Positions 1-64,000 of a stretch of 64,000 bases of DNA are shown here, one piece after another (within the stretch, counting starts at the first letter, position 1; the number at the start of each line of letters is the position of its first letter). The DNA lies in NCBI GenBank assembly GCA_011754105.1, contig JAAKDF010000006.1, positions 1-64,000 on the forward strand, in the 5' to 3' direction. The stretch comes from Serratia symbiotica. Its GTDB lineage: Bacteria; Pseudomonadota; Gammaproteobacteria; Enterobacterales; Enterobacteriaceae. The translations under genes and the position numbers were made by a program. The notes beneath the pieces were generated by a model. That model was not told the DNA's origin. It worked only from the letters and a program-made list of their open reading frames with translations, and ran no database searches.

Positions 1-352
1 GCACGAGGATTAGATCACTCTTCTTCTATCAAAATAGCGATTTTGATTCCGTGGCCAAGTAAAAGTTCAAGATTTCCAACTGGAAGGCTTAAACGGAGAC
101 AACACACGGAGGGAAAGTATGACAAGTTATTACCGACGTTCGATAGCTGAAATAGCTATATGCAGAGTAAAACAGCTATTTGGTGGTCACCTGTCGCTGC
201 AAGATTATGATGAGCAAGTTGCAAAGGCTATGGCCATGAGCTATGCATTAAACAAGATGACGCTGGCCGGTATGCCAGAAACTCTACGCGTTGCCTGAAA
301 GATGCCCATTCATGGGGCTTTTTATTCTAAATCTAATTTATTCAACAAAGCC
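1..352 (+). mobile_element. IS903-like (IS5 family) element remnant, internally deleted
   Basis: The segment opens inside the left end of an element that recurs four more times in this window, then jumps to the transposase C-terminus. That part translates with motifs such as QLFGGHLSLQDYD and ALNKMTLAGMP, which match the end of IS903-type DDE transposases. It finishes with the outward-facing end ATTTATTCAACAAAGCC (336-352), close to the reverse complement of the IS903 terminal inverted repeat GGCTTTGTTGAATAAATC. Most of the transposase, including the catalytic core, is missing, so the copy is dead. The true left end lies upstream of the window. Confidence 0.85.
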
Positions 353-359
353 CAACAAC

Positions 360-445
360 GCCCTATTTTATTTGCTATTTTATACCTGCGCAGCGCTAAC
401 TATCCTCACGTACCCCTATACGCTACCTAATTAATAAGATAATAC
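360..445. repeat. Dispersed intergenic repeat, degraded copy
   Basis: This stretch begins CCCTATTTTATTTGCTATTTTA and continues with a CTATCCTCACGTA block. The same two blocks in the same order occur near 59.7-59.9 kb and 63.8-63.9 kb, and the first block alone at 15.9 kb and 38.5 kb. It lies between the IS remnant and pncB and codes for nothing visible. The family is unnamed here; it behaves like a non-autonomous dispersed repeat. Confidence 0.6.
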
Positions 446-471
446 ATTTAGCGAGGGTGCTATAACACGCT

Positions 472-1643
472 ATGACTCAATACGCTTCTCCCATTTTGAC
501 ATCACTGCTTGATACTGACGCCTATAAGTTTCATATGCAGCAAGCCGTGTTACACCGCTATCCCACAATCAGCATTGCAGCGAAATTACTGCTGTCGTGG
601 TAACGAGTTGCTTGGTAAGTATGCCGATGAGATCCGTGCTCAAGTCGCACTGATGAGCTAATTGGCGCTGACAGACGCATAATTTACCTATCTCTCAGGA
701 CTTCCTTTTTTCAGCCATTACTATCTAAATTGGCTGCTATATTTTCGCTACCATCTGCAGTAGGTTAGTATCTAAAACCGCAGTAGCAAACTACAGATAC
801 GTATCGCCGGGCCGTAGTGCGAGGTAATCATATGGGGAATGCGACTACTAGGGGTAATCAGCGATGTTGTACAAACGCCAGAGGTCACCCCGAAACTGGT
901 TGTCGCCCATCTGCGCAGCAATTTGTTACAATTAAACCCCCTGGCTAGCGATATGGATATCTCGCGTTTCAAGATGGTGGACTTTGGCACGTGTCACCGT
1001 TTCTCGCAGGGCTTGCAGCAGGGGATTATCAGCACTATGAAGGCAAAGTTCCCGTATTTGGCCAGTACCAGCAATTATGATCTGCCGCATCAGTGGGATC
1101 TAGCACCGGTTGGTACCCAGGCGCATGAATGCTTCTAGGATCACTAGCAGATCAGCAACAGGCTTTATCCAACAGCCATCACGCTGCTTTGCATGCTTGG
1201 CTGGATGAATATCCGAATCAGCTCAGCATCGCGCTAACCGACTGCATCACTATGGATGCCTTCCTGCTCGATTTGGGATCGCAAAACGTTACCAAGGACT
1301 GCGCTACGATTCGGGAGATCCGTTCGCATGTGGCACGAAAGCGATCGCCCATTACTGGGCACTTGGCATTGACCAGATTAGTAAAACACTGGTGTTCTCA
1401 GATAACTTTGATCTGGATAAGGCGCGGTCGCTGTACCGCCATGTCTACCAGCACATCAATCTGGTGTTCGGCATCGGCAACCACTTTACCTGCGATATTC
1501 CGGGCGTTAAGCTGCTGAATATTTTAATTAAATTAATCTAATGTAAAGGTAACCCGGTAGCCAATATTTTCTATAGCACAGGGAAAACTATCTGTCAGGA
1601 TCAAGCTTTTGTCAAAGCTTTGCGCAAATCATTTGATCTCTAA
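472..1643 (+). pseudogene. pncB: pncB remnant (nicotinate phosphoribosyltransferase)
   Basis: PncB makes nicotinate mononucleotide from nicotinate and PRPP in NAD salvage. The start is recognisable ([20 protein letters not shown]), as are internal stretches in several frames ([27 protein letters not shown]-like, GTQAHE) and the end [11 protein letters not shown] followed by a stop. In between are several frameshifts and stops, so no full-length product of about 400 residues is possible. pncB upstream of asnS and an ompF-type porin is the standard enterobacterial order. nadD is intact at 10.9 kb, so NAD synthesis probably depends on the de novo route or on other salvage genes outside the window. 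Confidence 0.9.
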
Positions 1644-1815
1644 CACTGGTGAAAACCCCCGTTTTAACTTTCTTTGCCGGATATAGCACTTAGAAATGTG
1701 GCCATCATCTGAAGATTTCTGCTTGTGCTCTGCCATTCGGCAAGTAACATAGCAAGCATCTCCATATTCTTAGGTTATCAGCCAATTCTAAACCAAATGT
1801 TGAAGAGAGAAATCT

Positions 1816-3216
1816 ATGAGCGTAGTGCCTGTAGTCGATGTGCTGCATAGTCGTGCTGCAGTTGGCAGTGAAGTCACCGTGCGTGGATGGGTACGTACCC
1901 GGAGAGATTCTAAAGCAGGTATCTCCTTTCTGGTCGTCTATGACGGTTCCTGCTTTAATCCTTTACAGGCTGTGGTTGATCATTCTCTGCCGAATTATCA
2001 AGATGAAGTACTACACCTTACCACTGGTTGTTCGATTGAAGTCACGGGCAAGGTTGTCGCATCGCCAGGTAAAGGCCAAAGTTTCGAGTTGCATGTTACT
2101 GCTATCAACGTGTTCGGCTGGGTAGACGATCCAGACACTTATCCCATGGCAGCCAAACGTCACAGCATTGAGTATCTGCGTGAAGTAGCCCATTTGCGCC
2201 CACGGACCAACCTGATCGGCGCTGTGGCGCGCGTGCGCCATACCTTGGCACAGGCTATTCACCGCTACTATCACGAGAATGGGTTTTTCTGGGTATCTAC
2301 CCCACTGATTACCGCCTCTGATACCGAAGGTGCTGGCGAAATGTTTCGCGTTTCTACGCTGGATCTGGAAAACCTACCGCGCAACAACCAAGGTGCTACT
2401 GATTTCAGCGAAGACTTCTTCGGCGAAGAAGCTTTCCTGACTGTATCCGGCCAGTTAAATGGCGAAACCTACGCCTGCGCGCTATCAAAAATATATACCT
2501 TTGGCCCAACCTTCCGTGCTGAAAACTCCAACACCAGCCGCCATCTTGCGGAGTTCTGGATGGTCGAGCCGGAAGTCGCTTTTGCTACACTGTATGACGT
2601 TGCCACACTGGCAGAGAAAATGCTGAAGTATGTGTTCCAGGCAGTCTTGAATGAGCGTATAGACGATATGAAATTCTTCGCCGAGCGTGTCGACAAAGAC
2701 GCCATCGTTCGCCTGCAACGTTTTGTTTCTTCCGATTTCGCGCAGGTTGATTACACTGAAGCAGTAGAGATCCTTCTCGCTTCCGGCCAGAACTTTGAAA
2801 ACCCAGTATCGTGGGGCATTGACTTTTCTTCCGAGCATGAGTGCTATCTTGCGGAGAAACATTTCAAGTCCCCTGTGGTGGTGAAAAATTACCCAAAAGA
2901 CATCAAAGCCTTCTATATGCGCATGAATAAAGATGGCAAAACTGTGGCGTCAATGGACGTATTGGCACCTGGTATCGGTGAGATCATTGGCGGATCTCAG
3001 CGTGAAGAGCGCCTAGATGTGCTAGATCAGCGTCTGGCAGATATGGGGATGAATAAAGAAGACTACGGGTGGTATCGTGACTTGCGTCGCTACGGGACCG
3101 TACCTCACGCCGGCTTTGGTTTAGGCTTTGAACGTTTAATCGCCTACGTCACCGGTGTACAAAACGTACGTGATGTAATCCCTTTTCCACGTACTCCACG
3201 TAATGTAAGATTCTAA
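1816..3216 (+). CDS. asnS: Asparaginyl-tRNA synthetase
   Basis: Charges tRNA-Asn with asparagine in the cytoplasm. The 466 residues equal the E. coli enzyme length. An N-terminal OB-fold anticodon-binding domain (about 1-110) precedes the class II catalytic core, where motif 2 ([21 protein letters not shown] region, about 236-256) and motif 3 ([15 protein letters not shown], about 433-447) are visible. The ATG follows the purine-rich AAGAGAGAAATCT. A terminator-like hairpin follows the stop. No lesion is seen. The gene stands between the dead pncB and the porin and is presumably transcribed alone. Confidence 0.98.
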
Positions 3217-3260
3217 ATTAACCATTTCAAACACCTTTTTAACGATATTTATAACAAAAC

Positions 3261-3287
3261 AAGGCCAGATTTACGCTGGCCTTTGTG
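3261..3287 (+). terminator. Terminator-like hairpin after asnS
   Basis: An 8-bp stem, AAGGCCAG pairing with CTGGCCTT, encloses a seven-base loop and is followed by a short T-containing tail (TGTGCATTT). It lies 45 bp after the asnS stop. The T-tract is weak, so termination efficiency is uncertain. Confidence 0.6.
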
Positions 3288-3299
3288 CATTTATAGATA

Positions 3300-3521
3300 A
3301 TGATCCATATCACAAAGCTCCCAGAATTTTACAATTAGTAACATATAGTTACTTTTTAAAACTATATCGAGAGATTAGTAGCATTTTCTTTCTAGATTAA
3401 CCTGCCCGTGAATGGAACACTGCGTTCAGACATAGTTCGGCACCAATCTATCAACAATAGTTCAAAAGGATTATTGTTGGCAGTGGCACAAATGCCAGAA
3501 AAACACCAATGAGGGTAATTA
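3300..3521 (+). promoter_or_regulatory. Porin upstream region with an OmpR-like sequence
   Basis: The gap between asnS and the porin is AT-rich. It contains TAACATATAGTTACTTTTTAAAAC around 3340-3362, which resembles the TTTAC...GAAAC pattern of OmpR sites upstream of ompF. A GAGGG ribosome binding site stands about 9 bases before the start. Position and gene identity make OmpR control likely, but the match is by eye and no single promoter is firmly placed. Confidence 0.4.
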
Positions 3522-4619
3522 ATGATGAAGAACAACATTCTTAAAGTAGTAATCCCAGCTCTGTTTGCTGCGGGTGCAGCAAACGCAGCAGAAATCTACA
3601 ACAAAGACGGCAACAAGTTGAATCTGTACGGTACAGTTGCCGGTCTGCATTTTTTATCCAAAGATAAACATGAAAATAAAGATAAATCCTATGCTCGTAT
3701 GGGATTCAAAGGGGAAACCAAGATTACTGACCAACTGACTGGCTATGGTCAGTGGGAATACGAGCTTACGACTAACCGCTCTGAATCTCTAGGTTCCAGA
3801 GGTAGCAAAACTCGTCTGGGCTTTGCTGGTTTGAAATTTTCTGACTACGGTTCATTCGATTACGGCCGTAACTACGGCGTACTGTACAACGTGGAGAGCT
3901 GGACAAATTCACTACCGGAGTTTAGTGGCGACACTTACTCTTCTGCCGACAATTTCATGACTAGTCGTACCAGCAGCGTTGCAACTTACCGTAACAACAA
4001 TTTATTCGGCTTGGTTGAAGGACTAAACTTCGCTTTGCAGTATCAAGGAAAAAACACTGCGAAAGAACGCAACATCGAGGAACAAAACAGCGAAGGATGG
4101 GGGATATCCTCTACTTATGATATCAGTGAAGGCATAAGCATTGGTGCTGCCTATGCGTCCTCTAACCGTACCGAAACACAGAAGTCAAATGATAAAGAGC
4201 TTGGCAAAAAGGCTGAGGCCTGGACTGTGGGTACAAAATACGACGCCAACAACGTTTACCTGGCAGCAATGTACGCAGAAACCCGAAACATGACGCCATT
4301 CGGTAAAGACTCCTATGAGAATGGCATCGCTAACAAAACTCACAACTTCGAAGTTACCGCACAGTACCGATTCGACTTTGGCCTACGTCCAGCAGTGTCC
4401 TACCTGCAATCTAAAGGTAAGAACATACACTACTCCGGAACAGCGCATAACCAAGATCTTGTTAAATATATCTCTGTTGGTAGCACTTACGAATTTAACA
4501 AAAATATGTCCACTTATGTTGATTACAAAATCAACCTGATGAACGACAACGAGTTCACTAAAGCCATTGGCACAACTACCGATAATATCGTTGCTCTGGG
4601 TCTGGTTTACCAGTTCTAA
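3522..4619 (+). CDS. ompF: OmpF/OmpC-type trimeric outer-membrane porin
   Basis: General diffusion porin for small hydrophilic solutes. The 365-residue precursor starts MMK as in E. coli OmpF, has a cleavable signal peptide of about 22 residues (ending AANA before [10 protein letters not shown]), and ends in the typical GLVYQF with C-terminal Phe for Bam recognition. The L3 constriction loop region reads PEFSGDTY; most OmpF-type porins have PEFGGD, so one Gly is Ser here. Synteny asnS-ompF-aspC matches E. coli, which favours ompF over ompC. A palindromic repeat separates the stop from the strong terminator at 4882. Confidence 0.93.
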
Positions 4620-4649
4620 GTTATTGCGCTTAACTCCAATTTAGCGTCT

Positions 4650-4858
4650 ATAACCCTAAATAATTCGCTTTACAGGAAAGGCAGTAACCTAGCGAAAAAT
4701 CGGTCGTAAACCGACTCTAACGGCGCCTGTGCTGCCTCGCAGACGGGACCTCAGGGTTAAGGTTTATGGATTTACCCAGAAGCACATTCAACAGTCAGTA
4801 AATGGGGTAAGCGAGGAAAGCTAGCGCACAAGCAACATGAAGTATAGCGGATATATTT
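4650..4858. repeat. Palindromic enterobacterial intergenic repeat
   Basis: The left edge AACCCTAAATAATTCG...CAGGAAAGGCAGTAA and the right edge ACATGAAGTATAGCGGATATA are the two ends of a palindromic repeat common in Serratia and Yersinia intergenic DNA (ends of the type AAATAATTCGAGTTGCAGGAAGGC and TTGAAGTATGACGGGTATA). A related copy lies at 19713-19818 and a half copy at 63731. It sits between the porin stop and its terminator, so it is probably transcribed in the porin mRNA 3' end. The exact family name was not verified. Confidence 0.65.
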
Positions 4859-4881
4859 AGTTAGAAATAAGGCTTCGGCTT

Positions 4882-4916
4882 AATGTCGATCACCTTAGGT
4901 GATCGACATTTTTTTT
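4882..4916 (+). terminator. Strong Rho-independent terminator of the porin gene
   Basis: A perfect 13-bp stem (AATGTCGATCACC with GGTGATCGACATT) around a TTA loop is followed directly by a run of T. It is the clearest terminator in the window. It lies about 260 bp past the porin stop, with the palindromic repeat between them. Confidence 0.9.
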
Positions 4917-5672
4917 GATAGGTCTTTGACTCTTCCTTCTCTAACCTCTTGGAATAATTTTGCGTCCACCGAAAGCGTAATACCAGATTAACAGGTCTGT
5001 TCATAACAGTGCTTTAAATGACCCTGTATCGTCCACGATAATGGCTGATAAGCAAAAACGTAAAACCTTATTGAATGTGCGCTCACCATCCCGTGTTTGG
5101 CCTCAGGGTATCTTCATTCTCTTTTCCAAAGCTGCGAATAAAGTTCATTCACGCGCATAGCCGTATAACGCAATCGACAATATCCTTGATATTAACGGTC
5201 TGGGAAATAGGACACTGGCTGAATACTGCCATACCGATGCCCAGCTACACTATAGATCCCATTAGAAGTTTGCGCCTGCGAAAAGTAACATCTCATTAGG
5301 CGTTAATGCTTGCCCGATCATGCTGACAGGCAAGCAAGTAGGCAAAGGGTTGAAGATACTATGGAGAGCTAAGATTGATAGTGCTTGAGTTAATTACATA
5401 AACAATGTTCATAAATGAACCCGTGTTACACCCGTATACGCATCGTTCAAACGATTTTACAATGATTAGCATTAGTGCATCGGCTCTGTTTTTTTGTACG
5501 TTCCGCTAACTTTTTATCCTGCTATTTTCCCCTTTTCAATAGTTTTTTCTATTGGCCTGACCTACTTTATAATGATTGCAGTGTTTTTATCGTAAGCAGT
5601 TGGCAAACCCCATCACTGGCGCTACCCTGATGCGATCCGTCTGATTAACTCCGAGATTTGGAAATCCCCGAC
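4917..5672. other. Non-coding gap between ompF and aspC
   Basis: About 750 bases hold no recognisable gene. A 74-codon ORF on the plus strand (5075-5299) and interrupted minus-strand frames show no family I know; the stretch may be an eroded gene. The last 150 bases are AT-rich and presumably hold the aspC promoter, but no clear -35/-10 pair was identified. Confidence 0.5.
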
Positions 5673-6863
5673 ATGTTTAAAAAAATTACTGCTGCACCAG
5701 CCGACCCAATCCTGGGTCTGGCCGATATCTTCCGTACGGACGCCCGCCTAAATAAAATCAACCTTAGCATTGGTACTTATCAAGATGAAACTGGTAACAC
5801 TCCGGTGCTAACCAGCGTTAAAAAAGCTGAGCAATATCTGCTGGAGAATGAGACCACCAAAAACTATCTCAGTATTGAAGGTATTCCGGCATTCGCCCAC
5901 TGCACGCAAGAGCTGCTGTTAGGCAAACAAAGTACTATCATAGCCGACAAGCGCGCACGTACCGCGCAAACGCCCGGCGGTACAGGTGCCCTGCGGGTAG
6001 CAGCTGACTTTATAGCCAATCAAACCAATGCTAAGCAAATCTGGATCAGCAATCCCAGCTGGCCAAACCATAAAAACGTCTTCACCGCTGTGGGTCTGGA
6101 AGTGCGGGAATATACCTACTATGACGCTGATAACCATGCGTTAGATTTTGATGGCCTGCTGGGTAGCTTGAAGCAGGCACAGACCGACGACGTAGTGTTG
6201 TTCCACGGTTGCTGCCATAACCCGACTGGCATCGATCCTACCGCCGAACAATGGCGCCAATTGGCTGAGCTTTCCGCCATCCACGGCTGGTTACCGCTAT
6301 TCGATTTTGCATACCAAGGTTTTGCCAAGGGTCTGGAAGAAGATGCTGAGGGCCTACGTATTTTTGCTGCCCAACATCAGGAGTTGATCGTCGCCAGTTC
6401 TTACTCAAAAAATTTCGGATTGTACAATGAACGCGTTGGGGCCTGCACTCTAATGGCTATAGACGTTGAAACTGCTTATCGCGCATTCAGCCAAGTGAAG
6501 GCGGCTATTCGCGCTAACTATTCCAACCCGCCGTCTCATGGGGCAGCCATAGTAGCTAACATCCTGACCAATGACGCACTGCGTACACTGTGGGTGCAGG
6601 AACTGACTGATATGCGCCAACGTATCTACAGTATGCGTCAGTTATTTGTGAATACCTTAAAGGAGAAGATCGCTCAGCAGGACTTTGAGTTTATTATCAG
6701 CCAGAACGGCATGTTCTCATTTAGTGGTCTGACCAAAGAACAAGTTATACGCCTACGTGATGAATTTGGCGTGTACGCGTTAAACTCTGGCCGTATTAAC
6801 TTTGCGGGCATGACGCCAGATAACATGACACCGTTGTGTGAAGCCATCGTTGCCGTGCTGTAA
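5673..6863 (+). CDS. aspC: Aspartate aminotransferase (PLP)
   Basis: Interconverts aspartate/2-oxoglutarate and oxaloacetate/glutamate, and also takes aromatic amino acids; cytoplasmic. The start is set at ATG 5673, giving 396 residues as in E. coli, rather than the upstream in-frame ATG of the ORF track; the protein begins [20 protein letters not shown] like E. coli AspC. The PLP lysine lies in [15 protein letters not shown] (about 246), and [13 protein letters not shown] and HGCCHNPTG are the other fold I signatures. The C-terminus [13 protein letters not shown] is complete. It converges with gloC, with 68 bp between the stops. Confidence 0.97.
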
Positions 6864-6931
6864 GCACACCGGCATATAGCCACGGGGGCACTCACCGCTT
6901 CCATTATATTTCTACAAGGAAATAATAACCT

Positions 6932-7579
6932 TTACCTGGGCGGTGGAGCTTCACGCAGGAACGGATTGGTTTGCCGCTCATGTCCGAATGAGGACATAGA
7001 TCCGTGTCCGGGAATAAAGCCCATGTCGTCACCCTGCGGCAACAACTTAGTTCGAATGGCTTTGATCAGCGCCTGATGGTCGCTACGCGGAAAATCGCTG
7101 CGCCCGACGCCGCCGCTAAACAGCACGTCTCCTACCAACGCTAAGCGCGCTTGCTGGTTGATAAAGACAATATGACCCGGAGTATGGCCAGGGCAATGCA
7201 ACACTTTGAGCGTCATCTCCCCCACCTTAACCTCATCACCTTCTGCCAACCACTTAGTCGGCATTAACGGCGCGCATTCTTCCAAACCAAACATTTGGCT
7301 TTGCGCTGGCAGGTGGCCCACCAAAAAAGCATCTTCTTTGTCCGGCCCCAAAATAGGCACCTGATAATGCTCAGCTAGCTCTGCTGCAGCACCAACGTGG
7401 TCAAGATGGCCATGCGTCAGCATGATCTGAGAGAGGGTCACCCCATGTTGAGCCACTTCGGCTTTTATTTTTTCCGCATCACCGCCGGGATCGACCAGCG
7501 CCGCCTGCTGGGTATATTCACACCAAATCAGGCTACAGTTCTGACTGAAAGCAGTAACAGGAATAATATGATATTTCAT
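6932..7579 (-). CDS. gloC: Type II glyoxalase / metallo-beta-lactamase-fold hydrolase
   Basis: GloC (YcbL) hydrolyses S-lactoylglutathione in methylglyoxal detoxification. From [15 protein letters not shown] the protein has 215 residues, the length of E. coli YcbL; the track start seven codons upstream is less likely. The metal-binding THGHLDHVG motif (about 54-62), [27 protein letters not shown] and the late GHG histidine are all present. In E. coli it follows ycbK, whose remnant lies just upstream here, and converges with aspC as here. Confidence 0.93.
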
Positions 7580-7654
7580 AATGCTCAAATAATAACACAA
7601 ACTCCATACTCAGCAAGCTGGCTCTATTCACCTATGGGCAGCACGATTGACAAC

Positions 7655-8012
7655 TCCTTACCGGGCCAGTATCTATATGTACAATGTTGCTTCGTGGGTA
7701 AACACCCTACACTACTAGCGTGCATTTTAATGCCGATTTACGGATATTGCTTAGTTGGATGCCTTTAATATAGAAATCTAAAGCCTGCCCTTTGGTGTGG
7801 TAACTGTGCCTAGCCACACCACGGCTGTGCGCCCGCAATTCGTTATTGGTATCCACATAACGCGATATCCTAAAATCAACTGTACCGGCTTGCTAGTACC
7901 TAGCAGTCCTTGCATGCGATAAAGATGATCAAAAAGACGGAGATCAATCGATTTAATTTTATGGGAACGATAATCACCGAACAGATCATTAAGCTGCATT
8001 ACCTGCCAATAA
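7655..8012 (-). pseudogene. mepK: ycbK (mepK) remnant, DUF882 peptidase
   Basis: The reverse strand translates in pieces to LNDLFGDYRSHKIKSIDLRLFDHLYRMQGLLGTSKPVQLILGYR, then after a frameshift SYHTKGQALDFYIKGIQLSNIRKSAL, and finally YPRSNIVHIDTGP. These match the C-terminal two thirds of the enterobacterial YcbK murein endopeptidase family. The twin-arginine signal region and first third are absent, replaced upstream by the phd-doc segment. The usual neighbours ldtD and mukB are missing. Confidence 0.85.
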
Positions 8013-8039
8013 GCGAAATCAGCGTTGAGCCAACAATGT

Positions 8040-8261
8040 ATGATTATCTATACATCAACCCAGACACGCGCCAATATAGCCGCCGTACTGGATGCAGCCA
8101 CGAATGGCGAGCCATTGGCGATTACCCGGCATGATGGTTCCGCCGCTGTGGTGATAAGCAATGCTGATTTTGAGGCGTACCAAAAAGCGAAGCTGGACGC
8201 TGAGTTTAATCATATCATGCAAGGCCACGGCCGGACTATTATGGCGCTGACTGACCGATGA
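8040..8261 (+). CDS. Phd/YefM-type antitoxin
   Basis: A 73-residue protein starting MIIYTSTQTRANIAAVLDAA, with the pattern ITRHDGSAAVVISNADFEAYQ typical of the Phd/YefM fold, then a C-terminal toxin-binding tail. Such proteins bind the Doc toxin and their own promoter. ATG 8040 is chosen because homologues begin just before YTSTQ; an in-frame ATG at 8025 is possible. The stop overlaps the doc start as ATGA, the usual TA operon layout. The reading frame is intact while the toxin is broken. The pair is absent from the E. coli ycbK-aspC locus and so looks acquired. Confidence 0.85.
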   Translation: MIIYTSTQTRANIAAVLDAATNGEPLAITRHDGSAAVVISNADFEAYQKAKLDAEFNHIMQGHGRTIMALTDR

Positions 8262-8633
8262 GATGGATTAGCGCCAGTGAGATCCTTATATTTCACGACA
8301 AGATTTTGCAGCTTTCCCTGGTGTGCAGGGTATGCCTGACACAGGGAAAGCTGCGGCAATTATTCACCGCGTGCATAATATAGCGAATTATGAAGGCGTA
8401 ACGGATTTTTTCGATCTGACCGCAGTGTATTGGGTAGCTATTGCCAGTGGGCATATCTTTAACAATAGCAACAAGCGCAATGCATTTTTACTACGATGGA
8501 CTTCCTTGGCCGAAACAGTGTGCTTATCCGTGATGTGGGTAACGAGCTGGAAGTGCTGACAGTGTGTGCTGCCACGGGTGAAATGAGCGTTGCACAATTA
8601 GTTCAGCGATTGCGGAAAATAATGGAGGGATGA
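8258..8633 (+). pseudogene. doc toxin (Fic/Doc family), two frameshifts
   Basis: Doc-type toxins phosphorylate EF-Tu. The start MRWISASEILIFHDKILQ overlaps the antitoxin stop. The frame then breaks near 8310 (a base missing before TTTCCCTGGTGTGC), resumes as GMPDTGKAAAIIHRVHNIANYEGVTDFFDLTAVYWVAIA with the catalytic GHIFNNSNKRNAF (Fic motif HxFx[DN]xNKR), and breaks again near 8490 at a T-run. It ends in a third frame as LTVCAATGEMSVAQLVQRLRKIMEG. The catalytic motif itself is intact; the two lesions destroy the product. Confidence 0.85.
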
Positions 8634-8775
8634 GTGTTTACCCATCATTTCGTCTAGCCGTCCTCCGAAACAGCGCTAGATGCACTCTTTAACGTCTGGG
8701 TAAATCAGCTTGATGATCCGGAGGCTTTGGCTGTTGCCATGTAGCTGATTGCGTGACGTATATCAACAAATCCCA

Positions 8776-9312
8776 TCTACGGCTAAATGCAATTTTCTTT
8801 AGATCCGCCATTTTCCCTGACCGCATTTTTTACCTTTCACTGCCCTTTACCCAAGACGTTGAGCTCGTTAGAGTCGATAACTAGGTGTGTAATTTCATCC
8901 GGCGTTGTGGTTTTAAACGGGAAATTAACGGACTTCTCCCGCTTACTGATGCAGGTATAGTCTGGGCAGTTAAACGGCACTTTCATAATTGTGAAAATAG
9001 AGTCGAGGAAGCCCTGGAGGGCGCAAAGTATCAGGCCGAAAATCAGTTTCAGCATCAATGCTCTGGTCATTGCTATATCGGAATAATGTTGTGGGAGACC
9101 ACGCAGAGAAGATTTTGCCTCGCAGTCCCAGGCGTGAAGTGCCGTTTTATCCAGCCAGAAAGTGAGTGAACCCCGAGTGATAATGGCGTTCTTGTAAGCC
9201 TTCCAGTTGTTGATCTTGAACTTTTGCTTAGCCACGCAATGTCGCTATTTTGATAGCAGGAGAGTGATCTGATCCTCGTGCCAGCAAAATGTTCAATTTA
9301 TTCAACAACGCC
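8776..9312 (-). mobile_element. IS903-like element remnant, 5' half only
   Basis: The terminal repeat near 9296-9312 and the transposase start MAKQKFKINNWKAYKNAIITRGSL run on the minus strand to LNVLGKGQ, then through a frameshift to RKLHLAVD, where similarity stops. The second half and the other inverted repeat are missing. It is the same family as the copies at 1, 29.2, 35.0 and 38.6 kb. Plus-strand ORFs here are shadows. Confidence 0.88.
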
Positions 9313-9720
9313 CCTGCAAAGTAAAAACGCCCATCTGAAACAGTCTGGGCAGATTGCTCAGGCCAATCTCAACCTGGGACAATAGCAGCCTGAGCCTGAC
9401 GGCGCAAAAGAACCAGGAAGATCTTGCCAACAAACAGTGGGAACTGAGCCTAAAAGAGGGAGAAAACAACAGCAAGGGGCAGACTACCCAGTAAAATGCC
9501 GTAAAAAAGATGCAAGACTACGTGGGCGCGTATCAAAACCATGTCGATCAGGTCTCCAACATGCTGGACACCATCAACCGTGTGAAAGTAATTGACCCCA
9601 AGGCGTTTGACGGTGTGTCAGGTTTTGGCGGAGGCATTAAGTCCATAATCCCCGGGACAGCGGCAGCGGATGCCTGGGCACAGATAGAACAGGTGAAGGG
9701 GTAGGCGCGTCAGATAGGGT
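9313..9720 (+). pseudogene. Phage virion/DNA-injection protein remnant
   Basis: Reading through one or two breaks gives ...NKQWELSLKEGENNSKGQ..., a helical Gln/Asn/Lys-rich segment, followed by VGAYQNHVDQVSNMLDTINRVKV and FDGVSGFGGGIKSIIPG. It looks like the C-terminal region of a podovirus-type internal virion or ejection protein, but I cannot name the family with certainty. The adjoining transglycosylase remnant supports a phage origin. Direct abutment with the IS remnant suggests an IS-mediated deletion of the rest of a prophage. Confidence 0.55.
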
Positions 9721-10528
9721 AGTCATACTGAAAGGTACAGGGGGCTGGACAACCAATCTTGAGGTAGAAGGAGCGGCGCCGCGGGCCTTCTTGAATATCA
9801 ACCAAAACATGTCACCCAAGGCCTCACGCACGGCTATGAGATAGCTGGGAAGAAGGTACTAAATCGACAGGTAACCAAGTTAAGGAGACAGAATCCTACC
9901 ATTGATACTTATCAGCAGAAGATCAGCGCTTTTAACGCCGATTCGCGCAACGCCGCAGTTCCGCGACCTGGACAGGGTGAAGGGGGTTACACCTGTAAGG
10001 GTATCAATCCGGGTAACCCTACTAACTGGAGAAAGTAGTTATGGCAGGTCCCTAGGAAAAATACTAAAACAGGCCTGTAGACACCCACCTGCGGAGGAGC
10101 CGTGGACAAAATATCCATCACACACGGCCGATCCTTCGTCAACGCAGAATGACGGTGATCCGCTTGCTGCTGCCGAGCAGCGGTTTGGCCTGCTACCAGG
10201 ATTACTAAACGCGGTGATCAGCAATGAGAGCAGCAGAAATACTGTGGCGACCAGTAAAAGGGGCCATCGGGCTGACGCAGATTATGCCCGACACGGCACG
10301 TGGGAGGAGTTATTACTAGGACTCGCTAAAACGCGATCCATCACTTCAGATCGAGGCTGGCACACGCTACCTTAATCAGATGCTTGACGCGCATGGCAAC
10401 GTTCCTGACGCGCTGGCAGCTTACAACTCGGGGCCAAGCAACATGCGGAAGTTCCTGTTAGGAGAGAAAACGCAAATTCCTGCAGAAATAGTAGGTTACG
10501 TGACGGATCCGCGTTACTTGGTGTAGGG
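9721..10528 (+). pseudogene. Phage lytic transglycosylase remnant
   Basis: Across three frames the sequence yields QRFGLLPGLLNAVISNESS (catalytic Glu context of SLT domains), IGLTQIMPDTA, EAGTRYLNQMLDAHGNVPDALAAYNSGP and KTQIPAEIVGYV. This is the order of motifs in soluble lytic transglycosylase domains found in phage particles. At least three frameshifts and several stops rule out function. The upstream part (about 9760-10030) reads SPKASR and QQKISAFNADSRNAA in pieces and may be the same gene. Confidence 0.7.
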
Positions 10529-10850
10529 GGGGGATCTCTATGCATTATCTGTTTCAGGAGATTGGTGCTTTCTAGGATAAAAGCAAGGTCAATTGGCATC
10601 TTTTATAGCTTATTTTATAATCTATTAATAATTTACATTATTGAATTTAATTAAATATTTTCAATGTATTAGCGCTTTGCCTTACAAAGATTCCCCCTCA
10701 GGTTTGTGCTGTTCAGCTTACTGTGGCAGGGCACAAATGCCATGTGTAGCACAGTGTGATGATAGTGTCGCTAGGATGCTTTTGAGAGTCTCCTGATGTA
10801 TTTTCAACGATCCCTGAAAAAGTAGCAGCGCATTACACTATGCGCCCCCA
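10529..10850. other. Non-coding gap, phage remnant to nadD
   Basis: AT-rich (TTATTTTATAATCTATTAATAATTTAC region) with no ORF or repeat I recognise. In E. coli the genes downstream of nadD are cobC and rsfS. No trace of them is legible here, so the junction between the phage wreck and the nadD operon lies in this stretch. Confidence 0.5.
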
Positions 10851-11513
10851 CTAGCGATATAAACCCTGCAACTCAATATAGCGCTGCACCGAGCGTGGCA
10901 GAAGATCATCACAGTTTAGCCCCTGATGATGAAGCTGGCGGATCTGGGTAGCGGAAATTTCCAGCTCTGGTGTGTCAGCCAGGTAGATATAGCCATGCGG
11001 TTTCTGGCTGAGCAGCATGGCATCGGTAATGCAATGGAGTTCCAGCCACTGCTGTATCTCCGGCGTATCTAAACGATCATGATAGCCTGGGCGTGCCAGT
11101 ACCAGGTGGTGGCAAAGATCCAGCAGTGACTGCCAGCGATTCCATTTATGCAGCGTAAATAGCGAGTCCTGGCCAATGATAAACGCCAGCGGTATCATCA
11201 TGCCACGTTCTTCACGCACTGCCTTCAAGGTTTCTATAGTATAAGAAGGAGTGGTGCGGTGCAGTTCGCGATTGTCAACCGTAAAAAGTGGGTTACCGGT
11301 GATCGCCAACTCCACCATTTTTAGCCGTTGTTGCGCATTGGCTTGAGGCTGTGGGCGGTGCGGTGGCACGTGGTTTGGCAATAGGGTGACACGATCCAAA
11401 CCCACTTCTGCGGCTAGCGCTTCAACCGGACGCAGATGACCATAATGGATAGGATCAAAGGTGCCACCAAACCAGGCCTGCAGTCTGCTTGTGCTTGGCA
11501 GATTATTGACCAT
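10851..11513 (-). CDS. nadD: Nicotinate-mononucleotide adenylyltransferase
   Basis: Converts NaMN and ATP to deamido-NAD, an essential NAD step. 220 residues; the nucleotidyltransferase motif [11 protein letters not shown] lies near residue 16 and the second motif ISATQIR near 187, with the expected spacing. The start overlaps the end of holA by 11 bp, as in the enterobacterial lptE-holA-nadD operon. With pncB dead, this enzyme serves NaMN from the de novo pathway. No lesions seen. Confidence 0.96.
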
Positions 11514-12534
11514 AGGTAAAACTCGCAGGCAGGGTTTTGCCGCACAGCAGCATTGACAGGGTTTCTAACGCTTGCCAAACCGACTGACCATAGTCTTGCT
11601 TGAGGGTCAGTTCAATCTGCGCCAGCTGTTGCACCGCCTGCTGCAGTTGGCTGGCAGACAACCGTTGTACTGCCAGGGTCATAAGATTGCGGCGATTTTG
11701 CCAGACCTTGTGCTGATCGAACAGCATGCGCAGCGGCACTGAAGCCATACGGTGTTGTAGGGTCAGCAACAGTAGCAGTTCACGTTGTAAAATACGCAGT
11801 AGGATCGTTAGCTCGATATCCTCCTGCTGTAACTGCTGCAAAATATGCCAAGCGCGTTTGCTCTTGCCTGCCAGTAGGGCATCCAGCCAATTGAACGGCG
11901 TAAAGTGGGCAGCATCGTTAACTGCCTGCTCGACGCGCGGTAGGGTGAGTTTGCCGTTAGGGTGCAGTAGCGATAGCCTTTCCAGTGCCTGCGACAGCGC
12001 CAGCAAGTTGCCTTCGTAGCAGTAACACAGCAATTGATTGGCCGCGTTGTCTAATTCCAGCTTCATAAGTTTTGCGCGAGCGGCAACCCAGCGAGAGAGT
12101 TGCATTTGTTCCGGCGCTTGGCAACTGACGCAGACAGCCTTTGGGCTGAGTGCTTTAAACCAGGCGCTGTTTTCCTGTGCCTTGGTCAAACGTGGGCCAC
12201 GCAATATCAGCAATATATCGTTATGCAGCAGGGAAGAAAGTTTAATCAACTGATCTCCAATCTGCTCAGTCGGGCCGTTTTCCGGGAACATTAGCAGCAT
12301 TGTTTGGCGGCTAGCGAACAGGCTCATTTCCTGGCAAATGCTGAAGATGGTATCCCAGTCGGTATGGGCATCGAGAGAAATGCTGTGGTGCTCGCTGAAC
12401 TGCTGCTGCGCGGCCTGTCGGATCAAATCTTGGCTTTCCTGTAACATCAGCGGTTCATTGCCGCTCAATAAATAACACGCGCACAGCCCTTCTCGGAGCT
12501 GAGCGGCAAGTTGCTCAGGGTAAAGGCGAATCAT
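11503..12534 (-). CDS. holA: DNA polymerase III delta subunit
   Basis: HolA opens the beta clamp within the clamp-loader complex. 343 residues, the enterobacterial length, starting [13 protein letters not shown] and containing the [14 protein letters not shown] region that corresponds to the degenerate nucleotide-binding fold of delta. It overlaps lptE upstream by 4 bp (ATGA) and nadD downstream, so translation is coupled. No frameshift or truncation is visible. Confidence 0.95.
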
Positions 12535-13091
12535 TCCGCAGCGTCAATAGTTGATTTTTTACCGATGGCAGTGGCTTGCCGATGGGTTTCTTCTGCCGCT
12601 GCATGTACCATCAGCAGTTTACGCACTAGTTGCTGTGCGGCCTGATGGTACATTTCCTGACGAATGATTTCCTGCTCGGCATCTTTTGCCAGCGCGGTCA
12701 GCGGGTTGTCAAAGAATGAACGGAACACGCTTACTGAAAAGGGGTAGAGGTCTTGACCAGGAATCAGTACATGTGCCTGCACCATCAGTACCATTTGATA
12801 CTCTGCGGTTTTACCATTCTGGAAGATTGACGCTGTGTCTTGGCTCTCGCGAGTGGTGACGATGCTCATGGATGGAACGTCCTTACGCTTTGAATCTTTG
12901 ATGATGGCAACGCCGTTCAGGTGTAATTGTTTATGCACTGCACGGGTCAATGGACCGTAAAGATCCGGGCTGCCCAATATCAGCATTTTCATTTCCTGAT
13001 GAACCTGCGTGGTGCCACGCAGGTGAAAACCGCAGCCAGCAGTGACCAGCATCGCTAACCCCAGCAACAGCGTCAAAATACGTTGTCGCAC
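12531..13091 (-). CDS. lptE: LPS-assembly lipoprotein LptE
   Basis: Outer-membrane lipoprotein that plugs the LptD barrel and takes part in LPS insertion. 186 residues. The N-terminus has a short basic start, a hydrophobic run and the lipobox VTAGC with the acylated Cys at 20, followed by [10 protein letters not shown] as in E. coli RlpB. It lies 14 bp after leuS and overlaps holA. The C-terminal part is hydrophilic and complete. Retention together with lnt and yejM shows LPS export is maintained. Confidence 0.95.
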
Positions 13092-13105
13092 AATTCCTCC
13101 TTGTA

Positions 13106-15688
13106 TTAACCCACTACCAGGTTAAGCAGTTTGCCCGGAACATAGATTACTTTACGAAGGGTAACCCCGTTCAGATATTTAGCCACCAGATATTCCTCGG
13201 AAGCGCGCGCTCGCACCTGTTCTTCGGTTGCATCGGCTGATACGGTGATTTTTGCACGCACCTTGCCGTTAACTTGCACTACCACCAGTTTGAAATCTTC
13301 GACCATGGCTTGTTCATCGGCAACGGGCCAAGGCGCGGTATCAATATCGCCTTCGCCGCCCAGTGCCTGCCACAGCGAAAAACCTATATGCGGGGTGAAA
13401 GGGTAAAGCATACGAACCACGGCCAGCAGTGCTTCTTGCAGTAGGGCGCGATCCTGTTCGCTTTCCTGCGGGGCACGCACCAGCTTGTTCATCAGCTCCA
13501 TCACGGCGGCGATCGCGGTGTTGAAAGTTTGTCGGTGGCCGATATCGTCACTCACCTTAGCAATGGTTTTGTGCAGATCGCGGCGCAGCGTTTTCTGATC
13601 TTCATTCAATATGGTGACGTCCAGCGGCTGTACCGCACCTTTCTCAAGGTGATAGTAGGTCAGTTTCCAGATGCGTTTCAGGAAACGGCTAGCCCCTTCT
13701 AAACCGGACTCTTGCCATTCCAGCGTCATTTTAGCTGGTGAGGCGAACATCATGAAGAGACGCAAGGTGTCCGCGCCGTATTTCTCTACCATCTCTTGCG
13801 GGTCTATGCCGTTATTCTTCGACTTCGACATTTTGCTCATGCCAGCATAGACCAGTTCGCGCCCTTGTGGATCAGTAGCTTTGACAATACGGCCCTTGAC
13901 GTCACGCTCAACGGTGGCGTCAGTTGGGGAAATCCAGATGCGCTCGCCGCTACTGCCGGTGTAGTAGAAAGCATCGGCCAGCACCATACCTTGACACAGC
14001 AGGCGTTTGGCCGGTTCATCGGAGTCTACCAGGCCAGCATCGCGCATCAGCTTATGGAAGAAGCGGAAATACATCAGGTGCATAATGGCGTGTTCGATAC
14101 CACCGATATATTGATCGACCGGCAGCCAATAGTTGGCAGCAGTGGGATCTAGCATGCCGTGATGGTACTGCGGGCAGGTGTAACGCGCGTAGTACCATGA
14201 CGACTCCATAAAGGTATCAAAGGTGTCGGTTTCGCGCAGTGCTATCTGGCTGTTAACTCGGGTTTTTGCCCACTTAAGATCGGCTTTGATCGGGCTAATA
14301 ATGCCATCCATCACTACATCTTCCGGCAGTATTACTGGCAGTTGGTCTTTTGGCGTCGGCATCACAGTGCCATCTTCCAGCGTCACCATCGGGATTGGCG
14401 CACCCCAGTAGCGTTGACGGGATACACCCCAATCTCGCAGACGGTAGTTGACTTTGTGCTGAGCCACGCCGTAGGCGACCAGTTTGTCGGCAATGGCATT
14501 GAAGCCAGCTTGGCTATCCAGGCCGTCGAACTCGCCGGAGTTGAACAGTGTACCTTTCTCGGTCATTGCTGCGGTGTGCACGTCCGGCAGGCTACCATCC
14601 TGGTTCAGGATAACCGGTATGATTGGCAGATGATACTTAGTGGCGAACTCCCAATCGCGTTGATCGTGAGCTGGAACCGCCATCATCGCACTGGTGCCGT
14701 ATTCCATCAACACAAAGTTAGCCACCCAGATCGGTAGCTTTTCGCCGCTGAATGGGTGGCTAACGAAGAGGCCGGTCGACATGCCTTTCTTTTCCATTGT
14801 TGCCATTTCGGCTTCGGCGACTTTGATGTCAAGGCACTGTTGGATAAATTTAGCCAGTTCCGGGTTGTTGCGTGCGACCTGTTGCGCAAGTGGGTGGCCT
14901 GCGGCCACGGACACATAGGTGGCCCCCATCAAGGTATCGGGGCGGGTGGTGTAAACCGTTAACTTTTGATCGCTATCGGCAACCTTAAAGGTGATGTCCA
15001 CGCCTGCTGAGCGGCCAATCCAGTTGCGCTGCATATTTTTGACCTGCTCCGGCCAGCTTTCCAGGGTGTCCAGATCGTTCAGCAGTTGATCAGCATAATC
15101 AGTGATCTTGATAAACCACTGCGGGATCTCCTTGCGCTCGATCTTGGTATCGCATCGCCAGCAGCCGCCGTCGATAACCTGTTCATTGGCCAGTACGGTT
15201 AGATCGTGTGGGCACCAGTTCACCGCCGAGGTTTTCTTGTAGACCAAACCTTTTTCGTACAGCTTGGTAAAGAACCACTGTTCCCAACGATAGTAGTCAG
15301 GTTGGCAGGTAGCGATCTCGCGATCCCAGTCATAGCCAAAGCCCAGCAGTTTCAGTTGGTTCTTCATGTATTCGATATTGTTGTAGGTCCACGTAGCTGG
15401 CGCGGTGTGGTTCTTCACCGCAGCGCCTTCTGCCGGAAGGCCGAAGGCATCCCAACCGATGGGTTGCAGCACGTTTTTAAGTAGCATGCGCTGATAGCGC
15501 GCGATGACATCGCCGATAGTATAGTTACGAACATGACCCATGTGCAGCTGACCAGAGGGGTATGGCAGCATAGATAGGCAGTAGTATTTTTCCTTGCTGG
15601 CGTCTTCGGTAACCTTAAAAGTTTGCTTCTCTTGCCAGTAAAGTTGTACGCTCGATTCTATGTCTTCTGGACGGTATAGCTCTTGCAT
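13106..15688 (-). CDS. leuS: Leucyl-tRNA synthetase
   Basis: Class I synthetase charging tRNA-Leu. The start is set at ATG 15688 ([19 protein letters not shown]), giving 860 residues as in E. coli; the track's longer frame adds 38 non-homologous residues. The HIGH-type motif is [15 protein letters not shown] (about 42-56), the CP1 editing region includes TTRPDTLMG, and the KMSKS motif is [10 protein letters not shown] (about 617). An AGGATC sequence precedes the start. It heads the leuS-lptE-holA-nadD operon. Confidence 0.97.
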
Positions 15689-15929
15689 GGCGGCTGATGA
15701 TCCTGTAAGTAAAACCGTTATCCTAATCAGAAATAACGCAATGGCGATGTAATATGCGTAGATGCGCATAGCATAGCTGATAAAACCTCCCTGCAACAAC
15801 ACCGAGCGCCAAACTCAACGCATTAAAAACTTGGCAGGATATAGCACGCAAAGTACAGATCCTGCGTATTGCACATTAGCCAAAATGAACACTGCGTTAA
15901 TGCTACTTGCAGGCTAAGAACCTACCATA

Positions 15930-15960
15930 TTGGGCTATTTTATTTGCCATTTTAGCCTTG
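15930..15960. repeat. Dispersed intergenic repeat, core block
   Basis: GGGCTATTTTATTTGCCATTTTAGCC recurs almost unchanged at 63.8 kb and in variant form at 360, 38.47, 59.72 and 59.83 kb. Here it lies between leuS and the lnt stop and is the only notable content of that 163-bp leader/trailer region. Confidence 0.7.
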
Positions 15961-15965
15961 GGAGA

Positions 15966-17495
15966 TTATTTGCGGCGTTGTCCGAGCATCAGCGCCCAGC
16001 CACCTAGCAGCAAGGTGATGGTCCACAATGGCGTGTCACCAAAGCGAGCGTAAGGTGTAACTCCGGTGGTTGGGGTGACGTTCACTTCTAACACACGGCG
16101 GGTGAACTGCGGGATTTCGGCGATCACCTCACCGTTAGCATCTACTGCTGCGGTTATACCGTTGTTAGTGCTACGCAGTAGCGGGCGACCCAGCTCCAGC
16201 GCCCGCATACGGGCCATCTGCAAGTGCTGCCATGGGCCGATAGAGTGACCGAACCAGGCGTCATTGGAAAGGGTCAGCAGGAAGTGGGTGTCTGGTCGGA
16301 AATTGTCGTGCAACTGCTGGCCCAACACGATCTCATAGCAAATGGCAGTCGTCAGGTGGTAACCCCTGACGCGCAGTTGTGGCTGGATGTTATCACCTTG
16401 GCTGAAGGAAGACATAGGCAGGTTGAAGAACGGTGCCAGTGGGCGCAGCAGGTTTTCCAACGGTACAAACTCGCCGAACGGTACCAAATGGTGCTTATTA
16501 TAGCGTTCTTTGGCCGGATAGCTGTAGGGTGCAGGTTCGCCTAAAACGATAGCGCTGTTATAGATCCTCTGGCCTTGTGGCGTGGTACGCACATCGACAA
16601 TGCCGGTGATCAGGCTACTGTTTTCCGCACGCATCCACTTATCCATCATGGTCAGGAAGCTATTCTGGCTGGCTTCATAATCTGGAATGGCGGACTCCGG
16701 CCAGATTATGATCGTGGCTTTGCCCATATAAGGACGGGTTTCATTCAGGTAAGTTTGCAGCGTATTCACCAGCGTTTTCGGAGACCACTTCAACGATTGT
16801 GGGATACTGCCCTGCACGATGGCGATGTTTACCGCCTGTTCTGGCAATTGGTTAAACCACTGCCATTGGCGCAGCGGCCAGGGCAACAGTAGCATTGCAG
16901 CGGCAATCAATGAAGGCGCCATACGGCGCTGTTTAACGGCGTACACTAACAGCCCTGCGATGGTCATTAGAATAAAGGTGATGGCATCAATCCCTAGCAG
17001 CGGTGCAACGCCCTTCAGCGGGCCGCTAATCTGGCTGTAGCCAAATTGCAGCCAGGGGAAACCAGTCAGTACCCAGCCGCGTAGGAATTCGGTCACCTGC
17101 CACAGCACGGGCGCTGCAATCGCCAGACGCCACCAACTGGTATCTGGCCAGAGGCGGGCCAATAGCCCGGCGAATAGACCGGTATACAGTGATAGGTAGG
17201 AGGCGAGCAACCCTACCAGGAAAATGTTTATGAACAACGGCATGCCACCGAAGTTAGCAATGCTGACATACACCCAGTTAACCCCGCTGCCAAACAGCCC
17301 CAATCCCCAGCAGAAACCGAGCAGGGCAGATTGTTTAATAGTGCAATTCAAGGTGATGGCCTGCAGGACGAAGAGCGAGATGATGGCCGCTGGCCAGATA
17401 TCGTAAGGAGAGAAGGCCAGCGTTCCGCAGGCACCGGATAATAGCGCCAGCAGGGTGCGAACCCGCTGGCGCTCAAAGTAGGAAGCTTTAGCCAT
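15966..17495 (-). CDS. lnt: Apolipoprotein N-acyltransferase
   Basis: Adds the third acyl chain to the N-terminal Cys of lipoproteins in the inner membrane. 509 residues: about six to seven hydrophobic segments in the first 215 residues, then a periplasmic nitrilase-like domain with the Glu-Lys-Cys triad in [24 protein letters not shown] and AICYEIV, and a final TM helix. The stop is followed by the repeat core. Seven bases separate it from corC. All catalytic residues are present, so it should be active on LptE and others. Confidence 0.96.
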
Positions 17496-17502
17496 GTGGG
17501 AT

Positions 17503-18381
17503 TTATTCTTCCAATTTCGGTGGTGGAGAATCGTCTGGGATTTTCACATGCACTTGGATAATACGACGGCTGTCGGCTATCGTAACTTTAAACAGGTAAC
17601 CTTCAATTTCAATGGTCTCTCCTCGTGCAGGCAGGTGGCCGAATGCCTGCATCACCAAACCGCCGATGGTATCGACTTCATAGTCGCTGAAGTAGGTGTT
17701 GAAAGCTTCATTGAAGTCTTCGATCGGTGCTAGCGCACGTACGGTGTATATATGGCGGCTCAGTTGGCGGATATCCAGATCTTCTTCATCGTCGTATTCA
17801 TCTTCAATTTCGCCGACGATCAGCTCCAGAATATCTTCTATAGTCACCAAGCCGGACACACCACCGAACTCGTCAATGACAATTGCCATATGATAACGCT
17901 GAGAGCGGAATTCTTTCAGCATCCGATCAACCCTCTTGCCTTCAGGCACCACCACTACAGGCCGTAACACCGTATTGATGCTGAATGGCTCGGAATCGTT
18001 GCGCATGAATAGCAGCAGATCTTTGGCTATCAGGATGCCTTCAATATGATCTTTGTCTTCGCTGATTACTGGGAAGCGCGAGTGGGCAGATTCAACAATT
18101 ATGTCCAGGCAGTCTTCAAGCTGTTGGTTGCGTTTGAGCGTGACCATCTGGGAGCGCGGGATCATGATATCGCGCACGCGCTGCTCCGCTATATCCATCA
18201 CACCTTCTAGCATGTCACGGGTGTCAGGATCAATCAGGTCGTTTTGCTCGGAATCACGGATCAGTTCTACCAGATCGCCGCGGTTTTTTGGTTCACCGTG
18301 TAACAAATGGTTAAGGATAAGCGTAAAGAACCCCTTCTTGGAGCTGGGGCTATCATTGCTTGAGGAATGGTCGTCGCTCAT
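17503..18381 (-). CDS. corC: CorC/YbeX CBS-domain protein
   Basis: 292-residue cytoplasmic protein linked to magnesium/cobalt homeostasis and, through ybeY, to ribosome work. Two CBS repeats (about 66-190; [14 protein letters not shown], then [17 protein letters not shown]) precede a CorC/HlyC transporter-associated domain (about 205-285; [21 protein letters not shown]). It lies between ybeY and lnt in the standard ybeZ-ybeY-ybeX-lnt order. Confidence 0.93.
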
Positions 18382-18479
18382 GGTGTTCTAGTTAATATCA
18401 CTCATGTTAGAGTTAAGGGGCGTCAGCGACGGCCTTGCTAGGGGCTGTGGGCGAAACGGCTGACATCTGCCTGGGTATT

Positions 18480-18938
18480 TTACGCCAAGTACGGATCAGG
18501 ATAGTCCAGATCGTGCATAATTTCGGTTTCCAAAGACTGCATTTCTTCGGCTGCATCCTCTTCGATATGGTCATACCCTAACAGATGAAGACCACCGTGG
18601 ACAACCATGTGCGCCCAGTGTGCCTCCGACGTTTTACCTTGCTCGGCGGCTTCCTGTTCAACCACATGCTGGCAGATGATCAGATCGCCAAGCAGTGGTA
18701 GCACAATTCCCGGAGGGGCTTCGAACGGGAATGATAGCACGTTGGTCGGTTTGTCCTTACCGCGATAGGTCAAATTTAGCTCGTTACTTTCGGCCTCATC
18801 AACCAGGCGTACTGTCACTTCGGACTCTTCTTGGAAATGTAGCAGCACGGCCTCTAGCCAGCGCTGGAAAGAGGTTTCATTGGGAATATTGTTGCTGTTT
18901 TCACAAGCAATTTGCAAATCCAAAATCACCTGACTCAT
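18480..18938 (-). CDS. ybeY: Endoribonuclease YbeY
   Basis: Zinc endoribonuclease for 16S rRNA 3' processing and 70S quality control. 152 residues, close to the E. coli 155. The metal site [11 protein letters not shown] (H-x3-H-x5-H) lies near residue 114, with the ADVVLSFPF-type segment [11 protein letters not shown] before it. It overlaps the end of the ruined ybeZ, its usual partner, so YbeY persists without YbeZ. Confidence 0.95.
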
Positions 18939-19650
18939 GGCGTATCCTGCTGTAAATCGACATTCACTGTGCGCTGACGTTGCTCAGCGATCACGTCTTG
19001 GCGTTTCTTATCGGCGGCTTCCCAGTCATCGTAAGCGATGACAACGCGAGCCACCACCGGGTGACGTACTACGTCTTAGCTGTAGAAAAAATTAACGCTT
19101 AGCTCTTCCACGTCTGATAGTACCTCCGCCGCATGGCGCTGGCCGGATTTTTGGTTGCGCGGCAGGTCGATCTGGGTGACTTCAACGGTGATCACGTCCT
19201 TTTAGTTTAAGCCAATGCGCGTCAGGAACATCTTTATCTGTTCGATGGGGGTGCTCTGGCTTTCATCCAGAATGATAAAGGCATCGTTCAGCTTACGGCC
19301 GCGCATATAGGCCAGCGGCGCTACTTCAATCACATTGCGTTCGATCGGTTTCTCCACGCGCTCAAAGCCGAACATTTCGAACAGCGCGTCGTATAGGGGA
19401 CGCAGATAAGGATGGACCTTTTGGCTTAGATCTCCCCCTGCAGGAAGCCCAACTTCTCGCCAGCCTCAACTGCTGGGAGCGTCAGAAAGATGCGACGGAT
19501 TTCCTGACTCTCCAGTGCGTCTAATGCTGCTACGAACGCCAGGTAAGTTTTTCCGGTACCGGCTCTGGGCCGATGCCGAGATTATCTGAGAGTTCTAACA
19601 AAATTTCTTGTGTTGCGATGGTCTGAACTATTCCTCAAGGCTCATATCAA
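18935..19650 (-). pseudogene. ybeZ: ybeZ remnant (PhoH-like ATPase)
   Basis: The minus strand shows [12 protein letters not shown] at the start, then after a large internal deletion and a frameshift a broken Walker A region, [40 protein letters not shown], and DVVRHPVVARVVIAYDDWEAADKKRQ at the end. Two stops lie where homologues have sense codons (LSVNFFYS-stop-DVVRHP; LN-stop-KDVITV). About 110 N-terminal residues are gone. It directly precedes ybeY as usual. Confidence 0.9.
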
Positions 19651-19712
19651 GCCTGGTTGATGAAACATCATACGTTGATGACGCGGATTTTTAGGACATC
19701 TAGAATTATCTC

Positions 19713-19818
19713 TACCTTAAATAATTCGAGTTGCAGGAAAGCGGCAATGCAGCGACAAATCGGTCTGGAACCGACTTTGAACCGCACGGTTAACTTAAAG
19801 TATGACCGGTATATCTGT
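19713..19818. repeat. Palindromic enterobacterial intergenic repeat
   Basis: Starts ACCTTAAATAATTCGAGTTGCAGGAAAGC and ends TTAAAGTATGACCGGTATA, the same two ends as the element at 4650-4858 but with a shorter middle containing CAAATCGGTCTGGAACCGA. It fills the gap between the ybeZ and yjdM remnants. Confidence 0.7.
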
Positions 19819-19902
19819 TTAGCAACGGCGTAATTCAAGGTCGAAGAAAAAAAAGTGCGGCCTGCTGCTGGTCGCGTGATCACCTATCAATGAGGGTAAG
19901 GA

Positions 19903-20238
19903 TCAACTCTTCTTTACAAATTCATATTTTAGCTTTATGTAGCCGAAACCCTCGATTTTGCAGTCAATGTTGTGATCGCTTGCCATCAAGCGGATGTTTT
20001 TCACCTTGGTGCCGATCTTCAACATTGAAGCGCTGCCATTGACCTTTAGATCCTTGAACACGGTCACCACATCGCCATCCGACAGCAAGTTGCCGTTGGC
20101 GTCTTTGACAATCAGCTGATCTTCGTATTCTTTTTGCACACTGTCATTCCATTCTTGGGCGCACTAAGGATAGATTAACATGTCATAATCCTGATAGGTG
20201 TATTCGGAGTGGCACTGCTGGCAGTGTGGAAATTGTAT
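19903..20238 (-). pseudogene. yjdM: yjdM (phnA-like) remnant with nonsense codon and lost start
   Basis: The last 78 codons ([32 protein letters not shown], ending YEFVKKS) match the E. coli YjdM/PhnA C-terminal domain. Upstream in the same frame is the zinc-ribbon start QFPHCQQCHSEYTY, but GAG of the second CPEC-like motif has become TAG (IYP-stop-CAQEW) and the expected start codon reads ATA. A shortened protein from an internal start would lack the zinc ribbon. Not usually next to ybeZ or miaB, so local order has been rearranged. Confidence 0.85.
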
Positions 20239-20356
20239 ATTATATCGCCTCTTATATAAAAAGAAAAAACATATACCTGATGTGAGCGCCCGGCAGAAAA
20301 ATTATCAATAAGGATAATTGCTGGAGCGGTGATACCTGTTCACACGTGCCATCACT

Positions 20357-20620
20357 TCAAGGCTGGTAAATACTAATACCCAACGCGTTCTCTTTGCGGG
20401 GAAGGGTGATCACCGAATGCGGGGATTCATAAACGCGCAGATCTATCTGCTGTTCGGTGCGCACTACGGTGCAACGTAGTGAGTGTGCCCACACCTCGGT
20501 AATTTCCACATCGATGAACTGACCGATCATCTCCGGCAATCCTTTGAAGTTCACCATGCGGTTGCACTCGGTGCTGCCAGCTAGTTCCATAACGTTCTTA
20601 CAATAAATCGTTTTTTGTTG
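20357..20620 (-). pseudogene. miaB: miaB 3' fragment (tRNA methylthiotransferase)
   Basis: Only the C-terminal TRAM-domain end remains: [29 protein letters not shown] and [13 protein letters not shown], matching the MiaB C-terminus and stop. The radical-SAM core and N-terminal cluster domain (about 380 residues) are missing; upstream codons in the track ORF ([13 protein letters not shown]) are not MiaB-like. Without MiaB, ms2i6A37 would not be formed on tRNAs reading UNN codons, unless another copy exists outside the window. Confidence 0.88.
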
Positions 20621-20855
20621 AAATTTTACACATTCAGAGAGAGGTATAATTGCCTCAATTGTAGTCACTGTGACGTGCATCTTGGGCACGTATTCTCCGG
20701 TGGCCCATAGCCACCAGGCGAGCGCTTCTGCGTAAAATCAGCTTCACTAAGTTTTTACCGATAATGAAAACTGTAATAAAACTGACGGTTGAGTGGGAAT
20801 TTCACTAATAAAATAGATTCAGCTAATTATTCTTCCGTAAGTAACAGATGTTTTG

Positions 20856-21123
20856 ATGGACGTGCAAGATTTGATTGCGGCGATGAGGCCTGAAATCTAC
20901 CAGCGTTTGCTACGGGCTGTTCAACTGGGTAAGTGGCCAGACGGCGTAGCACTGACGCAAGAGCAGAAAGCAAATAGTCTACAGGATGTAATGCTGTAGC
21001 AGTCGAAAAAAATGTCGATCCTCAACATATTAGCATCGACACTAATTGCTAGATGGTAATGAAGAGCAAGGAGCAGGTTAATCAGCAGTTCGTTGTTGAG
21101 CTAAGGCGTATTGTCAGCGATTT
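20856..21123 (+). pseudogene. yeaC: yeaC remnant (DUF1315)
   Basis: MDVQDLIAAMRPEIYQRLLR and LGKWPDGVALTQEQKANSLQDVML match E. coli YeaC. Trp of MLW is now TAG (20997), an A-run that should have eight bases has seven (21006), and the downstream frame QHISIDTNC-stop-MVMKSKEQV has a second TAG in place of Gln. Function of the family is unknown. It faces the minus-strand genes around it. Confidence 0.88.
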
Positions 21124-21358
21124 TCTGTCAACTGCGTCTACTCTGAAGACATTGTGCTGACTGGTAATGATGGCTTTAACCGGTCAGCAAGAAGAATGCA
21201 GGCGTAAGCTGGTGGGGATCACTCGCGATAAATTGTGACATGGGAACCAATCCCCACAACCTGTCATGTCTGGTCGGTGTTCACCGGTTGTAAATAGATA
21301 CCGCAGTCAACCATCGACGATCGCCAAGGGTTGATGCCCCACAATTCATATCCGTATG

Positions 21359-22375
21359 CTAATCGCTAATGCTTAATTCGCCGCGCAGGTCTTGCTGTAT
21401 CTGGCAGCGGATTTGCGCTGGCGTTAGAGGTTGACTTAACAAATAGTGCAGTTTGGTCAACGTGGCCTCTACCGTCATATCAAAACCGCTGATCACTCCC
21501 GCATGTGCCAATACATTGCCAGTGGCGTACCCTTCCATATTAACTCTGCCTGAAATGCATTGTGTTAGGTTGATCACTACGATGCCGCGCTCGGACGCAT
21601 CGCGCAATTCATCTATCAACTCGGCTTTCTGCGGTGCGTTACCTACGCCATAGGAACGCAAGATCAACGCTTTTACCGGCTGTAGCAAAAAGTTGCGCAC
21701 TACCGCGTTCGAAATCCCTGGGTGAAGGGTCACTACGCCGATCGGCTGCGGTGTGATGACATGCACATTCAGTTGGCCGTTGCAGGTCGGGCTAGCGATG
21801 CCGTTAATACGGCGAATATTGATACCAACCTCCAAGAGCGGCGGCAAATTGGGAGAAGCGAACGCATCGAAACCATCGGCGTGAGCTTTAGTGGTGCGGT
21901 TGCCACGGAAGAGTTTGTTATTGAAGAACAGACATACTTCGTTCACCGGATGATTGGCTGCTAGATACAGAGTGTTGAGCAGATTGGTTTGACCATCGGA
22001 GCGTAGCTCCGCCAGCGGGATCTGCGAACCGGTCACGATCACCGGCTTGTCCAGATTCTCCAACATGAATGATAGCGCTGAAGCGGTGAAAGCCATGGTG
22101 TCGGTGCCGTGTAGAATGACAAAACCATCGTAGCGGTCATAATTCTGTTTAATATTGTCAGCGAGGTGTTGCCAATCTTGAGGTGTCATATCGGAAGAAT
22201 CGATCAACGGCATGTATTCGAAGATGGTGAAATCTGGCATTTCCGGCCGGTAGAATTCCGGCATCAGTGCGAGTTGATGCTGCAAATAGCCGGAAACGGG
22301 GATATAGCCTTGAGCGGAACGTTGCATGCCAATGGTGCCGCCTGTATAGGCAACGTAAATGGATTTCTTTTGCAT
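21359..22375 (-). CDS. ansA: Cytoplasmic L-asparaginase I
   Basis: Hydrolyses asparagine to aspartate and ammonia. 338 residues from MQKKSIYVAYTGGTIGMQ, the E. coli AnsA length; an ATG two codons upstream is also possible. The two catalytic threonine motifs are YTGGTIGM (about 8-15) and HGTDTMAF (about 88-95), with the conserved Lys in RGNRTTKAHADGFDAF. It follows sppA after a terminator-like hairpin; sppA-ansA is the normal order, but the usual downstream gene pncA was not found. Confidence 0.95.
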   Translation of the reverse strand: MQKKSIYVAYTGGTIGMQRSAQGYIPVSGYLQHQLALMPEFYRPEMPDFTIFEYMPLIDSSDMTPQDWQHLADNIKQNYDRYDGFVILHGTDTMAFTASALSFMLENLDKPVIVTGSQIPLAELRSDGQTNLLNTLYLAANHPVNEVCLFFNNKLFRGNRTTKAHADGFDAFASPNLPPLLEVGINIRRINGIASPTCNGQLNVHVITPQPIGVVTLHPGISNAVVRNFLLQPVKALILRSYGVGNAPQKAELIDELRDASERGIVVINLTQCISGRVNMEGYATGNVLAHAGVISGFDMTVEATLTKLHYLLSQPLTPAQIRCQIQQDLRGELSISD

Positions 22376-22429
22376 GGTCATTGTCTTAACCGATATAAGA
22401 TGGGCTGAATTATAGGGAGGTAGTGGTAG

Positions 22430-22454
22430 AAAAAAAGCCCGACGTTCGCCGGGC
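22430..22454 (-). terminator. Terminator-like hairpin between sppA and ansA
   Basis: On the minus strand GCCCGGCG and CGTCGGGC pair around a two-base loop and are followed by seven T. It lies just after the sppA stop (22469), so ansA probably has its own promoter in the 55 bases that follow. Confidence 0.75.
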
Positions 22455-22468
22455 CGTGGAATTATTTG

Positions 22469-24310
22469 TTAGCGGACTTCTCCGCAGGTTAAACAAAATG
22501 CATAGCGGTTTTGAGGGTCGTTCAGGTAGTGTTCTTTCACTGTCATGGCTACGGATGCCAGTGGGTAGGGCAGTATCGCTTGTATCGCCGCTGGCAGCAT
22601 AGCGTGAATAAAACCGCTTAAATGGCTAAGTATCATCTCTGTCAAGCTTGGGCTATCGACAAACCAGTTCAATTTCCACTGTTTTAGCTTTGCCAGCTCT
22701 GCCGCTTTATTCACGGCATCGTCGAAATCACCCAACTGATCAACTAACCCGTTATCTTTGGCATCACTACCCAACCAGACGTGTCCTTGAGCAATTTGCT
22801 CTACCTGCTGTGGTATCATTTTGCGTGCTTTAGCCACCAGAACGATAAAGTTCTTATACCCGTGCTCAATGCTTAACTGCATTATCTGTGAGAACGTCGG
22901 CGGCAGCGCTTTGGTCGCCGTAATATCGGCCAGTGGCGAGGTTGCCACGCCGTCGGTGTGCACGCCGATGCTGTCCAGCGTTCGCTCATAGGTATTGATA
23001 ATGCCGAAAATGCCGATGGAACCGGTTAGAGTGCTTGGGCTGGCGATGATGTAGTCGGCGGGCGTAGATATCCAGTAGCCGCCAGAGGCCGCCATGCCAC
23101 CCATTGAGACCACCACCGGCTTTCCAGCCGCGCGGATCTCAGCCAGTTCGGCGCGGATCACTTCAGATGCGCTGACGCTGCCGCCTGGACTGTTGACGCG
23201 CAATACCACCGCCTTGATAATCGGATCTAGACGCACTTGACGTAGTTCTGCTGCGGTGGTATCACCGCCCACAGCACCAGCTGCCTGTGGCCCGTCCATG
23301 ATGGCACCGTTGGCAAATACCACGGCGATTTCGTCGCCCTGAGAATTGGCCGGTTTCGGCTGGTAGTCATAGATGCTTATGGCGTTGAAGTTATTGGCAC
23401 GCTTGTTCCACCCGAAGGTTTTCACCAACTGGTCTTCAATAGCAGTGCGTGATGCCAGTTCATCCACCAGCTTGTTATCTAGCGCATAGCGTGCAGTATC
23501 GCCGCCTACCGCCTGCAAACCACTTAGCACGTTGTCGGCTCCGGGGAACAGTTGCTGCGGAGTAAGCTGACGGTTAGCCGCCACAGTATCCAAATAGTTT
23601 TGCCATAAACCACCGATCCAACGGCTATCCGCCTTACGCGCGGCTAGAGACATATTGTCGCGTATCAGCGGTTCAACCGCCGATTTATAGGTTCCAACGC
23701 GGAAAATATGGGAGGTAACTTTGAACATCTCCAGCAGCGATTTGTAGTACAGATTATTGCTGGCGAAACCACGCAGATCGACCGAACCTTGTGGTGATAA
23801 ATAGATCCTGTTAGCGTAACTGGCCAAGTAGTACTGCATCTGGCTGTAGCTGTCGCCGATGGCAATGATAGGTTTTCCGCTATCACGGAATTCACGTAGC
23901 GCCTTGCCGATATAATGCAGTGAAGGCTGATCTGCACCGCTAAAGTCATTCAACTGCAATACTATCCCGGTAATGGTTTTGTCATCCCTGGCTTTACGGA
24001 TACTGTTAACCAGCTCGAATAATGAGTTTTCCTGTAGTCCGTTGCTAGAAACGCTGAGCAGTTCACGGCACCACTGGCGTACTTTATTGTTCATCGAGGG
24101 TTGATCGACCACCACGCCGCTTAAATCGACCAGCAGAGCGCCATGTTCTGGTATTGCCGGAGTGATGGAGTGTTGAAAGTATAGATAAACACCACCGCCA
24201 ACAAGGAGCAGTAATACCAAAAATAAATTAAGGATCAGTTTCCTGAGAAAGTTCAGCAGACGCCATGTCCACCTAAATATGCCGGTAAAAATTTGCACTA
24301 ATGTGCGCAT
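22469..24310 (-). CDS. sppA: Signal peptide peptidase A / protease IV
   Basis: Inner-membrane serine protease digesting cleaved signal peptides. The start ATG 24310 ([21 protein letters not shown]) has a GGAGAG ribosome site and gives 613 residues, near E. coli's 618; the longer track frame lacks homology. A TM helix spans about 20-42. The tandem S49 domains carry the catalytic Lys in [12 protein letters not shown] and Ser in [11 protein letters not shown], and the C-terminus [13 protein letters not shown] is complete. Confidence 0.95.
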
Positions 24311-24470
24311 GTGCTCTCCAATAAAAGTCGAAAAATGTTCCGTTATCCTAATGAGCAGCTGAAGAAATGTCGCTTTAAATCTTTGATCACGGACCGCATT
24401 CATGAGGCTGTTACATAACGTTAAGCTATGCTAACGTTATCTTAATAAAAATCATTATCATGAAATTTTG

Positions 24471-24843
24471 ATGGATGCACTGCATCTTTACGGCTTTCGG
24501 CACCAGCGTCCATGGGATAAATATGTCAGAATATCATCAATGCAGGACTGCATGCACCCGATCACGGCAATCTGCCACCGTAGTTTTTTGTGATAATTGA
24601 GAATCAAGGGCTAGAGCGCTTCAGCTAATTGTTATAAACTGCTTTATAACAGGTGAAAATAGACGAAATCACGATAGAAAAGGCCACTAAGGCACCGTTC
24701 CGCGCACCTTTAATCATTGTTGTAATTTCAAAATACCAAGATGGTGCATTTGGAGCCAATAGTATCCGCTGGCTGCGCGGTACAAGCGATGCAAATGGCA
24801 GCGTTAGCACAGAGTTTTAATGACATTTGGCGTACAAGTGTTT
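24471..24843 (+). pseudogene. ydjA: ydjA remnant (nitroreductase family)
   Basis: MDAL at the start, then in shifting frames [40 protein letters not shown] and [18 protein letters not shown] match the FMN-binding nitroreductase YdjA. Several frameshifts and stops occur, and the last third is missing; similarity stops just before a solitary IS inverted repeat. The place between sppA and selD is the standard one. Confidence 0.85.
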
Positions 24844-24852
24844 AGGTTGAGT

Positions 24853-24870
24853 GGCTTTGTTAAATAAATC
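24853..24870. mobile_element. Solitary IS903-type inverted repeat
   Basis: GGCTTTGTTAAATAAATC matches the 18-bp IS903 terminal repeat at 17 positions. No transposase sequence adjoins. It marks the point where ydjA is truncated, so it probably remains from an insertion followed by deletion. Confidence 0.65.
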
Positions 24871-24979
24871 CCATCTATGTGCAGGATGCGGGTTAATCTA
24901 TAGCCTGTGCTTACCAATCCATTCGGCAAGCGTTACCCTATGTTATCTTGAGTGACGATCATCGAAAGGAGTGCGCTAT

Positions 24980-25135
24980 ATGACATCTCCAGCTATCCGC
25001 TTGACCGAGTACAGCCATAGCTCTGGCTTCGGCTTTAAAATCTCACCGAAAGTTCTCTATACCATTTTGCACAGCACGCATGAGATGCTATCGTCGAATT
25101 ACACTCCGTATTTGCTAGTAAACCGTTGATTCCGA
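24980..25135 (+). pseudogene. selD: selD 5' fragment (selenophosphate synthetase)
   Basis: After an AAAGGAG ribosome site the frame reads [32 protein letters not shown], the SelD N-terminus. The two cysteines of the usual GCGCK active-site loop are both Phe here (GFGFK). Similarity ends after about 45 codons, so some 300 residues are deleted. Selenophosphate cannot be made from this locus. Confidence 0.88.
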
Positions 25136-25317
25136 TCGAATAATGTAAGCGCTGATTTTGAGAGTCGTCCGACTGTGAGATGGCTAGCACATAACAAGGT
25201 CAGTGCTGCTGTATGACCGGCCATCCGTCGATATCACTGCCTGTGGAAGGTTTTCTGCGAGAACTATGCTGAAGTAAGAGAATTCCTGATGACGTATAGC
25301 CAGAAAAACGGTGAATA
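25136..25317 (+). pseudogene. Unidentified gene fragment upstream of topB
   Basis: One frame reads RPTVRWLAHNKVSAAV-stop-PAIRRYHCLWKVF and [17 protein letters not shown], with its stop abutting the topB start. It looks like the 3' end of a real protein with one nonsense codon, but it is not SelD and I do not recognise it. Confidence 0.4.
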
Positions 25318-26935
25318 ATGCGACTGTTTATTGCAGAGAAACCAAGTTTTTCGCGCGCCATTGCCGATGTGCTTCCTCATCCGCATCGCCGTGGTGATGG
25401 CTTTATCGCATGTGGCAACAATGATGTGGTGACTTGGTGCATCAGTTACTTGCTGGAGCCAGGCACAGCCCGATGCCTATGATAGCCGCTTTGCGCGCTG
25501 ATCGCTTTCAGATTTGCCCATTTCTCCAGAAAAGTGGCGGTTGCAGCTACGCCTTTTGGTCAGCGAACAACTCAATATCATCAAAAAACTGCTTCTTGAG
25601 GCCAATAAAGTAGTGCACTTGGGCGATAAAGATCGAGAGTGGCAACTGCTGGTGGATAAAGTATTTGATTATCTGGACTTAATGACGGAAAAACGCCAGA
25701 ACGTCCGCCGTTGCCTGATTAATGACCTTAACCCGCAGGCGGTAGAACGCGCGGTTAACCTTCTGAGTGACAACCGTAATTTTATCCCACTGTGTGTATC
25801 AGTGCTTGCGCGTGCACGCGCCGATTAGCTATAAGGGATCAATATGACCAGCGCCTATACCTTGCTATGTCGCGATGCTGGCTACGATGGCATGCTATCG
25901 GTCGTGAGAGTGCAGACACCGGTATTAGGGATGGTGGTGCAGTGTAATGAAGAGATAGAAAACTTTGTGCCGAAAGACTTTTTTGAAGTCAAAGCGCATA
26001 TTATGATCCCTAAGGAAAAACGCTTTGTGGCACTGGGGCAGCCCAGTGATTCTTGTAAAGAGCCTAGCAAGACGAAGAGAGGCGCTTACTGCATATGGCC
26101 GTTAGCGGAGCATGTAGTCAATTGTATTGCTGGACAGCCAGCGCGAGTGATTTCCTATAATGATAAACGGGAATCAGAAACTTCCCCGCTACCATTTTCG
26201 CTTTCGGCACTGCAAATTGAAGTTAACGCTGAAATCAGTGTTGGAACGATTAAAAAGTGGAGGCTCACCATGATATTATTCCCACTATCCACGCAAGCAA
26301 AGTTAACCTCACATAGGATTAGTTGAATGTTTACGGGTTGGTGGTGCAGCAGTAGATGATGCAGTTTTATACGGATGCGATATTCCGTAAATGCCTGATA
26401 GAACTGGATATTGCTGGTGTTAAATTTGTCGCCAAAGGGCGAAGAATGATGCGCTGTTATGTGAACGCGGTGAAGTGGTAGACCGGCAGACGCAACCGCC
26501 ACGGTCGTTCACCGATGCCAGCTTATTGTCGGCGATGACTGGGATTTCGCGCTTAGTGCAGGATAAAGTGATAAAAACCCTACGAGCGACCGATGGTTTA
26601 GGAACCGAAGCTACGCGGGCAGGGATCATTGAATTGCTGTGCAAGGGAGCGTTCTTGTACAAGAATGGGCTTTATATTTATGCTAGCTAGGCGAGTTGAT
26701 CTTTGATCAACTCATTGCTGGAGATCGCTTCACGCCCTGATATGACAGCCAACTGGGAAGCCCTACTGACGCAAATCAGTAAGATGTCTTGCCGCTATGA
26801 TGAATTTATTCAACCGTTATTTAGCACGTTGCAAACGTTGATTTATCAGACCCAGTAGAGCTGAGCAAGTATGGTATTTCGTGGGTTGCCGCCGCCTATA
26901 ATGGGCAGCAAAAAACGCAGGGAAAGCGCTGGTAA
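25318..26935 (+). pseudogene. topB: topB remnant (DNA topoisomerase III)
   Basis: The N-terminus [33 protein letters not shown] is clear. It is followed in changing frames by [96 protein letters not shown] and [19 protein letters not shown]. These span nearly the whole enzyme, including the region around the catalytic Tyr, but at least six frameshifts and an internal deletion break it. Two longer frames (25514-25828, 25844-26326) are pieces, not genes. Confidence 0.92.
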
Positions 26936-26953
26936 GTCACAGGTGAAGAATAA

Positions 26954-27279
26954 ATGAAACGTGGATTATTGATGCTGGTGGTAGGCACCAAGTTGTTATC
27001 CGGTTTAGCCGTAGCCAATCGGCAGGATGTGGATATGGTATTACCGATTTCTCCAGATATCTGTGGCAAAAACGCGCATACCCAAACCGCCGTTTAATCT
27101 TACAACCGCTGTTGTATTTATCAGGATTAGAATTACCCCGAAGGGGCGATGCTTAAAATTGACCGAGAGATGTTGCAATGCAAGTGGCGTTAGATCACAA
27201 CGTGGTGAGCACTCATCGTCGGCCAAAAGCGAAACAGGCAGAGCCTAATAACCAGGCGGTTGCTGGGTCTGAATATTAA
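26954..27279 (+). pseudogene. ynjH: ynjH remnant (DUF1496)
   Basis: MKRGLLMLVVGTKLLSGLAVANRQDVDMVLP is a signal-peptide-like start. After a frameshift, CCIYQD-stop-NYPEGAMLKIDREMLQCK matches the conserved core of YnjH (CCVYQDQNYSEGA in E. coli). It lies just downstream of topB as in enterobacteria, and its end meets the stop of the convergent xthA. Confidence 0.8.
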
Positions 27280-28082
27280 AGCGCAAATTCCGCCCAGACT
27301 GGCGCATGGTCGGAAGGTTTCTCCATATTGCGAATTTGGTAGTCAATGCCACTGGAGGTGCAGCGCTCCGCCAGTGGGGGGCTGGCCAGCAGCAGGTCTA
27401 TGCGTAAGCCACGGTTATCCTCGAACCCTTTAGAACGGTAATCGAACCACGAGAACTCGTCGTTGCGTGTCGGGTTAGCATGGCGATAGGTATCCACCAG
27501 CCCCCAATTCAGCAGACGATCCATCCATTCGCGTTCTTCCGGTAGGAATGAGCACTTGCCGGTGCCAAGCCAACGTTTGCGGTTTTCTTCGCCGATACCA
27601 ATATCAAAATCACTGTGGCTGATATTCATATCACCCGTTATCAACACCGGCGAATCTACCGATAGATGCTGCTCAAGGTAAGTCTGTAAATCCTGATAGA
27701 AGCGCGCTTTGGCCGGGAATTTGATCGGATGGTTGCGGATTTCTCCCTGCGGAAAATAGCCGTTGATCACCGTCAGCGTACCCTGCGTAGTAGCCAGATC
27801 GGCCATGATGATGCGGCGCTGTGCGTCTTGGTGATCTTTCGGGAAGCCGCGACGTACCGCCAAAGGTGGTTCTTTAATCAGCAGTGCAACGCCGTAGTGG
27901 CATTTTTGCCCGTGATAGTACACGTGATACCCATACTGGCTGACTTTTTTCAATGGGAACATGTCATTGTGGACTTTAGTTTCCTGTAAGCTGATAACAT
28001 CAGGCCGGTGTTTTTCAATAATTGCTGCTAACTGATGTAGGCGTGCACGCAATCCATTGATATTAAAAGATAAAAACTTCAT
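27276..28082 (-). CDS. xthA: Exonuclease III
   Basis: AP endonuclease/3' exonuclease of base-excision repair. 268 residues, same as E. coli. Catalytic and metal-binding residues are in place: [11 protein letters not shown] (Glu34), [13 protein letters not shown] (Asp151/Asn153) and the C-terminal [10 protein letters not shown] (Asp-His pair). The start [18 protein letters not shown] is canonical. A repair gene kept whole among many pseudogenes. Confidence 0.97.
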
Positions 28083-28239
28083 GAGTGGTGGTTTTTTTCA
28101 CGAAAAAAGTGTTGCGATAGTAGCAGATTTTTTTGGGAAATGTAAAGCAGCCAGATGCAGAGCCGAGAGCCGCTGGCTGGCGATAGAGTTATTTTGCCCA
28201 GCGCTCGTATTTCTTTGGCTAATAATCGTCAAACTGACA

Positions 28240-28560
28240 TAGCAAGTTTTGCGGTGCTTAGCTAATATACAAAGTATCGAGATAATTGTGGTGCATAAAT
28301 CCCTGATCGGCGACATATCGCCGGAAGTCATTCAGCGTAAGATAGAAGCACTCTATATCTAGTAACCCTACCGGTTTGCTGTAATAGCAGCCTATCTGCC
28401 CCCAAGTCTAAATTTTAAACAGATCTTCCAACGTGCCGATTCTACCAGGTAGGGCGATAAAACCATCCTACAGCGCTGCCATTCGGGCTTTACGGGGGTA
28501 TGCATATCGGGCACAACTTCCAGCGTTGTTATACCTCGGTGCGCAGTTTCTGCCTCAACA
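28240..28560 (-). pseudogene. LOG-family (lysine decarboxylase-like) remnant
   Basis: The minus strand gives ETAHRGITTLEVVPDMHTRKARMAAL-stop-DGFIALPGGIGTLEDLF and WTWGQIGCYYSKPVGLL, then NDFRRYVADQGF. The PGGxGTxxE motif and order fit the LOG family of nucleoside-monophosphate phosphoribohydrolases. The N-terminal part is absent and nonsense codons interrupt it. Confidence 0.8.
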
Positions 28561-28561
28561 T

Positions 28562-28583
28562 TTTTGTTGAATAAATCAGATTT
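28562..28583. mobile_element. Solitary IS903-type end that forms the tdk 3' terminus
   Basis: TTTTGTTGAATAAATCAGATTT matches the IS903 end beyond the 18-bp repeat (IS903 continues AATCAGATTT). It lies between the LOG remnant and tdk, and the last codons and stop of tdk are read from it. Confidence 0.65.
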
Positions 28584-29160
28584 TTAGGTCAATAGACTCT
28601 TTATAATGCTTGCGGCATACAGAAACATAGCTCTCATTACCCCCTGTTACCACTTGCTCGCCAGCTTGCGTTGCCTGACCATTTTCATCCAGCCGCAGCA
28701 CCCGGTTCGCTTTTTTTCCGCAGTGACAGATGGTTTTCAATTCCACCAACTTATCAGCCCAGGCTAGCAAGTATTGGCTACCGATAAACAACTCCCCCAG
28801 AAAATCGGTACGCAGGCCGTAACACAACACCGGAATATCCAATTGGTCTACGACATCGCATAGTTGCTCTACCTGCGCTTTGGTCAGAAATTGGCTTTCA
28901 TCCAGCAAAATGCAATTAATTGGCTGCTGTTGATGCTGCTGACTAATCATGGTGTACAGTATTGAGTTGTTATTATAGAGCTGAGCCAGAGAAGATAAGC
29001 CGATGCGCGAACTCACCTTACCCATACCAAAACGATGATCAATTTCAGCGGTAAACACCAGCGTGCGCATACCGCGTTCTTGATAATTATATGAAGATTG
29101 CAATAATGCGGTAGATTTCCCGGCATTCATAGCAGAGTAATAAAAATAAAGTTGAGCCAT
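28576..29160 (-). CDS. tdk: Thymidine kinase, C-terminus altered
   Basis: Phosphorylates thymidine for dTTP salvage. 194 residues: P-loop [13 protein letters not shown] (about 9-21), DESQFL Walker B-like segment, the zinc site [12 protein letters not shown] with CRKHY near the end. E. coli Tdk has 205 residues; here homology ends at [11 protein letters not shown], after which SIDLKI and the stop come largely from an IS end. The catalytic core and all zinc ligands precede the change, so activity is plausible. The loss of about ten tail residues is visible; its effect is unknown. Confidence 0.9.
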
Positions 29161-29251
29161 GAGCCAGCAACTCCGATAATATAAGAAATATTTAGACCTA
29201 ACTCTTCGCAGTTAGTGTACCACAGCAAGTCCGCATGCTCAGCCTTCACTA

Positions 29252-30110
29252 GGAGTTGTTGAATAAATCGAACTTTGGCCGGCACGAGGGTCAGATCACT
29301 CTCCTTCTGTCAAAATAGCGACATAGCGTGGCCAAATAAAAGTTCAAGATTAACAACTGGAAGGCTTAAAAAAACTCCCTTATCACTCGGGTTCAATCAC
29401 TTTCTAGGTGAATGAAACAGCACTTTACGCCTGTTACTGAGAGGCAAAACCTTCTCTGTGTGGTCACCAACAACATTATTCTAATATGGCATAGTAATGA
29501 CCAGTGTATTGATGCTGAAACGGATTTTCAACATGATACTTCGTGCCCTCCAGGGCTTCGTCGACTCCATTTTTACACTGATAAAAGTGCCGTTGAATTG
29601 CCCGGAATACACCTGCATCAGTAAGCGGGCGCAGTCCGTCAATGTCCCGTTTAAAACTCAACGCCGGGTGAAATTGCGCACCTCGTTATAAAACACGGTC
29701 AGGAAAAATGTCGGCTCTGGCGAAAACTGTATTTAGCTGTAGATACAGAAAGACATGAGGTCATCTGTGCTGACCTTTCCTTGAGCAATATCGCCGACAC
29801 GGAAGCCTTCAAAGGTCTCATCCGCCATTCGTACCGTAAAATCTTAAGTCGCCTTGGCAGATGGATCTTACGATAGGCTAGTGAGTCATGATGCGTTAAG
29901 GCGCAAGAAGATAAGGGCGTTAATGCCGCCCAGAAGCGAAGCCTGTTATTGGTCGGCAGACTATGCAGACCAAAATCAAGCGGTGGCGAACTAGCTCCTT
30001 ACCGGAGACAACATACGTAGAGAAAGCATGACAGGCTACCACACCGACGTTTGATAGCCGAAAGAGCGATGTACAGAGTACAACAGCTATTTGGTGGTCA
30101 CCTTATCGCT
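29252..30110 (+). mobile_element. IS903-like element, frameshifted and missing its right end
   Basis: Begins with the terminal repeat near GTTGTTGAATAAATCG and runs in the plus direction through transposase segments (FTPVTERQNLLCV, MTSVLMLKRIFNMILRALQG, KVPLNCPEYTCISKRAQSV, then CADLSLSN-like and YRAKQLFGGHL). About 240 residues can be followed but only across many frameshifts. At about 30110 it passes without a right-hand repeat into anmK, so an IS-flank deletion fused them. Confidence 0.88.
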
Positions 30111-30790
30111 ACGGTGGCCAATATTACTACCGTTGGCGATTTCTGCCGGCGCGACATGGCTTAATATGGCTTACGGTGGCTAGGATGCACCGCTGGTGCA
30201 AACATGTTATCAGGCGATGTTGGCGCATCCGAAAGAGCGCGTCGTAGTGTTGAAAATCGGGGATGTTGCCAATCTCTCATTACTGTTGCACGGCACACCA
30301 GTGCATGGTTTCGGTACCGGTACGGGTAATATGCTGATGGATGGCTGGGTTTGGCGAAACTTTTCATAACTTTATAACAAGGACGCGGTGTGGGCGATGC
30401 AGTGGCGCGTTTATTTGCCGTTGCTACATCAGATGCTAGCTGCCCCTATTTTGCGCGGCCTGCGCCAAAAAGCACGGGTCGCGAATATTTCAATATCGCA
30501 TGGTTGGAACAATAAATGGCGAGATCATCGGCGATTAGCACGCTTGACGTACTGGCTACACTGGTGGAGTTGACGGCTAATACCCTCTGCGAGCAAGTGC
30601 AATTGGCCGGGGGTGTGAGCGTCTGCTAGTATGAGGTGGCGGGGTGCGCAATCCATTGCTAATGGCCTGGCTGTCGGTGATGCTGCAGGGTACCGATGTT
30701 AGTTTGACCGACAATTTTGGCATCAGCGGTTATGAGTAGCGTTCCGCATGCTATCCGTCCTATCCGGTAACCTACCGTCGATAACGGGTG
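30111..30790 (+). pseudogene. anmK: anmK remnant (anhydro-MurNAc kinase)
   Basis: Starts inside the gene at ITTVGDFCRRDMA, then [54 protein letters not shown] and FGISGYE in changing frames. The first 140 or so codons are replaced by the IS copy. AnmK recycles peptidoglycan sugars, so this route is lost. The order anmK-mliC-pdxH-tyrS-pdxY is enterobacterial. Confidence 0.88.
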
Positions 30791-30898
30791 TCAGCCGTTA
30801 TACGCTACTATGTGAAATTTATTCAGTTTTGCCTTTAACTGACTGTTAGCTCCGTTAGGATAGACATGCCTAGATTGATTTTTCTAAGAAGCAATAAC

Positions 30899-31185
30899 AT
30901 GCTAAAGATCATATTAGTCACCGGCACTTTAATGCTATTAGCTTGCCGTTTTTTCTGCCATAAAACAATTAAACGTTATATTATCAGTGCGGTACCACGC
31001 CGCTAACAGCATCATTAAAGGCTAAAGCGAGCAAGGTCAGCGTGTTACTGGGTAGTGAATTATTGCACCTGAAAGATGGGCTGGCGTTAAGTATAACGAT
31101 AGCAAGTACACTTTCTAATCGTAAGGGGAAACGCCCATGTCGAGCGTAATGGCAGGGTAATAATAAGCGACTGTGTACAGGCTTA
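30899..31185 (+). pseudogene. mliC: mliC remnant (lysozyme inhibitor lipoprotein)
   Basis: A hydrophobic start MLKIILVTGTLMLLAC resembles a lipoprotein signal. After frameshifts LLGSELLHLKDGLAL and AHVERNGRVIISDC match the C-terminal half of MliC. MliC guards against host c-type lysozyme, so its loss may fit a sheltered life. The position before pdxH supports the call. Confidence 0.72.
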
Positions 31186-31261
31186 GAATAGCTGAGTGGC
31201 TTATGGTGGTGTTAGAGCGCTTAAACATGTAACCACATTTTTCTACTGGTTAGTAAAGCTT

Positions 31262-31915
31262 ATGAATGGAAACAATGGATTTGATATTGCGAACCTGCGT
31301 TGTGAATACACTAAGGGAGGCCTGAGTAGCAACGATCTAAGTGTCAATCCTCTTGACCTATTTGAACGCTGGTTGAAGCAAGCCTGCTATGCACGTCTGG
31401 CCGATCCTACCGCCATGTGCGTTGCTACTGTAGACAAAAATGGACAACCTTATCAGCGTATCGTGTTGTTGAAACATTTTGATGATAAAGGTTTAATTTT
31501 TTATACCAACCTGGGTAGCCGAAAAGCGCAGCAACTGGCGAAAAATCCGAATATCAGCCTGCTGTTCCCGTGGCACATGCTTGAACGCCAGGTGATCTTT
31601 CTTGGCAAAGTGGAACGCCTGACAACGCTGGAGGTGCTGAAGTACTTTCACAGCCGACCAAAAAACAGCCAGATTGGTGCTTGGGTTTCCCAACAGTCAT
31701 CGCGCATCACCACGCGCGGCGTGCTAGAAAGCAAATTCCTCGAACTAAAGCATAAATTCCAAAAAGGTGAGGTACCATTGCCGAGTTTTTGGGGAGGATT
31801 TCGTGTAAAAGTGGATTCAGTCGAATTCTGGCAGGGCGGTGCCCACCGGCTGCATGACCGTTTCCTGTATCAGTGGAGCGGAAAAGACTGGAAAATTGAT
31901 CGCCTAGCGCCCTAA
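31262..31915 (+). CDS. pdxH: Pyridoxamine/pyridoxine 5'-phosphate oxidase
   Basis: FMN enzyme making PLP from PNP/PMP. ATG 31262 gives 217 residues (E. coli 218); the track frame extends upstream into mliC debris. RREYTKGGL becomes RCEYTKGGL, followed by the FMN-binding [31 protein letters not shown], and the C-terminal [15 protein letters not shown], ending WKIDRLAP as in E. coli. Kept while the salvage kinase pdxY is dead, and needed by AspC, ArnB and other PLP enzymes. Confidence 0.96.
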
Positions 31916-32056
31916 AGAAAGAAAATCCCTGTTGTGAGCTGGCACTGGCATCGGCAGAGCTTTAGCATACTATGCGCTAGCCTAATTTTTGTTTTCGCCA
32001 TAGGGCGAAGGAGCTTGTACCGGTACAGGTGCATTCGTTTATACATGGAGTATTTG

Positions 32057-33331
32057 ATGGCAAATAGCAACTTGATTAAACAACTGCAAGAGCGGGGCCT
32101 CGTTGCCCAGGTAACTGATGAGGATGCATTAATAGAGCGACTAGCGCAAGGGCCAATTGCTCTATATTGCGGTTTCGATCCGACTGCGGATAGCTTGCAT
32201 TTGGGCCATCTAGTTCCCCTTCTGTGCCTGAAACGTTTCCAATTGGCTGGTCATAAGCCGGTCGCATTGGTGGGTGGGGCCACCGGCCTGATCGGTGATC
32301 CCAGCTTTAAGGCAACTGAACGCAAACTAAATACCAGCGAGACGGTGAACCAGTGGGGGGAGAAAATCCGCCAGCAGGTTTCTCCGTTCCTTGATTTTAA
32401 CTGCGGCAGCAACAGCGCCATCGCCGCCAACAATTATGATTGGTTCGGCGGAATGAACGTGCTGACTTTCCTGCGCAAAATAGGCAAACATTTCTCTGTG
32501 AACCAGATGATCAACAAGGAAGCTGTCAAGCAGCGTCTGGATCGTAATGACTCTGGTATCTCCTTCACTGAATTCTCATACAACCTGATGCAGGGTTTTG
32601 ATTTCAGCGAGTTGTATCACCGCCATCAAGTAGAGTTACAGATCGGCGGTTCTGATCAATGGGGCAACATCACCTCTGGAATCGATCTGACCCGACGGAT
32701 GCATCAGAAACCCGTGTTCGGCCTGACTGTGCCGCTGATCACCAAAGCGGACGGCACCAAGTTTGGCAAAACCGAAGGTGGCGCAGTCTGGCTATCAGCG
32801 GAGAAAACCAGCCCCTACAAATTTTACCAATTTTGGATCAACACGGCAGATGCCGATGTTTACCGTTTCCTGAAGTTTTTAACCTTCCTGAATCTCGCAG
32901 ACATCAATGCGTTAGAAGAAGAAGATAAGAACAGCGACCAGGCACCGCGCGCCCAGTACGTGCTAGCTGAGGAAGCGACTGGCACGGTGCATGGTGCCGA
33001 AGGTTTAGCTGCTGCTAAGCGTATCACTCAAAGCCTATTTTCCGGTGCGTTACACGACATGACTGAGGAGGACTTTGCACAGTTAGCGCAGGACGGTATG
33101 CCAACTATCAAGCTTTCATGGGATGCTGATCTGCAACAGGCGCTGGTGAATGCTGAATTGGTGCCGTCGCGCGGCCAGGCGCGCACCATGATCGTTTCTA
33201 ATGCGGTGAGCATCAACGGCGATAAGCAATCCAGTGCTGAATACACCTTCCGCGATGCAGACCGCCTGTTTGGCCGTTACACGTTGCTGCGTCGCGGTAA
33301 AAAGAATTATTGCTTGGTGGACTGGAAATAA
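32057..33331 (+). CDS. tyrS: Tyrosyl-tRNA synthetase
   Basis: Class I synthetase, 424 residues as in E. coli when started at ATG 32057 ([21 protein letters not shown]) behind a GGAG ribosome site; the track's longer start is not homologous. Motifs: [19 protein letters not shown] (HIGH-type HLGH) and [12 protein letters not shown] (KMSKS-type). The C-terminal S4 domain ([21 protein letters not shown]) ends in [12 protein letters not shown]. Intact. Confidence 0.97.
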
Positions 33332-33381
33332 TTAGAACATGAGTGTTGGCGGCCCCTTAATTTTAAGCAAGGCATGGTGAG

Positions 33382-33943
33382 ATAAAAAATATTCTTTCTA
33401 TCCAGTTACATGTAGTGTTTGGTCATGCCGGTAATAGCGCGCTGGTTTTCCCATGAGTCGCATGGGTGTTAACGTCTGGCCGCTAAACACCCTGTAATTT
33501 TCCAAATCGTTCAAGGGATCGCTGATATTGTTCAACTAAAGCACTGTAATGAGGTACTGAGTGGCTGTATGGGTTCGGAGGAACAAGTTAGCCATATTTT
33601 AGCGATTGTGCGTCAGGTCAAGCTAGTTAATCCGAACGCCTGGTATTTCTGCGAGTCTGTTCATGGGCCACCCTGAAAAGGGCTGTATCGTAGCACCGGG
33701 TGTGGCTAAGTTACACTGTGAGCAGTTGCTGCTGTGCAGCGACATTATTGCGCCAAATCTACTGTAGATGGAACTGTTGAGCCAGAAGAAGATCTGCAAT
33801 GTGAGCTAGGCGGTAAGCGCTGCTCATGCTTTGATCACCCAGAAGTGATACTGACAACTCAGCAAATGGGGGAATATGAACTGCAGGTTGTTGCCGCACA
33901 GGATATGATCGTACAACCGCGCTGTGAACTTAAAGCGATGTAA
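33382..33943 (+). pseudogene. pdxY: pdxY remnant (pyridoxal kinase)
   Basis: [71 protein letters not shown] and finally TTQQMGEYELQVVAAQD can be read in several frames, matching PdxY from start to end with a deletion of the middle and C-terminal ATP-binding part. The start codon itself reads ATA. Vitamin B6 salvage through PdxY is lost. Confidence 0.9.
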
Positions 33944-33950
33944 TTGTAAA

Positions 33951-33969
33951 CAGCCCCTGAACCGGGGCC
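33951..33969 (-). terminator. Hairpin after gstA
   Basis: GGCCCCGG...CAGGGGC on the minus strand forms a short GC stem followed by TGTTTACAATTAC. It sits 22 bases past the gstA stop. The T content is low, so this is a tentative terminator. Confidence 0.45.
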
Positions 33970-33990
33970 ATGATGTTTACTGAACACAGC

Positions 33991-34596
33991 CTACTTCAGC
34001 CCTTCGGCGTTTAATGCCGCAATGACTGCTGGCCGTGCGGCGATGCGATCAAACCAAGCAATCAGATGGGGATATTGCATGGTATTAAACTGCAAGTTCA
34101 TCGCCCAGCGCAGCACGGTAAAAAGATAGGTATCTGCCACGCTAAAATAGCTTCCTAGCAGATGGTTTTGTTTAGCCAGCACCGAGTCTAAATAGCTGAA
34201 CTGTTGCTCAAGCTTGGCTTTTGCAATGGCCTTGTAATCATATGGCGTTTTAGGATTGAACAGTGGACTGAATCCCTTGTGCAGCTCGGTAGCAATGTAA
34301 TTCAGCCATTCAATCGCATGGTAGCGCGACAGGGTGCCTACTGCTGGCATCAGATCGCGATCCGGCACGCGGTCAGCCAAATATTGTACGATAGCCACGC
34401 CCTCGGTCAGCAGGCTGCCGTCATCAAGCAGCAATGCTGGCACCTGTCCCTTAGGGTTGATGCTCAGATAATCTGCGCTGCTTTCGGTTTTCTTCTGCAC
34501 CAAATCAACTTTTTCCGCCGTAAAATCCAGGCATGCCTCACGCAATACGATATGCGCAGACAGAGAACAGGCACCCGCTTTATAGAACAGTTTCAT
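33991..34596 (-). CDS. gstA: Glutathione S-transferase, beta class
   Basis: Conjugates glutathione to electrophiles; 201 residues as in E. coli GstA when started at MKLFYKAGACSLSAHIVL (ATG 34596, AGGAGC ribosome site). The catalytic Cys10 is in GACSLS, His106 region in LHKGFSPLFN, and the N-terminal thioredoxin-fold cis-Pro in GQVPALLL. The track start at 34653 is a TTG in unrelated sequence. Convergent with the pdxY remnant, as in E. coli. Confidence 0.94.
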   Translation of the reverse strand: MKLFYKAGACSLSAHIVLREACLDFTAEKVDLVQKKTESSADYLSINPKGQVPALLLDDGSLLTEGVAIVQYLADRVPDRDLMPAVGTLSRYHAIEWLNYIATELHKGFSPLFNPKTPYDYKAIAKAKLEQQFSYLDSVLAKQNHLLGSYFSVADTYLFTVLRWAMNLQFNTMQYPHLIAWFDRIAARPAVIAALNAEGLK

Positions 34597-34744
34597 CGCT
34601 AGCTCCTCGGTAGTGATCGGTGACAGATAGGGTAAACCTTTTAATGAGTCCAAGAAATCGTTTGGTGTTCCCGGTGGCTACTTTGACGGTTACTTCTTTG
34701 TAGGTTGGTTGCAAATAGCTTAGTACATTCACGGTTTTGTTCAT
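34580..34744 (-). CDS. Small hypothetical ORF overlapping gstA start
   Basis: A 54-codon frame, MNKTVNVLSYLQPTYKEVTVKV, preceded by AAGGAT as a plausible ribosome site. Its stop TAA lies inside the first codons of gstA, so translation could be coupled. I do not recognise the family. The second half (FLGLIKRFTLSVTDHYRG) looks less protein-like and may result from a frameshift or fusion. Below the track's length limit. Confidence 0.35.
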   Translation of the reverse strand: MNKTVNVLSYLQPTYKEVTVKVATGNTKRFLGLIKRFTLSVTDHYRGASDETVL

Positions 34745-35044
34745 GATTTATCCTTATCTTCGTCTTCAAAATTTTAGCCGCTACAATCCTTTACATCGCC
34801 GCGAAGCGGTTCGGGGTGTCTTTGACACCTGAACTTTAGTATGGATTCCCATACTACCAATGATGCATTGTCATGATTTACCGCTAGACTCGTGCTCTCT
34901 AGGTAAGCTCTTTTTCAGCTGCTTTTGCATAATCATCAATCAGATGGTTAACGATGTCTATCCATTAGATCTGTGATCCTGCTTTTCTAGCTTCCTCTTC
35001 AGCTTAGCATTAATGGCCATTTTTGTTCTTTTAGTTTTTTACGG
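34745..35044. other. Non-coding gap upstream of gstA region
   Basis: About 300 bases to the next IS. A minus-strand start MAINAKLKRKLEK (from 35020) runs into a stop after 20 codons, with DIVNHLIDDYAKAAEKEL in a neighbouring frame. This may be a small gene broken by a frameshift, with no family identified. Confidence 0.4.
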
Positions 35045-35822
35045 GGCGTTGTTGAATCAATCTAATTTGGAATAAAGAGTTCCCTGAATGGGTATATTTC
35101 AGGCAACGCGTACACTTTCTGGCATACCGACTAGCGTCATCTTGTTTAATGCACAGATCATAGCCGTAGCCTCTGCTACTTGCTCATCATAATCTTGTAG
35201 CGACAGGTAATCACCAAATAGCTGTTTTACTCTGTACATCGCTGTTTCGGCTATCGAACGTCGGTGGTAGTATGTCATGCTTTTCCAGTGTATGTTATTT
35301 TCGGTAACGCGTTGGTTTGCCGCCGCTTGATTTCGGACTGTATAGTCTGCCGACGAATAACGGGCTCCGCTTCAGGGCAGTAATTCGATAACGAGGTGCG
35401 CAATTTTACCCCGAGTTGGGGGTTTAAACGGGACACTGACGAACTTTAACCGCTTACTGATGCAGGTGTGTTCCGGGCAGTTCAGAGGCATTTTCATCAG
35501 TGTGAAAATGTAGTTGACAAATACCTGGAGCGCGAGAAGTGTCAGGCGGAAAATCCGTTTTAGCACCAATACGCTGGTCATTGTCATATCGTAATAATGT
35601 TGTGGGCGACTAAGCAGAGAAGGTTTTGCCTCTCACTACCAGGCGTGAAGTGCCGTTTTATCCACCCAGAAAGTGAGTGAACCCCGAGTGGTAAGGGCCT
35701 TGTTATAAGCCTTTCAGTTGATGATCTTGAACTTTTGCTTGCCTACGCAATGTCGCTATTTTGACAGAAGGAGAATGATCTGATCCTCGTGCCGGCTAAA
35801 TGTTCGATTTATTCAACAACGC
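35045..35822 (-). mobile_element. IS903-like element, both ends present, interior deleted
   Basis: Both terminal repeats are recognisable (GTTGTTGAATCAATC at the left, ATTTATTCAACAACGCC at the right). The length is 778 bp against about 1050 bp for IS903-type elements. The N-terminal part (TMTSVLVLKRIFRLTLLALQ) and the C-terminal part (AETAMYRVKQLFGDYLSLQDYDEQVAEA on the minus strand) flank a deletion that removed the DDE core. Not able to transpose on its own. Confidence 0.9.
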
Positions 35823-36115
35823 CACAGTACATATAAATTGGTTCTTTTTCAATTCTCGCTGAACTTATCGGGCATAAATAGGGCATAGAAATAGATATAT
35901 TGGGTACTTTTGAGTAGAGGTAACATTTTTAAGAAGATAAAAACTTCATAAAAACATAGGATAAACAGTCTTGTTCAAGGTTGGTGAGTTGATGAAAAGA
36001 GGCGCACTACGGAGTATAAACGTAGTGCGCACGATTACTAGTTTTGTCGGTAGTTTTACTATGGTAAAATTGCAGTCATAAAAAAACCGAAAAGTGTTAG
36101 TTTATCTAAGAATTT
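35823..36115. other. Non-coding gap downstream of the tRNA-Pro remnant
   Basis: AT-rich, with a 10-bp inverted pair (CACTACGGAGTATAAACGTAGTGCG near 36006-36030) but no T-run. No gene is legible. E. coli carries narP and yejO beyond proL; neither is seen. Confidence 0.45.
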
Positions 36116-36192
36116 TTGTCGGCATAAGAGGATTCATACTTCTGACCCCCATCACCTCATGATGATGCGCTAACAGGCGGCGCTATCTTCCG
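36116..36192 (-). pseudogene. proL: Degenerate tRNA-Pro (proL-type, ancestral anticodon GGG)
   Basis: On the minus strand 74 bases align without gaps to E. coli proL (about 60 identities by eye), just downstream of yejM as in E. coli. D-arm GCGC/GCGC is intact and the anticodon stem TCATC/GATGG pairs fully, but the anticodon loop reads AT-GAG-GT (GAG instead of GGG). The T-loop is TATGAAT instead of TTCAAAT, and the acceptor stem has A-G and G-A mismatches at 4-69 and 6-67. No CCA is encoded. Most likely a pseudogene. Confidence 0.8.
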
Positions 36193-36270
36193 CCGCTGCG
36201 GAAGATAATACTACCTATTCTTGATGCTAATGCAAATACTTAGTTGTCCGATTGCTTATGTTCTAAGCAG

Positions 36271-38049
36271 TTAGTTGGCAATAAAGCGTTTTATATCGGT
36301 TAGCACCTGAAATATCAGGGTAGGCTGCAGTTTCTCGTCTTTTATCTCTTTTTCGTCTTTATCATAGGCACAGTAAATTCCATTGTTGTCAAGCGTCAAC
36401 GTTTGCGTTGGCGTGGTGATCACCAGTCGGTTGCTATCGCCGGTGGCGATCCAGTTGTTCTTGCGCTGGGCAGTAAACAGGTCTTCACCCTGCGAGTAAT
36501 CCTTTGGCGTAGTTTTCACATGCAGCAGACGTTGCATCAGCGTGCGCATCACATCGTTATGTCCGGTCAACTTACTGATGGTTTGCGCTGGAGTTCCCGG
36601 CCAATGTACCACCAGTGGTACATGCAACTGAGGTTTACTAAAGCCGCTACCCCATGGCTCTTTGCCAGTATTGTTGAATTCAATGCCGTGCTCAGCTGTG
36701 ATCACCACCACGGTTTTATTTAGCAGGCCACGTTGCTTTAATATACCCAGCACCTGAGCGATCTGTTTATCCACGTCCTGTACTCCGTTACGGTAACACT
36801 GAATAATATCGGTCGATGCTGGCGTTCTTCCCCTGGCTGCTAGCGCGGTACCGCTGAAATTGAGATAGGAGAACCACGGTTCTTCTTTATTTCCCTGATC
36901 CACTAACCAGCATTGCCATTGCTGCGTGGTGATTTCATCGCGTTGCTTGGTTGGCGCTGGCAGGGAGAAGTCTGTAAGCAGGGCCTGCCGATACAGGTGA
37001 GAAGTAAAGCCGTCGGAGGAGAACAAGCCGAATCTATACCCTTGTTCACTGAGCGCATTCACTAGCGCTGAGGGTTTGCAAGAGGCAAGAATGTTGTCTA
37101 AATAGGTTGAAGAAATACCGTAGAATAAGCCAAACAAACCAGTATTGGCATAATTGCCTGAACTGTAATGATTGCTGAAGCGGACATTTTCCTGCATAAA
37201 ATGAGCCAGAGAAGGCATATGCTGTACCATATCCTGAGGGCGCAGACTGTTTACCACAATCATCAGTAAGTTATAACCGCTGCCTTTATCGCTGTAGCTA
37301 AGATCGCTAAGCGGATATTCTACTGCTACGGCTTCAGGATTGCCTTGCTGCATCAGACGGCGATCATATTCTTGTTGATCAAGCAGGCCGTGCTTCTCAA
37401 GAAATTTACGCGCAGTCATCGGGTACGCCAGCGGCAGGTTGGCGCGTTGCATAGTGATCGGGCGATAGAAGTTAGCATCAGCCCAGATGTAAATTAAATG
37501 CGAAGTGAAAAAAGCGCAGATAAATAGCATCGCCAGCGGCTTGCCGAAATACTGGCGGTTCAGGTTGCGTAACTTCTGCCAACTCCAGATGACGAACAGC
37601 ATCTCCACCAGAAAGATGATTGGCACATAGATAAACATCAGTTGCCAGTCGCGATCCAGTTCGCTTTGGTCTGAGTTAACCACCAGTGCCCACACTACCG
37701 GGTTTAGGTGCAGGTGAAAATGGGAGAACAGTTCACTATCGACCAATAGCAGTGTCAGCCCTACAGTAGCAAGCACGGCGGAAATAAAGCGCAACAGCCG
37801 TTGCGACATCACCACGAAGGTGAGCGGGAAAATCACCAGCAGATAGCCAGTGAACACGACAAAGCTAAAGTGCCCCAATAGACTGATCAGAGCATATATC
37901 CGGCCTAGCAGCGAAGACGGCCAGTCAGTTAGAAACTGGTAACGGCTTCCCAACCCAAGGACCAGTAGGATATTAAATAAGGTGAACCAGTGCCCCCAGC
38001 TAATCATCTGGGAGACTTTTTCACTATAATGCTGGCGGTTTGTTACCAT
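36271..38049 (-). CDS. yejM: Inner-membrane LPS regulator YejM/PbgA/LapC
   Basis: Controls LpxC turnover through LapB and binds lipid A/cardiolipin. 592 residues (E. coli 586): five TM helices in about 1-190, then a linker and a periplasmic sulfatase-like domain. The catalytic-nucleophile region of true sulfatases is absent ([12 protein letters not shown]), in line with the family's non-enzymatic role; [17 protein letters not shown] is the conserved SSGN segment. The C-terminus [12 protein letters not shown] is complete. Its start lies inside the frameshifted yejL. Confidence 0.95.
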
Positions 38050-38291
38050 AAATAGGTCTTAATGCGTTTTATCTTCATCTTCACGAATAGAAGCTTGCAG
38101 GGCTTCAATAAATGATCTTGCCAGGGTTTCCGCTGTGCGGGTGCAACGCTGGTATTGATCAGATTAGTCACCATGTTGCCCAGTATAATCAGAGAAAAAT
38201 AGGTGGGTATACGGTGTTCTTCTAGAACATTAATCAACTTATAGAGCGGTTTTTCAACGCGTTCGTTACTGTAATAAGATGCTTGTGTCAT
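38043..38291 (-). pseudogene. yejL: yejL with a one-base frameshift (DUF1414)
   Basis: [26 protein letters not shown] and [24 protein letters not shown] match E. coli YejL to residue 55. The frame then departs, because GGAAACCC lacks one base. Adding it back gives [22 protein letters not shown] and a stop at 38059, the family C-terminus and a 77-residue protein. As it stands an 82-residue hybrid overlaps yejM by 7 bp. The function of the family is unknown. Recent lesion, or rescued by slippage. Confidence 0.88.
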
Positions 38292-38585
38292 AGTAACGAG
38301 ATGATTGTGTCATAACACTGTGCTTAGTAACCTTTATCTTAGTAACCTGATATGTGGGACATCTTACCGTATGGGGTCGTGATTTTCCGCTCTTTTATCC
38401 ATCCCCTTTTTCTTTCAAATCGCATGGATAATCTATAACTGTGGCGTTGCCTTAGAGACTATCCCAAATGGTAAATAAAATCGCCTAATGGGATTAGTTT
38501 CTAAGCAGTATCTCGGCATTGCAGGTAAGCGCTTCTGGTGGTTATTTGAGCGCGACGCAAGGTGCAAGACGTGAGGTTTTGGTAG
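38292..38585. repeat. Gap with a dispersed-repeat core copy
   Basis: At about 38460-38500 CAAATGGTAAATAAAATCGCCTAATGGGAT is the reverse complement of the ATTAGGCTATTTTATTTGCCATTT core found at 15.93 and 63.8 kb. The remainder up to the IS holds no recognisable gene; yejK, which flanks yejL in E. coli, is absent. Confidence 0.6.
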
Positions 38586-39411
38586 GGCTTTGTTGAATAA
38601 ATCGGATTTGGAATAAAGAGTCCCCTGAATGGGCATCTTTCAGGTACCGCGTACAGTTTATGGCATACCGGTGATCGTCATCTTGTTTAATGCACATATA
38701 ATGGACATAGCCTCTGCAACTTGCTCATCATAATCTCGCAGCTACAGGTGACTACCAAATTAGCTGTTTTACTCTGTACATCGCTGTTTAGACTATCGAA
38801 CATCGTTGGTAGCCTATCATACTTTTCCACCGTGTGTTGTCTCCGATAAAAGCGCTGGTTTGCCACCGCTTGATTTCGGTCTGTATATACTGCCGACCAA
38901 AGATTTGCAGTTTCCCCTGACCGTGTTTTTTTACCTTTCACTGCCATTCAGCTAAGATATTAAGCCCGGTAGAGTCGATAACTAGGTGCGCAATTTCACC
39001 CGGCGTTGGTTTTTAAACAGGACATTGACGGATTTCGCCCGCTTACTAATTCAGGTTTAGTCCTGGCAGTTCAACGGCACTTTTATCAGTGTGAAAATAG
39101 AGTCGATGAAGCCCTGTAGGGCGCGGAGTGTCAAGCCGAAAATCCGTTTCAGCATCAATACGCTGGTCATTGCCATATCGGAATAATGTTGTGGACGACC
39201 ACGCAGAGAAGGTTTTGCCTCGCAGTACCAGGCATGAAGTGCCGGTTTATCCACCCCGAGAGTGAGTGAACCCCGAGTGATAATGGCGTTGTTGTAAGCC
39301 TTCCAGTTGGTGATCTTAAAATTTTGCTTGGCCACGGAATGTCACTATGCTGACAGCAGAAGAGTGATCTGATCCTCGTACCGGCCAAATGTTCTATTTA
39401 TTCAACAACCC
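38586..39411 (-). mobile_element. IS903-like element, interior deleted
   Basis: Left end GGCTTTGTTGAATAAATC is a perfect IS903 18-bp repeat; the right end ATTTATTCAACAACCCC carries a short change. About 826 bp remain. The minus-strand transposase start MAKQNFKITNWKAYNNAIITRGSLTLGVDKPALHAWYCEAKPSLRGRPQHYSDMAMTS-type sequence is the best preserved in the window, but the central DDE part is lost. Inserted beyond the arnF end. Confidence 0.92.
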
Positions 39412-39514
39412 CTGCTACACGAGAAAAAAAGCAAATTTTGCAAAGGAAATAATAGGCTGTCTTCCATATATACAGCAGCAGCGCTCACAGTCAATTGCCG
39501 GTAATCATGCCCGA

Positions 39515-39919
39515 TTAGCCTTTGCCCTGTTTAGATGCTTTAGCAATAGCATTGCTACTAATCAACCATACGCCAAACAGAATTAACAGCACCCCAAAAG
39601 ATTTCAGCACATTTGAGGATTCGTTAAACCACGGTAACATCACCGCCGCCAAATAAACCAGCCCGTAACTGAGGCTCAGTAAAGGATAAGCACAGCTAAG
39701 TGAAAGATTACGCAACGCAAAGAACCAGCACAGCATCGATAGCGCATAACCAAAGGTACCGCCACTTACCACTAATAGCGGTAACTCGTACTCATTTAGC
39801 AACGCTGGTGTGAGGCTGGCAAAGGAGAGTAGTGGAATTTGTGCTATGGCCCACTTCATCAACAACTGCGCCAGTGTCACCAGCAGCACGCTGGCGGCTA
39901 CCCATAAATATCCCCTTAT
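39515..39919 (-). CDS. arnF: ArnF, undecaprenyl-phosphate-L-Ara4N flippase subunit, start codon lost
   Basis: EamA/SMR-like protein with four hydrophobic segments; with ArnE it moves L-Ara4N-undecaprenyl phosphate across the inner membrane. Homology begins RGYLWVAASVLLVTLAQLLMKWA, whose first codon at 39919 reads ATA where ATG is expected. The next in-frame possible start is GTG 39889, which removes ten residues of TM1. A perfect 14-bp tandem duplication (39906-39933) lies at this point. From 39889 on, the 124 residues are uninterrupted. Translation may be reduced or depend on ATA. Confidence 0.8.
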   Translation of the reverse strand: MRGYLWVAASVLLVTLAQLLMKWAIAQIPLLSFASLTPALLNEYELPLLVVSGGTFGYALSMLCWFFALRNLSLSCAYPLLSLSYGLVYLAAVMLPWFNESSNVLKSFGVLLILFGVWLISSNAIAKASKQGKG

Positions 39920-39933
39920 AAATATCCCCTTAT
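39906..39933. repeat. 14-bp perfect tandem duplication at the arnE/arnF junction
   Basis: AAATATCCCCTTAT occurs twice with no spacer. On the coding strand each copy reads ATAAGGGGATATTT and carries the ribosome site AAGGGGA. One copy covers the arnE stop; the second covers the place of the arnF start. It looks like a recent replication-slippage event. Confidence 0.95.
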
Positions 39934-40277
39934 AATGGGTGTACGCTCATCAGTAAGATCCCCAGCATAATCGAGACTACGCCACACCAGTGGCGTACAG
40001 TGATAGCTTCATCAAACAACCAGCTTGCTGCCAGTGTCACCAGCACCAGGTTAAGACTGAGCAGTGGGTAAGCTAGGCTGATCGGCAGGTGCTGCAACAC
40101 CTTAAGCCATACCACTATGCCTAACACCAGCAGTAATACTGCCAATGTCAGCCAACACAGCGTCTTCTTCAGCCGCACCTCGGCAGGTAGTTGCCAGCAG
40201 TGCACCGCCTGTTTCTGACATAGTTGCCCACCACAAGTTAGCAAGCTAACCACTATCACTAACAGAAAACCAATCAT
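39930..40277 (-). CDS. arnE: ArnE, undecaprenyl-phosphate-L-Ara4N flippase subunit
   Basis: 115 residues from [24 protein letters not shown] (ATG 40277, overlapping the arnT stop as ATGA). Four hydrophobic segments and the conserved [21 protein letters not shown] fit ArnE (E. coli 111). The track start six codons upstream is less likely. Ends LLMSVHPL with TAA at 39930, adjoining the duplicated arnF start region. Confidence 0.93.
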
Positions 40278-41938
40278 AGCTGCTGTTTGTACCAAACTAA
40301 CGCCAGGCGATTCATTACCTGAACCTTATCGGCTGCAGGTAGGCGCTGTTGTTCAAGACTTTCTCCGCGTGAAAACTGCAAAACCAACGACACATTTCCC
40401 TGTTTACGAGCCTGTAACAACCACTCTGGGAAGCTGGCATAGCTGATAAAACGATCTTTGGCATCTGGGTATTCCAAGCCGTTGATGACCTCCCCTTTGT
40501 GGCTGAACATCAGTACGTCGCTGCGCTTTAGTTCCCATGCCAAGCCAGCTGCTTGACCCACGCTATCGGTCAGCACGTATTGGCTGTGTTCCAGCTCTGC
40601 CCTGTTAGCGCGAATAAAACTCTGCGGTAACTTAAAATCGGCCACCTGTTGCGGAATAGCGTAACTGATAAGCAGACACAGTAACAGCGGGCAAGCCGCT
40701 GCCCAGCACCACCGCTGAACTTTGTCGCTTGCGGAAACAATCGCGAACAGCAGCCAGCCGCCAAAAGCGACAATGCCAATCATACCTTTCTGCAATTCTT
40801 GAGAAGTAAACAACTGCACCTTAGGAAACAGGCCAAAGCCCAGCAGCAGCACTACTATGCCAATCAGACCAAACAGCCCATTCAACAGTGCGTTGATCTT
40901 GAATACTTTTCTGCGCAGCGCCTTGGCAGCATCCTCCGCATAAGCAGCCATCAATAGTGCCAACGGTGCCATGCATGGCAGAATGTAGGTCGGTAGCTTG
41001 CCATTGGCAACGCTGAAGAAGATCAGGGGCATCATTACCCAACTGAGCAGGAAGAACAGTTCTGGTCGCTGCTCCCGTTCGCGCCAACCTTTGAGTAACG
41101 CTCCAGGCAGCAATGCCAGCCACGGCAACACCACCGCCATTAAAATCGGCAAATAATACCAGAACGGTGCTTTGTGTTGAGCATTATCCTCAGCGAAGCG
41201 CTGGATATGTTCTACCCAAAAGAAATAATTCCAGAAATCTGGCTCTCGCTTGGCGATAGCTAGCGCCCAAGGTAGGCTGAATAATAGCGCCACCAAGATC
41301 GCCACCGGCCCAAAGAGCAACAGATCTTTGATGCGCCGCTGTTGGATCACTACCGGGATAACCGCAATCACTGGCACTGCCAGTGCTAGGAATCCTTTGG
41401 TCATAAAGCCCATACCGCAGGCTAACCCAAGCAAAGCGTAGCCGCCTAGCTTACATTTGGCTGAGGTTGCTTTCAACGTCAGATAATAACTGACCATCGC
41501 CGCCGTTAGCCACAAGGCAATCATGGGATCGAGCACGCTGTAGGTGCCGATGCTAAATACCAACACCATCGATAAGAAAATTAATACTGATATGTAAGCG
41601 AGATGCGTATTGCGCCACATAAGCTTCGCAAGAGCAAATATTAATAGGGCTGTTATTCCGGTACTAAATACTGAAGCGAAACGCACCGCAAAATTATTGT
41701 CGCCGAATAGCCATTGGCTCATGTTATTGAACCAATATCCAGCTACCGGCTTTTCAAAATAGCGCAACCCCAACAAGTGCGGTACCACCCAATCACCACG
41801 TTGCAGCATTTCACGGCTGATTTCGGCATAGCGGGTTTCATCAGGCTGCCACAATAGACGGTCCTTTAGCGGAATTAAATAAGCTAGAGTAAAAAAAACG
41901 GCCAGCAATGTTGCCCATTTTCCTTTTAGCAACTTCAT
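40274..41938 (-). CDS. arnT: ArnT, L-Ara4N lipid A transferase
   Basis: Transfers L-Ara4N from undecaprenyl phosphate to lipid A phosphates on the periplasmic face, lowering affinity for polymyxin and cationic peptides. 554 residues from [16 protein letters not shown] (ATG overlapping the arnD stop). GT83/PMT-type fold: about a dozen TM helices, with [16 protein letters not shown] in the first periplasmic loop and the [10 protein letters not shown] segment. The C-terminal periplasmic domain runs to [15 protein letters not shown]. Intact. Confidence 0.95.
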
Positions 41939-42840
41939 CAATCTTCCTTCACTTCTGTTTGACATCCCAACCAACCTTCGCGGCCAGGGAAAGAAGTACG
42001 CGTAATGTGGCCTAATGGCAATGATGCTAAATCTTGTGGCAGCATCTCGCTCAGCGGACAGAATTCAATACCCTGCTGCTGCGCCCGCTGTAATAACTGT
42101 TCAAACATCGACGCCCGCGCCATCCCTTCCACTTCCGTATGAATGGTGTATACCGGCACGCCTCGATCATTTTCGAGCTCCTTCAGGATGAAGTCATTAA
42201 AGCCAGCCATACTGACTTTCCTACCAATCACTTCATCAAAAGTGGGCAGCGTGACAGGAATTTGCACCGTACCGAGTCGGTTGTTGCTCAACACCGGTCT
42301 AAATGGGTGAGTACCTCGACAATCGCTGTTATAGTGGAAATCGAAGCGCTGTTTCACCTCCAGTACAAGTTTATCAGCCCTCCATCCCGCCACGGCTGAA
42401 CATTTCACCAGCTGTTTGGTGCTAGCACTCAAAGCATCAACGCCCAGTCGAATCTGTTGTGTCAACTGGGCCTCAGACCAACGACCAGCATTAGCCTGCC
42501 AGCCTTGATGATCCCAGGCGTGTAGCCCCACTTCATGACCGGCCTCAGCGGTGCGATTCATTAATGGCCCTAACGCACGTGAGATATTGCGCCCAGGCCA
42601 GGCGGTACCAGCCAAAAGTATATCCCAGCCATACAGTGCAGCGGCATTCGAACGCTGCATTTTCCACAGGAACTTTGGACGCAAAAGGCGCCAAAGATGA
42701 CGCCCCATATTGTCCGGACCAACACTGAAGAAGAAACTGGCCTGTATATGATACTGCTCAAACAGATCCAGCAACTGCGGCACCCCATTTCGAGTGCCGC
42801 TAAAGGTATCTACATCAACCCGCAGACCGACTTTCTTCAT
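41938..42840 (-). CDS. arnD: ArnD, 4-deoxy-4-formamido-L-arabinose-phosphoundecaprenol deformylase
   Basis: 300 residues, polysaccharide-deacetylase (NodB) fold. [24 protein letters not shown] contains the catalytic/metal aspartates, [13 protein letters not shown] the metal histidines, and [13 protein letters not shown] a later motif. It removes the formyl group so that flipping becomes productive. Overlaps arnA and arnT by 4 bp and 1 bp. Confidence 0.95.
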
Positions 42841-44822
42841 GTAACGTTTCCCTCTTGAACGGTGGAGCGCAAGAAGTAATCCAACGTATGTGTAACGGTT
42901 TGTTTCATTTTAATCTTTGGCTGCCATCCCAGCAGACGCCGAGCATTTTTGATACTCGGAGTACGGTGTGCGACGTCCTGATAACCTTTGCCGTAGTAGC
43001 TACTACTTTCAATATCTTTGAAACCGGCGAACGGCGGGAAATAATCGCGCAGTGGATGACGGTTGAAGCTATCTAGCAGCATTTCCGCCAGTTCACGGAT
43101 GCTCGCTTCATTGCTCGGGTTGCCGAGATTAATAATCTGGCCGTCGCACAATTCATCACAGTTTTCGATAATGCGAAATAACGCTTCAATACCGTCATTA
43201 ATATCAGTGAAACATCGCTTTTGCGCCCCACCATCCATCAGCTTAATTGGCGAGCCTTCCACCAAGTTAAGGATCAGCTGGGTAATAGCGCGTGAAGAAC
43301 CGATGCGCGCGGCATCCAGGCTGTCCAAACGCGGCCCCATCCAGTTAAACGGACGAAACAGAGTAAATCTCAGCCCTTCTTTGCTTCCATAAGCCCAGAT
43401 GACACGATCTAGTAATTGCTTAGATACCGAATAAATCCAACGTTGTTTATTAATCGGCCCGACGATCAAACGTGAGTGGTCTTCGTCAAATTCTTTGTCA
43501 TCACACATGCCGTACACCTCTGAGGTGGACGGGAATATGATGCGTTTATTGTATTTCACGCAGTCGCGGACGATTTTCAGGTTTTCTTCAAAATCCAGCT
43601 CAAATACACGGAGTGGATTACGTGTGTACTCTATCGGCGTGGCAATTGCCACCAGCGGCAGCACGATATCACATTTCTTGATATGGTACTCGATCCACTC
43701 CGAGTGAATGCTAATATCTCCTTCCACAAAGTGGAAACGTGGGTTATCGAGAAAGCGGCTGATGGCGGAGGAGCCGATATCCAAGCCATAGATATCGTAA
43801 CAATCATCGCGCAGCAAGCGCTCAGTCAGGTGGTTTCCTATAAAGCCGTTAACACCTAGGATCAATACGCGGGTACGACGTTCCATCACCGACTTAGGCT
43901 TGGCGGCAAGGCGTACATCGGTGACGATGCCTATTTCATATGCCAGCCGACTACCCTGCACGTAAAGGCCTTTTTCGTTCTGACCAGAGACGATTTCTAA
44001 CACACCCTTACCACAGGCGATAGTCAATGGAGAAGCGCTTAGCACCGTCCCAGGCTGTTTATCATGCTGAATATCAAGCACGCGGGAGCGCCAGATAATT
44101 AGCTTGCGCTGGCCGATGTAACTAAACGCGCCTGGGTAGGGTTCGGTAACCGCACGCACCAGATTATTTATTTCCTGAGCTGATTTGTGCCACATGATCT
44201 CGCCGTCAGCGGCAGTACGTCGCCCAAAATAGCTGGCTTTGGCTTCGTTTTGGGCTGTGAAGGTGGCTGTGCCGTTTTTCAACTTAGGCAATTCCTCTTT
44301 CAGCAGCTCTTGTGCGGCTTCCAGCACCTTTTTATGCAACGTAAGAGCCGTGTCATCTGCGGCGATCGCCACTTTGTATTGACCGATGATATCGCCAGCA
44401 TCAGGACGTTTGACCATTTTATGCAGCGTAGCACCGGTTTCGCTTTCACCATTCACCAATACCCAGTTTATCGGCGCAAGGCCACGATAATATGGTAGCA
44501 GTGAACCATGCAGGTTAAAACTACCCTGAGGTGCCAAAGACAGGATCTCAGTGCTTAGCAACTTACGATAATAAAAAGAGAAAATTACATCCGGTTGCAA
44601 CTGACGAATGCGATCAGCCCACAGTGGATGGTTCACATCTTCCGGTGCATAAACCGGAAGTTCCAGCTCAGCACCAAGATGCGCAACGGAGGAGAAGAAG
44701 TTGTTCTCACCAGAATCGTTGGTATGCGTGAATACAGCCTGCACATCATAACCAGCCTCAGTCAACGCTTGTAAACCTGCACAACCGATATCATGGTAAG
44801 CAAAGACAATAGATTTCATCAT
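42837..44822 (-). CDS. arnA: ArnA, bifunctional UDP-L-Ara4N formyltransferase / UDP-GlcA decarboxylase
   Basis: 661 residues (660 from the second ATG at 44819; E. coli 660). The N-terminal formyltransferase (about 1-300) has [13 protein letters not shown] with Asn102/His104 and Asp140 in [10 protein letters not shown]. The C-terminal SDR domain (about 315-655) has the NAD motif [20 protein letters not shown] with Ser/Glu, and [11 protein letters not shown] with the Tyr-Lys pair. All catalytic residues are visible. Coupled to arnC by ATGA. Confidence 0.96.
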
Positions 44823-45799
44823 TCTTCTTCCTGAATTTTATGGATCTGCTTTTCACCAACCACTTTTTGAACAAAATAACGCGGACGAGCGCGCACATCG
44901 GTATAGATACGGCCGATGTATTCACCCAGCAGACCCATACCGACAAACTGGGCACCGATAAAGGTAAACAATACTGCGAATAGGGTGAACACCCCACCCG
45001 CCGCCCATTCAGGACCCAGCAGCAGGCGCAATGCTATCAGCACTAGTGCTAGTACAAAACCAGAAAGAGCAACTATACTGCCTACAACGCTGAGCAAGCG
45101 CAGCGGTGTAGTCGTCAAGCAGGTAACCAAATCATACATCAGGTTGATCAGCTTCATCAGGCTGTATTTGGAATCGCCAAACTCGCGTTCGGCATGGCGC
45201 ACGTCAATTTCTGTAGTACGTCTGGCGAAGGTGTTTGCCAGGATAGGAATAAAGGTGCTGCGTTCATGGCAGTTCAGCATTGCATCAATGATATGACGGC
45301 GATAGGCTCTCAGCATGCAGCCGTAGTCCCCCATAGATTTGCCGGTAGCACGCTGAATCATCATGTTGATAATGCGGGATCCGCTTTTACGAAACCATGA
45401 ATCCTGACGATTGGCGCGCACCGTGCCCACTAAGTCATACCCTTCTTCTGCTACGCTGACTAGCCGTGGGATCTCTTCCGGTGGGTTTTGTAGATCAGCA
45501 TCCAGCGTAATTATCAGATCACCAGTCACTTCGTTGAAACCTGCCATTATCGCTGAGTGTTGGCCGTAGTTACGATTCAATAGTACGGCAATTACCTGCC
45601 TTTCCGTTTGTTGCGCAGCGGCAGTAAGTATCTCGGCAGAGCTATCGCTGCTACCATCGTCAACCAGGATTATTTCATAGGGTTGCGTTAAATGCTTACA
45701 GGCAGCAGTGGTACGTTTAAGCAGGGTAGGCAAGCTTTCCTGCTCGTTGTATACCGGTATGACCACCGACACTTTTTTTATTGGTTGAACAAAAGACAC
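44819..45799 (-). CDS. arnC: ArnC, undecaprenyl-phosphate 4-deoxy-4-formamido-L-arabinose transferase
   Basis: Family 2 glycosyltransferase at the inner membrane. GTG 45799 ([24 protein letters not shown]) is chosen because homologues start just there; an upstream ATG at 45853 would add 18 unrelated residues. DDGSSD, the DxD region [12 protein letters not shown] and [13 protein letters not shown] are intact, followed by two TM helices near 235-300. About 326 residues. Overlaps the extended arnB end by 83 bp. Confidence 0.93.
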
Positions 45800-46940
45800 G
45801 TAATTGCTCCACAACAGAAAATAAGGCTTTGACCACGCGATCAACATCAGCATTAGTCATACTAGGGAATAACGGTAAAGTGCACAAACGCGCTGAATTC
45901 CATTCAGTATTTGGCAACGACAGTAGCGGATAACGATCACGATAATACTTCTGGGTGTGCGCGGCGCGGAAATGCAGGCCAGTGCCAATCCCAACGTCTT
46001 TTAGGCGCTCCATAAGGAGGTCGCGGTCAATACCACAGCGCACAATGTCTACACGTACCATAAACAGGTGCCAAGCGTGATCGTGCGGGTAGGCCGGCAG
46101 TCCAAGAGGCAAAAACGGTGAACCTTCAAGCGCTTGCAAGTAACGTTTCGCCAGCACCTGCCGACGTGCATTCAACTGAGGCAAACGCGCCAGTTGTACC
46201 ACGGCTATCGCTGCATGAATATCGGAAAGATTATATTTATAGCCCGGCTCTACCACTTCCGCTTGTGGCCGCCTCCCCAATTGCTGGCGGTCAAAGGCGT
46301 CCACAGCCAGACCATGGAACTTCAGGCAGCGCAGACGATCCGCTAGTGCATCGTTATCGGTGGCGATCAAGCCTCCCTCAGCACAGGTCAGGTTCTTGAT
46401 CGCGTGAAAAGAAAAAATTGCCGTACCGCGCGCCCCGACCCACTCACCGTTGTAACGAGCACCTACCGCATGGGCGGCATCTTCGATTAACGGGAGATTA
46501 TGGCGTTCCGCTACAGCACGCAGCGCATCCATCTGTAATGGTGCGCCGGCATGGTGTACCGGGATGATAGCTTTAGTTTTTGCCGTGATGGCAGAGTTAA
46601 CATCGTCAGCGTTGACCATCAGCGTTTCACGGTCAACATCAATCATGACCGGCGTAGCGCCGAGCAATTCGATCATATTAAGGGTGGAAACCCAGGTTTG
46701 TGAGGGGGTAATAACTTCATCGCCTGGCCCGATGCCCAGTGCGATCAAGGTGATGTGCATTCCCGCAGTAGCGGAACAGACGGCAATCGCATGCTTGCAT
46801 CCGAAGGTAGAACAGAACTCACTTTCCAACATCTGATTTTGCGGCCCTGTGGTGATCCACCCAGAACGTAGTACCTTTTCTACTGCCGCGATTTCTTCAT
46901 CGCTGATCGCGGGACGCGAGAAAGGCAAAAATTGATTCAT
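45717..46940 (-). CDS. arnB: ArnB, UDP-4-amino-4-deoxy-L-arabinose aminotransferase
   Basis: PLP enzyme of the DegT/DnrJ/EryC1 family that makes UDP-L-Ara4N. PLP Lys lies in [15 protein letters not shown] (about 183), with EDAAHAVGA before it and [15 protein letters not shown] near the end. 407 residues against about 380 in E. coli: after ALFSVVEQL the frame continues for about 28 residues ([17 protein letters not shown]...) through the arnC start, so the normal stop appears lost. The catalytic part is intact. Confidence 0.93.
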
Positions 46941-47296
46941 AGTTAACCCTAGACATATCGAGCTTTTTTTGGTGACACTGTATATCTCTTTTATTTAACT
47001 GGTATTAAACGCCAGAGAAAATCGTTTCTGATGGGCTATAACCGCAGGTTTAACGCAACCTTAAGATACAAATTATTATCAGTTAGATTCTCTGACAGAA
47101 TGAACCGTCACCTTCTATTTAAACTTGATAATAAAAATAATTTATCTTAGTCATTAATAAATATTTACTTTTTCTCTTTGCAACGAAGCTAGCCTAGCAC
47201 GCCATCAATGGTTTTCAAGAAAAATAGATGAAAAAGAATCCTGGCCTGTCGTTATCCGGCCATCCTACCAATACCGGTGTATTCAGGGTTGGCTAT
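46941..47296 (-). promoter_or_regulatory. arnB upstream region with possible PmrA box
   Basis: The 400-base AT-rich gap contains no gene. On the minus strand CTTAAGGTTGCGTTAAA (47049-47065) resembles the direct-repeat PmrA site CTTAAG-N5-CTTAAG, with a weak second half. A PmrA/PhoP-type control of arn would be expected, but whether the regulators exist in this genome cannot be seen here. Confidence 0.4.
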
Positions 47297-47323
47297 GAAA
47301 AAGGCCGCAAAAGCGGCCTTTTT
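47297..47323 (-). terminator. Terminator after ihfA
   Basis: AAAAAGGCCGC and GCGGCCTTTTT flank a four-base loop; each strand has a T-run after the stem, so it can act in both directions. It ends the pheST-ihfA transcript 14 bases past the ihfA stop and shields arnB's upstream region. Confidence 0.9.
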
Positions 47324-47336
47324 GGTTTAACATTAC

Positions 47337-47633
47337 CTACTCTTTTAGGATCGCGTTCTCAACCAGGCTTTTCAGCTTCTGACCCGGACGGAAGGTGACC
47401 ACGCGACGCGCCGTGATCGGAATGTTTTCGCCGGTCTTTGGGTTACGCCCCGGACGTTGGTTCTTATTACGCAGATCAAAGTTGCCAAAACCTGATAATT
47501 TTACCTGATCGCCGCTCTCAAGAGCCCGGCGAACCTCTTCAAAAAAAAGTTCTACCAGATCTTTAGCATCTCGTTTGCTAAGCCCAAGCTTTTCAGACAG
47601 GTATTCTGACATTACAGCTTTAGTAAGCGCCAT
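47337..47633 (-). CDS. ihfA: Integration host factor alpha subunit
   Basis: DNA-bending protein. 98 residues, [39 protein letters not shown]..., nearly identical to E. coli IhfA to LKSLVENA; the tail ILKE is one residue shorter. The beta-arm sequence [20 protein letters not shown] with the intercalating proline is conserved. Four bases after the pheT stop, the standard pheST-ihfA arrangement. Confidence 0.97.
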
Positions 47634-47637
47634 AGAT

Positions 47638-50025
47638 TCAATCCCTCAAGGATGCTTGGAATCGCTGTCTTAAGGCCTCTACACATTTTGCAACGGTAGC
47701 GGCTATCTCCTCTTCTTCAAGTGTACAAGCTGTGTCCTGCAATATCAGGCTGATAGCCAGGCTCTTATAACCTTCTGCTACTCCCTTGCCACGGTACACA
47801 TCAAACAATTCTACGTCAACTACTTGATTTGCGCCAAATTTCTTACACTCTGCCAATATATCTGCTGCGGCGACGTTTTCAGCCACCACTACAGCGATAT
47901 CACGGCGGTTTGCCGGAAAGCAAGAAATCTCCCGCGCCTGAGGCACGGCGCGCCTTGCGACCTTGTCCCATTGCAATTCGAACATCAGGGTGCGTCCATT
48001 AAGATCCAGTTTACGCTCCAGTTCTGGATGAACCATACCAATGTAACCTACGCATTCGCCGTATAAATAAATTGCCGCACTTTGCCCTGGATGGAGTGCT
48101 GGATTGGCCACAGCCCAGAACTGAATTTCGGATAATTTACCAGTTAACTCAAGGACAGATTCCAGTTCCCCTTTTAAATCATAGAAATCGACTGTCTTAC
48201 ACGCCAAATCCCAGTGCTTGTCGTAGGTATAGCCAGCGATCACCCCCGCCAGCATGACATCCTGGCGGATACCCAAATTTGCTGAAGTATCAGGCACAAA
48301 GCGCAGGCCGCTTTCGAACAGGCGCAGGCGAGTTTGCTGGCGATTCTGGTTATATACCACCGCAGAAAGCAGGCCAGTATACAACGACAGTCGCATCACT
48401 GACATGTCCGCCGAGATTGGGCTGGGCAGGATCAGTGCTTCCTCGCCAGGGTGCAATAATGCCTGCACTTTAGGATCGACAAAGCTGTAGGTGATCGCTT
48501 CCTGAAAACCGTGATCAACCAGCAGAGTCTTTACACGTTCCAGTGTTAGATCAGCCTCAGGGTGTTTAATCATCACCAGATCGCCGCGCACCGGCACGTC
48601 TGGGATGTTGTTGTAGCCGTAAACACGTACTACTTCTTCAACCAGATCTTCTTCAATTTTCATGTCAAAACGCCAACTTGGAGGAACTGCCAACCAGGTG
48701 TCTCCTTGATCGGTAACCTGGCAACCAAGGCGACGCAAAATATCGCTGACCTGATCGCTCGGCACTACATGGCCGAGCAGGCGATCCAGCTTCTTGCGGT
48801 GTAGTTGAATAGTCGTATGCTTGGGCAGTTCATTTTCATCAGTGACATCAATCACTGGGCCAGCCTGGCCACCACAAATGTCAATCAGCAGGCGGGTGGC
48901 ACGCTCCATCGCTTGGTATTGCAGCGCGTAGTCCACGCCACGCTCATAGCGATGAGAAGCATCGGTTTGCAGACCATGGCGACGTGCACGGCCAGTGATC
49001 GACAGCGGATTGAAGAAGGCACACTCCAGCAGCACGTCCTGAGTCTCATTATTTACCCCGGAATACTTGCCGCCGAAGATTCCCCCCATTGCCAGCGCTT
49101 TATGATGATCAGCAATCACTAAGGTGTCAGTATGCAATTTGACTTCGTTACCATCCAGTAACGTCAAGGTCTCCCCTTCTTCTGCCATACGCACCACGAT
49201 GCCGCCTTCGATACGTTTCAGATCAAAGGCATGCATAGGCTGTCCAAGCTCCAGCAACACGTAGTTGGTGACGTCGACCACCGCATCAATGGAACGAATG
49301 CCACAGCGGCGCAGTTTTTCACGCATCCAAAACGGGCTGGTAGCCTTGATGTTTATGCCTTTTACCACACGGCCGAGATAACGCGGGCATCCCTGAGGCG
49401 CGTCAACACGAATGGGTAGCGTAGTATAAATTGTAGCGACAACCGGACTCATATCCGGTTCGGTTAAGGCCATTTTGTTAAGCACGCTGACATCACGCGC
49501 AATGCCGATAATGCCCAGGCAGTCGGCGCGGTTTGGCGTGACGCTAATTTCGATGGTGTTGTCATTTAGTTGCAGATAGTCACGGATATCGGTACCGATC
49601 GCCGCGTCATTTGGCAGTTCGATGATGCCATCATAGTCGTCGGAAATACCCAGTTCAGAAAACGAACATAGCATGCCTTCTGAAAGTTTGCCGCGCAGTC
49701 TAGTTGCCTTGATTTTAAAGTCACCCGGCAGTATCGCACCCACGGTAGCTACTGCCACTTTCAAGCCAGCACGGCAGTTTAGTGCACCGCAGACGATATC
49801 CAGCAAGCGATCGCCGCCAATGTTGACTTTGGTGACGCGCAGTTTGTCGGCGTTAGGATGCTGGCTGCATTCGACCACTTCGCCCACCATTACGCCGTGA
49901 AAGGCACCAGCGACCGGTTCTACCCCATCTACTTCCAAGCCTGCCATGGTGATTTGGTCGGACAATGCTTCGCTGCTGATGGCTGGGTTTACCCACTCGC
50001 GCAACCAGAATTCACTGAATTTCAT
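47638..50025 (-). CDS. pheT: Phenylalanyl-tRNA synthetase beta chain
   Basis: 795 residues, same as E. coli. Domains in order: N-terminal EMAP/tRNA-binding OB fold (about 40-150; [19 protein letters not shown]), B3/B4 editing domain (about 210-395; [18 protein letters not shown]), B5 (about 400-475), the class II-like core (about 490-680), and the C-terminal ferredoxin-fold anticodon domain (about 700-795; [12 protein letters not shown]). Partner of PheS, 14 bp downstream of it. Confidence 0.97.
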
Positions 50026-50039
50026 GTGATATTCCCGCC

Positions 50040-51071
<1,032 letters not shown>

Positions 51072-51201
51072 TTATTCGAACACGCTTTTGGTTTATCTTC
51101 AAAGACTTTCAAGTAGTAGCTGGCGTGCTAAATCATGACAAATCGGTTAAGTAACCGATTTAAACAGCGCTACGGCTCAGCAGCCGTAGCGGATGGCACC
51201 C

Positions 51202-51232
51202 AAAAAAAGAAAAGCCTCCACAAGGGAGGCTT
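51202..51232 (-). terminator. pheST attenuator terminator
   Basis: On the minus strand AAGCCTCC-CTTGT-GGAGGCTT is followed by TTCTTTTTTT. Upstream, GGAGGCTTGCGCG (about 51259-51271) can pair with the first half of this stem (CGCCTAAGCCTCC), giving the alternative antiterminator fold known from E. coli pheM-pheST. The RNA elements are preserved even though the leader peptide frame is not. Confidence 0.9.
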
Positions 51233-51277
51233 AGGCGCTACTTTTCGTTTCTTTTCTTACGCGCAAGCCTCCTGAAA

Positions 51278-51321
51278 TCAAACGCTAAAGCAAAAAAAGA
51301 AGCGAAAATAGCTACATACAT
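51278..51321 (-). pseudogene. pheM: pheM leader peptide, frameshifted
   Basis: E. coli PheM is [14 protein letters not shown], whose Phe codons sense charged tRNA-Phe. Here ATG 51321 starts MYVAIF and one base is then missing before GCTTC. Restoring it gives RFFFCFSV and a TGA at 51278, the expected length. As written, the frame runs on as ASFFALAFDF... to a TAG at 51238, 27 codons in all, past the control codons and up to the terminator stem. The lesion is clear; a rescued product would need ribosomal or polymerase slippage. Confidence 0.85.
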
Positions 51322-51337
51322 GGATTGTATTACCTTA

Positions 51338-51380
51338 TCGATGATTACATCTCCTCTGCTATAGCTATTGTTCATGAAAG
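51338..51380 (-). promoter_or_regulatory. Possible pheM-pheST promoter
   Basis: On the minus strand TTGACT, 15 bases, then TATAGC lies shortly upstream of the pheM start, after the rplT terminator. The -35 is good, the spacing is short, and the assignment rests on position. Confidence 0.4.
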
Positions 51381-51414
51381 TCAATACTTATAGCTATAAA
51401 AGATGAATAAAATA

Positions 51415-51437
51415 AGAGGGGGCATCATGCCCCCTCT
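51415..51437 (-). terminator. Terminator after rplT
   Basis: AGAGGGGGCAT pairs with ATGCCCCCTCT around a minimal loop and is followed on the minus strand by TATTTTATTC. It lies 11 bases past the rplT stop and separates the infC-rpmI-rplT transcript from pheM-pheST. Confidence 0.85.
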
Positions 51438-51447
51438 TTTGACTTTA

Positions 51448-51822
<375 letters not shown>

Positions 51823-51846
51823 TTATTCTAAATTCAAAAAGATGAT

Positions 51847-52068
<222 letters not shown>

Positions 52069-52150
52069 TTAAACAGCGAATTAGTTAGGAGAATAAAACC
52101 CATACAACCGCACAGCCCGATTGCTGTGCGGCTTCGATTACTTGGAAGCC

Positions 52151-52702
52151 TTACTGTTTCTTCTTCGGTGCGAGCACCATGATCATTTGACGGCCTTCGA
52201 TCTTCGTCGGGAAGGATTCAACAACGGCTAGATCAGTTTCTTCACACAGATCTCTACGGACGCGGTTAAGCACTTCCATGCCGATCTGTTGGTGCGCCAT
52301 TTCGCGTCCACGGAAACGCAGAGTGATTTTGGCTTTATCGCCATCTTCTAGAAAGCGAACTAGGTTGCGTAGTTTGACCTGATAGTCGCCATCATCAGTA
52401 CCAGGACGGAATTTGATTTCCTTAACTTGAATAACTTTTTGCTTCTTCTTCTGTTCTTTGGTCGACTTGCTCTTCTCGTAGAGAAATTTGCCGTAATCCA
52501 TTATCCGGCAAACTGGCGGTTCGGCATTTGGGCTGATTTCAACTAAATCAACGCCCGCCTCCCCTGCTTTTTCAAGAGCTTTATTCAGACTTACAACGCC
52601 AATCTGCTCGCCATCGATGCCTGTTAGGCGAACTTCTTGCACCCGAATTTCTCTGTTAATGCGATTGGGACGAGCTGATTGAACTTTTTTTCCGCCTTTA
52701 AT
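52151..52702 (-). CDS. infC: Translation initiation factor IF-3, AUU start
   Basis: Keeps 30S subunits free and proofreads start-codon pairing. The track misses the true start: ATT at 52702 is followed by [23 protein letters not shown], the E. coli N-terminus, behind GGAGGAA inside the thrS end. The rare AUU start is the basis of IF-3 autoregulation, so the loop appears kept. 183 residues (E. coli 180); the extra three lie at [16 protein letters not shown]. Three bases separate the thrS stop from the AUU. Confidence 0.95.
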
Positions 52703-52705
52703 ACT

Positions 52706-54634
52706 TTATTCCTCCAGTTGATGAAGACTACGGCTGCGGATCTCTTTTAGCAGCTTGTCTACGACTTCGTTTACGTCTTGGCTTCCTAAATCTTTGCCAC
52801 GGCGGGTACGAACGGCAACGTTGCCTGCTTTGACCTCTTTATTACCGCATACCAACATATAAGGAACCCGACGTAATGTATGCTCGCGAATTTTAAATCC
52901 TATCTTCTCATTTCTCAAGTCTGCGTTAGTGCGAATACCGGCATCTTGCAGATTTTTGGTCACTTGCTGGACATAATTGGACTGGCTGTCGGTGATATTC
53001 ATCACCACGACCTGCACTGGAGATATCCACGTTGGGTAGAATCCAGCGTATTCTTCAGTAAGGATACCGATGAAACGTTCCGTAGAACCCAATATGGCGC
53101 GGTGAATCATTACCGGCACGACACGATCGTTGTCTTCGCTAACATAGGATGCGCCTAAACGACCAGGTAAGAAGAAATCAAGCTGCACGGTACCACATTG
53201 CCATGCGCGATCCAAACAATCATACAGGGTAAATTCAATTTTTGGTCCGTAGAAGGCCCCCTCACCCGGCCGATATTCAAATGGAATACCGTTTTCGGTC
53301 AGTGCAGCGGCCAGGTCTTCTTCCGCACGAGTCCACATATCATCCGTGCCAATACGCTTCTCGGGGCGGGTAGACAACTTAACCACAATTTTATTGAAAC
53401 CAAAGGTAGCATATACATCATAGACCATACGAATACATGTGTTTACTTCGGCACGCACCTGCTCTTCGGTACAAAAGATGTGGGCGTCATCTTGCGTAAA
53501 GCCACGTATACGCATCAAACCGTGTAGAGAACCCGAAGGTTCATTACGGTGGCAACTGCCGAACTCTCCCATGCGCAATGGCAAATCGCGATACGACTTT
53601 AAGCCTTGGTTGAAGATCTGTACATGGCCTGGGCAGTTCATCGGCTTAATACAGTACTCGCGGTTTTCCGACGAGGTGGTGAACATGGCGTCTTTATAGT
53701 TTTCCCAATGACCAGTTTTTTCCCACAGCACACGATCCATCATGAACGGACCTTTCACTTCCTGATACTGATACTCTTTGAGCTTCATGCGCACAAAAGC
53801 TTCCAATTCACGGAACACGGTCCAGCCATCTTTGTGCCAAAAAACCATGCCAGGTGCTTCTTCCTGCATATGATACAGGTCGAGCTGTTTACCGATCTTA
53901 CGATGATCGCGTTTGGCTGCCTCTTCCAAACGTTGCAGATAGGCGTTCAACTGCTTCTTATCCGTCCACGCGGTGCCGTAGATACGCTGCAACATTTTAT
54001 TTTTGCTGTCGCCGCGCCAGTATGAGCCAGAAGTTTTTTGTAGCTTAAAATGATGGCAAAAACGCATATTCGGTACATGTGGCCCACGGCACATGTCGAT
54101 GTATTCTTCGTGATGATACAGGGCAAGAAGATCATCATGGCCGATGTTCTCGTCCAGAATCGCTACTTTATAGCTTTCACCACGCGCAGCGAAGGTATCA
54201 CGCGCCTCCTGCCAACTGACCTTTTTCTTGATGACATCGTAGTCTTTATCAGCTAACGCATGCATCCGCTTTCCCAGTAGATCCAAATCTTCCTGAGTCA
54301 AAGCACGTTCGATGTCAACGTCATAGTAGAAACCGTTATCGATCACCGGGCCGATGGCCATTTTAGTGTCCGGCCATAACTGTTTAATGGCGTGTCCTAA
54401 CAGATGCGCACAAGAGTGGCGCATGATTTCCAGACCCTCGGCATCTTTGAGGGTGATGATCGCTAACTGCGCATCGGATTTAATCAAATCACAGGCGTCA
54501 ACCAGCGCACCATTGACACGTCCAGCAATACAGGCTTGCACTAAACCAGGACCGATATCACGTGCAACATCCAACGGGGAAATAGGGTAATCAAAATGAC
54601 GCTGACTTCCGTCGGGAAGCGAAATAACAGGCAT
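52706..54634 (-). CDS. thrS: Threonyl-tRNA synthetase
   Basis: 642 residues as in E. coli. N-terminal TGS domain (about 1-62), editing domain with [10 protein letters not shown] (about 73) and MCRGPHV (about 182), catalytic core with the zinc ligands Cys334 (PMNCPGHV), His385 and His511 (VIHRAILGS), class II motif 2 ([22 protein letters not shown]), and the C-terminal anticodon domain. First gene of the thrS-infC-rpmI-rplT operon. Confidence 0.97.
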
Positions 54635-54847
54635 TAAAAATCCTTATCTACAGTGGTGAACCACACGCCAGATCACATGCAATACAAAAATTGAGTTTTG
54701 GGTTTGCTAAGTTAGATGGCAGATCTCGCCCACAAGAGTTAAATCTAACTTGGTATACAGAATGAAGGGTTTATCTCACTCAAGCCTCTTTCGGCTTGGT
54801 GGATGGTATCACCAAATTATGCCAAAGATACAGTGCGAAAAGAGGCT
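54635..54847 (-). promoter_or_regulatory. thrS leader region
   Basis: In E. coli the thrS mRNA leader mimics tRNA-Thr anticodon arms and is bound by ThrRS. This gap is the equivalent place. A small hairpin (CAAGCC-TCTTTC-GGCTTG, 54779-54796) is visible, but I could not trace the tRNA-like operator by eye. AAGGAT precedes the thrS start. Confidence 0.35.
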
Positions 54848-55290
54848 GAGATCATGACAACTTACGGTTGACTTTCGGTCACACGGTGGGTGTTTGGTGG
54901 TTACCACCCACAACCCAGCCGGCGCTCTGATCACCGCGCCGATAAATAATGCGAAGAACGATCACAGCGCAGCATGTGATAAGGCCTCTTTAGCTATCGC
55001 CGCCTGCTCACGCGCATTTTATTTCAACTCGTCATATTCTTATGCAGCTTGATTTATTTAATACAGCACCTCCAGCGCCGAAGAAAGCAAGAATGTAACG
55101 TCGAGTTGAATAATTTATTAATTTCAATCGTTAGCATCTTAGTATTCCACCGATAGCGCAGATAGCTACAGTCCTGTTGAGAATGCTGAGCGAGCAAATC
55201 AAGCATTTTTAACATCGCCTCCGTGGGCCATTTTCGGTGGTGTCCATGTAAAAGGCTTTCCAATCCTTTATAGCCGCCCAATGTGAACAA
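54848..55290 (-). pseudogene. Unidentified remnants, one membrane-protein-like
   Basis: Two minus-strand pieces. 54848-55045 reads NAREQAAIAKEALSHAAL-stop-SFFALFIGAVI, like the final TM helix of small enterobacterial membrane proteins ending in AHAALWSF...GA. 55054-55290 is an open 78-codon frame, MFTLGGYKGLESLLHGHHRKWPTEAMLKMLDLLAQH, that looks protein-like at its start but is unknown to me. They may be parts of one or two eroded genes. No ribosome site is evident for the second. Confidence 0.4.
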
Positions 55291-55662
55291 ATTAACCTAT
55301 CGTCCGACAGAAGAACGGGCGGCACATAAGATTTTACCTAGGTAAGTTAGCGTGTTGACACGGTGTAACATAGACATGGCGATAAGGCGTCTGGCATAAT
55401 TTTTATCTGATGTTTTCTAGATAATTTTTTGCATCTGACGTCGTTGATGTCCGGGGATGGATGCTATGATCAGCATAATTCAGTCCGGTTGTGAAGGGTT
55501 GTGATATTTGGCGATTGTTGATCAGACCGCTCAAACCGGATTTAGTTCCTTCAGTAAACTACTATTTGACGCAGGTATTTATTAAAAATGCAGTCGATGA
55601 TGAGATTCTCTTTGCGCCCAGATCCGATGGCCTATTTATCGTTATAAGGTACTCTTTTATAT
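55291..55662. other. Gap upstream of yadG
   Basis: AT-rich with no recognisable gene; can (carbonic anhydrase), divergent from yadG in E. coli, is missing. AAGGTAC stands shortly before the yadG start. TAGATAATTTTTTGCATC and GATGCTATGATC near 55420-55470 could belong to a promoter but are not convincing. Confidence 0.45.
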
Positions 55663-56586
55663 ATGAATTATGCACTAGAATTATCGCAACTAGCCAAGAC
55701 CTATGCCGGTGGTGTAAATGCATTGCGTGGCATAGATCTGAATGTTGAGATCGGAGATTTTTATGGCCTGCTGGGGCCAAACGGGGCTGGAAAATCCACC
55801 ACTATCGGCATTATCAGCTCTCTGGTCAAAAAAACCACTGGCAGAGTGCGAGTTTTCGGCTATGACATCGATAAAGATATCGTTAACGCCAAACGCCAAC
55901 TTGGGATAGTGCCACAGGAGTTTAACTTCAATCCGTTCGAGACCGTAACGCAGATTGTGGTCAACCAAGCTGGCTACTATGGCGTCATGCGGCATGAAGC
56001 GCTAGCGCGTGCGGAGAAATACCTCACTCAACTTGATCTGTGGGGTAAATGCAATGAGTGTGTGCGCATGCTTTCCGGCGGCATGAAGCGCCGTTTGATG
56101 ATCGCTCGTGCGCTAATGCATCAGCCCAAACTACTGATCCTCGACGAACCAACCGCCGGAGTAGATATCGAACTACGCCGATCAATGTGGGGCTTCCTGA
56201 AAGAGCTGAATGCTCAGGGCACCACCATTATCCTAACCACTCACTATCTGGAAGAGGCGGAGATGCTGTGCCGCAATATCGGCATCATCCAAAATGGCGA
56301 ACTGATGGAAAATACTTCGATGAAAGGGCTACTCTCTAAGCTGAAATCGGAAACCTTCATCCTCGATCTGGCGGTGAAAAACCCGCTGCTGCAGCTAAAT
56401 GGTTACCAAAGCCGCCTGACTGACACCGGTACCTTGGAGGTGGAAGTGATGCGTGAGCAGGGACTGAATGGCCTGTTCGGCCAATTGAGCGCGCAGGGTG
56501 TGCAGGTGCTGAGCATGCGCAACAAAGCTAACCGGCTAGAAGAGCTGCTCATCACTATGATAAATGGTAATGGAGAAAAAATATGA
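55663..56586 (+). CDS. yadG: ABC transporter ATP-binding protein YadG
   Basis: 307 residues (E. coli 308), partner of YadH in an ABC-2 type exporter of unknown substrate. Walker A GPNGAGKSTT (about 38), Q-loop VPQEFNFN (about 85), signature LSGGMKRRL (about 137), Walker B LLILDEPTAGVD (about 157) and the H-loop TTHYLEEAE (about 193) are all in place. It overlaps yadH by 4 bp (ATGA). The complete pair in an eroding genome suggests a useful substrate. Confidence 0.96.
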   Translation: MNYALELSQLAKTYAGGVNALRGIDLNVEIGDFYGLLGPNGAGKSTTIGIISSLVKKTTGRVRVFGYDIDKDIVNAKRQLGIVPQEFNFNPFETVTQIVVNQAGYYGVMRHEALARAEKYLTQLDLWGKCNECVRMLSGGMKRRLMIARALMHQPKLLILDEPTAGVDIELRRSMWGFLKELNAQGTTIILTTHYLEEAEMLCRNIGIIQNGELMENTSMKGLLSKLKSETFILDLAVKNPLLQLNGYQSRLTDTGTLEVEVMREQGLNGLFGQLSAQGVQVLSMRNKANRLEELLITMINGNGEKI

Positions 56587-57353
56587 GGCGTTTGTATTGG
56601 GTAGCCTTAAAAAGCATCTTTACTAAAGAGATCCACCGCTTTGCACGCATCTGGATCCAAACCTTGGTGCCGCCTGTGATTACCATGGCGCTGTATTTCA
56701 TTATCTTCGGTAACTTGATCGGTACACGAATCGGGGATATGCACGGCTTCAGTTATATGCAGTTTATCGTTCCCGGCCTGATCATGATCGCGGTGATCAC
56801 TAACTCGTATGCCAATGTTGCCTCGTCGTTCTTCAGCGCCAAATTCCAACGCAATATTGAAGAACTATTGGTAGCACCGGTGCCGACCCATGTGGTGATT
56901 GCAGGTTATGTTAGTGGCGGCGTGGCGCGTGGCATTTGCGTTGGCATGATGGTCACTATCATCTCGCTGTTTTTTGTGCCTTTGCACGTGTACTCTTGGT
57001 GGGCGATCGTACTGATACTTCTACTAACAGCGGTGCTGTTCTCGTTGGCAGGTTTAATCAATGCGGTGTTCGCCACCACTTTCGATGACATTAGCTTGAT
57101 CCCGACCTTCGTACTGACACCGCTGACCTATCTGGGCGGAGTATTCTATTCGCTGACGCTGCTGCCACCATTCTGGCAGGCGGTATCCAAGCTAAATCCG
57201 ATCGTCTATATAATCAGTGTTTTCCGCTATAGTTTCCTCGGTATCAGCGATGTGTCGTTAGTCTTCAGCATGGCAGTGCTGATGGGATTTATCTTGCTAT
57301 TCTATCTGTTTTCTTGGTATCTGATTAAACGTGGCTGTGGCCTGCGCAGCTGA
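56583..57353 (+). CDS. yadH: ABC-2 type transporter permease YadH
   Basis: 256 residues, same as E. coli YadH, with six hydrophobic segments. ALYFIIFGNLIGTRIG, QRNIEELLVAPVPTHVVIAGY (the coupling region) and FVLTPLTYLGGVFYSLTLLPPFWQ are the conserved ABC-2 permease segments. The C-terminus RGCGLRS ends seven bases before the yadE remnant. Confidence 0.96.
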   Translation: MRRLYWVALKSIFTKEIHRFARIWIQTLVPPVITMALYFIIFGNLIGTRIGDMHGFSYMQFIVPGLIMIAVITNSYANVASSFFSAKFQRNIEELLVAPVPTHVVIAGYVSGGVARGICVGMMVTIISLFFVPLHVYSWWAIVLILLLTAVLFSLAGLINAVFATTFDDISLIPTFVLTPLTYLGGVFYSLTLLPPFWQAVSKLNPIVYIISVFRYSFLGISDVSLVFSMAVLMGFILLFYLFSWYLIKRGCGLRS

Positions 57354-57360
57354 TTATTAT

Positions 57361-58266
57361 ATGATCACCCAAAAGGTGATCAATGTTTATAACGACGCGG
57401 ATAATGGTAGCGAGGTATTCGTTCGGCTTGAAGAAAACCTACGCTATCCGCTCATCGGTAAACTGCAGGATCGGCAGAATAATATCTGGTATGAGATCAA
57501 CATTGGCGAGCGGCTAGCCTAAGTCAGCGGGCTGGATGTCGAGATCGACACTGGAATCCCAGTACTGATTTATTATCATCTACTAAAGAAAGAAGAGAAT
57601 AAATGCTTCCGTTACACATCTACCACCACCTCGGATGTAGCGTTCAGCAACCAGATGACTTACCTCAAACAGGCAGGTTATGATACTATCTCGCTGTATC
57701 AGTTGGAAGCTTACCTAAAAAACCAGATCAACCTTCCGGGTAAAGCGGTGGTGCTGACTTTCAATGATGAATTAAAGTCGGTTTATCGATATTATTACTC
57801 AGTACTGAAGCATTACGGTTTTCGCGCCACGGCATTTATCATATCTCAACGCATTAAGCGCCATCGGTAGAAGTGGAACCCAGACTCGTTGCAGTTCATG
57901 AGTATTTCGGAGCTTAAGCAGATTCAAACGGTGTTTGACGTGCAGTTGCATACCCACTTCCTACACTGCACTAATGGCAACCGACATCCGATCTTGCTGA
58001 GTCGTTTGCAGCATAATATTGAGTTTAATTTTTAGCATTCCCGCCGCGCATTGTCGCAGTTTACTCCGCATGTGCTGTACCTTTCCTATCCTTTTGGTGG
58101 CTATAACCAACAAGTGATTTAGGCGGCGAAAGAAACCGGATTATATATGGCAGTGACTACGGTTCAAAGCAAGGTAAAACAGGGGGATAACCCCTATACA
58201 GTGAAGCGGCTGTATATTCTGCGCACCGATGCCATCCATACAATGGCAGTTCGGATAGCAAAATAA
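57361..58266 (+). pseudogene. yadE: yadE remnant, polysaccharide deacetylase with four stops
   Basis: A single reading frame of 302 codons holds the NodB-type deacetylase: [20 protein letters not shown] (the usual catalytic DDG is NDE), [10 protein letters not shown] (metal histidines, His for Ser in the first motif) and LSYPFGGYNQQV. It is broken only by TAA 57520, TAG 57868, TAG 58033 and TAG 58120, all explicable as C-to-T changes of Gln codons; no frameshift is seen. The signal peptide and N-terminus are missing. Located between yadH and panD as in E. coli. Confidence 0.9.
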
Positions 58267-58297
58267 CTGGGGTAGGCGGGCAGTACAATGAGAAAAT

Positions 58298-58320
58298 AAC
58301 GGGCGAATAACCCGCCCGTT
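58298..58320 (-). terminator. Terminator after panD
   Basis: AACGGGCGGG...CGCCCGTT forms an 8-bp stem, followed on the minus strand by ATTTTCTCATTG. It lies eight bases past the panD stop. Confidence 0.75.
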
Positions 58321-58327
58321 ATGATGC

Positions 58328-58708
58328 TCAAGCGACCTGAACTGGCAGCGCTTTCGCCTTGCGCAACAGGTGGTTGTTACCCTCAAAGTAGGCTACTTTG
58401 GGATGGTGCTGGTGGGCATCGGCATCGCTCATCTGCACATAGGAACAAATGATCAGCTTATCGCCGACGCAGGCGCAGCGCGCTGCCGCGCCATTAACCG
58501 AAATAATGCGTGAACCACGCTCGGCAGCGATGGCATAAGTGGAGAAGCGTTGGCCGTTATCAACGTTATAAATATCGATGGCTTCATATTCCAGAATGCC
58601 AGCAGCCGCCAAAAAATCTTGGTCGATGGCACAGGATCCTTCGTAATGCAAGTCAGCTTGCGTAACTTTCACCCGATGTAGCTTGCCTTGCATCATAGTA
58701 CGTATCAT
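58328..58708 (-). CDS. panD: Aspartate 1-decarboxylase proenzyme
   Basis: Makes beta-alanine for pantothenate. 126 residues as in E. coli. The self-cleavage site Gly24-Ser25 is in [10 protein letters not shown], giving the pyruvoyl group on the alpha chain; Tyr58-equivalent and the [16 protein letters not shown] segment are conserved. [20 protein letters not shown] is the normal start. Activity also needs PanZ/PanM in E. coli, not seen here. Confidence 0.96.
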
Positions 58709-58854
58709 AAATTTACCTAATTAAATATTAGCCTTCACAGGCGTTGAGTTAAACAACTGTTCAGTATCCTTTACCTCTGATCCTTATCGCCCCGATTACC
58801 GCTCTTGCCTGCTTTAAAGCGCATCGGCACAGTGACGATCGCAAATAAAATGGC

Positions 58855-59709
58855 TTACAGTGTCAGATCAACCTGTTGATTGTCTATTAGACGTGCCTGA
58901 CCCAACCAAGCGGCCATCAATACCACTGCGCGGCGGCTATCGTCTGTCAGTGACTGTAGGCTATCGGCATCGCGGATAAACAGCGCATCCGGGGTAAAAC
59001 CAGCGGAACGTAGTTGTTCTGCCGTTTGTTCCAGCATCTCATCAATGTGGCGTTCGCCGTTGATAAACTGCTGCGCTAATTCATTCATTATCTTGTGAAG
59101 CTGCGGGGCGATTTTACGCTCTTCTGCGGTTAGGTAGCTATTGCGCGAACTAAGCGCCAACCCGTCTTTGGCACGCACGGTTGGCACTCCGACGATGTCA
59201 ATATCGTAGCCCATATCCGCCACCATTTTGCGGATGAGTACCAACTGCTGATAGTCTTTTTCACCAAAGCAGGCTATATCTGGTTGCACCAAATTGAATA
59301 GCTTGCTGACAATAGTGGCGACGCCGCAAAAATGTCCGGGGCGGCTTGCTCCTTCCAACATGGTAGCAATGCCCGGTACATCAACGTAGGTTTGCTGTTC
59401 CAGCCCCTGTGGGTAGATATCGCCCACTACTGGCGCGAATACCAGATCTACACCGCTACGGGCCAACTTCTCACAGTCTTCCTGCAAAGTGCGCGGATAG
59501 CGCGCCAGATCGTCTGGTCGTTCGAACTGCATCGGGTTAACGAAAATGCTCACTACCACGAAATCAGCGCGGGCGTGCGCCTCATCGACCAGCATCATGT
59601 GGCCATGATGCAGGTTGCCCATGGTCGGTATCAGCGCAATACGCTTACTGTCCTGACGCCAGCTGCGGATCTGTTGGCGCAGCAATGGCAGGGATTCAAT
59701 AATAATCAT
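58855..59709 (-). CDS. panC: Pantothenate synthetase
   Basis: Joins pantoate and beta-alanine with ATP. 284 residues. [17 protein letters not shown] holds the HIGH-type motif (HHGH), [17 protein letters not shown] and FGEKDYQQL line the pantoate site, and [11 protein letters not shown] is the KMSKS-like loop. Separated from panD by 146 bases. In E. coli panB lies directly upstream of panC; here it is a remnant 250 bp away, with a dispersed repeat in between. Confidence 0.96.
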
Positions 59710-59719
59710 TAGGTACTCC

Positions 59720-59955
59720 TTTGATCGGCTATTTTACTTGCCTGTGGGTGATTGACCCGTGCCACTATCCTCACATTAGGAACTGGCCACCGCTATCACA
59801 CCTATTAAGCACCTATCTTATTAGGTTATTTTATTTGCAATTTTGGCCCTGGGCAGTGCTCACCATTCCCACGCATTCTATATATGCGGCGGTTGTTATG
59901 TGCTGTCCCTATGCAAACGGATTGCAAAAATGTACGCCTAATGGGATAGATTAAA
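59720..59955. repeat. Dispersed intergenic repeat, two tandem copies
   Basis: GGCTATTTTACTTGCC (59728) and TTAGGTTATTTTATTTGCAATTTTGGCC (59820) are two versions of the repeat core. Each is followed by a CACTATCCTCAC/CACCATTCCCAC block, and the second by GGCGGTTGTTATGTGCTGTCC and TGCAAACGGATTGCAA. This is the fullest example together with 63.8 kb. It separates panC from the panB remnant; the track ORF here is not a gene. Confidence 0.75.
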
Positions 59956-59962
59956 CCTATTG

Positions 59963-60587
59963 TTAATTTAAAGAGTGTTCTTCTGCCGGATAGAGGACTT
60001 GCTCTCTTTCCTGGATATATTGCCGCACTGCCTTACGGATATTGCTGCTGTACACCAGGAAGTTTTTAGCAAATCTCGGCGTATGATTACTGATAATACC
60101 TAAAACATCATTCATCATCAGGATCTAGTCATAGGTAGCGTTACACGCACCGCCGCCAATGACCGTAATTGACAGCGCTTCGGAGACTTGGCGAGCCGAC
60201 TTGGTCGTTACGTATGGCCAACACTAACAGTTGAATGCCATCCTGCTTATCGCGTTCCTATACCTTGTAGCCGCCAAAAAAGTTGACTGACTTTGGTGTC
60301 AGCTCCAAGTGGCCGCATACCGGCACTGCTCATTCAGTAATGCATTTTCACCGTTTCGCGTAGCCAATTGCCAACTTCCAACTTAAACAATGCCGACGAG
60401 CTGATGCGGGCGGAGGCCAACATGGTGAAGTTAGAAGGTGGCACTCATGAAGGGTAGATCAGCTAGTAATACGAAGGCTGGCGCGCCTTGGCGCAATGCG
60501 CAGGTATTGTAAACGATGGCGGCAACAGTGACTGGCAGAGTGGAATGGTGACCCTCTAGCATCATGCTCAGCGAATTACCGACCGAC
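59963..60587 (-). pseudogene. panB: panB remnant (ketopantoate hydroxymethyltransferase)
   Basis: Begins inside the gene at [46 protein letters not shown], then in other frames QVSEALSITVIGGGACNATYD, MNDVLGIISNHTPRFAKNFL and IRKAVRQYIQERE...EEHSLN with the final stop. The first 45 or so codons are missing, many stops interrupt the rest, and a middle part is scrambled. The 5' edge is fused directly to folK. Pantoate cannot be made from this locus. Confidence 0.92.
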
Positions 60588-61068
60588 AATGCCACAGCAC
60601 CATGCCGTTTTCCGGCACGCGTTTCAGGCAGTTGACGAGCGATTCGCCATCTGGGAAGACGATATTAGGAGCGATTTCAGCTAGCGGATAGAGCATGAAC
60701 TCACGCTCTTTTAGGTCATAATGCGGCACCGTTAGGCGATCGGTGTCAATAACTTGATCGTCATACAGCATGATGTCCAAATCTAGAAGGCGTGGCCCCC
60801 AACGTTCATCCTTAGGTATACGCCCTTGATGACGTTCTATCGCCTGAGTGTGATCAAGCAGTTGTTCAGGAGGCAACAGGGTATCTAACAACACCACCGC
60901 GTTAAGGAAGTCCGGTTGGTTCTGTGGCCCCAGCGGTTTGGAGCGGTAAAAAGATGAACAAACGATCAGCTTGGTGCGGGGGAGATGCCCCAGTGCCTCC
61001 AGAGCGGCGTTAATCTGCTGTAGCGGCTGTGCTAGGTTGCTACCCAGCGCGATATAAGCGTGAAACAC
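60568..61068 (-). CDS. folK: HPPK, folate pathway pyrophosphokinase, altered C-terminus
   Basis: Transfers pyrophosphate to 6-hydroxymethyl-dihydropterin. Starts at GTG 61068 ([19 protein letters not shown]), overlapping the ancestral pcnB stop. 166 residues; [46 protein letters not shown] holds the catalytic Asp pair and the HPPK signature. The last codons, CRSVIR and stop, are read out of frame from panB sequence across a deletion junction, so the native C-terminus is lost. The catalytic part is complete. Confidence 0.92.
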
Positions 61069-61113
61069 TATGCTCCCTTTTTACGCTGTACCCGACAGCG
61101 CGGTGCTGCTTCG

Positions 61114-62589
61114 TCACTTTAGCATTGCCTTCTGACGTGCTGGCGTGGCGAGCTGGAACTCGCTCCACCACTCGGATAAGTGCAGCATTTCCTGATTGCC
61201 TTCCACTTCGGCGCGCAGCGCCAGCAAATTATAGGCTTCGTGGAACTGCGGGTGCTCCATTAGCATGTGCGCTCGCTTGCCTTGGCGGCGGATTAGGCGT
61301 AGCTGCAACTGCCAAATGTCGCGCACCAGTGTGGTAATGCGTTTTGGAATGGCCAGTGAACGACACTGTTCATCCAACACATCGTTCATCGCAAACTCGA
61401 ATGCGTTGTAATATCCAAGGCCGCTTTCCTGCGCTAATTTCTGCGCGTGCTCCAGCAGCGGATGCCATAGCATGGCGGCGAACAAAAACGCCGGGGTGAC
61501 GCCCATGCTATTCTGCAAGCGTTGGTCGATATTCTTCAGAGCCAGTATCAGTGTGCGTTCCATCAATATGGCGTGATTTGGCGTGAAGTGGCGCCAAATC
61601 AGTGGAAACAGCAGCTGGAACAGTTGGTATTCGCACAGCTTCAAGTAGGTAGGGTAGCCGTAGCCAGCCAGTAGCAGTTTGAGAGATTCTTCGAACAGGC
61701 GCGCGGGTGGGATCTCGTGCAGCAGCGAGGCTAGGCGCGGGATAGGCTCGGCGGTCTCATCGCTGATGGTCATGCCCAACTTGGCGGCGAAGCGCACTGC
61801 GCGCAGCATGCGTACTGGATCTTCACGGTAGCGAGTTTCTGAATCACCGATCAGGCGGATCACGCCCTGCTGTAAATCGCGCAGGCCATCAACGTAATCA
61901 CGCAGCGTGAAATCTGCCACGCCGTAGTATAGACTATTGATGGTGAAATCACGGCGTTGAGCGTCTTCTTCAATAGAACCGAAAATGTTGTCGCGCAGCA
62001 GCATGCCGTTTTGTGCCTGCTGGGAAGAATTCTTGTCATATTCCGGGGTTTGCTCATGGTGCCCACGAAAGGTTGCAACCTCAATAATTTCTGGCCCGAA
62101 CATCACGTGTGCCAAACGGAAACGGCGGCCCACCAGTCGGCAATTGCGAAATAGCTTGCGTACCTGCTCGGGCGTAGCGTTGGTGGTGATGTCGAAATCT
62201 TTCGGTTTTTTCCCCAATAACAGATCACGCACACCGCCACCGACCAAATAGGACTCAAAGCCGAATTTGTTCAGGCGGTACAGCACTTTCAGCGCGTTCT
62301 CGCTTATGTCTTTGCGTGAGATAGAATGATGTTCGCGCGGGATGGTGGTCATAGAGCCAGTTCCTTGCGTGGCGGAAAACGGCGGAAGTTTACGCGCTAC
62401 AGAGCGGCGGTCTGGGTCTGTTGATCTGCCGTGATTAGCGGCACGTTGTAGCGACGCGGTGCGCTCTTCTGCCGCCGCGCTTTTTTTGCAAGCTAGGTTT
62501 TTATCTCTGACCGGTGTTTTATCGCGGAGCAGTTTGTCATCGCGGATGAGTACCTTACGGCAAAACAAATTGGCTACTCGGGTAAAAAT
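61114..62589 (-). CDS. pcnB: Poly(A) polymerase I, AUU start, truncated basic tail
   Basis: Adds poly(A) to RNA 3' ends and promotes decay. ATT 62589 ([14 protein letters not shown]) matches the AUU start of E. coli pcnB; the track's ATG start adds unrelated residues. [29 protein letters not shown] holds the nucleotidyltransferase GG and DxD motifs, [10 protein letters not shown] and [11 protein letters not shown] follow. About 491 residues, with a Ser/Arg/Lys-rich insertion of about 40 residues near the start. The end AMLK-stop lacks the usual basic tail; [15 protein letters not shown] with a stop at folK is found one frame over, so a frameshift removed it. Confidence 0.92.
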
Positions 62590-62649
62590 GGTACACCTCG
62601 TTAGTGACGGATAAAAATAGAACTGACAAAAATTGCAGCTAATCATAGC

Positions 62650-63572
62650 TCACCCTGGCTCCTTTGAGAATGCCGATGTATTTTTAACCAGAGCGATAGC
62701 GTCCTAGGACTGCACGTTTTCCAGCTTCCAGTGCGCGACTGCCAAGATCAATAATAACGACATGTCAAGATCTTGCCATCTTTCCGGCAATGGTTGGCAT
62801 AGAAATTTTAGCGCGGCAAACAGCACCAGGCGCGGATCGCTACTGGGAACCGTAGGCGCATTATTATACTTAGATAGCTTGATGCCATTGACTCCAGTGC
62901 CAGCGGTAGATGCAGGTAAGAGGGCACTATAAGAGCTGCAACTAATTATACAGCGCAATCTGACGCACCGTCGGCGCGATCAAATCGGTACCGCGCAAGA
63001 TTTCGGTATTTCGGTAACGCCCTAGAAATGGTCGTTAATCACCACCACCAAATTATAGGCAAACAGCCCATAGCGGCGGCGAATGATAAAGTCCTCGCTG
63101 GTTAGCACCAGATTGATGCGCTCTTCTCCCTGCAAACCATCATGAAACGCATAGGCCGGGGAAAATTGACGAAAACGGATGGCGGAACTATGAGGGCTGA
63201 AATGCAAATCACGGCAGTGGCCATAGTACAGGCTACCAATATGCTAAATACGACTACGCGTAAAGGTGCATTAATAACATAGCCCCTGTTGTTGTAACAG
63301 ATCCAATGCGGTACGGTAAGCATCATGACGTTGAGATTGTTAAATGACGTGACCATTCCAGAAAAGACCATAATGTTTTAATGCGGATAAGATACGTCTG
63401 GCAGCACCGGTGACTTCGCGTGGGGGATCGATATCTTAAATGCGCACACCAACCACTGCCCGCATCTGGCGCGGGCTTGGAGGTAGCTTTCGAGAGCGGC
63501 AATCAGCGAACCAAAATGCAGATCCCTACATGACAAAGGGGCAACGCGCCCCACATAGTGACTTTCTTGCAT
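62650..63572 (-). pseudogene. gluQ: gluQ remnant (glutamyl-Q tRNA-Asp synthetase)
   Basis: [42 protein letters not shown] is the N-terminus with the HIGH-type HFGS region. Then in other frames come MVCREKSAS-type debris, REDFIIRRRYGLFAYNLVVVINDHF, KLSKYNNAPTVPSSDPRLVLFAALKFL and AVAHWKLENVQS-stop-DAIALVKNTSAFSKEPG. Several frameshifts and a CAG-to-TAG change are visible. Queuosine glutamylation of tRNA-Asp would be lost. Upstream of pcnB as in E. coli. Confidence 0.92.
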
Positions 63573-64000
63573 ATCAGAGAAGAAAGGCTCAACATTTTTC
63601 TGGGCGGCACACGCAACGGTAATTTACTCATTATATTTGAAGCTGTATCGGTGTAGACTATAAAAGTCACTGACTAAAAAGCTCATCGGGATGTATGCTT
63701 TTGCTGCCTTGATGCCACTAATCATTTAGCGTATACCCGTCATACTTCAAGTTTACTGTGCGTTAGCTTTTCTCGCTTACTCCAGTCACTAAGAACCTGA
63801 CCCGTTAGGCTATTTTATTTGCCATTTTAGCCATGGACATTACTCACCATCCTCACGTACTGCGTGTACGCTACGGTTGTTGCGCGCTGTCCCTTTGCAA
63901 ACTGGCTGCAATAATAATGTGCGCCTACTACTGGGATAGGCTGATACTGGGGTAGGCACCTGGGGATTAGTAAACCTCATCCCTGAGGTTTATTCTGCGG
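63573..64000. repeat. Gap with composite repeats
   Basis: Where dksA would lie in E. coli there is no gene. GCGTATACCCGTCATACTTCAAG (63730) is the outer end of the palindromic enterobacterial repeat. About 60 bases on it passes into the dispersed repeat GGCTATTTTATTTGCCATTTTAGCC (63808), then CACCATCCTCACGTACTGCGTGTACGCTACGGTTGTTGCGCG (in part) and a CAAACTGGCTGCAATAATAATGTGCGCC tail to about 63955. Coding potential is nil. Confidence 0.65.

Follow-up and report, generated by a model that had tools for sequence, protein, structure and literature searches.

Redundant tRNA genes have been reported to disappear as the genome of Serratia symbiotica shrinks (Manzano-Marin and Latorre 2016, PMC5013485), one example being a tRNA-Met copy of strain SAp with a mutated anticodon (CAT to AAT); proline tRNAs are not discussed in the searched text of that report. 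Neither proL nor proK is essential in Salmonella; proM is, and its product with cmo5U34 decodes every proline codon (PMC3617221, PMC4519876). Viable proL mutants were isolated there by laboratory selection for frameshift suppression, G29A being among the lesions (PMC3617221). Studies of quasipalindromes (Ripley 1982; E. coli thyA and lacZ reporters, PMC6357072, PMC7202029) have shown how mutations turn such sites into perfect palindromes (PMC6357072), with several changes on one arm of an imperfect repeat and the other arm untouched. Template switches have also been proposed to make perfect stems during RNA gene evolution and to mimic compensatory change (PMC8794818, PNAS 2022). The locus analysed here resembles each of these systems and differs from each. 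Its loss of proL is natural and took place in a symbiont-type genome, and the mutational footprint could be resolved. Whereas the reporters score short insertions and deletions in laboratory strains, the present event is fixed in a decaying tRNA gene; and whereas the PNAS study treats working RNA genes, here a leader appears to have been copied into the acceptor strand of a gene that is dead, breaking the cloverleaf.

The window, a stretch of 64,000 nucleotides, belongs to a Serratia symbiotica-type genome of 1.54 Mb (37 contigs, 96.6% complete). It was compared with a sister genome (G006), with Serratia symbiotica strain Sm Midelt (G017, contig JAMDYG010000001.1) and with a further relative (G020); the near relatives of the window genome are reduced genomes. 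Positions 36116-36192 (minus strand) are a relic of proL, the gene of tRNA-Pro GGG, aligned without gaps over all 77 nt. The relic lies directly downstream of an intact yejM (36271-38049, minus strand), the usual upstream neighbour of proL, and tRNA-Pro GGG was intact at this place in 95 fetched loci from Serratia and other Enterobacterales. Nine intact proline tRNAs were used to build a covariance model, with which the relic scored 65.3 bits (E 1e-16), a value that makes its homology to proL certain and lies 41 bits below that of intact proL (106). With the same model, the tRNA-Pro UGG of the window genome reached 100.7 bits, proL of G017 89.1 and the deleted proL of G006 69.4. The relic was not called as a tRNA by ARAGORN and had no match to Rfam RF00005. 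By homology and by its conserved place after yejM, it is thus an ordinary pseudogene of a dispensable tRNA.

The anticodon loop reads ATGAGGT, the anticodon having changed from GGG to GAG (36158-36156) through G35A. Within the anticodon stem-loop (36149-36165) the pairs 27-43 to 31-39 are all formed (T-G, C-G, A-T, T-A, C-G), and the acceptor stem has mismatches at 4-69 (A.G) and 6-67 (G.A) and a pair A7-T66. The T-arm (36127-36143) carries G49A, G52A, T55A and C56T, leaving a T-loop TATGAAT where TTCRAAT is the norm. The sequence-only reading had recognized the gap-free proL alignment after yejM, the GAG anticodon, the fully paired anticodon stem, the two acceptor mismatches, the A7-T66 pair and the destroyed T-loop, and had considered the gene dead, all of which was confirmed. 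Further damage was absent from it: A14C, G19T, an A52.C62 mismatch and C75A, which turns the CCA end into CAA. Owing to these lesions, tertiary contacts and the 3' end are lost. The relic has neither the GGG anticodon, nor the TTCRAAT T-loop, nor the G19-C56 and U8-A14 contacts, nor the CCA end of a functional tRNA-Pro. Its own predicted fold was no more stable than shuffled sequences (z -0.06), and the relic presumably gives rise to no stable product. We consider, with a probability of about 0.85, that proL is dead and dispensable in this genome, that it decayed through AT-biased substitution plus at least one template switch and that its GAG anticodon is a by-product decoding nothing.

Dispensability can be understood from the remaining proline decoding capacity. 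In the assembly, itself 96.6% complete in 37 contigs so that a second GGG tRNA is formally possible, tRNA-Pro UGG was the single proline tRNA found. The cmoA and cmoB genes are open and full length. Among U34 hydroxylases, trhO is open and TrhP was not found in the window genome; TrhO alone suffices for cmo5U. Each of the four proline codons occurs in those window genes that were examined (CCG 75, CCA 50, CCT 35, CCC 16). A tRNA-Pro UGG with cmo5U34, which can still be made and which this genome probably makes, reads all four of them, and proL is therefore dispensable. The expectation from the sequence alone that CCC and CCU must be read by a cmo5U-type UGG tRNA was thereby supported, and the genome provides a further worked example in which one UGG tRNA serves the whole proline codon box. 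A normal tRNA-Leu GAG is also present (L022), so that a proline tRNA with a GAG anticodon would be neither needed nor harmless, and there is no evidence of recoding.

The acceptor side of the relic has a distinct history. Leader and acceptor read TATCTTCCGCAGCGT|CGGCATGTA in G006, G017 and G020, and TATCTTCCGCAGCGG|CGGAAGATA in the window. The four changes T-1G, C4A, T6G and G7A all fall on one arm (36184-36193, minus strand; leader position -1 plus tRNA positions 1-9), which reads GCGGAAGATA in place of TCGGCATGTA in the relatives, and each creates complementarity to a leader arm, TATCTTCCGC (36198-36207, minus strand), that is identical in the four genomes. The two arms now form an inverted repeat that is perfect over 10 bp and encloses a loop of 4 nt. 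The three relatives keep TATCTTCCGCAGCGTCGGCATGTA. Complementarity was gained in the window at each of the four acceptor-side bases that had been mismatched and at no further base of the segment. No perfect repeat of at least 6 bp (loop 3-12) was found there in the reconstructed ancestor. The repeat is thus imperfect in the relatives and perfect in the window, with changes confined to one arm, as known for quasipalindromes. We propose that the near-palindromic acceptor strand was copied from the leader TATCTTCCGC, with GCGGAAGATA overwriting TCGGCATGTA in a single event that would have broken the acceptor pairs 4-69 and 6-67 and created A7. The new leader-acceptor hairpin has a predicted stability of -16.5 kcal/mol (z -4.2) and would tie up the acceptor strand in any transcript that is made. 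A separate inverted repeat, GCGCACTACG / CGTAGTGCGC, perfect over 10 bp and with 9 nt in its loop, was noticed at 36002-36030.

The same dead gene could also have accumulated all of its changes as independent point mutations, the repeat and the paired stem being coincidental. Outside the repeat, the relic would suit such a history, since C27T, G35A, C66T and other changes are those of ordinary AT-biased decay. Chance formation of the repeat was evaluated by simulation, in which 14 substitutions were distributed randomly, following the spectrum of the window branch, in 200,000 runs, the test having been framed after the pattern was seen. Only 3 of the 200,000 runs produced a perfect repeat that had been absent before, was 10 bp or longer and involved four or more changes on one arm; a flat spectrum gave the same result. 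Moreover, three of the four acceptor-arm changes are transversions and two are of the T to G type, which accounts for only 7 of the 299 changes on the window branch. Purely independent mutation was accordingly judged improbable, and a footprint of one quasipalindrome template switch at positions -1, 4, 6 and 7 is well supported.

A search for the same footprint across the genome pointed in this direction. About 845 kb of the window genome (eight contigs or parts) were aligned to 1.68 Mb of the sister G006, yielding 650,568 ungapped bases with 45,162 differences; as a null, differing bases were redrawn at the same positions in a direction-specific manner, and mirror repeats served as controls. 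For stems of at least 8 bp with at least four one-arm changes, three events were found on the window-genome side and three on the G006 side, against 0.2 + 0.2 expected (6 versus 0.4). At stems of at least 10 bp, there were one and two events against 0.03 + 0.02 (3 versus 0.05), so that by chance only 0.03 events of the present kind would be expected on the window branch. Mirror-repeat controls gave zero at both stem lengths with at least four changes in this 650-kb alignment. The excess was weaker with at least three changes (six on the window side and three on the G006 side, against 2.1 + 2.1). Although these counts are small, template switching probably operates in both the window genome and G006.

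The anticodon stem is less clear-cut. Its tandem changes T40A and C41T (36152-36151) pair with T30 and A29; equivalently, CCATC (27-31, with G29A) appears copied to GATGG (39-43), in a stem of 5 bp only. The combination of 40A and 41T arose by chance in 302 of the 200,000 simulations (about 0.15%; 0.15-0.3% for the anticodon-stem part), which is within reach of independent mutation, and adjacent substitutions are not rare on the window branch (13 pairs among 299 changes). A second short template switch from the 5' side of the stem is therefore suggestive only.

Full pairing of this stem might instead reflect compensatory evolution, if the tRNA was still used for some time while selected second mutations repaired its stems. 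The A29-U41 pair indeed repairs the G29A lesion, which has a phenotype since G29A of Salmonella proL was isolated as a frameshift suppressor (PMC3617221). However, among the 95 functional proL genes the combination at 30-40 is U.U in 90, U.G in 5 and U-A in none, so that U40A does not restore any functional or selected pair. The acceptor changes produce two mismatches, and the contacts of A14, G19, U55 and C56 are lost together with the CCA end. As to the 7-66 pair, it results from G7A, attributed to the switch, and from C66T, which belongs to the commonest class of change. Repair under selection is for these reasons very unlikely. The sequence-only reading had taken the paired changes as signs of slow decay or of a phase of selection, a view that is not supported here, since the acceptor changes perfect one arm of a repeat with the leader and the U30-A40 pair has no counterpart in functional genes.

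The leader between yejM and the relic (36193-36270, minus strand) is much more strongly conserved than the relic that follows it, with one own-specific change besides position -1 against 12 in the gene; the 3' end of yejM perhaps constrains it. A role of the new hairpin as a functional terminator or promoter was considered and rejected, a consensus scan of leader and hairpin having given no promoter or terminator above threshold. A functional RNA, either a GAG tRNA reading CUU/CUC as proline or a regulatory hairpin of leader and relic, would account for the promoter-like hexamers TTGCAT and TAGTAT, which are kept as in the relatives, and for the stable leader hairpin, but is hardly credible beside a normal tRNA-Leu GAG, a damaged acceptor, T-arm and CCA end, the 41-bit deficit, the unremarkable fold of the relic and the negative scan.

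With the dead, dispensable proL as preferred reading, its relationship to the copies of the relatives can be considered. The sister G006 lost proL independently, through a 7-nt deletion in the T-arm, and its copy is not called as a tRNA; the copy of G020 is intact. G29A, G49A, G52A and C56T are common to the window genome and G017. A clade of these two genomes sharing an already damaged proL was rejected as genome history: relationships were examined with FastTree and site counts, and the arn cluster joins the window genome to G006 (112 versus 11 sites), in agreement with the yejM tree. Since the window genome groups with G006, the changes shared with G017 must be either parallel AT-biased substitutions or the outcome of exchange between lineages. 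Recombination between proline tRNA loci is suggested in G020 (L048, L142), where the sequence after proL has been replaced by one like that following its tRNA-Pro UGG gene. A multi-copy element, present many times in G006, is represented by fragments on both sides of the yejM-proL block, at 35385-35825 and 38901-39412.

Covarying pairs are often taken to prove that an RNA is under selection. In this dead gene a tRNA arm has apparently been rewritten by neighbouring sequence, and the anticodon stem has become fully paired as in no functional homolog; the case is a warning against inferring selection from pairing alone. In symbiont-type genomes, structured RNA genes may even decay frequently through quasipalindrome switching, which a loss of exonuclease VII would perhaps promote, although we regard this as a tentative idea; if true, pseudogenes would show false compensatory pairs. 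Exonuclease VII may limit template switching. Its large-subunit gene xseA is a pseudogene in the window genome (C5:41203-41844), G006 (C1:1618455-1619190) and G017 (C1:125027-125865) and is intact in G020; sbcB is intact in all four genomes.

Other tRNA genes of the window genome were also noted. Those for Trp, Glu and Ile (GAT) were not found in the assembly, probably because of unassembled rRNA operons. A degenerate tRNA-Gly CCC (L025:64-136; C7:27863-27935) reached 31.3 bits with RF00005 and was not called by ARAGORN. In a Met/Gln tRNA cluster, a decayed elongator tRNA-Met with its anticodon changed from CAT to TAT occurs in both the window genome (C26, L019:130-206) and G017 (L146); the window-genome copy scored 44.8 bits with RF00005, likewise with no ARAGORN call.

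Follow-up and report, generated by a model that had tools for sequence, protein, structure and literature searches.

Repeated frame loss in the pheM leader of Serratia symbiotica and its relatives, with the RNA switch upstream of pheST kept

Leader peptides are usually regarded as fixed reading frames. A window of 64,000 nucleotides from Serratia symbiotica (the whole stretch of DNA analysed here) raises the question of what becomes of an attenuator when this frame is lost, as its pheM leader, upstream of the pheST operon, lacks one base. Does such a leader still sense Phe? Below, G000 is the genome under study and the other G-numbers are compared genomes.

The element between rplT and pheS is a true pheST attenuator with a pheM leader. 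The gene order on the minus strand of the window is rplT (51448-51804), which lies upstream of the attenuator, the pheM leader, pheS (50040-51023, 327 aa) and pheT (47638-50025, 795 aa), with all three genes intact. A search with Rfam covariance models matches the Phe_leader family (RF01859) to positions 51205-51327 of this strand at 66.5 bits (E 9e-10), above the gathering cut-off of 55 bits, and the position, 3′ of rplT and immediately upstream of pheS, is the one expected for this family. A MicX sRNA match from the Rfam search scored far under its cut-off and was discarded. No sigma-70 promoter for the pheST leader passed a simple scan, and the promoter is left unplaced. The infC gene of the window starts with ATT (52702-52700, minus strand; ATTAAAGGCGGA), a rare start that is linked to IF3 autoregulation in E. 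coli. The pheM-pheST attenuator is described in Escherichia coli in a passage of PMC11802643 that cites Springer et al. (1985). The two systems share the location upstream of pheS, an ORF with Phe codons, a long stem, GGAGGC and a GCCTCC terminator with its T-run, whereas the leader of G000 is read in a shifted frame for 27 codons and lacks a stop over the antiterminator segment.

The leader of G000 opens at the ATG at 51321, behind a conserved AAGGT (51332-51336, minus strand) that is presumably its ribosome-binding site, and runs for 27 codons (MYVAIFASFFALAFDFRRLARKKRNEK) to a UAG (51321-51238, minus strand), where relatives have 14-codon homologues. An alignment of 30 genomes of the genus locates the lost base in a run at 51305-51308 (minus strand), which is T4 in G000 and T5 in relatives (ATTTTCG vs ATTTTTCG); adding one T to this run restores a 14-codon PheM, MYVAIFRFFFCFSV-stop. 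A second run, T7 at 51292-51298 (minus strand), is unchanged in G000, T6 in G027 and G028 and T8 in G020. The missing base and the 14 codons recovered by adding it are thus as the sequence-only reading had them, as is the end of the uncorrected frame by the foot of the terminator stem: the UAG (51240-51238) ends 5 nt ahead of the stem (51232-51212). The stop that RF01859 leaders usually carry after 14-15 codons, just before the antiterminator segment, is absent from G000, where it is codon 28. When shifts were simulated at one site of the intact G026 leader (after codon 6), -1 gave 27 codons and +1 gave 12; the length of 27 codons is dictated by the RNA itself.

The frame has been lost more than once. 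Among the five genomes of the S. symbiotica-like clade (G000, G026, G027, G028 and G067) only G026 (3.6 Mb) has a 14-codon PheM (MYVAIFRCFFCFSV). Leaders of 27 codons are also found in G027 (1.9 Mb; MYVAIFRFFFALASDLRRLARKKRNEK) and G028 (2.5 Mb; MCVVVFRFFFDLASDFRRLVHKKRNEN), where in both cases the T7 run has become T6 and the T5 run is unaltered, and G067 (2.4 Mb) has lost the leader ATG (ATT instead) along with further changes. A tree built from 2,046 aligned residues of five unbroken genes nearby gives ((G000,G027),(G026,G028)) with support of 98-100, and G067 as sister to these four on a long branch (support 94-100). Three separate -1 events are needed, because G026 is intact, G000 and G027 lost different bases and the tree has this topology. 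Loss of mismatch repair was considered as a cause of the T-run losses and rejected, as each of the five genomes has a mutS and a mutL free of stops; the mutL of G028 matches as two parts of a single open frame.

The 27-codon frame was not found in free-living Serratia, a comparison that the sequence-only reading had named as a test: 25 of the 26 Serratia outside the clade have a 14-codon leader with a near-identical peptide, and one has 12 codons. In larger genomes of other genera the leader has 14-15 codons in 13 of the 14 that were read. Since the full-size G020 has a 12-codon leader, with its T8 run, and G033 (5.2 Mb, a free-living size) a 21-codon PheM in which UGA has become UGU and the usual stop is lost, the pheM frame is not absolutely required even in full-size genomes. 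Leaders are shortened, shifted or without an ATG in G079, G107, G123, G157, G163 and G175 (0.8-3.1 Mb), and farther small-genome enterobacterial symbionts have lost leader and antiterminator and retained the terminator. Scanning a collection for terminators of the S. symbiotica type returned unrelated bacteria only; near relatives may be missing from that collection.

The attenuator RNA is preserved, as had also been noticed from the sequence. GGAGGC (51267-51272, minus strand), the 5′ part of the antiterminator, is intact and pairs with the GCCTCC of the terminator. Both the Rfam structure and the computed fold contain segment 2, the 3′ strand of a long stem that pairs with leader codons (51237-51260, minus strand), and the intrinsic terminator stem-loop AAGCCTCC/GGAGGCTT (51212-51232, minus strand), whose GCCTCC/GGAGGC pairing is intact and which is followed by an intact T-rich tail (51202-51213, minus strand). 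The 120-nt leader RNA of G000 folds 2.7 sd better than shuffled sequences. Substitutions per site amount to 0.033 in segment 2, 0.018 in the terminator and 0.06-0.09 in the flanks, differences that are statistically weak because the element is short; the stretch from GGAGGC to the terminator has 4 substitutions in 120 compared positions. The Phe run has about 4 in 60 by eye, its computed value of 0.150 being inflated by gap placement in G000. The lower substitution in the 3′ RNA parts, small as the numbers are, is consistent with selection that acts on the RNA switch and only slightly on the peptide. The clustered Phe codons are kept as well: codons 6, 9 and 10 of G000 precede GGAGGC (ORF nt 50-55), two further Phe codons being 14 and 16, and those ahead of the antiterminator in G027 and G028 are 6, 8, 9 and 10.

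We folded each leader with a ribosome at every codon, its footprint reaching 9-16 nt beyond the first nucleotide of the codon in the A site and the upstream RNA either blocked or free; the folding is at equilibrium and takes no account of how fast ribosome and polymerase move. Antiterminator and terminator are computed to be mutually exclusive in the G000 leader. In the intact leaders of G026 and G003 the antiterminator forms at most Phe codons and the terminator at the stop. GGAGGC of the intact leader starts 5 nt past the stop codon and is covered by a ribosome standing there, but not by one held up at the Phe codons, which leaves GGAGGC able to pair with the GCCTCC of the terminator. G000 is much like intact G026, with an antiterminator probability of 0.83-0.98 at F9 and F10 for all footprints tried, and of only about 0.35 at F6 for small footprints. 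In G027 the antiterminator forms at codons 6-10, and in both G000 and G027 the terminator reaches 0.99 from about codon 14-16 to 27, the stop excepted. The terminator is weakened only when a ribosome sits at UAG28, its probability then being 0.10 with a 12-nt footprint and 0.99 with a 9-nt one. G028 switches weakly, its antiterminator being already weakened by other substitutions, and the +1 leader of G020 is predicted to retain the antiterminator with a ribosome at its own stop codon in most upstream-blocked settings, not with the upstream RNA free. The idea that the ribosome now passes the antiterminator region whether or not Phe is in supply, put forward by the sequence-only reading, is not supported by these results: Phe codons 6, 9 and 10 still lie upstream of that region, therefore a Phe-starved ribosome should still stall where needed, and the modelled switching is that of an intact leader.

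Our preferred interpretation, held with even confidence, is that the locus would be an ordinary pheST attenuator whose frame has drifted by -1 in a T run, its on/off logic retained and its basal level possibly raised. Because a poly-U run encodes Phe in all three frames, UUU being a Phe codon in each of them, the sensor would tolerate a -1 shift; owing to the U-rich Phe tract, every shifted leader still has three to four Phe codons ahead of the antiterminator. Under a shortage of charged tRNA-Phe the ribosome would stall at Phe 6-10, GGAGGC would be free to form the antiterminator and pheST would be read; when Phe is plentiful the ribosome would cover GGAGGC and the terminator would form. What would have changed is the last step: with no pause at a stop over GGAGGC the ribosome would run 13 codons further and, should it wait at the UAG, may cover the terminator foot. 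In E. coli, longer ribosome occupancy at leader stop codons strengthens attenuation and termination (PMC5373646), which predicts a somewhat higher basal pheST level for G000; by this analogy, basal expression may plausibly have changed in amount. The frame loss is best read as near-neutral, and would have been fixed in reduced symbionts through drift or because selection weakly favoured more pheST. The suggestion that a symbiont might shed this feedback, made from the sequence, survives in part: relaxed selection is plausible and the independent events are replicates of it, whereas a loss of Phe sensing is unsupported.

It is possible, albeit unlikely, that the frameshift uncouples pheST from the Phe supply altogether, with attenuation dead and expression constitutive, whether by termination or by read-through. 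There is indeed no longer a stop over GGAGGC, a ribosome at UAG28 does mask the terminator foot at the 12-nt footprint, and the stop-occupancy results imply that removing the stop should weaken attenuation. However, the Phe codons and the switch elements remain, the folding model still switches and the 3′ RNA elements are better conserved than the flanks; G033, with its free-living genome size, is likewise without the usual stop.

We also think it improbable that the leader is simply decaying, with the terminator as a fixed brake and Phe sensing irrelevant to fitness. Decay of this kind is seen elsewhere, the start codon, Phe run or antiterminator being gone in G067, G163, G107, G157, G175 and others while the terminator stem persists in 8 of 8 such leaders read, and because the farther small-genome symbionts have lost leader and antiterminator, pheST regulation may be fading in G000 too. 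Yet the start codon, presumed ribosome-binding site, Phe run and GGAGGC of G000 are all unbroken. Nor is the terminator needed to end the rplT operon, since rplT carries its own terminator-like stem at 51414-51438.

An error of sequencing or assembly in a homopolymer is very unlikely. All three losses do fall within T runs, but the runs are short (T5 and T7) and three separately assembled genomes would need like errors within the same 45 nt. A check of the five genes next to pheM (6,135 nt) makes such an error less likely still, because they carry no frameshift: pheS, pheT, thrS, infC and rplT each give one unbroken match in all compared genomes, and all of their 18-21 homopolymer runs of at least five nucleotides are whole in each shifted genome. 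Losses in the pheM runs number 3 of 6, against none in the runs of the neighbouring genes (Fisher p ~5e-4). Polymerase slippage at the T run, giving mixed transcripts that restore the 14-codon peptide in part, is hardly credible: a review (PMC5009743) reports frame rescue in insect endosymbionts where poly(A) runs are long, the runs here are T4 and T7, and no slippage product of the kind proposed from the sequence is needed to restore sensing, as the new frame keeps its Phe codons and the modelled structures switch.

Other amino acid leaders of the clade provide a comparison. Both hisL and trpL have kept their frame in G000, G026, G027 and G028, and in G000 they are followed by hisG and trpE, respectively; these leaders cannot slip harmlessly because a shift would lose their His or Trp codons. 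We hold, with somewhat less than even confidence, that Phe attenuators are frame-robust in general: a slip would keep the sensor and the frame may drift repeatedly in symbionts, where His and Trp leaders cannot shift. As a separate observation, trpL of G026, G000, G027 and G028 has a single Trp codon (GWH), against two (WW) in G023 and G020.

The pheL-pheA attenuator is found by the same Rfam model, and its leader likewise codes for Phe. In G000, pheL (contig 9, locus L064, about 640-760) is in frame (MIRTHFFSSFFFTLP), has lost the 3′ arm of its terminator and is not followed by pheA; the flanks are what we take to be a bamD-like gene and a convergent corB-like gene. With the frame kept and the terminator arm lost, this is the reverse of the kind of decay seen in pheM. 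The 3′ arm of the pheL terminator is also missing in G026 and G027. In G028 pheL is apparently shifted near its start (ATGATCCCCGCACACC), and no Phe-rich short ORF was found in that region.

Leader-peptide control has been seen to erode in S. symbiotica before. Passages of PMC4122931 on the biosynthetic operons of strains SCt and SAp report eroded amino acid leader regions (thrL and others); those passages mention neither pheM nor a frameshift with the RNA switch retained. Buchnera is said to be without attenuation (PMC3091783). Judged by their titles, the papers retrieved on pheM, pheST and leader peptides include none on symbionts. What appears to be new is the repeated loss of frame with the RNA switch kept, the retained logic being a prediction of the folding model.

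If regulation has survived all three of the independent -1 shifts into this one 27-codon frame, they would constitute a natural experiment on the robustness of a leader frame. Repeated, independent frame changes separate, in natural sequences, the roles of the peptide frame (sensing codons and a parking stop) from those of the RNA. The pheM case also bears on which regulatory step goes first as a symbiont genome shrinks.
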